A stretch of 64,000 nt of DNA from Argopecten irradians. Its lineage: Eukaryota; Mollusca; Bivalvia; Pectinida; Pectinidae. The translations under genes and the position numbers were made by a program. The DNA is taken from positions 45,870,284 to 45,934,283 of the forward strand of contig NC_091136.1 of assembly GCF_041381155.1 (NCBI RefSeq), in the 5' to 3' direction. Shown piece after piece: positions 1 to 64,000 of this stretch. The first letter of the stretch is position 1, and each line of letters opens with the position of its first letter. The notes beneath the pieces are model-generated. The model had not been told where the DNA came from. It saw only the letters and a list, made by a program, of their open reading frames with translations, and ran no database searches.

Positions 1-300
1 GACCACACCATGGTTTCATAGTGCGACTATATGTACTTCCAAAATTATTTTTGAGCTTTTATTTGAACTGTAAAATTTAGACCTATGTATTGTAAGTATT
101 GTAATTATCAAAACAGCATACGAAGTATTGTAATTATCAAAACAGCATACGAACCTGGCACGAATTTCTTACCCGCAGTATTCATATATAAATATATATA
201 TCATAGTATCAAGGGTATGAACTCTACGGTGGAGAAAAACTGACACATTTGTTAATCAATGATTCTTTTTTTAAATAAACGGACTCTCTATGTCAGTGAC
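1..300. repeat. Dispersed repeat fragments at window start
   Basis: Bases 1-90 resemble 25021-25110 (shared words such as GACCACA, GGCTTCATAG/GGTTTCATAG, TATGTACT). Bases 150-300 resemble 30253-30410 (shared CGTGGCACGAA/CTGGCACGAA, TATAGTATCAAGGGTATGAACTC, GAGAAAAAC). A short direct duplication (GAAGTATTGTAATTATCAAA and neighbours) lies at about 95-150. No coding signal. The family identity is unknown to me. Confidence 0.6.
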
Positions 301-511
301 GCATGGAGACATAATTTTTTCTATGTAAATGTTATATATATGTATTGTACCTTTTGTGGGCTTACATGATTAAGTGTGAAATCAGCGTAAAATCAGAATT
401 ATCAAAATGCCTGTTACATAAATAGAGGTACTGTATTCTGTATCACCCATAAAGCTCGCAGAAAGTCACATTGCTTTAGTGTGACTATCGTATTAATGTT
501 TTTACATTCAG

Positions 512-656
512 ATGACAGTAACATAGGAGTCCGGCTAGTGGGTGGTACCTCCGAAGCCAGTGGACATGTTGAAGTGCATTACAGTGGTTATTGGGGCAGT
601 GTTGGTTATTCCTGGCATAGAGTGGACCAGGTTGTATGTAGGATGCTTGGATACAG
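512..656 (+). CDS. SRCR-domain protein, exon for first half of SRCR domain 1
   Basis: This internal exon encodes the N-terminal half of a scavenger receptor cysteine-rich (SRCR) domain, an extracellular ligand-binding fold used in receptors and innate immunity. The frame reads N-I-G-V-R-L-V-G-G, then a WGSVG segment and ends VVCRMLGY. This is the family pattern VRLVGG...W-V-C...VVCRxLGY. It starts after the acceptor TTTACATTCAG at 511 and ends at the donor CAG|GTAAGT (657). Entry is in phase 1 and exit in phase 2, within the codon after LGY. The first conserved W-x-x-V-C cysteine region reads WGSVGYSW, so one usual cysteine is not evident. The exon pairs in phase with 3524-3702. The start codon and signal peptide lie outside the window. 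Confidence 0.85.
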
Positions 657-1019
657 GTAAGTTCACCCAAAACTACCAGTATGAAACCATCTAACCAACG
701 ACACGTTTTTTGTGATCAATACAACAATAAATTCACTATTTTGATCGATAATCAAACTGACTTCGCCATGAGCCATTTACTTTTTTTCCAATTGGTGCTC
801 TCGAGTGTGATCTATTTATTCAGTAGGTACATTGTAGAAAGGCATCTAAGAAACAATTGAAAACAAATAAGCATTTGTTTATAAATGCAATTCAATAATA
901 ACCGCATGCGAAATATTCAATGTACACTCTCATATCAGTGTTGGAGTGAAACGGTATGTAAAAGTCGACCAATTAAAAGAGGTATTTAATCACGTGATCA
1001 AACATAATGGTAGTCAAGA
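657..1019 (+). other. Intron sequence without a recognised feature
   Basis: AT-rich intron between SRCR exons. I see no coding, RNA-gene or repeat structure that I can support. Confidence 0.6.
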
Positions 1020-2310
1020 TTCAAGATTTTATTTGTTACTCTCAGACACATAAAAATGTGTTACATGAGGACATAATGATATACATAGACATATACATGA
1101 CAAGATGGACACAAAATATACATGTACAAGATATACAAATACATAGAGTTATAATCGTATAATGTTTAAAGTAATTTCATTATCTTTCTTAGAAAAATTG
1201 CGAATTTGTTTAAAACTTGAATACTGCAGTTTTCCCGCCAAAAATCGTTTCCAATGAATGAATGAAATGATAATGATAATAAATTAATATAAAAATCATG
1301 TTCTAAGTGTTTGGTAAAAAAAATACTATACTCAAAACTTTTGACCTTTAACTTAATTTGTTGTACATGTATAGCTTTCTCTAATAGCTTTAATTTCCCT
1401 TTTTTGACATTTGAAAAGATAGTGAAATTCATCTCCGATATCAACATGACATAAATTACATATTCTATTTTCTTTTGGGATACCGAGCCATCGTCCAGTT
1501 TCAATAGGGAACTTTATATTTGAGGTACGAAATTTTGTAATAGTAATTCTGTTTTGTTCCGATAACTTTCGAAAATAATTTCTTTTTAAATTTTGAATAA
1601 AACCGACCTTTGCACGAGAATTCTATGTCTGCGAACCATTTTTTGTACAAATGCGTCACTTAGACGTTGTGTAACTTCATGCTTATAAAAATTTGCATTC
1701 ATAGATGTTTCACTATCAAATATATATGTAAATCCATTATCATTAAAGATTTGTTTAACACGATCTAACCATGTAAACCGCATTTGTCCATTACGACTTA
1801 AACTCGCCATTAGTCTATATAAAATATTACTTAATTTATTTTCATTTAACAAAAGGTTGTTCCAAAAATTTAACATTCTCAGCTTTACCTTTATTTCTAA
1901 CGGATATCTTCCCAATTCACCATAAATCATATACCCAGGCGTGCTAGCCCTAACATTTAAAATTCTTTTGCAAAATTTAAGATGGGTTTGTTCTAAAATC
2001 TTTAAATCTTCGTAACCCCAGATTTCTGACCCATATAACAGAATCGGTTCAACTAACGAGTCAAATAGCTTAAGTTGTAGATCTACTGGTATTGCCTGAT
2101 TTCGGATTTTTTTAAAAATTGAAAATATAGATTTTTGTGCCTGTTCTATAAGCTTCTGTCTAGCCGCCACAAAATTTCCGTTAAATTTAAAAGTAATTCC
2201 GAGATATGTAAAGCAGTCTACAGTTTCCAATATTTCATTATCGAGTATAAAGTTGTTTTGCCGTCTACACTTTCTCTTGCTAAATATCATTACTTTAGTC
2301 AAAGGTCAAA
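1020..2310 (-). mobile_element. Decayed non-LTR retrotransposon (LINE) 3' end in SRCR intron
   Basis: On the minus strand, 2302-1586 reads as the C-terminal part of a LINE reverse transcriptase. It has CFTYLGITFKFNGNF near its start, then YGSEIWGYEDL, LKFCKRILNVRAS and IYGELGRYPLEIKVKLRML, the usual region after the catalytic palm. A frameshift near 1590-1610 moves the reading to another frame. That frame runs through RTSNIKFPIETGRWLGIP and an ICNLCHVDIGDEFHYLFKC zinc-knuckle (zf-RVT type, C-x2-C...H...C). The 3' flank near 1018-1035 carries a repeated TCAAGAT word, as in short tandem LINE tails. The 5' part with the endonuclease and YxDD motif is missing, so this is a 5'-truncated dead copy. 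It shares sequence with the relic at 58860-59100. Confidence 0.88.
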
Positions 2311-2849
2311 CACATTTTAAAGTTTATACCGTGTATAGTATCAACTGAATATTAAATAACGTAATATCGGCTGCATTTATTTTGTTTATCATTCAATTAA
2401 GGGTCATGTGAGAATGTGTCGTTGTAAGAGGTGAAAAGTCGGAGTATCCGAAGTTTAAATCTGGAAACGTTCCGGCAATGATTATCGCTAATGGTGCAAT
2501 GTCGGTACATCTAAACTGCCCAATTAATGGCCTGTTACTGCCATTCTGGTCACGGAGAAAGCTATATCCAAACCATATATAATATATTCACCACTACTAT
2601 CATCTCAGTGTAAACACTTTTTTTTTAATATTTGGCATTTTAAGTCCATCATTTTTGAAAACTAGATTTTTCCCGTCAATCAAAGACAGCTTTAATTTTA
2701 TATGAATAATATAATGTATTTTCTGTATTTACTGACTGATTCGTATACGGTTTAAACTAGTGATATTTTGTAGGTCTATATATTACTTTTTGATGTATAC
2801 TTGAACATAATTGAAAGTTGATAAAAAGATAGATAGTTCTGTTTCCATA
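2311..2849 (+). other. Intron sequence, nothing recognised
   Basis: AT-rich. No exon, RNA gene or clear repeat is seen. Confidence 0.55.
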
Positions 2850-2853
2850 TAGC

Positions 2854-3270
2854 CATGCCATTGTGTTTACTAGTGTGTGTAAACAGTGCTGGTTTGAGAG
2901 CATTTGACTTTCCAAAGTACACACATCGAATCCTTTTTTCCATGGGCATGCAAATGGCGGCTATAGAATATAACATGCAAATATGGCATATATTGGGCGT
3001 CCCAATTGATGTCAATGTACATATTCAATGTTACAATGTCATCTGAATATAGTGGAACCGTAAGAAAAATTAACGAGTATTTAATAGAAGTATTTGAAGA
3101 AATATTTATACTTCCTATATGCCATATTTGCATCATACAATCTACAACCGCCATTTGCATGGCACGATAAAAAAGGACTCAATGTGTAAGTTTTTGTAAA
3201 GTCAAATCCGGTCAGACCAGCGCTCCTTCGTCATAGACGCTTTGAACACTAGTAAACATATTGTCATGTT
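2854..3270. mobile_element. Long inverted-repeat (foldback/MITE-like) element
   Basis: Bases about 2854-2995 and 3118-3268 are imperfect reverse complements. TGCAAATGGCGGCTATAG at 2949 pairs with the complement of CTACAACCGCCATTTGCA near 3141. GCATTTGACTTT near 2900 pairs with the complement of AAAGTCAAAT near 3198. TTTACTAGTGT near 2866 pairs with the complement of ACACTAGTAAA near 3247. The loop is about 120 bp. The arms of about 140 bp with no transposase fit a non-autonomous foldback element inserted in the SRCR intron. Open frames here are by-products of the repeat. Confidence 0.75.
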
Positions 3271-3523
3271 TATTTGGTGACAGAAGTATGTACTGAACCC
3301 TGCGGACTTACTACACTGAAATGAACACAGCAATAGCAACAGTAATACCTAAGGTTAGGCCTGATGCATGCACACTTTTTATCAACATAGTTATGTTTAA
3401 GTACACCTTAGATGTGATATATGGCCATACCAAACATCACTAATTTAAACAGGGTCTCTAACTTTAAACATGTAAGGGGAATTTGCAAAAGGATTATGAC
3501 CAGCTTTTCACTGTTATTTCTAG

Positions 3524-3702
3524 TAATGGAATATCCTATGGGAAAACGGTCGCACCATTTACCAAGCTACCAGTATGGATGGACAACGTTGTGTGCAATG
3601 GTACAGAGACAAGCATCGCAGACTGTCAGTTCGATGGATGGGGACACCACGCCAACACTGGGTTCGGTATAGCCACTGCCCTCTGCTACAATGATTTACA
3701 AG
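3524..3702 (+). CDS. SRCR-domain protein, exon for second half of SRCR domain 1
   Basis: This exon begins after the acceptor TTATTTCTAG (3523). With the previous exon it rebuilds LGY-S-NGISYGK, the expected SRCR join. It continues through PVWMDNVVCNGTETSIADC, the W-L/M-D-x-V-x-C-x-G-x-E-x-x-I/L-x-x-C signature, and through FDGWGHHANTGFG, ending near ATALCYND. The three C-terminal cysteines of the fold are present. A donor AAG|GTACTG at 3703 gives exit phase 1, so the two-exon domain is a symmetric 1-1 module. The reading continues open past the donor but loses SRCR similarity, which supports the splice. Confidence 0.87.
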
Positions 3703-4470
3703 GTACTGGGTACTGTAGGTGCCATACGATGACGGGTTTCGTTGCTGAGATGAAAAATTACATGGTGCTTTTTCCTCTTCTTCTGCCTAGAGGTTTGCCG
3801 AAGGTTGACCATTTAGGAATAACCCCAAGGGTTGTGATTTCGTTGTCACATCCTCATACGTAGGGAATGATTCTTTTTCTCTCTTATACAAAAAGAAAAA
3901 GATGAGAGAAAAGCCGAAACCAAATCCATGAATGGTGGGAGAATAATTGTTCCAGACAAATCAGTGACTTTTAATTGATAGTTGGTCCATTATTTTGGCG
4001 ATAATATCAGTGATGTAAAAATAATGATGTACATTGTAATTAAGCATGTTTGTAGTTGTAAAAAGAATCCGTTGACAAAGTTGTAACATATCTATCATAA
4101 GTATATCACTGAATTAACGCCTTCGGTCAATATATTTGATTCTTTCAGCGCGGTATAAAGCCATATGGATCGCATCAATGACCCTATATTTTTTTATATA
4201 AGGTTTGCAGTGTATTTAACTAGACAAACTAAGTTATTCATCTGCATACTAATTACATGAAGAATGAGAATGACCATTTGGCAGCCTACGTTTGGGCAAA
4301 TTAGAGTTCACGATTATGAAAGGAATGTTGTGTTTCTGAAGATAAAACACCGAATTGATATTTTATATCGAACCTCACGTATAAATTAGCATATATTAGC
4401 CAATGGGAATATTGGAAAATCAGAGCATATCTAAAATTCACATATAAATCTGTTCATTCCAATACTTCAG
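3703..4470 (+). other. Intron between SRCR domains 1 and 2
   Basis: AT-rich sequence with no supported exon. One open stretch just after the donor is intron read-through. Confidence 0.55.
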
Positions 4471-4630
4471 TCCGGGTGGCCGAGTGCTTAAGATGTCCCG
4501 ACATATTACCACAAGCCCTCCACCTCGGGGATGCAGGTTCGAATTCCGTGGTGGGCAGAAGTCAGGTATTGACCGCTAGTCGGTTGTTTTGCAATGAGTA
4601 CTCCGCCACCAGCAAGTACGTTAAAGTAAT
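4471..4630 (+). mobile_element. tRNA-derived SINE (5' part), copy 1
   Basis: The head has an A-box-like GGTGGCCGAGTGCTTAAG and a B-box-like GGTTCGAATTCC, as in Ser/Leu-type tRNAs. The family body follows (GATGTCCCGACATATTACC, then CAGGTATTGACCGCTAGTCG). The tail with TTAATAGGACGTTAAACTAATA seen in other copies is absent, so this copy is 3'-truncated. It sits about 40 bp before the SRCR exon at 4670. Confidence 0.85.
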
Positions 4631-4669
4631 ACAACCAATAACTCCAGTCTTCCTTTTTACTTCATATAG

Positions 4670-4823
4670 CCAGTGACGAACAAAATGGAGTCCGTCTTAT
4701 CGATAGGGTATCTGACTCGGCTGGTGATGTACAGGTTATGTATGGCGGGGAATGGATGATGGTTTGTGGGGGTGGCTGGGACGATACCGAGGCTAGGATT
4801 GTATGTCAGATGTTAGGATACAG
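4670..4823 (+). CDS. SRCR-domain protein, exon for first half of SRCR domain 2
   Basis: The exon encodes D-E-Q-N-G-V-R-L-I-D-R, then GDVQVMYGGEWMMVCGGGWD and ARIVCQMLGY. This is a clear N-terminal SRCR half with the canonical W-x-x-V-C cysteine. Using the acceptor TTCATATAG (4669), the exon enters in phase 1 like the exon at 512. The alternative AG four bases later would break that phase. The donor CAG|GTAAAA lies at 4824, giving exit phase 2 within the codon after LGY. It is joined in phase to 5191-5399. Confidence 0.88.
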
Positions 4824-5190
4824 GTAAAATATAGATCTCATACAAAAATATCACACTGTCAGTACCATATTTTTTTTGTTTCGAAAAGATATTGGGTCAA
4901 AAGGTTAAACATTTGTTGAAAACATGTTGTTAGGCTAAAATCTCATTTTATCTAATACGTTAAATACATGTGAATTGACGTGATATGAGCAAAAATAAGC
5001 TAGTATCATCTTATCCAGTAGAAGATACCTGTTATTATTTCTCGTGTTCCTAATAATCAATACAAAGAAACAATAGTTTTATGGTATTATAGAGAACGTG
5101 TGTACCTTTGCACCCATCGTTGAACATATATCTACAGTTGAAAATAGAATTTTAAATTTCTATTATGTGTGAGAACTGGTTTATTTCCAG
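4824..5190 (+). other. Intron within SRCR domain 2
   Basis: A phase 2 intron of 367 bp with no other feature seen. Intron 1 of domain 1 is nearly 2.9 kb because of insertions, so this is closer to the unexpanded size. Confidence 0.7.
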
Positions 5191-5399
5191 AACCGGAACA
5201 CAAATGCATTCATCCTATCATCATCCGGATTACTATATTTACCCGGATTCAGTTGTCGACATTATAGCCAAGGTCAACATTAATTGTTCCGGAGCAGAGA
5301 CAAGTATCTACCAATGTATATTTAGCGACGTGCGGGATTCTTGCGATTACACCAACCAAAAAGGTGGAGTAAACTGCTCGAATTCCGTTGAAAATACAA
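5191..5399 (+). CDS. SRCR-domain protein, exon for second half of SRCR domain 2
   Basis: The exon starts after the acceptor TTTATTTCCAG (5190), completes the LGY-R codon, and encodes DIIAKVNINCSGAETSIYQC followed by DSCDYTNQKGGVNC. These are the C-x-G-x-E-x-x-I-x-x-C and terminal V-x-C motifs. The donor ACAA|GTAAGT at 5400 gives exit phase 1. The downstream end of the gene was not found. No further SRCR exon or recognisable transmembrane exon on + is seen before the minisatellite at 6.2 kb. Confidence 0.86.
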
Positions 5400-6177
5400 G
5401 TAAGTTTTATCTCTTATGCACGTTTACTACAGTTTTCATCTACCAGGAAATGTTAACTTAATGTGAAAATGACATGTAGATGTTGCTGTTTTATAAATTA
5501 AAATATATCAACACATAATTAGCATCGCGATTAGCTATCATGAATGATGTTAATATCCAATAAGTTTTGTTTTCTTACAGCATGGTAAGTTTAAATGAGT
5601 TTTTATTACTTTACTTGAAGTTGATAAAATGCAGATCACGATGGCTGTACAGATAATACATAATGCAAATTCAAAACTCAGAAAAATACAAAAAATGATA
5701 TAAATTGATATCCGTACTTCTATGCAGGCAAATTTAGTTCCTTATTTTGTATAACTGTGTTTACATTCAGTACACAAATTAGCCATTCAATAAACACACA
5801 TATAATTAGTATTAATGAGTAAACATATAAAGCATTGTTTTGTTTTGACGTCTGATCTTCGTCATTTCTGTACATGTTACATGGTGTATTTGTTTATTGT
5901 ATAATTTTCGTTTATGAGACTCTTACTTGTAGTAATATTGTACAATGTGGTGTTTTGTGTTTGTTAATGGTAGCGAATGGCTGAGTGATTGTTCTGTGGT
6001 GTACATGTACGTATACTATCGTCGGGGACATAGCTCTAACATTATATGATTGATGTAATATGAACAACTTCATACTGATATCCAATATTAAAAGAAGTGA
6101 TGTTTCGTATATCAGACGATGCGTTGGTTCTATTCTACCCATTCTACAACTCTTGGTTCCTGTAAACCACTTTATTT
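5400..6177 (+). other. Sequence downstream of last SRCR exon, with a splice-flanked 4-base motif
   Basis: No coding region can be supported. At 5581-5584 four bases lie between a strong acceptor (TTTGTTTTCTTACAG) and a strong donor (GTAAGTTT), the layout of a microexon. This is probably coincidence (see findings). Confidence 0.4.
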
Positions 6178-8716
6178 CCGATAAAGATATACAAATTTTT
6201 GCTTTATTCCCGAGTGAGATAAACAAATTCTCGCTTTATTTCCGAAAGAGAAATACAAATTCTCGTACTGTTTCCGAGAGAGATATACGAATTCTCGCTC
6301 TATATCCGATAGAGATATACAAATTATCGCTTTATATCCGATAGAGATATACAAATTATCGCTTTATTTCCGATAGAGATTAAAAACAAATTCTCGCTTT
6401 GTTTCCGATACAGATATACAAATTCTCCCTTTATTTCCGATAGAGATATACGAATTCTCGCTTTATTTCCTATAAAGATATAAAATTATCGCTTTATTTC
6501 CGATAGAGATGAAAATAATTCTCGCTTTATTTCCGATAGAGATAAACAAATTCTCGCTTTATTGCCGATAGAGATATACGAATTCTCGCTTTATTTCCGA
6601 TAGAGATATACGAATTCTCGCTTTATTTCCGATAAAGATATACAAATTATCGCTTTATTTCCGATAGAGATAAAAAAAATTATCGCTTTATTTCCGATAG
6701 AGATAAACAAATTCTCGCTTTATTGCCGATAGAGATATACGAATTCTCGCTTTATTTCCGATAGAGATATACAAATTCTCGCTTTATTTCCGACAGGGAT
6801 ATACAAATTCTTGCTTTATTCCCGAATGAGATAAACAATTTCTCGATTTATTTCCGAAAGAGAAATACAAATTCTCGTACTGTTTCCGAGAGAGATATAC
6901 GAATTCTCGCTCTATATCCGATAGAGATATACAAATTATCGCTTTATATCCGATAGAGATATACAAATTATCGCTTTATTGCCGATAGAGATTAAAAACA
7001 AATTCTCGCTTTGTTTCCGATACAGATATACAAATTCTCCCTTTATTTCCGATAGAGATATACGAATTCTCGCTTTATTTCCTATAAAGATATACAAATT
7101 ATCGCTTTATTTCCGATAGAGATGAAAATAATTCTCGCTTTATTTCCGATAGAGATAAACAAATTCTCGCTTTATTGCCGATAGAGATATACGAATTCTC
7201 GCTTTATTTCCGATAGAGATATACGAATTCTCGCTTTATTTCCTATAAAGATATACAAATTATCGCTTTATTTCCGATAGAGATAAAAAAAATTCTCGCT
7301 TTATTTCCGATAGAGATATACGAATTCTCGCTTTATTTCCGATAGAGATATACAAATTCTCGCTTTATTTCCGAAGGATATAGAAATATATCCGAGAGAT
7401 AACAATTCTCGCTTTATTTCCGACAGAGATATACAAATTCTCGCTTTATTCCCGAATGAGATAAACAAATTTCTCGATTTATTTCCGAGAGAGATATACG
7501 AAATTCTCGCTTTATTTCCGATAGAGATATACAAATTATCGCTTTGTTTCCGATGGAGATATACAAATTTTCCCTTTATTTCCGATAGAGATATACAATT
7601 CCCGCTTTGTTTCCTATAAAGATATACAAATTATCGCTTTATTTCCGATAGAGATGAAAATAATTCTCGCTTTATTTCCGATAGAGATAAACAAATTCTC
7701 GCTTTATTGCCGATAGAGATATACGAATTCTCGCTTTATTTCCGATAGAGATATACGAATTCTCGCTTTATTTCCGATAAAGATATACAAATTATCGCTT
7801 TATTTCCGATAGAGATAAAAAAAATTATCGCTTTATTTCCGATAGAGATAAACAAATTCTCGCTTTATTGCCGATAGAGATATACGAATTCTCGCTTTAT
7901 TTCCGATAGAGATATACAAATTCTCGCTTTATTTCCGACAGGGATATACAAATTCTTGCTTTATTCCCGAATGAGATAAACAATTTCTCGATTTATTTCC
8001 GAGAGAGATATACGAATTCTCGCTCTATATCCGATAGGGATATACAAATTATCGCTTTATATCCGATAGAGATATAGAAATTATCGCTTTATATCCGATA
8101 GAGATATACAAATTATCGCTTTATTGCCGATAGAGATTAAAAACAAATTCTCGCTTTGTTTCCGATACAGATATACAAATTCTCCCTTTATTTCCGATAG
8201 AGATATACGAATTCTCGCTTTATTTCCTATAAAGATATACAAATTTTCGCTTTATTTCCGATAGAGATGAAAATAATTCTCGCTTTATTTCCGATAGAGA
8301 TAAACAAATTCTCGCTTTATTGCCGATAGAGATATACGAATTCTCGCTTTATTTCCGATAGAGATATACGAATTCTCGCTTTATTTCCGATAGAGATATA
8401 CATTTCCCGCTTTGTTTCCGATACAGATGAAAAAATTGTCGCTTTATTTCCAATAGAGATATACGAATTCTCGCTTTATTTCCGATAGGGATATACAAAT
8501 TCCTGCTTTATTCCCGAGTGAGATAAACAAATTCTCGCTTTATTTCCGAAAGAGAAATATAAATTCTCGCTCTACTTCCGATAGAGGTATACAAAATCCC
8601 GCTTTATTTCCGATAGAGATAAACAAATTATCGCTTTATTGCCGATAGAGATATACAAATTCTCACTTTGTTTCCGATAGAGATATACAAATTCTAGCTT
8701 TATTTCCGATAAGGAT
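6178..8716. repeat. Minisatellite, unit about 32 bp, with higher-order periodicity
   Basis: Tandem units centre on CTTTATTTCCGATAGAGATA followed by TACAAATTCTCG or TACGAATTCTCG. Units are about 30-33 bp, and by length there are roughly 75-80. Variant units recur in order. The marker TTCCCGAGTGAGATAAAC or TTCCCGAATGAGATAAAC appears near 6210, 6818, 7449, 7965 and 8511, giving higher-order periods of about 510-640 bp. Frames such as SLSEIKREFVYLYRK arise on the minus strand only because the unit is low in stops. I see no start, splice or composition signal for a real repeat protein. Related monomer sequence reappears at 9159-9178. Confidence 0.95.
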
Positions 8717-9150
8717 TTAAGAAATAGATTTTTATTTTGTTGAGGTTATGAGGGTATAATGATAATGGATCACGTGTAAATTATGTAACCCCGGCGAGAC
8801 GGGTAACACAAAATTTGCTCGGGCTCCATTATCATTATACCCTCATAACCTCAACAAAATAAAAATATTTTCCTTTTATTAACAGTATTTCACGTAACTA
8901 AATACTATTTGTTCTCGCGGCAGTTGCATATTTTCTATTAAAATACCAATATTTTTTCTCTCCCGTCATCATAAACGAATTCGATTGAACAGCTGATTGG
9001 AATCGAGTCATTCATATGTTCCCACCAAAAGTGGGGTCATGACCCCTCGTTGCTACGCCATTGACTATTCCCGTAACACTGATAATGATAATACTAGAAA
9101 GCATGGTTATTGAGTCCATGTCAGTGCAAACTGCAAATATATACAAATTA
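8717..9150. mobile_element. Dispersed repeat with 42 bp perfect inverted arms, copy 1
   Basis: Bases 8728-8769 and 8825-8866 are exact reverse complements (42 of 42), with a 55 bp loop containing GATCACGTG and CCCCGGCGAGACGGG. The right arm continues into about 270 bp that match 61620-61985. Shared words include TCGCGGCAGTTGCATATT/CCGCGGCAGTTGCATATT, AACGAATTCGATTGA, CAGCTGATTGGAAT, AAAGTGGGGTCATGACC and GAAAGCATGGTTATTGAG. A single minisatellite unit survives just to the right (9159-9178), so this element appears to have inserted inside the array. Confidence 0.85.
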
Positions 9151-9940
9151 AATGTATGGCTTTATTTCCGATAGAGAACGTTTGATATATTGTTAATAAT
9201 ACTTCTAAAGAAAACACTATTTCACCATTTGGCATGATAATAAAATGCTGCATAGATGCATAATCAGACATACGTATCCGGCTTTGTTTGGGCCTTCATT
9301 CAACACGATATAATAGGACAGATTATTAGTAAAGATTAAGTGAATTTTAAACAGAAAAAGTAATGCTTTTGAGTGTTATTAAGTTTATTATTGCTTGTAT
9401 GTTCAGAGGTAAACATTTATACCATTTATTTTTTCATCTATTTATTGTTTGGTGGTACGATTTACCTTAACTCTCCAGATGTTTATGATACTGGATCACT
9501 AAGCTGTCAATCCTGTCGTCAGTCCATCACTTTGTCTAATTCGCATTTGGTATTTAATCGCCACCAATATATCAATATTTAGCCTAGATTACATAAACGT
9601 TGTTGTAGCCTCTAGTTTAATTTATTTGTTCTTATTGTTCCCTTTCATGCATTTTGTACCATTATTATCAATGAATGGTAACTCAAACACAGCACAGATA
9701 CGTATGTATATTCCAAATTTTGGGCCCCAAGTAGAACCACGTCCTCGTCGTGGGGTCTGTACACATACTATTCATAGTATGGCCAAATGTTCTACATATC
9801 TAAATAAATGAGTTCAAAGTCTTTTTATTCCATAAATATTTTTGTATTTGCACGCATATCTGAATATCATATAGACAATTGCCATACATATGAAACGTAC
9901 ATGATTTAACTGTCAAATACTTTCAGACAAACCCGGAAGC
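9151..9940. other. Intergenic, one satellite monomer then nothing recognised
   Basis: Bases 9159-9178 match the minisatellite unit (CTTTATTTCCGATAGAGA). The rest is AT-rich, and short open frames at 9373 and 9626 have no supporting features. Confidence 0.55.
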
Positions 9941-9956
9941 TAGACATTTACCATGT

Positions 9957-9979
9957 GGTGTTTTCCCATTCGAGATAAA
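9957..9979 (+). promoter_or_regulatory. Shared upstream motif of C1q copies 1 and 2 (kB-like + GATA)
   Basis: GGTGTTTTCCCATTC followed by GAGATAAAG lies about 160 bp before the ATG of the first C1q copy. Almost the same block (GGCGTTTTCCCATTC, AAGATAAAA) lies at 34026-34048 before the second copy. On the minus strand GGGAAAACRCC resembles a Rel/NF-kB site, and it is followed by GATAA. That the motif controls transcription is inference. Confidence 0.4.
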
Positions 9980-10040
9980 GCTTTAACCTTAAACAGAAGT
10001 CTGTGCAGTTTCCGCTGACTTACACTAAGTTGACGATGTA

Positions 10041-10078
10041 TATAGTATATAAAGTCACATTCTGTGACACATTGTTGG
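10041..10078 (+). promoter_or_regulatory. Core promoter of C1q copy 1 (TATA + start-site block)
   Basis: TATAGTATATAAAG (10041-10054) is followed by ACATTCTGTGACACATTGTT. The latter is conserved as ACATTCTGAGACACTCTTGC before the intact gene (42063) and as ACATTCGGAGACACATTGTT before copy 2 (34107). The spacing from TATA suits a transcription start within this block. Confidence 0.6.
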
Positions 10079-10119
10079 TGTCAAGGTAGATCGTTGCCGA
10101 CCGATATTGCAAAAACAAC

Positions 10120-12403
10120 ATGGCCACGACACTTTTGTGCCTTTTGGCTATAACTGTTCTTAACACACTATCAGCTGCGGAACTGTATCCCTTTCAGTCA
10201 GATTCCACTGACCAAACGCCTTCTCTCGCTGAGCAGCTGGCGACGCTGGCAAAACGTTTCGACGAGTTAGAAATCCAGCACGCGAGAGACGTGAACGATC
10301 TGACTAGGCGTGTAGAGGTCTGACTAGGCGTGTAGAGACGTCCGGAAAATGACGTCCGCGCGATTTCCAAACTTAATGGGGAAGTAAGTGATCTTAAACG
10401 TTTACGCGTCAAGGATTTACATGTGACATCACTGCTCAATCAAAGGATAGAGGAGCTGGAGCGTACATGTAACAATGCCAGGGTGGTTTCAACGTCTGCC
10501 GACGAGTCGTACAGCAACGATAGTGGTGTGGTCCTTTCTTCTCCAGCTGAAAAAATTACAGATGAAACGACGTCATCTGTAGAAACGAAAACTATTCGGG
10601 ACATATCACCAAATGCTCTTGACAATAAAGGGACTATCAGTATCAAACATTGGCCTCGGCGAATTGTTCGAGTCAGTAAGTAGGATGATAACCTGAATTG
10701 GCAATTTAATAAGATATTAAGTTTTAGCGTTTACCATCATTTTGGGTTAAGCTACAACAATTTATCTGATAAAAACAGTTGACGTTATATTTTCTTAAGC
10801 GTGTTTTTGTCATAGAAGGAATCGATTTGCTTATTTCCCAAACTTAAAGTTGCATGACGCCTTATACAGGCTAATACAGGCGTACTTGAAGATAAAAATG
10901 CACCTATGCAAATTAAGATGTCTTGGTTATGTAGAGTTCGATTAGCTCCATTAAATAAACATGACACTTATTTTGACTTGTTTATATAAATAACAATATT
11001 TAAAGTTTATTGTAATTAATTTGATTTCAAATATGTCACTTTAGTCTATAAAAGCGGTATATGTAGTTTCTGCTTCTGCTTAGCGCTCAACATAATTGAA
11101 GTGGGACTAGTTCGCCCATTGGCAAAATAATGTGACCAGGTGAGGTGTGTTGCTTGGTATCTTCGGCGTTATGCGTCAGTGGAATAAAACTATAAAAAAA
11201 GGCAAGAGTTCCTCTATTACAAGATTCCACGAATATACCACAGTCTCACAAAACACCACGCAATTCACACTCGCAAGACATCGCATGCATGGAGATCGTC
11301 CTTAAATAACCCCGTCACAAACATAATATTTGTTTTAAAATCTTTTAAATATAGCAAACATTATGAAAGTGCACTTCCGTGTTTAAGGTAAGTCCATACT
11401 TTTGAAAACTGCGCCAATTCACATGACGCTAAAGAGGAAGCTGCGGAGGTTGTTTTGAATTCCAGAATGGTTTCTGACACGCTACGATATTCCATTGCAT
11501 ATTTTTTAAATAGGTGAAAATTGCCTACATGTTTTATCGAATGCGAAACATCATTAAATAAATCAAATAACAGCAATGAAATGAAAATTTGATGATATAT
11601 TTGAGGTACATCGAAAGTACTTTCGTTGCAGGAACCCCATGTTTTTGAATGATATTTGAAAAAAACATATTACCTTGGGAATACCATATACAAATATTAT
11701 GAAATTGGCATGAGTTTTCAATTTGCTTTTTTTGTCTATTCATTGATTTTTAGGGGCGGATATATAGCAAAACATTATTATTCCGTATAGAAACGGACCT
11801 GGAAAATAAAGAAAATTAATTAGCATTTGTAAAAATACAATAGTTTTGTATTTTGTTCTATTGTTAGAAATTTTAACGTATTTTAAATCTGCAAGAAAAA
11901 TGCAAGTAAATAAGACCTGTTAGAAAAAAATGACATGGGATTTTCAAAACGTATGGAGTTACCCCAATATTAACAAACTTGTTTCTGTCCTAGGTCCACC
12001 AGACGACACATTAGCCTTCCATGCCACACTTTCACATCTAATATCAGATCCATCCACCAACAGCATCATAACATATGACCACCTCATTACAAGCGTTGGA
12101 GGGGCCCACTACAGTACCAACGCTGGCGTATTTACATGTACCAAGGCCGGTACTCATGTCTTCGCTTGGTCATTTAATGTAATCGCTCACCATTTCATGT
12201 ATTCGCATTTTGTGCACAACAATAACGTTGTGGGATCAGCTTTAGCTGGTCAAAAGACTGACATATACACCGCCTCCGGATCTGCCACCGCCGCAGTACA
12301 CCTTGATATTGGGGATGAAGTGTGGGTCAGAGTAGCCTTTCACGCAGATGGAGTTAATATACGTCCTGAGGCGTCAATGTTCACTGGCTTTCGCTTGACA
12401 TAA
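10120..12403 (+). pseudogene. C1q-domain protein, copy 1 (two exons, in-frame stops in exon 1)
   Basis: Secreted C1q-like protein of the C1q/TNF superfamily, in bivalves usually trimeric lectin-like immune recognition proteins. Exon 1 (10120-10675) encodes a signal peptide (MATTLLCLLAITVLNTLSAA), then heptad-rich coiled coil (AEQLATLAKRFDELEIQHAR; later LLNQRIEELERTC). It ends at donor GTCA|GTAAGT in phase 1. Exon 2 (11994-12403, acceptor TTTCTGTCCTAG) encodes a complete gC1q domain: AFHATL, GGAHYSTNAGVFTCTKAGTH, GDEVWVRV and terminal FTGFRLT. A templated 20 bp duplication at 10301-10340 replaces six codons seen in copy 2 with nine, keeps frame, but creates TGA (10321) and TAG (10333). Product would stop at 67 residues. 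Everything else looks functional, so it could be a very young pseudogene, a null allele or a sequence error. Confidence 0.85.
11070..11330 (+). repeat. Dispersed repeat in C1q copy 1 intron
   Basis: Contains AAGTGGGACTAGTTCGCCCA, GACCAGGTGAGGTGTGTTGC and CTTGGTATCTTCGGCG, then a CA-rich stretch. From memory this resembles a repeat common in scallop genomic clones. No second copy is in this window, so the call rests on recollection. Confidence 0.4.
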
Positions 12404-13418
12404 CATTATTAGGTTTTTTTCTTTTCTACCACAAGTGTCCAATAGCATGAAAACGTTTTTAACTAGTTGGGCGACACCTGAAGGAGTGTCGCGGATGAAA
12501 TGAAGAGAAGAGAAATGGGAGATAACTCTTGTTGTTATTCTTAAAAGGGACCAATTTCATAAGGTAATGGAAAATATACCAGATTTTGAAGTCATATCAG
12601 GATTTTAGTCTATTTGACCCGTGTGACCATCTCATACTGATAATTCTGACAACATTTGACTCATTTTCTATTACAAATGACCAAATAATGCTCAAAAATG
12701 TGTTTTATCTAGGGGGTAAACTTGACCCCCTCCCCAGGGGAAACGTGAATCCATCTGTGACGAGTATTTGAGTCCACTATTTCCGGAATTTTAGAAGATT
12801 GTTGAAGTTTTAGCCTAATTGACCCCTTTTGGCCCCAACCCTCAGGTCCCTAGGAGACATTATAATTCAAAATTTGATTGACCTTTGGCAATGAAAGATC
12901 TCTGCAAAATTAGATTAGGTCACTGGAGACTTCATCTCAGGTGACTTCAAAACTGAGTCCTGCATAGACTTCCTTTCAAGATTACAGAGAACGTGGCACC
13001 CAACTTCAAACCAACACATATGTACAGTGAACCACATTATACAATTTCTTTGATGTACGTTAAATGATCTGATTACCTGTGTCTTCTGATGCCTGCAGTT
13101 TCATTGACCGATTTGTCAGGTGTAATATAGCCACGCCTCTACCCGCAAACACTTGTGTTTCTATTCAATGTCGAAACAAACAATGCGGTTTTGATTGACA
13201 GTTGGCGATCAGTTTAATATGAAATAGTGCAGGGATAGATAGTATGTCAGTGATAGTAACCCCTGGCGTATGGAGAAGGATTAGGCTATTACTCTGAGCA
13301 GGCTCTTTTCTTAAGTAAAGGTATATCTTAAATAAAAGAATGTGGCATTTTATAATTGTCCCTATGACATACAATTAAGCAAGGAGTTCATCATAATTGC
13401 TTTGCTGCCTGGAATATG
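12404..13418. repeat. 3' flank of C1q copy 1 with dispersed-repeat fragments
   Basis: A hairpin at 12468-12492 (GGGCGACACCTGAAGGAGTG then TCGC) is followed by GGATGAAATGAAGAGAAG and GGGAGATAACTCT. The hairpin and following bases match 17845-17890 with a compensating base change. Bases 12590-12960 carry GACCCC-type phrases (TTGACCCCCTCCCCAGGGG, GACCCCTTTTGGCCCCAACC) resembling widespread mollusc repeats. No gene is seen. Confidence 0.5.
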
Positions 13419-14271
13419 CATTTTCATGAATAATCATGTAAAAGTCTCTGCTAGCTACTCCCATTTTATCGAAAAATAAGTAAAAAAATTGGTAATAATA
13501 GACAATATCGCCTAGCTGGACACTCATTCTCTTACAAACACATACATTTTAGAGAACAAGAAATGTTAAACAGTTTTTTACAGAGAAAAAAAAAACAAAA
13601 TAAAACTACTGCTATAATCAAGCTAAAATAACCAGAATTCATTTAATATGGACTATTTCGTTTCATAATGACATGGCATCAAAGATTTGAAAAATATCAT
13701 GTACTTACATGTATACATGTATATACACGAATAATCATGTAAAAGTCTCTGCTACCCCCATTTTATCAATAAGAAACTGCTTTTCCTCATGTAGATAAAA
13801 AAAATTGTCATAATATAGACAATATTGGTCTGACCGAATACTCAATCCATAAAAAAACATACATTTCTCTGTTTTCGCAAATTCTTTTAGTGATATTGAG
13901 CATTTTGCTAGAAAAAATACCTTAAAAAATAAACAAATAAGCCAATTACCTCCCTTTATCCAATCCAAATGAAAACTGTTCATGTGAATATTTAAAGAAT
14001 ATAAAGTTTTTAATTAAAAACCCACGTACCCTTTTAAGTCAGTTGTCATTTTTCAACCCTTGATGGTATACAAATGTACATGCATCTGATCATACTTACA
14101 TAAGATATTTAACAATATAATATGCTTTAATCAACAAATGCCTTGGAAATGTATAATGCTAATTGGAATTTCATGTTTGGCAATTAGGGTAATGGGTTAT
14201 ATAACTTAATAAGTGCCAATCTTTCTAATTATCATAACATTTATGAGACCTTTTATATGAACTCTATTCGT

Positions 14272-14487
14272 GGGGCCACAGTGGCCGAGTGGTAAAGATG
14301 TCCCGACATATTACCACAAGCCGTCCACCTCTGGGTCACAAGTTCGAATCTGATGTGGAGAATTTCCCAGGTACTGACAGCTGGTCGTTGATTTTTCTCC
14401 GGGTTCTCCGGCTTTCTTCCACCATCAAACCTGGCACATCCTTAAATGACCCTGGCTGTTAATAGGATGTTAAACTAATAAAAAAGA
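14272..14487 (+). mobile_element. tRNA-derived SINE, full-length copy
   Basis: A head with A box GTGGCCGAGTGGTAAAGATG and B box AGTTCGAATCTG is followed by GATGTCCCGACATATTACC. The body has CAGGTACTGACAGCTGGTCG and TTTTTCTCCGGGTTCTCCGG, and the tail is GGCTGTTAATAGGATGTTAA plus ACTAATAAAAA. This is the best reference copy of the family in the window. Confidence 0.93.
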
Positions 14488-15797
14488 GAACTCTGTTCTA
14501 CATCCGAATTGGAACACATATGGTACCAGGTAATTAAATTATTTTAAATCCTTGATACTGTTGAAGGATATGAAAATCAGTTAAATAAATCATCACATTA
14601 AGGATCTATTTGTAGCTTTTATACATACGCAGAAATGAATTACCTGGTATACCTTTCATGCTTCTCTTTTGTTTTATTAATCATTTACATGAATAGATAA
14701 CACAGCATATTTATTTTTTATATTGAGGAAGATTACCTATATATACACACATTTTTTTGTATATACATGTAGGTACTAGTATTTAAAATAGTTACTGTTT
14801 CCAAGTGTTATTCATTACAGATGAAAAAAATGTCAATAGCAAGCAAATCATATACATATATTTAAAAGTCTATACCTTAACCGAAATAGCTTTCAATTTA
14901 TTAATTAAAAAAAAAAAAATTGATTTAGAAAAAATTTGAAAAAATTTCTCAAATTCAAAATTTATCTGTTTCTAAAATGCTTAAAACTGATGAGGCTGTT
15001 ACAAGTTTGACATTCACTACTGTATAGTGAGTGTTATAACTAGGTCGCCTTTTACCTAGATACTGTATGATATTAAAAAAAAACCAGAAAAACTGTTGTT
15101 ATCTTGGAAATAAAATGTCAAAATATCCTTTAAGGCTCGTGGTATATCAAATTTTATCAATTTAAGTTTCATAAATTTCAAATGATGTAGCCATGAGTGA
15201 AAGATTCTTTTTATCACATAACTAGTATTAATCAAAACATAGTCAAAATTTCAGTAATTCTGACAGGAAAAAAGGGCATCCATGGTGCTTAGTTTAAAGC
15301 GCACCTTGACCTCAATAAATGTATTAAATGACCACCAGATCAGAGTACAGGGGGCACCAAGAAGATATCAACAACTTCCTTTACAAGGAAAAATCTTACA
15401 AATTTTCTTGAACATTGTTGATTTAACTCTAGACCTATTGAATCCTTGAGAGAATAGCCAGGGCTTAAGCTCTGGGTCAAAATTTGGATTACTTTCAATT
15501 CTGTTTTATATAAGAGTGGCGAAATCAGGCTTGAATTCAACCGAGATAATCATACAACATCACAGACGTCATTAATATCTACGAAGACACAATAGTGTTC
15601 GTCTTACAAAATTTATGACATGACCGTATATAACATAGCTAAATGGGTCAGTGTGATATTATACATGTACCGGGGTATGCTAATTTTCACAACGCGGGTC
15701 AATCTGAAGATTCCTGTCGGCATCCTAATTATTACGCAGTAGTTGACTATCACTATACACAACACAGCAAAATTGTGAAATGAATTTTCATTGTTAA

Positions 15798-16723
15798 AGG
15801 TAGGTTTCGCCCAATGAAATATAAAGACTACGAAATTGAAATTTATCCTATACATAGATATAATCTTCAGATCATTTTCAATGCATACAGCGAACAATAT
15901 GGGTGGTCAGTTGCCTAGCTTGACCAGGAAAATACTTCTCTAAAAATAGAGCGAAGTCAAGCTTTACATAGAACATGACGTATTTTTTCCAAAACGAGGC
16001 CGCAGCAACAAACGGAAGCGTGCAACAAAATGTCGAGATGTCAGATAGAAGTGACAGTCTTGCCACGGCATGTTTAGTTAAAATACAACAACAACAAATC
16101 GAAGTGCGAGGGACTGTTTATACATATCATATAATCTAAAACACTTCATGTTACTTACATACGCTCGCTAACTTTGTACACCAAATATACATGTAGTTAG
16201 TCTGCGGCTATCTGTGCGCTGGCAAATGCATATGTATTGAAATTTAACTCACCACGTGCAATGCCGTTACACGAGTCCCAACAGATCCCGGCAAGTTCCG
16301 CTTGAGATGTGGCTTCTGTTTCTTCTATTGCTACATGCCATCTCTGAATTTAAATCCCTATAGATCTATCCTAGGGTGCTACCGAATCCATTATAATTTC
16401 CTCCACTTTGTTGCCGATTCAGATATATTTTTTTCATCTCACACACTTTCGTTCAGCCATTTTGTTTACTTTTAGTGCGTGACAATGCGCATGCGCCAAA
16501 CTTCGACAACGCAATCCATCGCAGCTTCATTTGCATATTATTTTGTCTGACGGACACCGTAATATTCCGAAGGATTTCCTTCAATTTTGTATTCAAGACA
16601 CATTTGTTCAATCTCGAACACATAAAGAAATTAAATTGAGATATTTTAATATGTTTTTTCATCTTTTCTTCCGCTTATCGCATTTCACAAAAAAATATTT
16701 ATTTGGTTGGGCGAAACCTACCT
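15798..16723. mobile_element. 926 bp TIR element flanked by TTAA (piggyBac-like, non-autonomous)
   Basis: The left end AGGTAGGTTTCGCCCAA and the right end TTGGGCGAAACCTACCT are perfect 17 bp inverted repeats, each bordered by TTAA (15794-15797 and 16724-16727). TTAA target duplication is the hallmark of piggyBac, although that family usually starts CCC/CCY and these ends start AGG. No transposase frame is inside. Confidence 0.72.
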
Positions 16724-17020
16724 TTAACATTATTGACCTCACCCACCCAGTCTGTACAGTAACTAAGCCTAAGCAATTATTATGTGTCATGTAAAAGTGC
16801 AGTGCATACAAATGTACATGTATCTACATGTAATAATGTTGATCATATCCATTGTCAAACTTCATTGTTACTATTTTTTCTGGTTTGTTTTCTTTAGTTG
16901 TCTAATATTCAGATTACTTAAAGGCGTTTCGGTACCTTCTGAAAGTCATTTCGCCATGCTTACTTTATGATACCGAAAAGACTTCCGCATGTACCGAAAT
17001 GACATGTAACGAAGCTAGGC

Positions 17021-17045
17021 CTACTGTGTGTGTGTGTGTGTGTGT
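17021..17045. repeat. (TG)n microsatellite
   Basis: About ten TG dinucleotides in a row. Confidence 0.95.
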
Positions 17046-17821
17046 ACGCTACATGTGAGCCTAGTACTCAGCCTACGCACTAACGAAACGATATGTGCAT
17101 TACTTTATGGTTTAACTACTAGCAATTTAATCATATGATCAAACAATATATTAGGAGATACATATATTCAAACGGCATATGCCTCAAAGGCAGTACAAAT
17201 GTCAGTTTACGTGCTGTTAAGCCACGATTTAGAACGCATGCATGGTCCTGTTGTCAGACAGTCACTCGCGATGATGATCATAAACAGATTGTAAACAGTA
17301 GCCTAACGTTAGCTACCTAACGTTATATTTCAGGCCTACAAAAACAATCAAATATATCTGATAATACTAATATCCACCGATAACGATATTGATGTCTATA
17401 ACAAGTAAAATGAACAATTACTTACCTGATAATGCCGGAGATTGGGGTCGTTGTATGTAACATTTCTAAAAATCAGACATACCGTTTTGTTCAGAATTAC
17501 AAGGACTATTTAAATGTAGAGTCTCAGATTGTTAAGTTTTTTTAATTATTTCACTTGGACGAATTAAACAGAAACCAGTGATCAAAATGCCGATTTTTGC
17601 CTGTTTGACCTAAACAATATCACCTTTAATGAATTTTCGTAGCTGACACGATTATTTCAATCGATAGATCACGCTGAGATTAACTTACATTCAAAATTTC
17701 AGCAAAATATATAACATAGTTTCCTTATTACCCAAATCGCGAAAATAAGCGGGTTGATAGGTTTATTTAGCCGTGTTAACATTTCGTTCCAGAACGAAAA
17801 CTCTGTCATAACAGAGTTGTC

Positions 17822-17890
17822 GTTCTTCCTCTTCATTTCATACCAGTGGGGCAACACCTTAAGGGGTGTTGCGGATGAAATGAGAGACGT
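17822..17890 (+). repeat. Nested hairpin motif at right end of block copy I
   Basis: CTTCATTTCAT near 17823 pairs with ATGAAATGAGAG near 17874. Inside, GCAACACC pairs with GGTGTTGC around TTAAG. A related hairpin at 12468 carries the paired change A:T to G:C. A degenerate form lies near 27860. Confidence 0.5.
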
Positions 17891-18654
17891 AAAAGGACCA
17901 TGTAAAAGGACCATGATAATTCGTGGTAATTCTCCAAAAAATTCTCCTGAATGTACACATTAACACACCTTTATGGTGAACAAAATAGGTTCAAAGATTT
18001 TAAATAGAAAATGTAGTACATGTATTAAGCTTCTCCAATGAAATGAAGCAAAAAATCCCAATGTCATGATAACATAATATTTCAATTTGATCTGGACATA
18101 TTATTGACTTCACTCAAAAGTGACAATTCTGAATATGCAATATGCATTAAAAGTTATAATTTATATTGGAAAAAAACGGTTCTTATATATGAAAGTAAAG
18201 TAGTAATTGGTATCACTGTGACCTGCTTACAGATATGGACTACATATGTAGTACAATGTACATTGTAATACAAAGAATAGCTTGCTCTCCAGAATTATAA
18301 TTGGTAGGCCGAACCTGAACCCAACCACATCAGTGGAAAAATGTCCAGAACTACTCAAATCACTATGACAATAGTGTTTATTATACAGAAAATCTGCTAT
18401 TCTATTTATTTAATAATATTACTTAAATCCATGATGAGTACCAGTGGGGGTGGGGGCATGTGAGGGATTTCCGTGTTAAAGTAAATACGCTTCGTCCATC
18501 ATTGTTGTACAATCATAAGGGGAGATAACTCTGTGAAAGATGAGCGGTTACCAATGGGACATGCGTCTCAGTGAAATATGATGTTTCACCCCCCGCCTGA
18601 ATGTTCTTAGCCACGTGATATATTTAAACTAATCACAGGCACATTTTTACATGT
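17891..18654. other. Spacer between duplicated blocks
   Basis: AT-rich. Contains the recurrent word GGGGAGATAACTCTGTG at 18519 (see findings). No gene is seen. Confidence 0.5.
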
Positions 18655-19222
18655 GCCCTGGAAATATGCATGTTTATGAATAATCAGGTAAAAGACTCCG
18701 CTACAACCATTTTATCGAAAAGACTTTGTTTTATCTCATATAAGTAAGAAATTGGTAATAACGCAAAAAAAAATATGTCTGTTTAGGGTTACATTGGCAA
18801 AAAAAAATAGGGTCGGTCGGTCGGGGGATTTCACTCTAAAATAATGGCCAGAACTGGAGTCTGAGATCTAAATCCCGACTTTAAATAACCAGAATTAATG
18901 TAAAAAAAAAAAAAAAAAATATGGATTGTATGACACCCAACAAGTTATTATGAGGTAGTTTTGAAATGAATTCTAGCCGTGAAAGTGAGCAAATAAGCTA
19001 ATTACCTCCCCTTTCACATCCCAGGTTAAAATCCTTATTCTATTTGCAATTTTAAGCCAAACACAAAATGTTTGCATAATATTTGTCCCTGCAAAATGAC
19101 TTCATAATCACTTTAATTTCAAGTTTATGATTAATTTTGTTTTCTGTCCTTAAATTTCACCAGTATTGATCATTAGGACGCACTGGTTATTTAGAAGGTG
19201 AAAAAGATGGAGCAACTTGTTT

Positions 19223-19410
19223 GGGGCTGTGGTTGCAGAGTGGTTAAGATGCCTCGACATATTTACCACAAGTCCTATACCTTTTGGTTACGAATTTGAA
19301 TCCCATGTGGCGTAGATTCCAGGTACTGACTGCTAGTCAGTGGTTTTTCTTCGGGTACTCAGACTTTCCTCTAGAGTCTAGACATCTCCAAAATGACCCT
19401 GTAATAAACA
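19223..19410 (+). mobile_element. Diverged tRNA-derived SINE
   Basis: GGTTGCAGAGTGGTTAAGAT and the CGACATATTTACCACAAG body are recognisable, with GGTACTGACTGCTAGTCAG. The B box is degraded (GAATTTGAATCCC) and the 3' tail is altered. Confidence 0.8.
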
Positions 19411-19492
19411 CTGATTCTGATATTTAATTTAAATAATGGCATGACATCAACTATTTTGAAATGCCTTGTGGTATAATTATCATGTAAAAGTC

Positions 19493-19692
19493 AGGGCCGC
19501 AGTGGCCAAACGGTTAAGATGTCCACAAGCCTAGCTCCACCTCCGGGTCATGAGTTTGAACCCCATTTCCGGCAGTAACCAGGTACTGACCGCTGGTTGT
19601 TGGTTTTTCTCCGAGTATTCCAGCTTTCCTCCACCAACAAACCTCACATCCTGACACGACCCTGGCTGTTAATAGGACATTAAACTAATACT
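19493..19692 (+). mobile_element. tRNA-derived SINE
   Basis: GCCGCAGTGGCCAAACGGTT head, GAGTTTGAACCCC B-box relic, CCAGGTACTGACCGCTGG body, and GGCTGTTAATAGGACATTAA tail. A short internal deletion removes the CCCGACATATTACC segment. A further fragment (GCGCTGACTGTTGGTTAG) lies at 20111-20130. Confidence 0.85.
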
Positions 19693-21174
19693 CGAGCTCA
19701 TGTAAAAGTACCGCTGTTCCTATTTTATCAAAAGAAACTTTTTTTCCAATATAAATAAGAAAATGGTAATAATAGACAATATCGGCCTGGCTAAACAAGA
19801 AATCTGTTACAATTAGAGACATTCCAATAATTTGGCTAAATTCTTTTAATTCTTTTAATTGTATCTAGCATTATGCTAAAAGATGAACAAATAGGCAAAT
19901 TACCTCCCTTTATTCAATCCCAGTGAAAACCTTTTATGTGACATGTAAAAAATAAAGTATTTAGTTGAAAGCAAACCCTTTGAAAGTCAGATGTCATCCA
20001 AAGTGATTTGTATAAGTTGTATAATATTGGTTTCGCAATCAATTTAAAATAAATAAAAGATTTTTTTTGTTTTCTCCTCTCGGACATGACATTTACAAGA
20101 CCATTTCCAAGCGCTGACTGTTGGTTAGTGTTTTTTCTGTAGGAACTCTAATGTACATCCAATTCGAAATACATAATTGATATTATTGTAAATCCTTGGA
20201 TTCCCTTATACAGCTTGGGAAATAGGATATATGAAAATCAATTAACAAAATTCTTGGTTCATAAGAAACAGAAAATACCTATTTTGATGTACTTTTGGTT
20301 TTTTTTATCATTATTATTGTTATTATTTAGCCTTTACATGTATGAATATATTTAAAGCCAACATATTTGATATTGATGAAGATAACTAGTTTTCAAAATA
20401 ACTACAGTAGCTGTCCAAGTGCTATTCGTTACAGATGAAAAAAATAGTCAAATAGTGGTACAATACCTTAACAGAAATGACTTAAAGTTTTAAAATGTAA
20501 CTGTATAATGAGAGAGATATATGATTTTTTAGATCTATTCCCAAAAGTTATTAGTTTAGTAAAATATTGTTTGTTCCAGAATTGACCACACAACTGAGAA
20601 AGTTTGGTACTCAAACAAACTAGACAAATTACTATTAGATCTACTAGTCTACTGTATTCCTCAGCTGCCTGAGATGGGGAAAGATGCTGTTTTTTAACAG
20701 CAGCTATGGCTGAAGAAAGTTGGTTTGGGGTGTACTTCTTTCGTTTGTGCTAAATGAAAATAAAAAATATGAATGTAATGAATGAAATTAAATACATACG
20801 GTGCCTGGTACCATTCAATTTATCTCCCACCCCGATTGGTTTAATATCAACTTTTGATACCACATGTGGTAACAGTTTATTGTTAAAATGTATCTTTATT
20901 TCTTATGACTTTACACTAACAGAATTATGGCAAAGCTTTGTTTTATTGCTATTTTTCATTTCAATCCACAGCCTTGGAATTACAGATAGTGTGAGGTTTC
21001 ATCTATGAAATAAGTCTATGACTAAAGTTCATGCCTAAAAAAATATATAATTTCAAAACTCAACATTTTGTATACATGCATGTTTGTGCATGTCGTTAAC
21101 AAAAACAGATTTCTTTATTTTTGTTCTGTGTGTTGTCAGAATTTAATTTTTTCAAATGTTTTTTTTTTTTTATT

Positions 21175-21290
21175 TCACTTCATATTTACTTATTAATTCA
21201 TTATTTATTTTGTTTTTGCTTTCTAGTATTTATTTATTTAATTTCCAATTTATTTATTTATTTTATTTAATGTGTTTATTTATCAATCTT
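21175..21290. repeat. Interrupted (TTTA)n low-complexity tract
   Basis: Many ATTT repeats with interruptions. No other content. Confidence 0.85.
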
Positions 21291-22450
21291 ATGCATCAAA
21301 AAATATTATGACATTGTGTTATATTTCACCGTCATTTCACATAACACATCACAAAATTGCTTCGTTTTTTGGACTTGAGCAAGACCACTGAGCAAGGTAT
21401 AAAATCAGAGTTACCCGCCCCTAGCGCGCGCACGCTTGGATACAGAGATGCGACGTCAATTTTACAGACGCTGATGTAAACAAAAACAACGATTTGTTTG
21501 TGAATGCATGGACATTACTGTGTATTATCACCGCCCCCAAGGCACATATGGGATTTTAAGAATAGGAAAAATGCATTCTGGATACTGTTATAAACAAGGT
21601 ATTTAAAAAAACATGATTTTTTGACGGACGTAATCTTACCATTGCAACTTCTTCCTCAGCTGGCTCCGACTTCGGGAAATTGCGCGTGTCGTAGAATATT
21701 TGCACGATCACGATAACTGGTACACCACGATAACTGGTCGCGACCCAGTATATAGAACATTTTTTAGAATAAATTTTTAATATAAAAAAATCAATTAAAA
21801 ACTTTGTTGGTTTCTGAAATGCTTGAAAGAGAAGAGGCTGACATTGAGTGTTTGACATTCAGTGCAATTAATTTATAAAAACCTGTTGTTTACTAAGCCC
21901 CCACCCCCTCCCCCTGTAAATGTACATTCAATGATTGTGTACGGTAACGTTATATGTGTCATGTAAAACTGCAGTGTATATCTAATTATGTTGATCATTT
22001 CCATTTTCAAGCTACCAGATTGTTCAAGTCTGTCTTCTTTAGTTGTCAGTACTTGTCACTTAGATTTGGTTTACGGTTATCCCTTGCCTGACATTAACGC
22101 ATGCCTTTGATCATCAGTGCTATTTTTAGACTGCAGCTGATCAACAAAACATGTGTCATCTGATAACGGGTATGGTTTAATACAACTAAGCAATATATTA
22201 GGAGGACATATTAAAACGGCATCTGTCTCAGAATATGTACAATAGACTGTCAGTTTACGAGTTGTTTTTAATCCATGCAGTGTAGCCTACATCAGCCTTA
22301 CGCTTGATTCAGTCACTGTCATGATCAGACTTGGTAGGCCTACTGCAGTAGGCATACGAAAAACAATCATAATAAACAACAGCAATCTCAAATATTAGAT
22401 AGCGAATAATACTAACACCCGCCGATATTGAACAACTTAAATACATAACT

Positions 22451-22925
22451 AGTCTCACTTACCGTTATTGCCGATTGTAACTTGAAAAGCGAAGCGGCTT
22501 TCAACATCAATCTGAACCGGTTCAAACCGGATACACAAGTGACACAACGTTACCATGCACATTCCTTCTACCAGATGGCGCTGTCGTATTGCATTCCTTT
22601 GTGCGGTTGAACGCCCCAAACAGCACACATTTCCACAATACACGCAAATCCAAAAAAATATTTGGATATCGTTGCAAGATTTATAAAACTTTTTTTTATA
22701 AATTCAAGTAATTATATAATGAAATAAACAGATTTTTCATAAATACGACCCATTTGTGAATGGTCCACTCGTCGATCCAGTCGGTCAGAAAAGCTTTGAA
22801 GGAAGGAGGCCCACAAGTCCCGAAATCTCGTCTGCCGTGGAAATTTACTGAGAACCTGCGAAATACCATCAATTTCCAAGACCGTCTTGTGGTCGTTCTG
22901 TATAATATTTCCAAAAACCAAAAAT
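22451..22925. other. Sequence unique to the interrupted copy II
   Basis: The corresponding point in copy I is only about 60 bp. An open frame on the minus strand (about 22947-22696) has fairly even composition (it includes FRDLWASFLQSFSDRLD in one frame), but it matches no family I recognise and lacks splice or start support. Confidence 0.35.
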
Positions 22926-22927
22926 TA

Positions 22928-23284
22928 TGGTGGCTGATTACGGCCATCTCGTGTTGTTGTGTTGTCGCCTTGTCGTGTTGTCGCCTTGTCGAGTTGTCGC
23001 GGTCTCAAACTGCGACAACCCGAGATTTAACAGTTAAATTGTCGACTTGTCGCGTTTTCGAACCGCGACAAGTCGACAACACGACAAGACGACAAGTCGA
23101 CAACACGACAAGTCGACATTTCAAACACGCTAATTAGCGCGTACAGAATCTCGTGTTGTCGCGGTAAAATGTCGACTTGTCGTGTTGTCGAGTTGTCGAC
23201 TTGTCGTGTTGTCGCCTTGTCGTGTTGTCGACTTGTCGTGTTGTCGAGTTGTCGACTTGTCGCCTTCCTGTTACACATGCGCAA
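22928..23284 (+). repeat. Left long TIR made of TTGTCG-type units
   Basis: Arrays of 8 bp units (TTGTCG plus two bases, often GACTTGTCGTGTTGTC phrasing) run in both directions, so the repeat can fold into several hairpins. One is a 16 bp stem at about 23040-23080 (TTGTCGACTTGTCGCG pairing with its complement). Another is long arms around CGCTAATTAGCG (about 23134). It ends CCTTCCTGTTACACATGCGC. Open frames here translate the repeat (SRQLDNTTSRQ-like) on both strands and are not genes. Confidence 0.9.
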
Positions 23285-24330
23285 ACAATGGATAACACTC
23301 GCCATATTGGATTGCTAATGAAAATAATTGTGTGCATGTGTTTGTAGTTAGATGAAGATATTTGATAGCAATTTCTTCATCGAGAGTTGTCAAAGTATTT
23401 TTCTTTGAACTATGAATTTCAATAATTTGTTTATTATATGATAATCGTGTAATAATGGTCTGGTCGTGCCGTCTGATTAGTACGCAGTAATCGTCATCTG
23501 TTAATTTTAAGGTCACTTCAACCGCTAAGGCCTAATAGTTTGAAGGCCCGTTAATCCGAAAAATAGAAAATATTGCAATTTATATAGTTGTTTTACTTCA
23601 TGTAAATTGATAGTTTTACATGTTTTCAATAAATTGTGATAAATACATTTTTCGGCAATTCTTTAAAGTTATTTAACTGCAAACTTTTATGGACGGCAAG
23701 TTGTGATTTCTTCAATGAGCATTGCATTATTAAAAATACAACAAAATTATAAATAAAAAAATCATAAAAAGAAAGAAAATATCTTACATTTTATAAGATG
23801 TCACATAAATATACATTTTATGAATTATCTCTCTCAAACATATGCCTAATGTTAAGCTTTTGTCCCCTGTAATTTGATTGCATTAGGGATAACATGGCTG
23901 CTTGAATGGATGATATATATATATTACCAATTCTAACCTGCATACATCTATGAAATATGTATTTCACGACTTATTTTTGTGTTTCCGTCTTCTTCCTTTT
24001 ACTTGTTTATTCTCCCCTTTTTGCAATGATGAAAATGGTTCGCATAATGGTAATATCTGGGAAACTAATAACCAGGATTGCAGTGTACATATACACTCTC
24101 TCTTTCTTTTCGGATACGTTTATGTACATGTATTGCAAGATTATGTTTTTTTCACAATTTTTTAAAATAAGCCACATTCCGCTTTTTGTCGGTGACCCTG
24201 CGCTACATTAGTGACAAATGTAGCGTAGTGTAGTGCAATCATCCGTGGGTCACTGAAGATGATGTCAGTCTAGAGTTACACATATCTTAGCAAGTTTACT
24301 ACTGAGTCTTGTAATTAAAGTCTCTACATT
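23285..24330. other. Interior of candidate transposon, nothing recognised
   Basis: AT-rich. Overlapping open frames at 23950-24211 are hydrophobic and low complexity, with no supported product. Confidence 0.5.
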
Positions 24331-24339
24331 TATATCGGG

Positions 24340-24445
24340 TATCGGACTATCAGACTTTCGGACTAATGGGCCTTAGGACTAACGGTCCTTAGGACTAACG
24401 GTCGTTCGGACTAACGGACGTTCAGATTTACGGGCCTTCGGACTA
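24340..24445. repeat. Short tandem repeat, CGGACTAACGGxCxTT type
   Basis: About six 16-17 bp units such as AGGACTAACGGTCCTT and CGGACTAACGGACGTT. The first and last units are diverged. Confidence 0.85.
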
Positions 24446-25020
24446 TTAAGCCTTAAGGACAAGCTTAAGATGGTCACCCAGGCAGGTGACCTATCGACAT
24501 CACTTTTATTTGTTGTCTATCACCACTAAACATAACAATTCCATCATCTTCTCAACTGGTCCGAATTCAACTAAACCTGTTAGGGAACATGTTTAGGATA
24601 AGGTGAAGTGTAAAAATCAAGCGGCTGATCTCAACAGGGTTGATCTACATATCTATATAGATATTTGAAAAATCTTATAATGTTGCCACGCCTAGGAATC
24701 AAAGTTCAATATACGCTATTCGGATAATATATACATGAACCTATATCATAGATGATGTATGGCGGCTGGGAATTTATGTATTAATTGGTTAAGTGATATG
24801 TGCCGTAACTGGGCATGCAATTTTTCTTCAAGAAACTATTGAAAACCATCAGGTTGTTTTAAGGTGTGATAATCATTCAAATGGTCAGAAAACCATGTAC
24901 GATGCCTTGTAAACATTATTTACAAGTCAGAATTTATGTCTTATGTATGTTAAGATAAATGCATACCTGCAGTAATCACTTTATAATTTCTTATTACTTT
25001 ATAAAAATGTTAAATGAAAT

Positions 25021-25110
25021 TGTAGACCACATCTTGGCTTCATAGCCTGACCGCATATGTACTGTCAAAATCATTTTCAGTTATTATTCATACTTGTAAA
25101 TGTAATTTTC
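25021..25110 (+). repeat. Copy of the repeat at the window start
   Basis: GTAGACCACATCTTGGCTTC, TAGCCTGACCGCATATGTAC and CAAAATCATTTT align with bases 1-60. Confidence 0.55.
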
Positions 25111-25699
25111 GAAAGGTTGATGGTGAATAAAATATCCAAAAGCTCTTGATTCGTGAGTATGAAAATTACGGCACATATATACAGCTTTTAAGACCAACTA
25201 CCTTTTCGAAACGAAGAATTCAATTAGCGTTTGCTTCTTAATTGTTTTTTATTTTCGTGATATGAATTAACAAAATAGTAGCACATCTAAAATTAAAAAC
25301 AAAATCAATTTTTTTTCTTATATTGGTGATCCAATATAGACACAGGATTAATTGTCTACATGTAGATGGCGACCCAATAATTTGGACCTACCAGAGTGTC
25401 ATGTATAGACTATTTTGGACGTTTTATGAGTTTAAATACAAAAATCGGTAAAATCGTAATCAACATGGTGATATATATATTGAGAAGGATGGATAGATCC
25501 CGAGACAAACAAAACGTAGTCCACCTATATGAAGTTTTAGCGGTTAAAATCATATTTATAGTAAATCTTCACAAAAACGGTTACTACCGTTGGTAAGAGC
25601 AATAATTTCCTTTTCAAAATCCTACACAACTATTCAAAGTGCTGTCACTAAGACGAAATCAGCCGAAAAATTATGCAAATATTATAAGCCGGATTTGAT
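25111..25699. other. Interior sequence without recognised features
   Basis: AT-rich. No gene or repeat is supported. Confidence 0.5.
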
Positions 25700-25825
25700 C
25701 TTCATTATATAAATGTTTGCACATTATATAAAGAAGGTTGCACATCATATAAAGAAGTGTGTACAGAATTTAAAGAAATTTGTACCGAATATAAAGTTTA
25801 ATTTTAGCTACATAATATAAAGGAA
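25700..25825. repeat. Degenerate tandem repeat, unit about 27 bp
   Basis: Units like ATTATATAAAGAAGGTTGCA and CATATAAAGAAGTGTGTACA recur about four times before decaying. Confidence 0.7.
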
Positions 25826-25945
25826 AAGGCATCGAATATCTTGATATAACGACGGAGCATAATTGTAAATGTATCAAATATAACACAGGAATTACCGAAT
25901 ATAAAGATAAAAGCACTGCAGATATACATGCATAAGGATGTATAT

Positions 25946-26035
25946 ATGTTGTTGTCCCGCCCTGGTAGAATAAATAATAACCCAGACCGTAGCCCGAGGT
26001 CATTATTTTAAATTATACCAGGGCGGTATAACACC
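25946..26035. mobile_element. Small inverted-repeat element
   Basis: CCCGCCCTGGTA (25955) and TACCAGGGCGGTATAAC (26017) are inverted around a core of about 55 bp (AATAATAACCCAGACCG...). This is MITE-like or a hairpin relic. Confidence 0.55.
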
Positions 26036-27163
26036 ATATGAACCGAAACTGAGGTCCTTATTTTTTTTATACTAGATATTATTTTCTTTGGCAAGTATCA
26101 AAGCATTCTCTAATGTGCATGTTACTTACAAGAAAAAACATCGACCATAGGACACCACCCTGAAGAACTCAATGTTTGCGTAATGTAACTTGAGTTGCTT
26201 TTATTGACTTTGCACTCGGACCATATTAACACAGGTCAATTATACTTGGATGTATCATTATTAGCCAAGCCTCTCTTAACCACAAATTTATCGCTTTGAG
26301 AAAGATTATTATATAATTATGATATTCATTTCGTAAAATGAACACATGTTTTATGTATTAGGAATTTCTAGACCCAGAAATACTAATTGTGTACTTTTCT
26401 TTTGCAAGAGTTTCTATTATATTAAATGTCTACTGGAAGTATCTATGCTACAGCATTTGATTACTATTGTATGAATTACTGTAGTCAAAGTACACAATCA
26501 AACTTTCGAGGGTTAAATCTTGCTGTATTACAATAAACAAATTTTATAAATAAGAATATTAACATTATATACGTTGTGATGCATGCAGATGATCAAAATA
26601 GATGAACTAATTACCAGAAAGATGGGACACAACACCTTATCTGTTCTATAACGCTTTGGACTAAATGAAAGTTTTAATGATTTTTTCTTATCGTTTTAAA
26701 TCAAATTCTTTATTAGATCTTAAATTAAGGTTATTGTTTGATTTACTGCACACATAACCTATTACAGTAATTAGTAATAATAGATAATATTTCGTCTTAT
26801 CATCCGTGTTCTCTTCAATTCTTCAAATTGAATAATAAGTTTTAACCGAGTAATAACACAATATTTTGTAAAGGAGATTTTACAATATTAAGTTAATATA
26901 CATGTACATTTGTCCTCTCTGTTACTGTTCATTGTACAAACATTTTTGTTCTGTGTTCTGACAATATCCTTTGTTTTGTTAATATTCAATTAATTTAATA
27001 TTATGATTTCCGTTAAGTATAATACATTTCAAAAGAGTTAACAATGGGGAAAAATATAATTTTTTAACAATTTTGAACATCGAATATCTTACAAACACAC
27101 CAAATATTCACAAGCACTGACTTCAGTTTTCTATATTCAAAGATAGTGGTTATTTCATATGAT
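26036..27163. other. Interior sequence without recognised features
   Basis: AT-rich noncoding sequence. No repeat or gene can be supported. Confidence 0.5.
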
Positions 27164-27171
27164 TTGCGCAC

Positions 27172-27512
27172 GTGTAACAGGAAGGCGACAAGTCGACAAC
27201 TCGACAACACGACAAGTCGACAACACGACAAGGCGACAACACGACAAGTCGACAACTCGACAACACGACAAGTCGACATTTTACCGCGACAACACGAGAT
27301 TCTGTACGCGCTAATTAGCGTGTTTGAAATGTCGACTTGTCGTGTTGTCGACTTGTCGTCTTGTCGTGTTGTCGACTTGTCGCGGTTCGAAAACGCGACA
27401 AGTCGACAATTTAACTGTTAAATCTCGGGTTGTCGCAGTTTGAGACCGCGACAACTCGACAAGGCGACAAGGCGACAACACAACAACACGAGATGGCCGT
27501 AATCAGCCACCA
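27172..27512 (-). repeat. Right long TIR made of TTGTCG-type units
   Basis: The reverse complement matches 22928-23284 throughout, except for the loss of one 16 bp unit near the outer array and a CACATGCGC/CACGTGCGC difference at the inner end. The near identity implies recent insertion or homogenisation between the two ends. Confidence 0.9.
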
Positions 27513-27515
27513 TAA

Positions 27516-27890
27516 AAAATACCGTTTTGTTCAGAATTACTTTTACTAATAATGTGTGGATTCTCAGTTTGTCAACTATGAGCGTTTGTTTGCTAGGACG
27601 AATTAAACAGAAACTAGCGATGAAAATGTCGATTTTTGCCTGTTTGACTCAAAATATCTTACTCAAATGAATTTTCGTACAGTCAACATCTATCTCAGTC
27701 GATAGATCACGCCAGGATTTACTAAACTGTAAAATATCGTTTAAAAGTATCTGTCAGTTTCCTTATTACTCAACTTGCGGTTATAAGCGTGTTGATAGGT
27801 AAAAGTTGTCGTGTTAACATTCGTTCCGAAGGAACGATAACTCTGTTATCGCACCTTACGTCTCTCATTTCATACTTACGAATCTTCTGC
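27516..27890. repeat. Duplicated block, copy II (right part)
   Basis: ACCGTTTTGTTCAGAATTAC (27521) and the following bases match 17481-17830: GACGAATTAAACAGAAAC, GATTTTTGCCTGTTTGAC, CGATAGATCACGC, GTGTTGATAGGT/GGGTTGATAGGT, GTGTTAACATTCGTTCC. This is the continuation of the block that stops at 22450. Confidence 0.75.
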
Positions 27891-28595
27891 TCTGATAATT
27901 TTCCATCAAATTCTAATGTAATAAAATGTATAGATGAACGAAACATTGTTTGATTTCATACGTGAATCGATATTGATTTTCCTATTTAATATTAAGATGC
28001 CTTGATATTTATTGCATAACAGTTAGAAAGCAATGCGTTGTTCTTTTTTTTCACAGTGAGGCCGCAGCATACCCAGCATTTTGTGATACAATACCCACTG
28101 TATAAGTTTATTTCATATGTGGATATGGAGGATAATGGCATTCTCACATACCTTGACGTTTTATTTCAATTCTGTCGTTTGCCTCCTTTAAGTAAAACAA
28201 GTATGTTTTTAAAGAAAATAATCTTGTATACACAGTGGCATCACGAGGTTGTATTCCTTGTTGTACAGCCTTAATAGCCGACATGAATGTATTGCATAAG
28301 AGAATCAAGTATTACACACATAATAGAAAATACAGTCATATATGTAAAGCTACATATCAGATACAAGTAATGTAAGCGCATGAGAAGTATTATTGCGACA
28401 AACAATGACACACGGTATGGTAAATAACAATAGCAATATATTTAGAAAAAAATTACATCAACTATGAGAATAAAAAAAAATACCTTAGGTAAGAATGAAC
28501 ACTGGCATTATGTGAACACTGTGGTACTACAAGGTATTTAAAACATTTGTTTTATTTGTCATTAACAGGATATATAGTGGTAACACAATAATGCA
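27891..28595. other. Intergenic, nothing recognised
   Basis: AT-rich. A 78-codon open frame at 28038 has no domain or splice support. Confidence 0.5.
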
Positions 28596-28597
28596 TA

Positions 28598-28830
28598 GAA
28601 GACTAACGTTACATGCATAGAGGTTACACAACGAGTGGTTGATGAATATGGAATTTTATTTCACTCGAAATCTAAAAAGCTACAAAAGACACCAGCTTTA
28701 GCTTTGTCTTTTGTAACTATAACTTATGAGTGTGAAATAAAATTCAAAATCCAACAACCCCGAGTTGTGTGACCTGTTTCTACCACAATTAAAGCATCTA
28801 CAAGAAGACGAAAATAAAATAACATTATTT
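28598..28830. mobile_element. Palindromic MITE-like element, copy 1
   Basis: The outer arms GTTACACAACGAGTGGTTG and CAACCCCGAGTTGTGTGAC are inverted, with inner arms AATTTTATTTCACTCG / AGTGTGAAATAAAATT. The right flank TTTCTACCACAATTAAAGCA with CATCTACAAGAAGACG recurs beside the copy at 35966. Confidence 0.75.
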
Positions 28831-29099
28831 GCTTTCATATTCATTGCTTAAAGTATATATTGATAACAAATAATTTGAAGTATGAACAACTATTCCATGG
28901 ATATTTTCTTCCCGCCAAGTAATCCTCAAATAGTAGAGCAGCACAGAGATAAATCATGCATTTTTTATACAAACATGAAATTTGGCATGCGAGTAGCTGA
29001 GACTACCAAAACAATATTGAAAATAAATTTCTTTATTCTACTTTTATTAGAAAAAAGAAATCTCTTTCGTACTGTAGAGGTATGTGGGAAGGTATTTTT

Positions 29100-29640
29100 C
29101 AGCTAGAAAATACTGGTTCGATTTGTCATGGTTTATTTGAATTTATCAATAATAACTTCATAGAGAATGATGAAAATATACAAATGGAAATTATTTGATA
29201 ATATCCTTCCAAATGGAATTTTGCTTAAAAGATGGAATATTATTGAGGATGATACATGTTTGATGTGTAAAATTAGGGATGATTATAAACACTATTTTAT
29301 TGAATGTCGATGTGTAGATGCTTTGTGGAATTTAATTCATATATTTTTAGAAAAATATCACTACAATGTACAATTAAGGAAAATGATGTTCATTGTTATA
29401 GGCTATAAGATTGCTGATCAGAATTACAGCGAATTTAATGTTCTTTTGTCCTTAATTGGCTATACAATATACAAAAATTATCATATTTCTAACAGAAGAG
29501 TTGACAATTGTTCTATTGTTTCCCTATTCAAACTATATCTCGATAGAAAGTTATTGTTACAACGATACAGAGATATGAAATTATTAAAGAATATGGCTAT
29601 GTACTTAAATGAAGAACAAAATAATTAAAATGACGACTAA
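29100..29640 (+). mobile_element. LINE C-terminal relic with zf-RVT domain
   Basis: From 29167 an open frame encodes KWKLFDNILPNGILLKRWNI followed by CLMCKIRDDYKHYFIECRCV, then ALW...F and VIGYKI. This is the arrangement of the C-terminal zinc-knuckle region of LINE polyproteins. The upstream reverse transcriptase is not in frame, and only faint relics precede it. The frame ends at 29628 with an adjoining 3' UTR-like stretch. It is distinct in sequence from the LINE at 1.0-2.3 kb. The 5' end is truncated, so it is dead. Confidence 0.8.
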
Positions 29641-29744
29641 AATAATAAATGAATAAAACATTGTGCAATGATGATAAACCTTGGGGCTCGGAGCGCTGCG
29701 CGCTTAAAATGTAATTATAACAGTTTAATGTATAGATTTTAAAT

Positions 29745-30110
29745 GTAAAAGATGGTGGTCGAGATAAGATCGTAGTTGTTGATAAGAGATAGTTGTATAG
29801 GAGAGAAGGTGGTTGAGGTGAAACGGTAGCTGAGACGAGATAGTGGTAAACGTGAGATATCGGTTGATACGAGATGAGGGTAGAAGTGAGAGGCTGTTGA
29901 GACGAGATGGGGCATGGTAGAAGTGAGATGGCGGTAGAAGTGAGATAGCGGTAGAGACGAGATGGTGGTAGAGTGATATGGCGGGTAGAAGTGAGATAGC
30001 GGTTGAGGCGAGATGTGGAGTGATATATGGCGGCTGAGACGGGATGACTAAAATGAAATGATGAGATGATGGTTGATACATATACGAGATGTTAGTTGGA
30101 ATGAGAGGAA
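29745..30110. repeat. Purine-rich degenerate tandem repeat
   Basis: Units of about 20-30 bp such as GTAGAAGTGAGATAGCGGTA and GAGACGAGATGG recur with drift. The long minus-strand open frame (serine/histidine rich) is a by-product of the stop-poor repeat. Confidence 0.85.
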
Positions 30111-30252
30111 AGAGATAAGTATATACAGACATACATGCTGCGATGTATGTATGAGAATTGTATTGAAAATGAATGTGTAAAATCCAAGAGTCAAAACGGA
30201 AAATATAATACTTGTTTTATATACGCCTGAGTCTATATGAATGATATTAGAT

Positions 30253-30410
30253 ACAGGTGTAATCACAGGGACGTGGCACGAAAATTTTTAACCAATAGTA
30301 TACATATATATATTATAGTATCAAGGGTATGAACTCGGCGGTCGAGAAAAACGGACCTATTTTTTTAAAACCGTGATTATTTTAATAAATGGGTTCTATA
30401 CAACATTGAC
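30253..30410 (+). repeat. Copy of dispersed repeat seen at 150-300
   Basis: ACGTGGCACGAAAATTTTTA, TATAGTATCAAGGGTATGAA and GAGAAAAACGGACC align with the window-start copy. Confidence 0.7.
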
Positions 30411-31500
30411 GGATATCTTACCTTAAAGAGAAATAATTTATCTTTCCATTGATTGCTTGGTGAACAAAATTGGCCAAGTATTGACGAAGTTATGGCTTGA
30501 TGAATCGGGAAATTTACGAAAAATATGCTAGGTAGACATTTCCCTGTCCGGTCGAAATGTCGTCTCGGCTCTAATGGGCACATCAAAAACCAAGCCAAAA
30601 TCACAAAATCTATGCTTGTGGTGGTAAACAGTACCCATAACTGTGTTCATCCACAATCTCCTTTGGAGGTGTCATGACCCTTACTTTGTAGAAACTCCAT
30701 TTTAACATCGTGTAGCTCACTTACTTCAACCGTCACCGCCATGTTTGTTTTTCTCTAGGAACGCTTCTCGAGTTTAGCGACAAGCACAACATAACATAAT
30801 TTGCAAATGGTGTTATTCAACTAGTGGAATATTAATACTTTTATCTGGCCTGAGAGTGGAATAAGTAAAGGTTATTGCATGGCTTGCGAGTAATGCTTCT
30901 TAATCTCGAACAAAAAGACAGGCTGATTAAAAAATACACACCTTGCCATCCCTATACCTCACTGACAGTATTTGAGGTTCTATGCTCAATGTTAATATAC
31001 CAATTGTCATTATCCATCGTAAGGAGCACAAGGAGTTTTGCCATATGTAGAGACAACAATTTTGATTCTGCAAAATGCTGCGCCAAAATGTTTTAGGAGA
31101 TATGTATGGTATGAAAATATTGGATTATTATCATGCTCTGTTCAGCGATAACAAGAAAAAGAAGTAAATGAAAAAAGAAATTGTGGAAACTTTAAATGTA
31201 AGTAAATTTTATCTAAAATTAATTCCATTCGTGATTTCAATTGGTAAAATACATATATATTAATACCAATGCATCATTTGTTGATATAAAGGTTCATGAG
31301 GAATTTAAACCTTTCCTTACAATACAAAGTTGCTATCACATAATAATTAATTGGAGATTTATGATGTGCGTTTAAATAAATGTGATTTTCTTATTGCATT
31401 GAATTTTTTTAAAATCTTGTCAACATTGGTAAGTTGGTCTATTGATCAATACAATCATTAGAACAATTAAGGTGAGTTATGATTATCTCCCCTTTCTTAC
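30411..31500. other. Intergenic with minor repeat fragments
   Basis: TTCAACTAGTGGAATATTAA and CCTGAGAGTGGAATAA (30816-30863) recur at 38006-38072 (TCAACTAGTGAATTATTAAT, CCTGAGAGTGGAATAAC). No gene is seen. Confidence 0.5.
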
Positions 31501-31510
31501 AGCATTCATT

Positions 31511-31655
31511 ACCATGGTTGACTGCACACATGTCCAGCCCCTTTATTATCTAATAATCCTGATTGGGCGTGAATGGGGGATTAAGTCCCTTTCATGGTCA
31601 AGTAATCCTGATTGGCCATGAAAGAGGGTTATTGTGGAGTCAACTGTGGCACTTG
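31511..31655. mobile_element. Small TIR element
   Basis: ACCATGGTTGACTGCACAC at the left and GTGGAGTCAACTGTGGC at the right are imperfect inverted repeats. TAATCCTGATTGG occurs twice inside. About 140 bp, non-autonomous. Confidence 0.5.
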
Positions 31656-31759
31656 TAGCAAGACATTTATTGGCCACACTTTTCCTTTGTGAGAGGTTGG
31701 AAGTAGTATGCAGTAACATAATTTACTGATCTTTTTAGATACTGAACCAATCAAACATT

Positions 31760-32478
31760 TTAGGTCACCTGACCTTTTGCGATAGTCTTTTGCTCCTTGC
31801 ATCTTGAGTCGTGCGTCGTGCTTCGTGCTACTTCCGTTAACATTTCCTTGTGAACGCGATAACTTGAGAAAATATAAACCGATCTTAATGAAATTTTGTA
31901 TGTAGACTAACACGAGTTCGAAAATCAGCAGGATTAGACGATAATTGAAGGAGTTACTGCCCTTTGCACTAATAATTATTATTGAACCTTGTGAACAAGA
32001 TAACTTGAGTTAATATAAACCGTGCTTAATGACACTTTGTATGTTGACTATAACATTGGAAAGATCTCGGACGAGTTCGAAAATCAGCTTGATTCAACGG
32101 TAATTTACGGAGGTTTTGCCCTTTGCACTAATAAATATCATTGGACTTTGTGAACAAAATAACTTGAGTAAATATAAACCGAGCGTAATGAAACTTTGTA
32201 TGTAGACTATCATTGGAAAGATCTTGGACGAGTTTGAAAATCGGTCTAATTCGACACTAACTTATTTATGGACTTATTGTCCTTTGCAATAATTATTATT
32301 GAACCTTGTGAACGCGTTAATGTGTGTAATTATGTACCAAGATTAATAAAACTTTGTGTGTAACCCGATTAGATGTATGTTTCTATTTCGTGAACAAAAG
32401 ACATCAGTTGGCTAGTAAATGACAAAACTAATTTCTATCAAATATCAGGTGACCATTAAGGCCCATGGGCCTCTATTG
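31760..32478 (+). mobile_element. Non-autonomous element with ~155 bp internal tandem repeats
   Basis: Boundary motifs are TAGGTCACCTGACC (31761) and TCAGGTGACCATTAAGGCCC followed by ATGGGCCTC (32445). Inside, units beginning TTGTGAAC-GCGATAACTTGAG start at about 31847, 31988, 32148 and 32305. Each contains TATAAACC, AATGAAACTTTGTATG, GACGAGTTCGAAAATC and CCCTTTGCACTAATAA. The left border is followed by GTCGTGCGTCGTGCTTCGTG. From memory this matches a very common bivalve repeat resembling pearl/CvE-type Helitron-derived elements. That placement is recollection; the repeat structure is seen directly. Confidence 0.8.
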
Positions 32479-33015
32479 TTTTATTCTAAAAATGCAAACC
32501 ATAAATATTGCGATGAGATGTTATTGGTTATATGTTATCTATGTTATTTTGTTTTGTATAACTGTCGATGCAGTCAGTGTAGGTCTAAGACCACTATTAC
32601 GAATGAAACCCTCTCAGAAATGTATGTATTTTTGTTAACATGTTTCAAGTACCTGTTGAGTAAGTATTTGCTAACAAAAATGTAGATGTGCAGTGTAGAT
32701 GTCAATTAAAGATAATGATGTAAAATTTTCTTCTGTTTTTATTGCTGCAGGCTCTTGGGTTAAATGTCCTATGGAACGATTACTTTGTGGTAAAAAAACA
32801 AACAAACAATGTTATTTCAGGTGAAAGCCAGTAAACATCGATCGTTTAGGAAGTGTATCCGATCCATATTCGCGATGTGCTCTAAGCTTCATCACAGGAA
32901 GCCTCCATTACAGTATCTACGTTCTTGCCTGCTGTCAGACTAGGGTCTATATCCTTTCCTGGTCTATTATGGTATCAGGCAATCAGTAACATGTAATTAA
33001 GTCAGGTATAGCTAA

Positions 33016-33165
33016 CATAAACACTCTCAGCTTTACGACGGAGTGTCAGCTACTGCAGTTGCACATCGGGATGTCTGTGATGAAGTATGGGTACGAGTCG
33101 GCTCACATGCTGGTGGATCATACTTCGAAATCTTTTCATTATTCACTGGTTTTTGCTTGCAATGA
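33016..33165 (+). pseudogene. C1q-domain 3' relic
   Basis: In one frame the sequence reads KHSQLYDGVSATAVAHRDV, then CDEVWVRVGSHAGG and FTGFCLQ-stop. This is the last third of a gC1q domain (compare GSATAA-H-x-GDEVWVRV and FTGFRL in the other copies). No upstream half of the domain or exon 1 is nearby on its 5' side. It is an orphan C-terminal piece, not the lost end of copy 2, because it lies upstream of that copy. Confidence 0.82.
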
Positions 33166-34025
33166 ACTGAAAACCGTTGAAACAGTGGGCAAACATAAAC
33201 GGTAGTCCAAACAAGGTATAGTTTTCTTTCTTACTGGCGACAAAATGTTATCTACTCACAATCAGCTTCGTTATTATAAAACAAGACAGAATATCGAAAA
33301 ATGTTGAAAATGTTCATCCCTAACAGACATACTTTGTCAGTTTGATTGGAGCAATATTGAGAATATATGATCGCCTTAGAAACACCACAGACTGATCATA
33401 CAGAAATTCTTACTAAGCCAAATCAATAATTTGAAATAAGAAAGATATTCGGTTCTATGTAGTGTTGTTACTGTTTCACAAAATAAATCCGATAAGTAGT
33501 GTACTTACGGGATATATTCCCTTTTACTGAGAGGTGTCATAATTTTTTTCTTCTGTAGAAATCAATTAATCAAACATTTATCAAATATATAGACAATGGG
33601 TAAAGTACTTTTGATTGGCGTATGGATAGACCATCCATTTAATACATCGGAAATAAATGATGTATGAGTGCACTGCAGGAACTGATTTCATTCGTATCTT
33701 ATAGGCAACGTCGCCGCCGCAGCGTTGATTCAATGAAAATGGTAATACTTGTTTTAATTTTGGAATTGTTTTAGTAAAATGTCGAATTTGTGAAGCGCAA
33801 AATCTTTTTCATTACAATTGATTCAAAGTAAGAAGATAGTCAAAAGCATAATATCAATATTCATAAATATATGGCTTAGATTAACTACAAAGAAATCACA
33901 AGGATATTGTTCAAGTTTTGATGAATTGATTCATGCTAAAATGGCAAATATTTCAAAGTTCTAAATATGATAGTTCATCTGAATATCTCGGCCAGTTTGA
34001 CCCAAAAGCTAGACCTTTGACATGC

Positions 34026-34125
34026 GGCGTTTTCCCATTCAAGATAAAATTACATTAACCTTACATTGAAATATGTGTATTAAATATACGAGATAAGAAA
34101 GTAGATACATTCGGAGACACATTGT
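34026..34125 (+). promoter_or_regulatory. Promoter region of C1q copy 2
   Basis: GGCGTTTTCCCATTC and AAGATAAAA match 9957-9979. ACATTCGGAGACACATTGTT at 34107 matches the start-site block of the other copies. The TATA box is degraded (GAGATAAGAAAG where copy 1 has TATATAAAG). Confidence 0.5.
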
Positions 34126-34157
34126 TGGTGGCTTTCTTTCAAAGTGTAATGTAAATA

Positions 34158-35277
34158 ATGAATAATGCGAAAAACAACATGGCCACTACTTTCCTGTGCA
34201 TATTGGCTATCGTTGTTTTTAAAACACTATCAGCTGCTGAACAGTGTCCTTCTCAGTCAGATTCCACTGACCAAATGTCTTCTCTCGCTGAGCAGCTGGC
34301 GACGCTGGCAAAACGTTTCGACGACTTAGAAATCCAGCACTCGAGAGACGTGAACGAATTGACTAGGCGTGTAGAGGAACTCGTGGATTCCCGCGAAAAT
34401 GATGTCCAAACTTAATGGGGGAAGTAAGTGATCTTAAACGTTTACACGTCAAGGATTTACATGTGATATCACTGCTCAATCAAAGGATAGAGGAGTTGGA
34501 GCGTACATGTAACAACGTCAGGATGGTTTCAACGTCTACCGACGAGTCATACAGCAACGGAAGTGACTTGGGCCAGCCTTCTTCAGCTAACCTATATCAG
34601 ATAAAATGGCGTCATCTGCAAAAGACAATTCTACTTACGACACACCGCCAAAAATCCACGACGGTAAAGGAACGAACAATGATAATCATTGGCCTCTAAG
34701 GACTGCTCGCGTCAGTAAGTACGAGAATAACATACATGTAAATTGATATCTTATTGATTTTAGTTGTCAGTGATTTCCATCATTATTGTTTTAGCAATTG
34801 ATTTTTTATTAGAAAATGGATTTATAATTTCATTAACCTGTTGGAAGGTTATCAATGTAATGGTATGCAGGTTTTTTAAAACGTTGAAGAAGATTCGTTT
34901 TTTCCAATTTACATTGAGCGTTATATATGAATTTGCGTGTTTTAATCTATGACATTAATACTTCATTATCTGAAAATTTGCCTTAATTGGAAATATGTTA
35001 AAAAACCAGTGTAAAGGTGGCATTACGGTGGTGCACTTTCATGCTAAATGTTAACAAACATGTTCCTTTTAAAGGTGAATCTGAAAGTACTTTGGCCTTC
35101 CACGCCAGACTTGCACACAAAAAGTCGGATCCACCAAACAATAGCATCATAACATATGACCACCTCATTACAAGCGTTGGAGGTGCCCACTACAGTACCA
35201 ACGCTGGCGTATTTACATGTACCAAGGCCGGTACTCATGTCTTCGCTTGGTCATTTAATGTGCTCTCTCACCATTTT
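34158..35277 (+). pseudogene. C1q-domain protein, copy 2 (frameshifted and truncated)
   Basis: A paralogue of copy 1. The likely start is ATG at 34179 (MATTFLCILAIVVFKTLSAA), with an in-frame upstream ATG at 34158. The coiled coil follows (AEQLATLAKRFDDLEIQHSR, NELTRRVEELVDSREND). An 11-base loss and one extra G near 34403-34425 shift the frame. The rest of the coil (RLHVKDLHVISLLNQRIEEL) continues in another frame, and a further shift precedes the donor GTCA|GTAAGT (34715). Exon 2 begins at 35073 (acceptor CCTTTTAAAG) and encodes TLAFHARL and GGAHYSTNAGVFTCTKAGTH. It stops matching at CACCATTTT (35277), where a foldback element is inserted. The last 45 or so residues of gC1q are absent. Clearly non-functional. 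Confidence 0.9.
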
Positions 35278-35395
35278 AGGGCTAAGATTTTGTAACATCC
35301 CAACCTCGGCTAACGCCTCGGTTGGGATTATGTTACAAAATCTTAGCCCTCGACTGAGATAACCCGATCTCGATCACTTAAAGGTAACAGATTTT
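35278..35395. mobile_element. Foldback element inserted in C1q copy 2 exon 2
   Basis: AGGGCTAAGATTTTGTAACA (35278) pairs with its complement ending at 35350, around CCCAACCTCGGCTAACGCCTCGGTTGGG-type inner arms. Then GACTGAGATAACCCGATCTC and GATCACTTAAAGGTAA follow, which match the arms of the element at 57431-57540. No C1q sequence resumes after it. Confidence 0.85.
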
Positions 35396-35703
35396 ATTAT
35401 TGTTGGAAGGTACAGAATACCCAATGGCATTAATCGAGTAGACAGGGACAAGTGATATTACTTTCCACAATTACACATACTAGAGACAACATTGATAAGT
35501 TATATTAGAAACAGGGCCAAATTAACTTGCAGGGTAAGTGACAACTGGAACCTACAAAATAATGAAGTAGAGTCACCTACCCTTAACTGTTTTAGGTCTC
35601 GCCTCAGCATCTGTTGGAACCAGGTTTCGTTTAAGTTTTACCCTAGGTTTTATGACGCTGTAAAACCACAAGTTTTAAATGTAAATAATATACGAGCATC
35701 GCA
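35396..35703. other. Intergenic, nothing recognised
   Basis: A 71-codon open frame at 35492 has no recognisable family. Confidence 0.4.
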
Positions 35704-35838
35704 ATAAGTGAATAGCTAACCATGGTGTCAAGACAAAGGCAACAAAGTGAATAGCTAACCACGGTACATTTGTATCAAGACAAAGGCAACAAAGTGAATA
35801 GCTAACCACGGTACATTTGTATCAAGACAAAGGTAACA
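35704..35838. repeat. Tandem repeat, unit about 49 bp, three units
   Basis: Units contain GTGAATAGCTAACCACGGTA, TTTGTATCAAGACAAAGG and CAACAAA. The first unit lacks about 10 bp (CATGGTGTCAAGAC). Confidence 0.9.
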
Positions 35839-35965
35839 ATGGCAACCAAATGAGAACGATTATATTGGCTTATAGTATGACCTCCCCAAAGATCCTGGCA
35901 GTGGCTCGGTTTTATAGTTCTGTGGTCATGGCCCAGAAGCAGCATCGCAAAACTACATACAATGC

Positions 35966-36155
35966 TAACGTTACATAACGAGCTATTGTTGGATATGGAA
36001 TGTAATTCACACGAATGAATTTTTTAATAGTTACAAAAGATAGAGCTTTAGTGATCGTCTTTTGTAACATTTAAAAAGTAACGTTCGAATGTGAAATGTA
36101 TTCCATATCCAATAACCCCATGTTTTTACCACAATTGAACCATCTACAAGAAGGC
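35966..36155. mobile_element. Palindromic MITE-like element, copy 2
   Basis: GTTGGATATGGAATGTAATT at the left and TGTATTCCATATCCAATAAC at the right are inverted, with TACAAAAGA...TCTTTTGTA inside. It shares layout and the right flank ACCACAATTGAACCATCTAC with AAGAAGGCC with the copy at 28598-28830. Confidence 0.8.
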
Positions 36156-36342
36156 CAGGCTAAGATAACGTTATTTACCGACATATGCAAATCAGGTGTA
36201 GTGATATCTTCATAGGCAAATATATGCACACATTAATATTTAAAAAATCTTAATTGTATTAAGGATGAATTATTAACAAAGCATTTTCATTATGAATACC
36301 TATTCCATGCATTCCTATTTACTGAATATCATTTTGAATATA

Positions 36343-37458
36343 ACGTGACGCTACCAAAATTGGTACGCTACCCAAATTGGTACACTTTTGATATATATGA
36401 AGCAGAATTTTCAGTTTAAAATCTAAACTAACAATAAATGTCCTGAACAAAAATTGAGGTGCTTAACAGTAACTGTGACAATTTTTATATGTCATATTCT
36501 TTTTTGTTGCTTATTATATCTATATAAATGTGAAAATAATGAAATTGTGAAAAAAATCCGGGAAACCACGTCGTGCGATAACCCTAAAAACCATATATTT
36601 TAAAACATGGAAAACGATGCTGAGATTTTTGACAGATATGTGACTAAAATCAACTAAAAATGTTTGAACTTTCTTTAAATGAATTCAACATTTTATATCA
36701 TGTCTAGACATGTTTTTATCAAAAAAATTAGGAGTGTACGATTTTGGGTACTCAAACTTGCTGAAACACAGGGCTGGAACGGGCTCTCTTCAAAGCTCTC
36801 TATTTACAAATATATGCACTGATGGTTAACAAATCTTGAGATTAAAATTGGGGGCATCTATTTGTGAAAAGTTAAAAGAAAAATCTGGATTCAAGCATAC
36901 GTTAGAAAATATTTTTTCATGTAAGTATACATTGGTTACTATTCTCAAATATATCCATACCATAACTCAACCGTTTAATTCTTTCAAATTTGTATTGAAC
37001 TATTAATATTGCATTTTATTATAATGAATTACCTAGATATAATATTGCAAGTTTTATCCTTTGTCTGTACCAAGTTCTTTGACAGGAGTAGGTCATAGGT
37101 AAACCCTTATAACACTCATATTTTTATATCATAAACCCATTTTCGCCAACATTATAATTAATTTATAAGCATATGCTTTAATATACTCCCTCAGCATGGC
37201 TCTTTCTCTGGACATTCCTGACTAGGACCAGTACCCAGTGGTAACACTATGGACTTTATAGTACTGCCCGGTCACTAGGAATGGCTTGTGTGGGAGTGAT
37301 ATTGAGGGATCAGCATTTAAATTCAATTCAAATCAATATCAACTGATTTAAATTAAGGAACTATATATATTGAATGGATATGAATCCATTATAAATTTCA
37401 ACTTATAATTATCTAGCTATACAGTATACACGTTTTAACTATAAACAAAAACATAAGT

Positions 37459-37498
<40 letters not shown>

Positions 37499-37794
37499 TT
37501 AACATGCTTTTATACCTGCTCATTATCGGAGTGTTATCATAGTATTACTTACAAGTGTATCCTAAATATATATTTAATTTCAATATTGTCTATAAAATTA
37601 CATATATTCGTAATTATATGATTTTGAGATGTACATGTATGTATCCACAGGGAGAGGGCTTATATAGACATAGCCAGTTGCCAAATCCCTATCAAATTAA
37701 ATGATTTTATAAAAAATATTTTGAAATGAAAAATACGTTAGAAAATTTTAACAATTTTTGTCAAAAAAGTGTACCAATTTGGGTAGCGTCACGT
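36343..37794. mobile_element. 1.45 kb TIR element, TA-flanked (Tc1/mariner-like, non-autonomous)
   Basis: The left end is ACGTGACGCTACC and the right end GGTAGCGTCACGT, each bordered by TA. The right TIR extends about 31 bp (CAAATTGGTACACTTTT follows ACGTGACGCTACC on the minus strand). In the left TIR an extra 17 bp (AAAATTGGTACGCTACC) duplicates part of it. No transposase frame is inside; the interior is AT-rich and includes a (TA)n tract. Confidence 0.85.
37463..37494. repeat. (TA)n microsatellite
   Basis: Uninterrupted TA dinucleotides inside the TIR element. Confidence 0.97.
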
Positions 37795-37999
37795 TAGATT
37801 TATATAGCTACTAAGCAATAAACTACTCGTTGTAGAACTACCTGCGAGCACGGCAAGTGACATCCACTTTCCGCAAAATATTCATCAAACCATTGTATCC
37901 AACTTCAGGCCAAGCATATGAGGGTCAAATCACTGGATGGGTACTCTTACGAAAAAGGAAGATCGCGTCAAAATCTCGATTAATCAAAAGTGCGGAAGT

Positions 38000-39310
38000 C
38001 ATACTCAACTAGTGAATTATTAATATATTTATCCAAAACCGATAACATTTATACAATAGCCTGAGAGTGGAATAACACTAGGTGTTGTGGTAGAAAATAA
38101 CTTATATAATCCGCGTTATATCCAGTGATATCGCCCATTTGTTTCCGAACATACTGTTATCAAAAGTTTGACAATACCGATTTGTATTAAACTTATAGAA
38201 TTTTGGAAATAGGAGTTCACACCATAAAAGAAAATGGAAGAAAAAGCATATGTCCGTGTGCTTATTTTTGAGCTATTGTCACTCAAAGATACCTAGTTGA
38301 CAAAATATTGGATTTTATGGGAATTTTGCCGTTTTGACCATTTACACAAGAGATTAAAACCATAATTTACTAAAGAGATGTTTGATATGTATGGATGTTT
38401 GTGGAATTTATTTTCCTGTAATCTTCTTTAAAAACAGACCAGTTTTGATTAATAAGACTCATATATTTTTCTCAGAATAACAACATATGCTACCCCTGCC
38501 CCTTAATTTTGAGCTAAAAAATACATCAGTTTCAGCCATTTTTCCCAAATTTAACCCTTGATAGAAATGTTCTGGTATTAAACTTTTTTTAATATTTTGC
38601 ATATCAATAGGGAATGGGTTGTTTTTTCTAAATTATGCTGAAAAAATTTTCAGCCTAATTCAGAAAGAACAACCCATTCCCTTTTGAATGGTACGCACAC
38701 GGACCCTCAATTGGGGGTCCGTGTGCTAACTTTTTTGCCCCATTTGAATATTTGTTATTTTTCAGTATTTTAGATTTTAAAAAAATGATACTATTAAATA
38801 TAAAATAAAGTGACAAAAGTATATCATTTCACACATTAATGCTCAATATTTTAATTACCACGAACCTATTAAAGATTTACAGCAAAATTAGCTCGATACA
38901 GCTAAAAATGCTGGCGCAGTGATGATTTAAGTAAAAACAATTTCAGTAAAAAATGGTAAAACTATGGCTCTACTCAAAGCGAAAAAAGACGCAATTTCAA
39001 AATGGCCGCCAAATGGGACATTCCTTAAAATCCATGTATAAAAAAATCTACTGAAAATAGAAATGTAATTTTTTGACAAAATTTGCATCTAGCAACTTGC
39101 TACAGATATTGGTAAATTGTATTTGAAAATCTCATAACTTCTTTGATCTTTGTCGAAACGAGACTTCAACGGGACTGAAACCTCAGAAGAATACATCCTT
39201 AAAAAAACCTGAAGCGATTTCATTTCACTAGTAATTAATAGGGACGTCATGACTTTACTTCAGAAAACAATGACGTGACGTCAAGATTCGAAGACATCCT
39301 GACACAATGG
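38000..39310. repeat. Noncoding region with paired hairpins sharing a GTCCGTGTGC end motif
   Basis: Bases 38613-38683 form a hairpin (GGGAATGGGTTGTT pairs with AACAACCCATTCCC). Bases 38695-38727 form another (GCACACGGACCC around TCAATTG with GGGTCCGTGTGC). GTCCGTGTGCTTA also occurs at 38253, inverted relative to GCACACGGAC at 38695, so 38253-38704 may be a TIR element of about 450 bp. The rest shows no gene. Confidence 0.5.
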
Positions 39311-39889
39311 CGGCCTCCTTGCAAAAGCAAAGTATCTTATTCGATTGAAAGGATCAATCAGTTAGTCATGTAGACACACATTTTATAATAATCTAAAACA
39401 ATAAAACGGATATTCCATAAATGCACATGTTTTTTGCTAAAATGTTTTGAATAACATCTATACTTATGATTATTGTTTTAGTTCAGAAGAGATAAACACA
39501 GACTTTCCTTTGTTAATGAACATTTGCCTGGACAATGCTGCACTATATCAAAGGAAATACAACTAAGATTTTCAAATTATGTTGTTACAACATTCACAAT
39601 GTTTACTGATTATTTTGATTTTATAGGGCCAGATGTGTGCCATATGATAATATCGGTCAATGTTACATAGATAATAGACCTTAAACATATTGTACATTTC
39701 ACATTACAGATAAAACAAAGCCTTAAGATAATATAAGCATTGAGACAATTTTTGACCGGATTTCATTAAAGTCGGTTGGTAAACTATGGATAAGGCGAAA
39801 GGCAAAATAGCAATGTCTATTTTATGTTGTTTTGCATAAGGTGTTATAGAATCAAAGACAATTGCCAAAGTGAGTCTCATTAATTCACT
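39311..39889. other. Intergenic, nothing recognised
   Basis: AT-rich. A 66-codon minus-strand frame near 39704 has no support. Confidence 0.5.
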
Positions 39890-40030
39890 GATTCCAATGA
39901 CCAAGTGACAACTTCTTCTGAGCTGCTGGCAATGTTAACCACACGGATGGAAAACGTGCAACTCCAGTGAGCCAGAGACGTGGAGGAACTGACTAGACGC
40001 TTACAAGACGGATTTATCCGAGAATAATTG
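39890..40030 (+). pseudogene. C1q exon 1 relic (coiled coil)
   Basis: The frame reads DSNDQVTTSSELLAMLTTRM, ENVQLQ-stop-ARDVEELTRRLQD and then further stops. It aligns with the exon 1 region DSTDQ-SSLAEQLATLAKRF plus RDVNELTRRVEEL of the other copies, and with EQVAMLTKRM of the intact gene. The signal peptide and exon 2 are missing. A decayed member between copy 2 and the intact gene. Confidence 0.82.
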
Positions 40031-40690
40031 AAAGATTAAATGAAGAAATAAAGAAACTAAAACACTCATATGTTGTTTCAGTCTGAATTTGTTTTTCGTT
40101 TTATCACATTCCCATTAATTGAGATATAACAGAAGCATAGAAGTCGCCATCAGGTACAAGCATCGAGTAATAGTTATATTCTCTACACAGATATGGTATT
40201 TCGCATATCGGAAGAATCTTTTGCCTTTGCGAACTCTGTTAATTACAAAGTTGGCAAAAACTATTCTTTCCAAGAGCAAATATGTATTCTGTAGTTGAAA
40301 CTGTATTCGCATTGCACTAAGTATTTTTTTTCAGCGTATTTTGCTTTGTTTCATATTCAGCAAAGTGAAACGTAAATCTTGATACGGCACGGCATGAAAT
40401 TCCTACTGTTTCCACAATCACATGAGGTCGTATATAATCATATACATTATTCGTAGGAAACAGTTTGCTGATTTGTTGTATCTTTTTATTAATTTATATT
40501 ATATAACTATATTTAGATAGCATTATTATTTGATATTTGAAGCTATACAATATTTTTGTGAAGTCTCGGGAGGAATTAACAACTTCATTTTGTTGATCAT
40601 ATCGTACATGCTGATTTTGCCGCATAAATATTTCACGCAATATTCCTTGTAAAGAGACTTAAGAAATCAATTGGTCATGGAGTAATACAT
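40031..40690. other. Intergenic, nothing recognised
   Basis: AT-rich. No supported features. Confidence 0.5.
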
Positions 40691-40692
40691 TA

Positions 40693-41539
40693 TAGTGAAA
40701 CTTGTCCGGGCCCTGTACAAACCGGAAACTTGTCCATACCGATTAAATTGTGTGGTCCAGACATATTTATTAATAAATTATAGTACCTAAAACCTGTGTA
40801 ATTCGGAACCTGTCTACTCTGAAAACCAGACTGATCTTGGTAATTTTACTCCACTTTTTTATGCAAAATTATCTTTGTTAAACCGGCGACAAAGTTTTCA
40901 CAACACGGAACAACCAAAACAAGCACTACCATTCACGCCTTTGATTTGAAACTACCGTCCGATCATGAGACGTAAGAAAGTTTTACCTGTACTGAAAACA
41001 GTGACAGCTTTTCACTTATACATTATGTACATATTTTGGAATACTTTTCACGTAAGCATACCTGCCTCCATTCCGTTCCCGGCAAGATCTGTGGAATTAT
41101 ATTTCTGTCACAGTGAAACATTGTAGGTCATTCCTTATACACTGTAGGTAAACTTTCCGTATTTGGAACGCGAGATTTTCTTACGAGAAGTATCATGGCG
41201 GCCAAGTGAGCCGTATCGGAGATGTGAGCCATTGAAATGCTCTTAATTACAAAAAAGAGACATGAAGGTGGCTGAATAAATGATCAGATTATGTTAGAAA
41301 TGTTGGATATTGCTGAATTAATAATCGCAAATTTACTTGAAAGTATTTTCACCGATGGATGTTTAGCAACACAATAGTTGATAGGACGGAGTCGTAGCTC
41401 TGACATCTACCATTCGTCGTTCAGAACTACGTCATCGCAGCTAACCATGAAAGGGTTATATTCTCTACAAAGCGGACACCTGTATAAACCGAACAAATGG
41501 ACCGGTCCCGCGAACATCCGGTTAAGACAAGTTATACTG
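40693..41539. mobile_element. Tigger/pogo-like non-autonomous TIR element
   Basis: The left end TAGTGAAACTTGTCCGGGCC and the right end, read from the minus strand (ACAGTATAACTTGTC, TTAACCGGATG), are imperfect inverted repeats of the CAGTGAAACTTGTC type. CCGGT-rich subterminal phrases follow (AACCGGAAACTTGTCC; GACCGGTCC). TA precedes the left end. No transposase is inside. Confidence 0.68.
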
Positions 41540-42048
41540 TGTACATCGCTATAGGAAATATGATTGTTGTGAAAAAACAATTTCGATTCACGCATCTTGA
41601 CCATCAGCTATTTCAATTTCTCTTTTAGATGATAGATTGGTTGGTTGGTTGTTTACTTGATTATGAACCATTTAAGGACGTTCTCTCGCGTATGCAATTT
41701 GTTCCATGTGTGAAATGCGTCTGTTTTTGGGAGACTGTTGTAAGTTCATGTTGTGTCTCCATGTAACGTTGAACATCTTGTCCAGTTTATAATACTCTCT
41801 CATTGAAAAATACATTGCAAAGCAGACCGAATGGCAACCATATATTAACAACGGACAAACCAATCGCCCTATTCCCTTCACGCTTGATATTAAGAAGAGA
41901 AAACTACAATTAGGACATACTATAAAACAGTGACTTGTTTTGTTTATCTTTGTGGACGTAAAGCGTAGGTTGATATTGTTAACAGATTGTGTCTTTCCCA
42001 TTATAGATAAAATGTTGTCTTTAAAATGACTGCTACCTTACTGTCGAT
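41540..42048. other. Upstream flank of the intact C1q gene
   Basis: The minus-strand 109-codon frame (41672-42001) is unrecognised and lies in what should be promoter sequence. GGTTGGTTGGTTG at 41638 is simple sequence. Confidence 0.45.
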
Positions 42049-42083
42049 ATTATAAGATACTGACATTCTGAGACACTCTTGCC
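42049..42083 (+). promoter_or_regulatory. Core promoter of intact C1q gene
   Basis: ATTATAAG (42049-42056) serves as TATA box. ACATTCTGAGACACTCTTGC (42063) matches the conserved start-site block of copies 1 and 2. The start codon follows at 42103, giving a short 5' leader of about 30-40 bases. Confidence 0.6.
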
Positions 42084-42102
42084 GGATATCTGAACCGCGG
42101 AC

Positions 42103-43588
42103 ATGGTGAAAATCATAATAGCCATGTCCATATTGTGCGTATTAGCATTAGCTGTGATAGAACCAATATCAACTGCTGAAGAGATTCCCGTTCAAGTCGA
42201 TGAACCACAAACTTACCCTACTACGACCGATGAGCAGGTTGCGATGCTAACCAAACGAATGAACGACTTGGAAGTCCGCCGGGCCCGGGACCTGGAGGAG
42301 CTTGAACTCAAGCGAGCCAGAGACGTCAACGAACTGACCAGGCAAGTCCAAGAGCTATCAAAACTGCATGATAACGATATGCACGAAGCGAAAAAGTTAA
42401 AACAAGAAGTAAAAGAGCTGCGAATGATCTATGTAAAAGAAATCAATATTTTGACGAAACATATCAAGGAATTGGAGAGTCGTTATGAAAAAACCGAACA
42501 GATTGATGTGCTGTTGAATGCGAAAATACCACATTCACTAGATAATAAAACTATGCCTCACGATGCTAACATGATATCACAAGGATCACAAGTTCAGAAG
42601 ACAATGTCCAAGAAACATGCCGTATCAACAAAGTCTAGGTCATCAAGTCCCAAACCCAGTACGAGAGCGACTGGCATTCATTTCGGACACCTGAATACAC
42701 GCGTCAGTACGTATTGAAAGTGCTGTTTGATACAGTTGCTAATAAGATTATTCGTGTTCATGTTTCATGTTCAGAGTAAAGACCACACTTAGATGTTTTT
42801 AAGCCTTAATGCAGCACTGTTTACATGTATATGAATTTATTCGGAAACATTAATATAACTTTCATGTACTTTACAATTGTTTGCTACTGAAGCATTTCAA
42901 TTGTAATTTAACAATGATATAATTAAATCAGGTTAAAATACAAAAGGCGATACACAAATTGAATCTTCATCTTACTATATATATTACTACATATATTACT
43001 AAAACACAGAAAAAATACTCTTTCTCTGATTCAATGAACTCTTTTCCAAAAAATGGTTGAAAATGTTTTACTAGATAATCAATTTAGACATATCATCTTA
43101 GTCTTTATTTTCTATATCGACACTATAAATCGTATATCATTACTGCAAAAATATCGCATAAATGGGTCCATTCTTCTTCAGCTTTAGATGAGGACATTGT
43201 GGCGTTCCATGCTATCCTTAATAAGGAGATATCTAACCCCTCCACAAACCATGTTGTGATATACGACCATCTCATCCTCAACTCTGGAGGTGTTCATTAC
43301 AGCACAAACACCGGCGTCTTTACCTGCCCTCAGACCGGAATTTACGTTTTCTCCTGGACTGTATTTGTACGGAACCACCAGTATATCTACACGGATTTAG
43401 TAAGAAACAATGGCGTAATTGGGTCTGGCTTAGCGACGGACGACCATGACAATTACACGACAGGCTCAGCTACTGCTGCTACACACCTGGAGGTCGGTGA
43501 TGAGGTATGGGTACGCGTCAGCGGCCACGAAGACGGGTCGGATTTGCTACCAAACCTTACCATGTTCACAGGTTTTCGATTGCGATGA
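42103..43588 (+). CDS. C1q-domain-containing secreted protein (intact, two exons)
   Basis: Exon 1 is 42103-42706 and exon 2 is 43182-43588. The donor GTCA|GTACGT and acceptor CTTCTTCAG keep phase 1, giving 336 residues. Residues 1 to about 24 form a signal peptide (MVKIIIAMSILCVLALAVIE). Residues about 48-140 are charged heptads forming a coiled coil (MLTKRMNDLEVRRARDLEEL and following). A Ser/Thr/Lys-rich linker runs to about 200. The gC1q domain fills about 207-336: VAFHAIL, GGVHYSTNTGVFTCPQTGIY, GDEVWVRVSG and C-terminal MFTGFRLR, with the conserved aromatic core. In bivalves such proteins are extracellular pattern-recognition or agglutinating factors; the ligand cannot be read here. AATAAA at 43626-43631 lies 38 bases past the stop. 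This is the only family member in the window with no lesion. Confidence 0.95.
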
Positions 43589-43625
43589 AACAAAACCAAA
43601 GATAGCACGATGCACTATTGTAAGC

Positions 43626-43631
43626 AATAAA
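43626..43631 (+). terminator. Polyadenylation signal of intact C1q gene
   Basis: AATAAA 38 bases after the stop codon, followed by a T-rich stretch. Confidence 0.7.
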
Positions 43632-43639
43632 GTTTTTTA

Positions 43640-44097
43640 AGGCTAAGAGTATTTCGCTTATTTTGACGCATAATTGCTGATATTATGTAAACATCTTTAC
43701 CAATTATATTTATTTTATCGACCTTTGTTAATATGGTGCCTACCTGGTAGATTAAGTAATGGTTGAATATTCACAAAATATTGTGAAACTCTCGGTAAGC
43801 GTCAGGATTTACTGCATTTTGTGACCCTCGAATAGAATCTCCCTATCCTTCATATCCAAATATGAAAGAGAATTTTTCTCTCATACCTCGGCGTTTTATT
43901 TGAATTTTACTGCTATGATATTTATCTATTTTGAAATAAGTTCCATAAATGAAAATGGCGTGATACTTTCATCGCTAATCCCGTTGTTTGCAACTCTTAT
44001 AGTAAACCAGCCTGTGTTGATACCGTGACGTCACGAGGTTGTATTGCATGGGTACCCATACAACACCATGCGACCTCTCAAACAGGCCATAATGGGT
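43640..44097. other. Intergenic between C1q gene and transposon region
   Basis: GTTGTATTGCATGGGTACCC and CATACAACACCATGCGAC near 44038 form a short inverted pair. Nothing else is supported. Confidence 0.45.
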
Positions 44098-44506
44098 TTA
44101 GTACATCACCCTTACATGAGACCCGTTTTCATGTCATCGTAACAGAAGAAAATCAAGCAACACCACGCAACGTTGATACATTAAAAGTACAACATATGAA
44201 TTGTTGCAGAAATCTGTGTTTCTATAAAACGGGATTCAGCTTCATGAATATTAAAAGTAGATTAATATAGAACATGAATGAACTGTCTTCTGTAGAAAAG
44301 CAACATTTGCTTCATTCCCCGCACACAACAGCCTGTCCGCCATTTTGACGTCTTGGTCGAAGCGCAACGTTATAATGACGTCATGTAATGGTGACGTCAC
44401 AATGCATTCACGTTCAATTTTGCGCCACTTCAATAGAGACCGCTTGCAAATAGTAGTCATGTGTGTAGCCAATCAGAATCCAGTATTCTGTCGCGTGATG
44501 TACTAA
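44098..44506. mobile_element. 409 bp TIR element, copy 1 (left flank of YqaJ/transposase pair)
   Basis: The ends TTAGTACATCAC and GTGATGTACTAA are a perfect 12 bp inverted pair. The body matches 51647-52080 in the same orientation: ACATGAGACCCGTTTTCATG, GGGATTCAGCTTCATGAA, AGAAAAGCAACATTTGCTTC, ACAACAGCCTGTCCGCCATT, TAATGACGTCATGTAATGG and AGCCAATCAGAATC. On the minus strand it resembles a promoter with an inverted CCAAT, a TGACGTCA CRE and then ATGGCGGACAGGCTGTTGTG. Confidence 0.75.
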
Positions 44507-44527
44507 TTATCTATTATGGCCTGGTTG

Positions 44528-44602
44528 AGAGGGCACTATTGCCTCATAGTATTGTTGAGGGATAGAATAGTGCCCGAGCCGACGAATACGAGGGCACTAT
44601 CC
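44528..44602. repeat. GGGCACTAT inverted repeats, possible left end of two-gene transposon
   Basis: GAGGGCACTATTG (44530), ATAGTGCCC (44569) and GAGGGCACTATCCC (44591) alternate in orientation. CAATAGTGCCC and GGGCACTATTG also occur around 51990-52013 at the other side of the two genes. A terminal role is inference. Confidence 0.45.
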
Positions 44603-44688
44603 CATAAATATCTAGAATAGGAGATTTCAGAAAAGATGGCGTGACGTCACAGAAAGTTTACATCCGGGTCCTCAAAGGTACAACCGCA

Positions 44689-47600
44689 ATGGCGACAGAT
44701 GTAAACACTACCAAACACTTCGCTACTTTCGACGAAGATGACATACCCGGAGCGTCGCTTAGGGGAAAACAACCAGAACATCTTACAAAAGCAGCTCTTT
44801 TACAATGGCTACGTTGCAGAAGTGGAGCAAGTTTAAAAGGAAAAAAGGCAGAATTAGTGGAAAGGTAGGCCCGACTTGCAGGTATACTGCAGTACACGTG
44901 TGTACCGCGTGTATATCACTTATGCATTATAATCGTCCATAATAATCGGAAAATATGTGTTTTCCTGTAAGAATAATGTTTCAAAAAGAAAGGTATTTAC
45001 GAGAATATTCTGGATAGCAAGTCTGGTATTGAAATCAGTTCATTAGAATACGTTTTTAAAGTAGGTAGCGGCTCGGCCCGTCCATTTTTTACAGTCCCAT
45101 AGGCTATAATGGCTGACGACCATTTCTCGCCTAGTACCCATTCTCGACATCGCATGTGTATTTGGATGGCTACACACGAATTTTCGTGAATAAAATACAT
45201 CTTCTGATCGAAGATGTTCCATTATAAAATCTTGCTTGAAAAGTCAGGGAAGTATAGGCCTAGGCCTTTTGTACTCGTGCAATTATATAGGCCTATGGCG
45301 AGAATGGATTCTCAAGGCATTATGGCCGCAATTCGACTGCAGACTACACACAAACATGGGGATGGAGGTTTGGGGGAGGTCATATATATTTCTACAGTTA
45401 TACATATACAGACCTAATCCACTTTTCCATTTTATAACAGACTCCATACTTTCTAGTTACACAGTACTTTGATTCTATTATTTATCTCTAAAACTTACTA
45501 ACTGTGGTTTCAATCATTAGCATGGAATGCTGGAATAAATTGTAAGCTGATAGCACCCTGAATGAGTGATATATAAATTACCCCCGCGCACACACATACA
45601 CACTCATGTATCGAGTTATCAGACTATTCATCCATGTGTCTGGTGTTTGTTCACAAATTTTGTAAGATAATTAACCCCATGTGGTCTATATTTTTTGCAA
45701 TCTTGGATTTTAACTATGAAAAAAGTAAACTTTTGCATTTAACATATTAATGCTAACATTATAAAGCAAAGTTGTTAAAAACTATAAACAATGTGAGTCG
45801 TGGTGGCTGAGTGGTTAGGATGTCTTGAAATGTTACCATAAGCCCTCCACTTCGCGAGTTCGAATCCCACATGGGGCAGTTGCCAGCGCTGATCGCTGGT
45901 TGGTAGTTTTTCTCCGGATACTCCGGCTTTCCTCCAGCCGACAAACCTGGCACGTCCTTATATTATATTACATGACGCTGGCTGTTAATAGGACGTTAAA
46001 CTAATAAACCCAAACCCATAAATAATGAGTTAATTAAAAGGATTCAATGTCATACATTAAAGGTCAAGGTTAAATTTAGAGTTATGAGCATTATAATATA
46101 ATATCTTCCATCGAAAGCAATGAAAATAAACAAAGGCTCTGACAATATAGGTCAGTAACATTGCATCAGGTCAAGGCTCAAGGTCATTTAGCCAGATCTG
46201 AAGTCAAGTATTCCATTTCTGATTTCAAAAAGACAAACTTTTTTTTTCTTCACATTATGCTTTAAGTGAAGAGCTTTTTGTGATATAAACAGGGAGTTTG
46301 ATACAGTAGAATCTGATATGATGCCATATCCCTGAAAGACAATTTTGTTCTTTGCCCCTTTGGTGCTTTGTATAAATATATAAATAAGTTTGACTGTAGT
46401 ACATTATAATTTCTTTTTAAGTTTTAATAAAAATAAATGTTTATATTTTCCAGGGTAAAGTTCTACATCCAGCATGGTTGGGACACCAAATACCTTGTGC
46501 ATCCAGATAGACACAATAAGAAAATATACAGCCAAGCTACCATTGAGAACAACAGCTCATTTTTGGAATCTCATCCACCACCTGCAGGATATACTTCCTA
46601 CCTTGATGGCGTTCCATTCATAGATGACGGTGACATCCATCAGTACTTCTTGGTAAAATGTGATGACAACAGCGCTACTGCCAAAAAACACAGAGACACT
46701 GGATGGACTTTCTTTAAGTCTGGTAAAGTGATATCATCAGAATTCAAGATGGACATTGATGACAGCGTTCTACTGCTTAGAGGAAATGTAGAAGCATCAT
46801 TTGACAGAGGGATTATAACAGGCAAGACAAAGAAACATTACTTCACTTATGTTTGCTGTGATAAACATTCAGGGACAATACTAGGTGGTCGATGCTTTTG
46901 CAAAGCTGGCCTAGGTGGGTACTGCAAACATGTTGCAGCAGTTTTGTTCCACGTAATGGACAGTCAACGACAAGGCTATAAATTTACACCAAAAGGACGG
47001 ACATGCATCAGGTTTTCAGACTTAGCATTTGAGTCTTTCAATTTTGAAAGAGAGAATGACTGCTCTACAATTAAGAAACAGAAGACAGACTATAAAAATC
47101 TGTCATCGTGTCCTGATGAAGATTTGTGTGTTCATGAGGAGGAAATTGAAACATTTTCTAGTTACTTATCTGCCCTTGGAGTAGCAGAACAATTTACAGA
47201 AATCCTGAATGCCAATTGTCATCAGCCTGCTTATCAGTGTCCAACACAAAGTACAGAAACACAACATGCAGTAGAAGAGAAGCGCTCTGATCATGTGAAA
47301 ACACGTTTCAATCTTGAACATTCTGTCTCGCCAGATCAGCACATGTTTTATGAAAGGAATGTTTGTGTTAAAGACATATCCCATCAAATGGACATTTCAA
47401 CTAAAACAAAGGGCCAGGCAAAGACAAAGAAATGGATGGAAGAGAGGTGTAAGAGAATTACTGCATCAAACTTCAAAAAAGTGTGCAATCGAAGGAAATA
47501 TCCCTGTGAGAAGTTTGTCACCAGTTTGTCGAAGCCAAAACAGTTCCAGTCAGCGCATACTGCATGGGGACATCAAGCAGAAGGTGTGGCATTGGCGCAG

Positions 47601-48056
47601 TACAAAAGTGAGAAGACTAGAGAAGGATTTACTGTTGTCACGCAAGATTTAGGTCTGGTTGTCAATCCTCAGTTCCCCTATTTGGGTGCATCACCAGATG
47701 CTTTCGTTTCTTTGACTTCTAAGACAGGCACAGAGTTCCAAGGCTTGGTGGAAGTGAAATCATTATCTAAATATTCTGACATCACACCGGAGCAGGCATC
47801 ATGTATGCCCGACAGTTTTTATGACTTTGATGATGGCCAGTTGAAAATTAAGGAGGACCATTCCTACTATTACCAAATCCAAGGACAACTTGCTGTGTGT
47901 GATGTGGAGTGGTGTGACTTGGTTGTGTGGACTCCTGTTGGAATGGCTATTCAGAGAGTAATGCGTAACAGAACATTTTGGTCATCAGTTTTCCCCAAAC
48001 TGACATCTTTTTATTTCGAATACATGTTGCCTTTGCTGGCAAGGAATGAAGATTGA
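44689..48056 (+). CDS. SAP-SWIM-YqaJ nuclease protein of a DNA transposon (two exons)
   Basis: Exon 1 is 44689-44864 and exon 2 is 46454-48056, joined in phase 2 (GAAAG|GTAGGC; TATTTTCCAG|G), giving 592 residues. Residues about 30-60 are SAP-like (LTKAALLQWLRCRSGASLKG, then KKAELVER), a DNA-binding helix pair. Residues 206-218 form a SWIM zinc finger (C206-x-C208...C216-x-H218). Residues about 385-585 are a YqaJ-type PD-(D/E)xK exonuclease: RITASNF, GHQAEGVAL (E435), LGASPDA (D474), GLVEVKS (E492, K494) and YYQIQGQLAV (Q536). All core catalytic residues are present. It probably processes DNA ends or intermediates during transposition alongside the convergent transposase. The start at 44689 fits better than the upstream GTG-led frame because it follows a short leader with a TGACGTCAC site. 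Host-domesticated use cannot be excluded, as intact YqaJ/SWIM genes are abundant in bivalves. Confidence 0.88.
45794..46012 (+). mobile_element. tRNA-derived SINE in YqaJ gene intron
   Basis: A box GTGGCTGAGTGGTTAGGATG, B box GAGTTCGAATCCC, body TTTTTCTCCGGATACTCCGG, and tail GGCTGTTAATAGGACGTTAA with ACTAATAAA. Nearly full length, with a small TA-rich insertion before the tail. Confidence 0.92.
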
Positions 48057-49462
48057 ATGCCATTTTGAATTGTTAAATGTACATGTGTATAAAGAACTGT
48101 GATTTATGTAGACTGGCTACTGTATGTACCATAGTTCTTTTGAACATTTACACATACAAAACAATAGAAGTGTTCAGAATGAATTTCATATACTATGAAG
48201 ATAAGTTAAGATTTTCTTTTCTTTTAATGTAAGTTCTTATATAAGAAATTCAGCATGATATTTATTTAAGGACTTTATACATAAATAATGAAAAATAATT
48301 ACATAACCATTAACCATATGCATAATCTTACAAGATTGTGTCATGGTGTACTTTGATTTTTTCTTTTAGTGACACTCTGGGTTGTTTTGAGTTTGAAATC
48401 CAGTGATCTGGTACTGATAGATGTTTTGTGGCTTTTCTCTGGTTCTCCTGCTTTCAATTCTTTCATCAACCTCAAGCTCGAGCTTCCATATACATGTATA
48501 TAAGCATGGCCTGACCTTAAATGACACCAATGTGTTTATATAATAGGTTATAAAAAATATACTAGCAGATATAGCTTATAAATATTACTGGTAAGCCAAA
48601 TAAAATAAATGTGGAAGCTTAAACAATGGTTTCATTACATGAAGGTATACCATCCTTGCATATTACAGAGTTATGCCCTTGCAGGTATAAGTTTCAATAT
48701 ATTATGTTTGTCACATCATTATTTTGATAGCAAAAATTCCATCATTTGCACTGAAAAATGTGTTGTTGCACTCATACAAACATGACATAACAATCTTAAC
48801 CAATCCACAAGGGCAGATAACTCTGTAATATGCAAATACAGAATACATGGTTTTAAAACAAACAGAAAATGAAAGTATATAGGCATGAATTATTTTATTG
48901 TTAATATCGAACAGTCAACAAACATAAGATTATTATAAGTTTAGAATTCTATCATAAATAATTGCACCAAACTTGCAAGTAAAATACTAAAATATAAACA
49001 TATATATAAATACTAAACTATTTAATGTCAGATGACATTTCTCCAAATAACCCAAGGTTATTATATTCTGGTCTTCCAAGAATTACTACTATATAGTACA
49101 TCTTAGTTTATATTGTGATTTCATCTATTTATTTCATATGTATCATTAAATGATGTTGTGTAATTCATGATCATTATCAGATGTAATAATATAAATATAA
49201 ATATATTAAATGTCATGTGATACTTCATATTTAAGCAATTGATGTTGCAGTTTGCAAAATCAAAATTGTATGTTACTTTGACATATCAATAAACATACAC
49301 TTATTCTGTTATATCCTGGATCTGTTGTATTTCTATGATTAAATGAAATGGATATCTCCACCATGCATTTAGTCACAGGTTACTCATACATGTACAAGTT
49401 CAAATGAATTTTCAACAGAAGGAATCACTAGGTATCAAGCTTGATATATCCAAATATGTAAA
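48057..49462. other. Spacer between convergent YqaJ and transposase genes
   Basis: Contains a decayed SINE tail (about 48365-48560: CTCTGGTTCTCCTGCTTTC, then AATAGGTTATAA). The recurrent word GGGCAGATAACTCTGTAATA lies at 48811. It is otherwise AT-rich with no gene. Confidence 0.6.
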
Positions 49463-51021
49463 TTAGTCATCAATCAGCTTCGGCTGGAAATGAGTTAAAA
49501 TGGCACATATTTTCCAAATGTCATTCAGCATTCTCCATTGTTTATATGGAAAATTTTCCTGCAGAATCCGGAAATTTTTTATTCTCTCTATGGCCCTTTC
49601 AACATGTATGCGTAACCTGGCGATTCGTCTGGTGGAGGTTTCTTGTTGAATACTCATTTGATGCACACCTCGCAGTATAGGAGGGTGGTCCACCCGTACA
49701 TTAAGAGGATCCAACAAGTCTTGGATCTCAAACCCTTTGTCTGCCATGATGTGGTCGTCCTCCTGAATTAGATTCAATAACCCACAGTCCTTGGTGATAT
49801 CATAATCTGGTGCTGAACCCGCATACAAGTCTGATACAAAGGTTACAGGACCATGCGGTGCAATAGCTACAAGACCTTTAGCAGTGTGGTGGTTTTTGTA
49901 GGTACTAAATAGCACTGTCTTTAAGACCAAGTTGGAGGAAGGCTGCTGTATGAAGATTTCAGTACAGTCAATAATACATCTTGTGTTACTGTAACCCAGG
50001 TCTTGGAAGGTTTGTGGCAAACGACGAGTGATGAGACTCCTTGGCGCCCAGATTGGAAGCTGAGTAAGCACATGTCCCATGTGTTTGATCCATTTGCTGA
50101 TGATGTCGCTGACAGTTGATGTGGAAATTTCAAAACGATGAGCCAAGTCAACTTCTCTGTGACCTTGTCTTAATCTGCATAGTACAAGAAACAGTTGTTC
50201 ATGAATACTGAGAATGGGGTCTCTCCCTCGGTTTAAAGCATATGCACTATCTGTGTCTTTCCGCTCATAGTACAGTGACTGCATTTTGTGTCTTTCTGGT
50301 TGTAAGAAGTCACATAGGGCCAAGAAAGTTAAGTAATCTGGCATTCCTGTGTAAAACTGAATATCACAAGGAGAACATCTAAATTGTTCGATACCAAACA
50401 CATTCCCATTTATTTTCTCATGAAGTTGAAGTCTGAGATCTGCATTCTGTCTCATCTCTACATCCAGCAGGTCTTTAAGATGTTGTATTAAAGAATCTTT
50501 GGCATTCGGCGTGCTTTTGGAAACATGAGGTCGAACCTGATGATCAATTAAAAAAAAAAAACTTAAAAAAACTTATATTGAAAAGAATTGGTCACAATGA
50601 ACTAACTAAAAATAAGTTGTGAAATAATAATGTATTGTTATATAATGATGTGAAGGTGATGTTCAATTTTATTTTCATAATGAATACCGGTATGTAATCT
50701 TGATTGAAATTTACTTAGGGGTAAATAATTTCCCAAAATCAGTCATAATAACATATTAACATTCATATTTGTAAAAATGATATATAAATCTGACTCCATT
50801 TTATATCATTATATCAGATCGCTATTGAGAAATGTTCAAGTTCAACATACCCCATCTGGCTCTTTGTTAGTCTTTTTCTTCAAAAACTTAAGTTTTTTTT
50901 TGAGAGGCGGAGATTGCATAACAGATGTGTGCGCAGATGTCATAACCTGGTTGTAAATGGATTTTACAGCTGAAGTCATTTCATTTATCTCATCCGCTTT
51001 TCTTTTCTCAATCTCTTTCAC
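49463..51021 (-). CDS. DDE_Tnp_4 (PIF/Harbinger/ISL2EU-like) transposase, two exons seen, 5' exon missing
   Basis: On the minus strand, exon 51021-50851 (57 codons, phase 0; acceptor TTTTTATAG, donor GGG|GTATGT) joins exon 50536-49463 (acceptor GATCATCAG). Together they give 414 residues without a start. The first exon is Lys-rich with a candidate nuclear signal (KKKLKFLKKK). Numbered from the Met at 50455, residues about 99-122 form a helix-turn-helix (VDLAHRFEISTSTVSDIISK). The RNase H-fold triad is visible as CIID(163)CTEIF, SDLYAGSAPDYDIT (second Asp, D209 or D217), MAD(239)KGF and HVE(286)RAIERIKNF. This is the family pattern of DDE_Tnp_4. No frameshift or stop interrupts the catalytic core. 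A 5' exon, perhaps in 51.6-52.0 kb, is needed to supply the start codon. Confidence 0.9.
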
Positions 51022-51646
51022 CTATAAAAAGTAAATAAAGAAATGAATGCTATGTACACGAGTGGTAAAATTATCTACACATGCATATATTATGTCCCAT
51101 GTATATATTATATATACATGCCATGATTTAATTCATTGTTCAATTTATTAATAAGATAATTAGTAGCAGTATAAATTTCCCAAAAAAAATCTTGAACTCA
51201 TATGCATGCCAATCCCATAAACTGGTTTACACCAGATGTAAAAAACAACTCAACTGTACTGCATATATATATTTATATTTATGTTGTAAACACTGCAAAT
51301 TAATTGTTATTGAATTAAAATCAATTAGGCCTTCTGTAGCTATGAAAATTGTGGTTTCCAAACTTATATTATCTTGATTTTGCAAGTGTGCCTAATGTTG
51401 ACTTTTTTAGTTTTGTTCAGTAAATACCTTTAAATCAATTATACATTGCTTACTCAATAAATTTGTCAGTATTTTTCTGTTTGAACCCTCTTTGCTCTAA
51501 TGCATATGCAAAAATGTAATGCGCTTTTTAAATTAAGTCGTGTATGTTATTATTATTATGTATGTCAAATAGGTCCCCTCATTTTTGAGGGTAACTCAAT
51601 GTACCCTTTCCTTCTGATAAAAATTTTTTTTTTGGAAAACAAATCA
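51022..51646. other. Upstream of transposase exon, nothing certain
   Basis: AT-rich. This should contain an intron of the transposase gene. No start exon could be fixed. Confidence 0.45.
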
Positions 51647-52090
51647 CCCTCACATGAGACCCGTTTTCATGTCATCGCAACAGAAACACGTCAAACAACA
51701 CCTCGCAACGATATCTTCATTTCCACACCAAGTTGTTACATAAAAAGTACAACATATCAATTGTCACAGAAAACTGTGTTTCTATAAAAAGGGATTCAGC
51801 TTCATGAAGATTAAAAGTATATCAACATGAGTAAACTGTCTTTTGTAGAAAAGCAACATTTGCTTCCACCCCCGCACACAACAGCCTGTCCGCCATTTTG
51901 ACATCTTGGTCGAAGCGTAACGTTATAATGACGTCATGTAATGGTGACGTCACAATGCATTCACGTGCAATTTCGCGCCACTTCAATAGTGCCCGTTTGC
52001 CCGGGCACTATTGCAAATAGTACCCATGTGTTTAGCCAATCAGAATCAAGTATTCTGTCACATGATGTACTAATATACACAATAATGGCT
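51647..52090. mobile_element. Second copy of the 44.1 kb element (right flank of gene pair)
   Basis: Same orientation as 44098-44506 and highly similar across its length. The left TIR is degraded (AACAAATCACCC) but the right end GATGTACTAA is kept. It has 13-14 extra bases forming a GTTTGCCCGGGCACTATTGC hairpin arm at 51999-52013. The minus strand has an inverted CCAAT box, TGACGTCA and ATGGCGGACAGGCTG, so it may supply the promoter or first exon of the transposase gene. Confidence 0.75.
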
Positions 52091-52220
52091 CTCTGTGGAG
52101 TGACACATCTATAATTGTCTCCCCGGAAAGAGTTATTTTCTCGATTATACCGAACAAAATTAAAAACAAATTTCTGGTAAAAGGAATCACAAAGATATTA
52201 CCCAACAACAACTTTGCTAA

Positions 52221-52429
52221 ATGGGTCTAATTCACGTACCACGTGATACCCGAAAACATTTTTGCGGGACTAGTATCTCCAGTTGTGATGGAACATAACT
52301 TTCTGTAATCTTCCCGCTGAAATGACGTTATCCCGCGATAACGCCATTTTACATCATTCCATCACCAATAGAAACAATAGTCATGCACAAACGTAATTGG
52401 GTATCACGTGGTACGTGAATGAGTCCCAT
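52221..52429. mobile_element. 209 bp palindromic MITE
   Basis: The 31-base arms differ at two positions. The shared core is ATTCACGTACCACGTGATAC with CC after it, at both ends in inverted orientation. The inner part folds again (TGATGGAA / TTCCATCA and CCCGCTGAAATGACG region). Confidence 0.9.
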
Positions 52430-54724
52430 TCGTAAGGCTTCAAAAAATAAGCAACCGCGTTGCCATTGTTGATTGACGTTGCAGATGACGTCAACTTCCC
52501 TTGCCTCCCAATTCCGGGGAAATATCTAACTTAAACAATGTCATGTGATCAAGTTTAATCCAATCAGAGCATTCTAATTTAAAGTGAAGTATAATAATAT
52601 GTGTTACACAAAGTTTTACTATAAGCATGTACAATAGCTCTTTACCGAGCCTGTAATACATGCACATACATGTATATGTATGATGTAAACCAAAGAACAA
52701 GTGTCGAGCATTTAAGGATCTTGCTAAACTAGTCTGAAAGAAAACATATAAAATCTCCGTCATTGAGTTCGATTTTCACATATCATATTACTACCGTTGT
52801 ATGCGATATTTTATTCTTTAACAAAATTATTTCAAAGGTTATTTAAATGCTTGCTTCGTTGATTGCTTCTCAGTAATCCGACTGCAAAATGTGTTCTCAG
52901 AATCGCCGAGGCAAATGTCCATATATGACAAGAGCCGAACGTATAGAATTCAATATAACTACCACACCTTCCCTAATCGGTCGATACTGTCATACAGCAT
53001 GGAGATTATGTTTTGCAATGCCTATTGTACGTTGAGGTAGGTGTCAAAACATACTTTTATCATTATTTTTCTAAACTTTGGACCTATTATCGATCGTTAG
53101 TTTTGATCAAACTTATGTAAATCATTTTCTTCATCTTTTTGTTATACATATTTTATACATAAATTTGTGAGTTAGATCAACGCGAGCTGAAACCATTTCC
53201 ATACAAATGTCAACAACACAGAATATAGATTCATGACTGTTCCTTAATTCTATTCAAAACAAGGACAGTGTTAATCCAACACGCGAGTCTATATTCATGA
53301 TGTATATGAATATTTAGTTCACATCTGTAATTATCAATATTCCAAACCTCATTCGTTCTTTAAACATAAAAAGTAAAAACGTAAACCGAATCGCTTGAGA
53401 AAAACACTAGTTTAACTTCTTCTATGATGACTAAGTGATTCACGTTGTTTGTTTCATATTTATATATTTAAACTTGCTAGGCTTGTTCACTATACGCAAA
53501 TACTAGCCGATTTTGTTTACCATAACTGCATGGTAATTATAACATTGCACTTTGGACTTGCTAACGCGCCCCATAGAATTACTCCATACAAGCATGGTTA
53601 CATAAAAGCGAAATCGAATCCCTATTTCGTTGTGTAACCTCTATATATCTAATTGCATTTGATTAACGTATATGTAATGACAATTAGCATTAACATGGTA
53701 TCATTATTAAAAGTATATTAGTACCAAAGCACAAAGCGTAAAGCGTTTTAGAGTGTTTTACATCAGAAATAAAAAATAATTTATACTACAATAGACCTAA
53801 AATGAGAGTAGTAAGCCTTAATTAAGGCGTGCTTAATATTGAAAATTTATGATAAATAATCCAATAAGTCATTTAATAAAAGCATATGCTCTCTTACAAT
53901 TTACCGGAATGTTGATCAAAATTATAAGCAAATTATAATACCAATTAAGAGGTAGATCAAAATCATGTTATAGACTCAATACCAATATCTGAATAAAAAT
54001 ACCTGGATTAAATGTCCAAGGTAAACAATGTATTTATGTTTAAGTTTATTGACAACGTCTTGCCGTAGGTAGGATGCATTGAACAGAATTTAAATACACG
54101 GGTTTCCTTTTATTCGTGATTACAAATGCCACGTGAATGACCCTTCAAACAGTGGCGTACGTTATTTGATAATCACAAACTTAAGGACTGGCATTATATT
54201 TCATTTTTAGTTAAATTCTTTGCGTTATAGGTATGAATTCGTATTTCATTAAAAACGAGCAACCGGTAGAGATGTTGTGTAATAAATAATCTCTGTACTT
54301 TTAGAATAAATGTTATCTCAGATTTGTAAGTTATCTCAGATTTGTAAGATAAACCTAATTGTATTGAAAGTTCGAGGCGAAAAAAAAGAAATATCTCTAC
54401 ATATATGTAGCAGGAGTTTCATATGCGATGCTGTTTACAATTCTACTGAATTTGCAGGATGACACTAAACAAGATATTAAGTATCCGTAAAATCAATATT
54501 TATTTATTTTCTTTCGATATGTAAGCCACATAAAAGGCAAAGAAAACATTCGCCATCGTCCATGTCTCAGAGCCTGGTTTTACAATTCTGTTATTCCGTG
54601 CCTGTCTTTATCTAGGTCAACTATGGTTAAACTGTAAAGTAATAAAAATGAATTTGAGGATCTTTATGCTAGTGTTGTGAAGTTTACACCAATATAATAC
54701 CTTTTGTTTTGTTTTCTTAACCAG
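52430..54724. other. Intergenic, nothing recognised
   Basis: About 2.3 kb of AT-rich sequence. TTATCTCAGATTTGTAAG is tandemly repeated once near 54312-54350. TTTGTTTTCTTAACCAG ending at 54724 is a good splice acceptor and may end a 5' UTR intron of the gene at 54769. Confidence 0.5.
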
Positions 54725-54768
54725 GACGCGATCTTGAAGGCGTTTTTCTGTAAAATCCTACCAGAAGG

Positions 54769-56505
54769 ATGGACCCCCCTGTTATATGTTGTATCATTGT
54801 CTGCCTAATTATTGCGGTATTAGTACTTGGTCTTGGTCTCGGATTAGGATTACGCTCGGATGACGACATTAGTGAAAAATCGGGTAATTTATTCAAACTC
54901 TCATTTCGGGCTTCGTTAAGTATCAGCAACAATCAAGAGGGCACTGATGACGATGTTCTGACAGAACTTATTATCGAATGGAATCAAAATTCTAAGAAAA
55001 TGAATTTTCAACAAACAGAAAATATCAATTCGAAATCGTCAGATCCCGATTTACGCTATGAGACATATTTCATTATAGAAGACAATAGAGCAACTATAAG
55101 TATTTCACATGGCACTGATCCCGTACTTTCATACTGTGTAAATGACGTGGTTTATAACACATGGGCTGTTATATTTCACAACATACTTGTAGTGAGCCGT
55201 TCTGTCGGCCGTGGAATATCGAATTCATGTCAGGGAGATTTATGGTATCTACATCTTGGCGGGGAAACCATAGACATATGCATGGGCCAAAGCATTATGA
55301 CATACGTTAAGTATAAAAAGGTTCTGGCACAAGTAACGTCGTGGACGTGGACTACAACGCAAACCATCAGAACAGCTTCTGTTGTGCAAGATGGACCATG
55401 TCAGACTGTACTGTTAAACAAGACGTGTGATGCTGAAAACGATGAAACAAATAATGAAGGAGCAAGTAGCACTTCCGATCTCACCTGCTTGTTTGTTCAT
55501 GGTGCTGGTGAGGAGCCCAATGTCGGTGTGACTGGTTATTTTGATATGACATCTTTTCCGGATTATTGGGGAGAAGTCGAGCAGTTTACACCAAACTGCA
55601 AGGCTCACAGATTTATACATTATGACAGCAGAAATAATGGTTGGGATAGCGACCAACTACACATCAATTTTTGTGAATTCGCTGCTACAAATGGTATAAT
55701 CGCCAATAAAGTAATATTTTCACATTCAATGGGAAATTTAGTGATCGCAGCTGCCTTGCACAGAAACAAGTGTACTTTTGACCAGGCCACAAGCCGTTGG
55801 TTTTCTGTACAAGGGCCGTGGCGTGGAAGTCGGGTAGCTGATGAACTAGTATCATATTGCCAGAGTAAAACAATAATTGCTCGTCCATTGCGTTTTTTTT
55901 TAAAGATTCTCAATTATTGTAAATCTGATGGTACCGATGCTAATACAGCATACAAAACTCTTAAGACTGATTATATTTCCCACCTTGGTATAAGTCATGA
56001 TGATCTAATATCGACTGGAAACCGTTACATATCTGGAGTACTTTGTGGAACCAGTGCAATAGGCCGCACAATTTCTGGAAAGGAAGAGATATTGTCTGGA
56101 GTGAAAGACACATTGTTTGGATTTAAAGACTCTGTCCTTCTTAACGCTGTTGCAATGTTTACAGATTTAGAAACACCAAATGACGGAATGGTTTGGCTGG
56201 AGAGCTGTAAAGTTAAAGGTACCTTTGGCTCCAGTTATAATCAGCCATATTATCAAAAAGCCATCAACCACGCCGAAGGTACGTGTCGACGAGGAGAGCC
56301 TATTTTCCCAAAATGTTTCCCAAACCCATGTCGATGGTATAAGCGCATGCATGTATACAATGCTGTGCCAAAATTATGCCCCAATTGTTATTTTTCCTAT
56401 ATAGTGTATGTATTTTGTACTTTTTATTTTTTTTTTATTTTTCCAGCTTCATTGAATTTGCATTCTTATGAAAAATTATCTACTATTTCAGCTCTTAAAA
56501 AGTAG
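54769..56505 (+). CDS. Membrane-anchored alpha/beta-hydrolase-like protein, single coding exon
   Basis: 578 codons uninterrupted. Residues about 5-28 form a hydrophobic segment (VICCIIVCLIIAVLVLGLGL) followed by an acidic stretch, so it is probably a type II signal-anchor protein with its bulk outside the cytosol. Residues 31-235 have no recognised domain. From 238 the pattern is hydrolase-like: LTCLFVHGAGEEPN (oxyanion HG), KVIFSHSMGN with nucleophile Ser320 in S-H-S-M-G (usual G-H-S-x-G with the first Gly replaced). An acid (D472 in NDGMVW) and His501 (NHAEG) are plausible triad members. This suggests a lipase/esterase related to PGAP1-type hydrolases; the substrate is unknown. About ten cysteines follow the domain. 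The last 40 residues are hydrophobic and may be unusual C-terminal sequence or read-through. AATAAA lies at 56577. The acceptor-like site at 54724 suggests an upstream noncoding exon. Confidence 0.82.
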   Translation: MDPPVICCIIVCLIIAVLVLGLGLGLGLRSDDDISEKSGNLFKLSFRASLSISNNQEGTDDDVLTELIIEWNQNSKKMNFQQTENINSKSSDPDLRYETYFIIEDNRATISISHGTDPVLSYCVNDVVYNTWAVIFHNILVVSRSVGRGISNSCQGDLWYLHLGGETIDICMGQSIMTYVKYKKVLAQVTSWTWTTTQTIRTASVVQDGPCQTVLLNKTCDAENDETNNEGASSTSDLTCLFVHGAGEEPNVGVTGYFDMTSFPDYWGEVEQFTPNCKAHRFIHYDSRNNGWDSDQLHINFCEFAATNGIIANKVIFSHSMGNLVIAAALHRNKCTFDQATSRWFSVQGPWRGSRVADELVSYCQSKTIIARPLRFFLKILNYCKSDGTDANTAYKTLKTDYISHLGISHDDLISTGNRYISGVLCGTSAIGRTISGKEEILSGVKDTLFGFKDSVLLNAVAMFTDLETPNDGMVWLESCKVKGTFGSSYNQPYYQKAINHAEGTCRRGEPIFPKCFPNPCRWYKRMHVYNAVPKLCPNCYFSYIVYVFCTFYFFFIFPASLNLHSYEKLSTISALKK

Positions 56506-56576
56506 ATTATTTTCTGTTATTAATATATTAAACGTTATTATCTTAAAAGCAAACAGAATATTTTCGTTGCCATTAT

Positions 56577-56582
56577 AATAAA
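56577..56582 (+). terminator. Polyadenylation signal of hydrolase-like gene
   Basis: AATAAA 72 bases past the stop codon. Confidence 0.55.
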
Positions 56583-57430
56583 AAATGATGTATGAAAGTT
56601 TAAGCTGTGCACAAAATCATATTTTGAAAATGAAACATGAGATAATAGTGCAAATATTATGAGCTAAACGTGTTTTGTTTTGGCATGCCATTGCAGATGT
56701 AATTATACAATCTATAAAGGTGGTTAACAATAGAACAACAATACCAAACTAATTCACGTAATTTGAATTATTGTCAACTATTTTTTCGCAGCTTCTAAAT
56801 TTCACGATTTCCATTTCAAATCAATTTTGGCGAATTTATCAATTAGATTAAAATCCAATGTAAATAAGGTAGATAACAGTTTGAATAGAAACATGTTCAA
56901 AAATTTTCTTTGATCGCAAAAATCGCGAAAGTAAATTGCACACGAAAGAAATTTGATTTGCAGTATTGTAGGATTGATGAATAAGTGTATGTTTACGCTA
57001 AAGATTTCAGATTTTAAATAATACACTCTGAGCACACCTTTGTGTGCCACAAGAGGTCAATTTATACAAAACATACATGGCAGACAGGATAATTGATAGT
57101 ACAGTATAAACATAATACACTCAAGCTTACATATTCGTGTATGGAATGTTTTAAGTACATTGGAGAGTATAATGAATATAGTCATCATTAGCTATGTACG
57201 ATAGTAGTATAACCAAGCTAACCATATCGATATTTTAACATTATAATAGCATATGCTTAATAATTCGTATCATGGACTTTTAGCGTAGCCATAGCAGTGT
57301 AATACCATAGCATAACCGCAAAATATATTTATTTTACTAAGATCATGCTTTCAGCTTTAATAGAACTTGAACGCTTAATACTTTGTACAAATAGATTGAA
57401 CATATACATGTAGTAGTTATACTAATAAAA
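56583..57430. other. Intergenic, nothing recognised
   Basis: AT-rich with no supported features. Confidence 0.5.
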
Positions 57431-57545
57431 TCTGTTACCTGTAAGTGATCGAGATCGGGTTATCTCAGTCGAGGGCTAAGATTTTGTAACATTAGCCCGA
57501 GACTGAGATAACCCGATCTCGATCACTTAAAGGTAATAGATTTTT
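57431..57545. mobile_element. Foldback element, relative of the one in C1q copy 2
   Basis: 48-base arms (57431-57478 and 57493-57540) are inverted with few mismatches (AAGTGATCGAGATCGGGTTA, TCTCAGTC shared). The 14-base loop is AGATTTTGTAACAT. The GGGCTAAGATTTTGTAACAT phrase and the right arm match 35278-35395. Confidence 0.9.
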
Positions 57546-58257
57546 TTTCTCGCGCCTCTAAGATATAACAAAACCCATCTATATACGCGTTCAGAGTGTA
57601 AAACTATCCCGTCTTGGGCCTCCTGGTTCAAAGCCGATTAACCATTTCATCTGCGCTTCGATTTCAGTCATTCCGCATAAAACTATAGTTCGGTTATATA
57701 AAAGAGAAAACGATGATCAATCGGTACATACTGTTTTCATGATTAAAAACAACAACCAAACAATGCATGGTAAATGACTGAATGCATATATTTCTAATAA
57801 TATTGATTATCTGACGCTTGTGACGTCACCGGTTTGAGAGTTTGACGTCACATGCGCGGACTGTTACATGAATGGCGTAAAATTCCGCCAAAATTCGCGT
57901 AAAGGTACCAGACAGATCGGACGAGATAGAAAAATCTAGCACCGGGTATCAAATGAGATTTCCCTGTCCGAGGTGCGAGAAAATTGTATATTAAATGTTA
58001 TATCATATAAAACAGCTGTATCAAAATATAATAAGAAGTAATAAGTAAACATACAAGTAATCAAAATGCAAGTGTGTGTATATATATATATATATAAAAG
58101 TCAACGACTTTCCTCTTGTACATTCACCATTTCATGATGGCTCTTCAGGAATATGTTTATTTTTCAAAGAACAAATATATGACGTCACAAATAGCGTGAA
58201 GTCACAAGGTACACACGATTACATAACAATAATATGAAGTTGCGCCATTTTCTATTA
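57546..58257. other. Intergenic, nothing recognised
   Basis: Includes GTGACGTCACCGGTTTGAGA and TTGACGTCACATGCGCG near 57820-57860 and a short TA repeat at 58080-58097. No gene. Confidence 0.45.
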
Positions 58258-58650
58258 TGGCCTATTGACAGTTGGTTTTAATATTTTTATAAGCTGATTC
58301 TCTTTGTTTTCCTACAAAACAGTGTCTGAAGAATGTAATTGATATAAAGGTATAACATTAAATTGATCACCTGCACAACCATGTATATGCTTATTTACAT
58401 TCAAATTTCGTAGAGAATCCGTTCTTGTTTGTTGCCTATGAACAGTCATACTTGTTCTAAGTTCATTACTAGTTTGGCCGATATAAATATCACCACAGCG
58501 AGAACAAATTATAGCATATATCACACACTTCGATTTGCAATTCATGTCTGCTTTTACAGTAAAATGCAAGCCATTTTTAAACATATTTGTACTACATTCA
58601 ATAATAATTGGACATGTACCGCATCTAGGTGTCTTACATTTCGACAACAC
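58258..58650 (-). mobile_element. Penelope-like element relic with GIY-YIG endonuclease
   Basis: The minus-strand frame encodes CKTPRCGTCPIIIECS, then CVIYAIICSRCGDIYIGQTS, the GIY-YIG core, and LRTSMTVHRQQ. This is the endonuclease domain at the C-terminus of Penelope-like retroelements. A stop at about 58312 interrupts the frame, and the same frame continues ENKENQLIKILKPTVN, the usual family end. The copy therefore carries a nonsense mutation. The reverse transcriptase part is missing upstream. Confidence 0.88.
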
Positions 58651-58859
58651 GGGGTCAGCAATAGAGTATTGAACTTGGAACTTGTTAACATTTGTTAAAA
58701 CAAGTACACCATACTTTTATCAATTTAAAACATATAACTTTCTATTTGTTTAAGAAAATAACTCACTATTGTTAATAGAGTTGGATTACAGATTTCAAAA
58801 ATGCCTCCCATTTTTAGTAAACTTGGATTTGTATAATAGTATTGTGGAATATATGTATG

Positions 58860-59100
58860 CCTACTATTATCATTAACATCCGTACATTGATTTTAATTGC
58901 TAAAGGAAATTTACCAAGTTCTCCATAAACCATAAAATTAGTTTCGAACATGAAGAATTTTTTTACAAAATTGCAAATGAATTTTCTCAATGAAACTTAC
59001 ATTTTCAAATTCCCATATTTCACAGGCATACAATGCGATGTTATAGTTTAATATGGATATAAGATGTACATTATTTAAACAATTGTCAATGTAAATTGTT
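58860..59100 (-). mobile_element. Decayed LINE reverse transcriptase fragment
   Basis: The minus strand reads ALYACEIWEFENVSFIEKIH, LQFCKKILHVR and, after a shift, VYGELGKFPLAIKIN. These align with YGSEIWGYEDL...LKFCKRILNVR...IYGELGRYPLEIK of the LINE at 1.0-2.3 kb. Frames are broken. Confidence 0.8.
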
Positions 59101-61600
59101 TTCTTGAACTTTGATAAAGAATATACGAAACGATATTTATATTTGGTTTTACAATGACAAGGAATTTATATGCCATATTATCCTGAATAATTGTGCTGTT
59201 GGCATTCTGGTATTTTCTGTGTCGAAATTGCAACATGGTCAATATAACAACGTTGAATGTGAACGTACAGTTATTTTCAATCAAATTGTAATCTATTACA
59301 ATTTTTCATTATTCAAAAGCATGCCTGTGTACAAAACCCTTGATATTGTTAGACGAAATTAGGATCAAGAAGGAAATAAATAATATTTTAGATTTAATTC
59401 CCTTGTGTGGAGAGACACAACTACATGAACGTTGTGTATATATTTTATCGGTTTCGAATGAGTGTAGCGAATTCTCAAAACAGTTTTTAAAAACAAATTC
59501 TTTCATACCTACATGAAGTTAGAAGATATTGACATCAATGCTTATTATTAATTTTTCAGACTACTTGATAACATAAAACACTTTAAAGCGTACGATTCCA
59601 TAAATTTTTCGATGGATTTTTTTTCTAAATAAATACGCAACGTCGACGTCTCTATTGTTACGTCATGATAAAGTGGTGTTTTCTCGACATTCTCGGATGT
59701 TTTTTCATAGTTTATGAAGAAAAAATCTGCCAATCAGAAAGTCGGTTATATTAATCATTCTGACATGAAAGACATGCAAAAAGAAAAAAAAATGTAATGA
59801 ATTTAGACAAAAACAAATTCTATCACTGAGCCTTTTAAGGACACATATTCTTTGTTTTAGAATGATGTTTTCTCTGGATGTTAATTTACTATTTTCTACT
59901 CCTACACGCACTATACATGTATTTGTACATATCAATTAGAGCATTGCGGTATAAAACTAAGAAATATTGTTTCTTCTCAACATATGCCCTAAATGACCTT
60001 ACTTGTCGATGGTCTCAAGCAAACAAAACCTCAACATTTACGCTTAAGATGTCTTCTTTGATCTGAATAATGGAATCATACTGACAGTGTAAGTTTAAAT
60101 GCCTGCATATATCGCAGTGAATATTTTATTTTAAACACTATTTGATATAAAGCTGATAAGCACTGACAATATTCATTTCAATGAGGCCATTTCATGTGAA
60201 AACACTGTTTATTTTAGTTGAATATGTAATTATGCTTCGATGTTGAAATAAAAACCGGTTTGACAGGCAGCGCGTCCTTTCGTTCCTATTGAATCCAACA
60301 ATGGCCGCCACTTCCTAAAAACGACAACTTATATCACAGGGAGCATTTGAATGCATTTTGAACTAAACTTGTATGTCTTATCATAGAAGGTTATTTTTAA
60401 CTTATATAGCTAGCTTTAAAGCACCATTTAGGAATTTTTTTAATTAATTTTTCTTAAAACTGTTCTGCGTTGACATTCTTTGGTGCAATTTTATTTTCAA
60501 GAATTTTAAGAGAAAAAATAATAAGTATACGATGATTATCTCGACAATAATAATGTGTTACCTTATATACACTGTAAAACATTGTATCGCAAAAGTCTTA
60601 CCAATATTTTTTGTTATCGTGAATATCGAAAACATGGACAAAATTCTAATCATCTTGTTTAAGACTCTTTTAGCACAATTTTGTATCCCTACCTTTTAAA
60701 AAAAAAACTTTTGCCTCTAAACGTCGACACATTTCAATTCCTCCCCTACGAATTGGGCATGCAAGGAAAAACTTTAGGATGCAGCTATTGTTTTCTTGGT
60801 GTTTAATGCTTTTTGTTTGTTGTTTTGTCTTATTTTATCTAGCAATGCTCAGTTAGACACTTTTTCGAACAAAACTTTGGAAGTTTGAATTAAGATTTGA
60901 TGTATTTTGTTAATAAAAGCAAATATAATCTCAATCATATCGCCATTTTATGTCTTATCAATATACACTATATATGCATCAATCGATACAATATTATAGG
61001 GCGTAATCAAGTTAACATGGCTGTCATGTAGGATGTCAACATGCCCAAATAAAGGGCTGAAATTTCAACTTTTGCGATATAAGCTGAGGTCAAAATCAAT
61101 AGATCGATGGTATGTCTGCCCGGTTGTGCCACTTCATTATTGTGTCAAAGTATGCCTTGCTCCATATTTTATTATACATTGGTGTATTGAGTGATTTAGA
61201 TGCACACCACAAGGGTTACTCTTTCCTGAAAGGCAGGACAAACAGGGAACAACATTTTTTCAAATGGCTGATCATATGTTGTTGTTTTTTTTCGTTTTCA
61301 TTACGTTACAATTGTTATTATCATATGACTGGTGTTTTCGTCGTTTTTGATCAGAGGCAAAGAGCATGCGAGGTTCATTGATTCTAGATACCTATTGTGA
61401 GTCCAGTAACCTGTGTTAAAATAGATATAGGGAATCTCCCATTAAATGTGGCCTGCAGCCTCGGGTTACTCACTTACTTGAGTTGATTACCCATCGTATC
61501 CACCTGAAAATAGGTCGGTAATTGTGTACTGATAAACGCTTTTTTTTTCCGAAATGTAGAGGGTCGAAACATGTATTCCGTCTTTGCATATTTAAGGAAT
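59101..61600. other. Intergenic, nothing recognised
   Basis: 2.5 kb of AT-rich sequence. Short open frames (59111, 59309, 59548, 59705, 61112) have no domain, splice or promoter support. The first 150 bp may be further LINE relic. Confidence 0.5.
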
Positions 61601-61619
61601 AGAAGGCGGGTTACATAAA

Positions 61620-61985
61620 ATTTAAACGGGTTTCATTATCATTATACCCTCATAACCTCAACAAAATAAACATCTATTCCTTATATTTACAGTTTTTTAA
61701 GTAAATGAATATTATTTTTTCCCGCGGCAGTTGCATATTTTTTTTATTAAAATACCCATATTTTTTCTCTCCCATCATTGTCAACGAATTCGATTGATCA
61801 GCTGATTGGAATAGAGTCATTTATATGTTTCCGCCAAAAGTGGGGTCATGACCTGACGTTGCTACGCCATCGACTTTTCACGTAACAATAGAATCGCCGC
61901 GCGTGTTGTGCTAACATTATACACTGATAATGATAATACTAGAAAGCATGGTTATTGAGTCCATGTCAGTGCAAACTGTAAATAT
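61620..61985 (+). mobile_element. Dispersed repeat, copy 2 (relative of 8825-9150)
   Basis: TTATCATTATACCCTCATAA, CCTCAACAAAATAAA, CGCGGCAGTTGCATATT, CAGCTGATTGGAAT and GTGGGGTCATGACC are shared in order. ATTATCATTAT at the left and ATAATGATAAT at the right (61925) form short inverted ends. The left foldback arm of the first copy is absent here. Confidence 0.85.
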
Positions 61986-62380
61986 TACATTGTACCCTCC
62001 ATTGAGGATAGGTATCAATTGTGACGTCATTAATTTGTGAGTGAATCTCGCACCGTTTTCTCTGAAAAGTGTGACGATGAGCTCGCAAACACATGACGTC
62101 ACAATCAATACGTACTCGCAAGGACAGATAACTCCGTAACGTGCAAATACAGAATAATAAGATATTTAATTTTTCAACAACAATATAATATTGACAAACA
62201 TCACATACGAGGCAGAACTACTAGATACATGTATGTTTCTTAATCTTATTAGCGTAGATATATTTTGTAATTTTATTTCTTCGCAGATATATATTGTCGT
62301 ACATATATGATCTTAAAGATGCTCCACCGCCGACAGAACAGAAGCGATACACATCATTTGTACAATAACTGATGTTTAAT
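61986..62380. other. Intergenic
   Basis: TGACGTCA-type sites at 62021 and 62093, and AGGACAGATAACTCCGTAAC at 62121, the recurrent word also seen at 12517, 18519 and 48811. No gene. Confidence 0.5.
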
Positions 62381-64000
62381 CGTGTATATATGTGCTTAAA
62401 ACAAAGTAAGCGTAAATCCTTTTGTTCTTTTTGTGTTATATTTCATTGAGTGTACAGGATGTTCCCGTAACTGGTCTATAAGTGACCTGTAGCCGGTTTA
62501 TATTAAGATTTTGGACCACTGCCCGGTTTATATGTGATCATTTTTGGACAGTCACTTATAAACCATTTATAGGTAAATCCTGACCACAGCTCGAAGTGTC
62601 AAGGCATAAACAATTCCAGAAGAGTTTCAAAACACTTTTATAAGAAATATGTCACCAGGTGATATTTCGAATATAAGTAAAACTATTGAAAACAAAATGA
62701 ACATCATAAAAATATTAATATACACAGAAACACATTATGTAGACTCTTATTACTACTGTATATATGTAAACTGTAATACGTACTTCGTGCATGGTGGCGA
62801 ATGAGAGCGGTGAGCAAAATGAACGTAAGCCGCTGGAGTGAATGAAGACACGTTTGTAATTGGTACGGTGACTGTCTGTTGAAATTATACAGCTTATGTT
62901 CCTCTTTATCGAGTACACTAGCCTGAGTTTCTTATATAAATGTAAACTCTCTCTATATCGGCCGTTCGGACCTGACTTCTAGGGATAATATTAACTACTA
63001 CTTCATGATTGTTTTGAAATTAAATGTAACATTATGTGATATATATATTATTAAAATTATTAAATGTGTAAAACCTGTAAACGAATATTAAAATTTTATC
63101 TTATTTAAGAATCCCCCCTTAACTTTTTTGAATGTGTAAACAAGGATTGTATATGAAACTAATGTGAAAGTGGTGGAAGTGCATAATTGAAACAATCAAT
63201 TAAAATATAAAAATTGGTATGTAAGTCCTTATGTGAAAGGAAAAACATATTGTTATTTACATGCATATATTGAATAAAAAAAAAATAAAAAAAAAAAAAT
63301 CCGTGTATATATGTGCTTAAAACAAAGTAAGCGTAAATCCTTTTGTTCTTTTTGTGTTATATTTCATTGAGTGTACAGGATGTTCCCGTAACTGGTCTAT
63401 AAGTGACCTGTAGCCGGTTTATATTAAGATTTTGGACCACTGCCCGGTTTATATGTGATCATTTTTGGACAGTCACTTTATAAACCATTATAGGTAAATC
63501 CTGAGCACAGCTCGAAGTGTCAAGGCAGTAAACAAATCCAGAAGAGTTTCAAAACCACTTTTATAAGAAATATGTCACCAGGTGATATTTCGAATATAAG
63601 TAAAACTATTGAAAACAAATGAACCATCATTAAAAATATTAATATACACAGAAACACATTATGTAGACTCTTATTACTACTGTATATATGTAAACTGTAA
63701 TACGTAACTTCGTGCATGGTGGCGAATGAGAGCTCGGTGAGCAAAATAAACATAAGCCGACTGGAGTGAATGAAGACACGTTTGTAAATTGGTACGGGTG
63801 AACAGTCTGTTGAAATTATACCAGCTAATGTTTCCCTCTTTATCGAGTACACTAGCCTGAGTTTTCTTATATAAATGTAAACTCTCTCTATATCGGCCGT
63901 TCGGACCTGACTTCTAGGGATAATATTAACTACTACTTCATGATTGTTTTGAAATTAAATGTAACATTATGTGATATATATATTATTAAAATTATTAAAT
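62381..64000. repeat. 921 bp tandem duplication, second copy cut by window end
   Basis: CGTGTATATATGTGCTTAAA at 62381 recurs at 63302, and the following 690 bases match throughout. The second copy differs mainly by single-base gains and losses (AAAACACTTTT versus AAAACCACTTTT; GAGCGGTGAGC versus GAGCTCGGTGAGC). An A-rich run (63271-63299) precedes the second copy. Frames inside are not conserved between copies, so no gene is supported. Confidence 0.93.

Follow-up and report, generated by a model that had tools for sequence, protein, structure and literature searches.

Transposons of the ISL2EU group belong to the PHIS superfamily (Han et al. 2015, PMC4482050), and according to the descriptions given in PMC4482050 and PMC9179366 they combine a transposase of the form THAP-HTH-DDE with an open reading frame for a YqaJ exonuclease, so that the two-gene layout as such is already in print. 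The accounts in PMC4482050 add that AT is duplicated in A-AT-T (hyphens in such motifs marking boundaries), that the terminal inverted repeats usually start with GG, and that the average length is 4.84 kb. For PIF/Harbinger elements the same source describes a Myb/SANT second gene and a 5'-TWA duplication, and in the account of PMC9179366 the Myb-like protein of Harbinger interacts with the transposase, is imported into the nucleus jointly with it and binds the terminal repeats. Spy elements, as summarised in PMC4482050 and PMC9179366, have a related DDE core, but most of them consist of the transposase gene alone, and they do not duplicate their target. A second nuclease also occurs in the DNA transposons KolobokE, KolobokD and KolobokP (lambda-exonuclease-like in KolobokE), although these groups are described as having a transposase of another superfamily and a TTAA duplication; KolobokP is listed as present in molluscs among others (PMC9587614). 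In scallops, YqaJ and HTH_Tnp_4 genes are counted among transposition-related families in the relevant part of PMC10225492.

The window referred to below is the whole stretch of DNA that was analysed, 64,000 nucleotides from Argopecten irradians (NC_091136.1, positions 45,870,284 to 45,934,283). It contains what is very probably a right-truncated, non-autonomous copy of a DNA transposon of the ISL2EU group, the features of which are collected in Table 1. The assignment fits by domains, repeats and duplication: as in published ISL2EU descriptions there is a THAP-HTH-DDE transposase (the THAP being taken from a sister copy on contig C13), a YqaJ reading frame, inverted repeats, a 2-bp A/T duplication and an animal host, and the pairing of ISL2EU with a YqaJ partner, which the original prediction had put forward, agrees with what is set out in PMC4482050 and PMC9179366. 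The differences are that the window copy is about 7 kb long even though truncated, against the 4.84-kb average, that the repeat starts with AGG or GG rather than usually with GG, and that three relatives in this genome have interleaved genes, an arrangement for which the ISL2EU passages of PMC4482050 contain no mention. With PIF/Harbinger the element shares a DDE_Tnp_4-type transposase accompanied by a second gene, but this gene is YqaJ and the duplication 2 bp, and a Myb/SANT domain was absent among the Pfam matches of both genes. From Spy it is set apart by having two genes instead of one. The combination of SWIM with YqaJ in a transposon was not named in the literature titles and beginnings of abstracts that were searched.

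Table 1. Positions, strands and supporting evidence for the features of the transposon copy and its flanks (window numbering)
Feature	Position	Strand	Evidence or remarks
Left flank, high-copy repeat outside the element	44074-44605		hairpin of ~160 bp, locally tandem with a period near 590 bp
AT adjoining the left end common to window and C13, candidate target duplication	44604-44605		window CCCAT-AAATATCTAGAATAGGAG, C13 CTAGAT-AAATATCTAGAATAGGAG
Right-truncated copy, very probably of an ISL2EU element (left end kept, right end lost)	44606-51644		C13 match
Canonical left terminal inverted repeat (AGGAGATTTCAGAAAAGATGGCG...)	44619-44683	+	inverted copy in C13
Nuclease exon 1	44689-44864	+	N-terminus and first part of SAP-like motif; GT donor at 44865
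Nuclease exon 2	46454-48056	+	remaining SAP-like motif, SWIM, YqaJ, stop
SWIM zinc-finger motif CxC...CxH	46893-46931	+	invariant across 15 aligned proteins
Site of 51-bp in-frame deletion	46990-46991	+	compared with C13 and relatives; flanked by 7-bp repeats AAAAGGA
YqaJ / lambda-exonuclease-like nuclease domain	47430-47903	+	Pfam PF09588 7.2e-15
Transposase main exon	49463-50536	-	Pfam, conserved acidic residues, splice acceptor
DDE_Tnp_4	49493-49972	-	in transposase main exon, Pfam 6e-40
HTH_Tnp_4	50066-50212	-	in transposase main exon, Pfam 4.7e-15
Transposase linker exon	50851-51021	-	splice sites and frame
Right breakpoint	51643-51645		element ends before the lost THAP exon; flanking repeat resumes
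Right flank, another unit of the left-flank repeat in direct orientation	51643-52074		repeat comparison

The limits of the copy follow from comparison with the sister copy. C13:3034387-3050235 matches window positions 44604-51644 in four pieces of 94-99% identity, with no match outside them and with three additional stretches in C13 of 1.0, 3.4 and 4.2 kb; by this comparison the left end of the two-gene unit lies at ~44606-44619. The wider limits originally proposed, 44528 and 52015, therefore had to be given up, as both positions fall within the high-copy flanking repeat, for which 37 of 40 scored places (out of 1829 candidates) match that part of the query only. Beyond the point corresponding to the window breakpoint, C13 continues with a THAP exon (3033691-3034143; PF05485, 27.0 bits against a cut-off of 23.9) and then with an inverted copy of the left end (3033542-3033609, 98.5% over 68 columns), from which it follows that the window copy has lost the transposase start, the THAP domain and the right end. 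The suggestion that this might be a live copy thus fails: the copy lacks transposase exon 1, the right terminal repeat and 51 bp of YqaJ, the deletion in YqaJ having removed 17 amino acids including LQTWHQP, an instance of the motif LQTWHxP that most relatives keep. Apart from gaps of 51, 2, 1 and 1, the YqaJ exons of window and C13 show no mismatch in 1603 aligned nucleotides, whereas the transposase exons show 39 mismatches in 1073 aligned bases together with several gaps, so that the pair is not uniformly near-identical. Some of these differences fall in C13 at a long homopolymer resembling assembly noise. The window copy itself is an ordinary decayed ISL2EU member.

Both genes are real. 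Their coding cores are open and convergent, as the original prediction had it (YqaJ ORF 46437-48056 on the plus strand, DDE ORF 49463-50572 on the minus strand), and the splice phases agree as it had stated: the two nuclease exons are in frame and join to give 592 amino acids with no internal stop, the translation of exon 1 being 100% identical in the C13 copy, while the two transposase exons (51021-50851 and 50536-49463) likewise meet in frame; the introns that were read in the two genes have GT-AG borders. A Pfam search of the two proteins, which had been proposed as a check, returned YqaJ, DDE_Tnp_4 and HTH_Tnp_4, all with scores well past the cut-off. The YqaJ residues originally numbered D474, E492 and K494 correspond to D421 and E439, which are invariant in a 15-row nuclease alignment, and to K441, present in at least 90%. 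For the transposase, D163, D217 and E286 are borne out as D184, D238 and E307 in 351-residue numbering (a shift of 21), the two aspartates occupying 120 of 120 rows and the glutamate 119 of 119, but the further candidate D209 (= D230) does not figure among the near-invariant acidic columns listed. The SAP and SWIM motifs are weaker as profile matches: SWIM scores 18.1 bits in the window nuclease, below the Pfam cut-off of 19.6, and is below it also in the 4 relatives where it is listed, while SAP in the joined nuclease scores 12.9 bits, well below its cut-off of 23.9; the insect relative P0017 exceeds that value (50.3 bits), whereas P0009 and P0014 do not. A public protein from the window locus, P0022, is 100% identical over the 351-residue transposase query; its gene model starts inside the linker exon and covers the linker from the first Met.

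The ends themselves bear on the mode of insertion. When the genome was searched with the left end, the best 40 of 1158 candidates yielded 41 matches, and 17 short stretches were read, yielding 18 ends, which with those of the window and C13 makes 21. All 21 have ATA-GGAG, with flanks mostly unrelated (L085 and L086 share one), though it must be remembered that the ends read were among the best-scored matches, a selection that favours complete ends; the base preceding ATA is A or T in 20 of the 21. The flank shared by L085 and L086 is itself a repeat, and this made available the empty sites for which the original prediction had suggested looking: its three uninserted paralogues that were fetched all run through the insertion point uninterrupted. 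The empty site is ATAATATTT, and the duplication is 2 bp, AT or TA, with an ambiguity of one base (a right end reading CTCCTATATTT would correspond to duplication of AT, and CTCCTATTT to duplication of TA); correspondingly, the terminal repeat begins AGGAG if AT is duplicated and GGAG if TA is. There are two insertions for which both ends could be read, namely C13, where the left end is shifted, and a 3.1-kb derivative on C1, which has AT beside both ends; in neither of these two insertions is there a 3-bp direct repeat at the ends. The C1 derivative by itself would also permit TATA, which C13 does not. The end-bearing copies and the empty site speak for precise insertion into an A/T target, of which 2 bp are duplicated. 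In the window an AT (44617-44618) also stands directly before the canonical left repeat, and the window and C13 have in common a further 11-13 bp outside the canonical end, with AT before each, as if this pair had moved with a shifted left end. Many copies bearing such ends occur elsewhere in the genome and are apparently non-autonomous.

Side-by-side occurrence of the two genes is by no means peculiar to the window. Searches of the genome gave 84 rows for the nuclease and 118 for the transposase, representing at least 78 and at least 115 places respectively after merging of pieces, so that all counts are lower bounds. Among the matches listed, a DDE partner lies no more than 8 kb away at 44 of the 78 YqaJ places; in 33 of these pairs the genes converge, in 11 the partner is on the other side, and none of the 44 pairs is on the same strand; the remaining 34 YqaJ places, and 71 of the 115 transposase places, have no listed partner at that distance, and some of them may be single-gene copies. 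On 14 large contigs 32 of 61 YqaJ places are paired, where 1000 shuffles gave a mean of 0.144 and a maximum of 2, near-identical copies being counted separately in this test. Many loci thus carry the genes adjacent to one another, and common termini exist, contrary to what the original prediction had named as its refutation. The genes also diverge in parallel: for 12 distinct pairs (10 from the Argopecten irradians genome and 2 public) the identity distances of nuclease and transposase correlate with r 0.758, a value reached in 0 of 20000 permutations, r being 0.906 in a 13-pair set that includes near-identical pairs. The main groups of the two trees agree, the position of L043 differing between them, and the public partners lie on contigs of equal size (P0009/P0036, 6959 bp; P0014/P0043, 47284028 bp, Ptychodera flava). 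The comparisons within this scallop genome point to paired evolution of the two genes.

Against this background, two other accounts of the locus itself can be weighed. Since long direct repeats (44074-44605 and 51643-52074) flank both genes at a spacing of about 7.55 kb, and KolobokP is described as having long terminal direct repeats (PMC9587614, KolobokP having been compared as a source of the flanking repeat by description only), one might think of a composite transposon bounded by these repeats, or else of two unrelated elements that happen to be neighbours. Either would be extremely improbable: C13 has both genes between inverted repeats and lacks the direct repeats, which rules the latter out as element ends, the flanking repeat is found elsewhere without the genes and in tandem, and pairing far above that in shuffled data speaks against unrelated neighbours. 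It could also be supposed that the right end is missing through an error of assembly and that the real copy is complete, given that small gaps between the copies and the long homopolymer in C13 suggest local assembly noise. However, the junction passes directly into a normal repeat unit, and the public model P0022 also lacks the THAP exon (albeit on the same assembly), so that this too is very improbable, and truncation of the copy is the reading retained.

The role of the nuclease in transposition is a question that PMC4482050, in the part dealing with these elements, leaves open. Genome-wide pairing and matching divergence are an argument that a viral-type nuclease would be a working part of the process, and the predicted structure gives some indication of its nature. 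Modelled by AlphaFold (mean pLDDT 77.5, pTM 0.49), the nuclease exon has Foldseek matches to LHK-Exo (3syy, E 5.8e-08), to lambda exonuclease (8.2e-07), to Cas4-like and herpesvirus nucleases and to those of giant viruses and baculoviruses; a PDB sequence search with either main exon gave zero matches at E up to 1. The protein would thus resemble lambda exonuclease, LHK-Exo and the viral alkaline nucleases in its predicted YqaJ-core fold and conserved acidic and lysine residues, while differing from them in its fusion with SAP-like and SWIM motifs and in being the product of an animal transposon. A role in processing DNA ends, as the original prediction had envisaged, is plausible in view of the modelled fold and the correlated divergence. 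In the scheme suggested by the families concerned, the transposase would use its THAP domain to bind the terminal repeats and its DDE site to cut and join at A/T dinucleotides; the SAP-SWIM-YqaJ protein may then, as we tentatively propose, bind DNA and resect 5' ends where the transposase has left a break, whereupon repair of the donor site could restore the element there, with the sister chromatid or homologue as template, so raising the copy number.

Two other functions deserve consideration, and it must be said that sequence does not separate either of them from resection. In Tn7 the PD-(D/E)xK protein TnsA works together with the DDE protein TnsB, and the YqaJ protein might similarly be a second end-cutting enzyme beside the transposase, cleaving or trimming the strand that the transposase leaves. 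Matches to a PD-(D/E)xK-type fold, together with opposite-strand placement in 44 of 44 pairs and correlated divergence, would fit a physical complex of this kind, but the Foldseek ranking is headed by enzymes of the lambda-exonuclease type and the 50 matches listed out of 349 include no chain named TnsA, and since the related Spy elements are described as mostly having a transposase alone, the DDE core probably cuts both strands; we regard a TnsA-like role as rather unlikely. Still less likely, though hardly negligible, is that the protein acts mainly as a helper in DNA binding and transport in the manner of the Myb-like protein of Harbinger, with nuclease activity secondary. The two-gene layout is that of Harbinger and SAP-like and SWIM motifs are present, yet all 15 aligned rows keep the catalytic D and E, and the transposases in this group have a THAP domain of their own (in the C13 exon and in many relatives). 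It is because the transposase has its own DNA-binding domain that resection would be favoured.

Of the 11 pairs with the partner on the other side, nine have the genes 367-617 bp apart and two have them 3.7-4.1 kb apart (the latter at C9:36.10 Mb and C6:30.15 Mb). For such partner-upstream pairs a head-to-head layout was at one stage considered, but once wider stretches were read it had to be replaced in three related families by an interleaved reading, with the DDE exon lying in a nuclease intron and the catalytic exon of the nuclease in a transposase intron. Wide stretches were read at four places, namely family A (C13:24247435-24257061), its copy on C1, family B (C10:35128897-35138529) and family C (C4:35730000-35738999). 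In family A (C13:24.25 Mb) nuclease exons (+) are followed by the DDE exon (-), this by the catalytic exon of the nuclease (+), and this in turn by the linker and THAP exons of the transposase (-); the junctions that were read have GT-AG, and the linker exon was inferred by eye. Families B (C10:35.13 Mb) and C (C4:35.73 Mb) have the same exon order on the opposite strand, although in family B only the second THAP exon was detected, and that weakly (E 9e-4). The nuclease intron was suspected by eye to have a tRNA-like head, for which ARAGORN and Rfam at the gathering threshold gave nothing.

Several observations bear on whether such a unit is real and how long it has lasted. The two family A copies align over 5.4 kb at 99.1% as a single unit, one being flanked by AT at both ends and the other lacking AT on the left. 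The gene model behind P0142, a public Argopecten protein, corresponds to three exons of the nuclease in the C1 copy and has the transposase exon inside the last nuclease intron; relatives of the nuclease are contiguous as proteins in Haliotis, Tegillarca and Glandiceps (P0143, P0144, P0147). The first Met comes only at residue 89 in the nuclease catalytic ORF of family A and at residue 117 in the transposase ORF of family B, which makes these poor candidates for stand-alone genes, although their counterparts (the transposase in A, with Met at residue 20, and the nuclease in B, at residue 23) could be read as such. The three families form one clade with 100% ultrafast bootstrap in both trees, and A and B are about 46% identical in the nuclease and 52% in the transposase. 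Judged from genomic sequence, one branch of ISL2EU thus probably carries interlocked genes on opposite strands, in an arrangement that would have outlasted the divergence of A and B. The literature found in searching, PMC9587614 and PMC12730594 included, contained, to the extent of the text it offered, no report of interleaved genes in such transposons; Repbase or Dfam may already record the layout.

If the interlocking is true, the two activities would be hard to separate by simple deletion, and the genes would give rise to antisense pre-mRNAs, which could couple their expression or make it self-limiting. Should transcripts confirm it, this branch would be a case in which an unusual gene architecture has become fixed in mobile DNA, and with it a natural experiment on what holds two selfish genes together.

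Genes for the nuclease and the transposase lie on opposite strands and are interleaved exon by exon in ISL2EU relatives at three loci, listed below with the handles of the sequence stretches that cover them. Two other nuclease-transposase pairs, at C9:36.10 Mb and C6:30.15 Mb, have an upstream partner at a spacing of 3.7-4.1 kb.

The element in the window is itself surrounded by a high-copy repeat, which contains a hairpin of ~160 bp and in places is tandem with a period near 590 bp; ~60 bp of this repeat is absent at the right junction. An ORF with a C1q domain (Pfam, 2.5e-21) neighbours the element at window 43088-43588 (+). Within the nuclease intron a tRNA-like SINE was suspected by eye at 45793-46004, and none was reported there by ARAGORN or Rfam.

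Coordinates of the repeat, the additional stretches and the interleaved relatives
Feature	Coordinates	Covering stretches
Flanking high-copy repeat	window 44074-44605 and 51643-52074	
Additional stretches in C13 copy	C13:3037792-3042010 and 3044958-3048352	
Interleaved relative	C13:24247435-24257061	L072+L045+L073
Interleaved relative	C10:35128897-35138529	L075+L059+L074
Interleaved relative	C4:35730000-35738999	L078

Two additional stretches in the sister copy on C13 sit at alike GTACTTTG sites and both terminate in AGTACTTTCAGTACTTTG; possibly they represent a site-selective element. At the left end, the window and C13 copies have in common 11-13 bp beyond the canonical end (window 44604-44618), preceded in each by AT, which suggests that the left end has shifted in the sub-lineage to which these copies belong.
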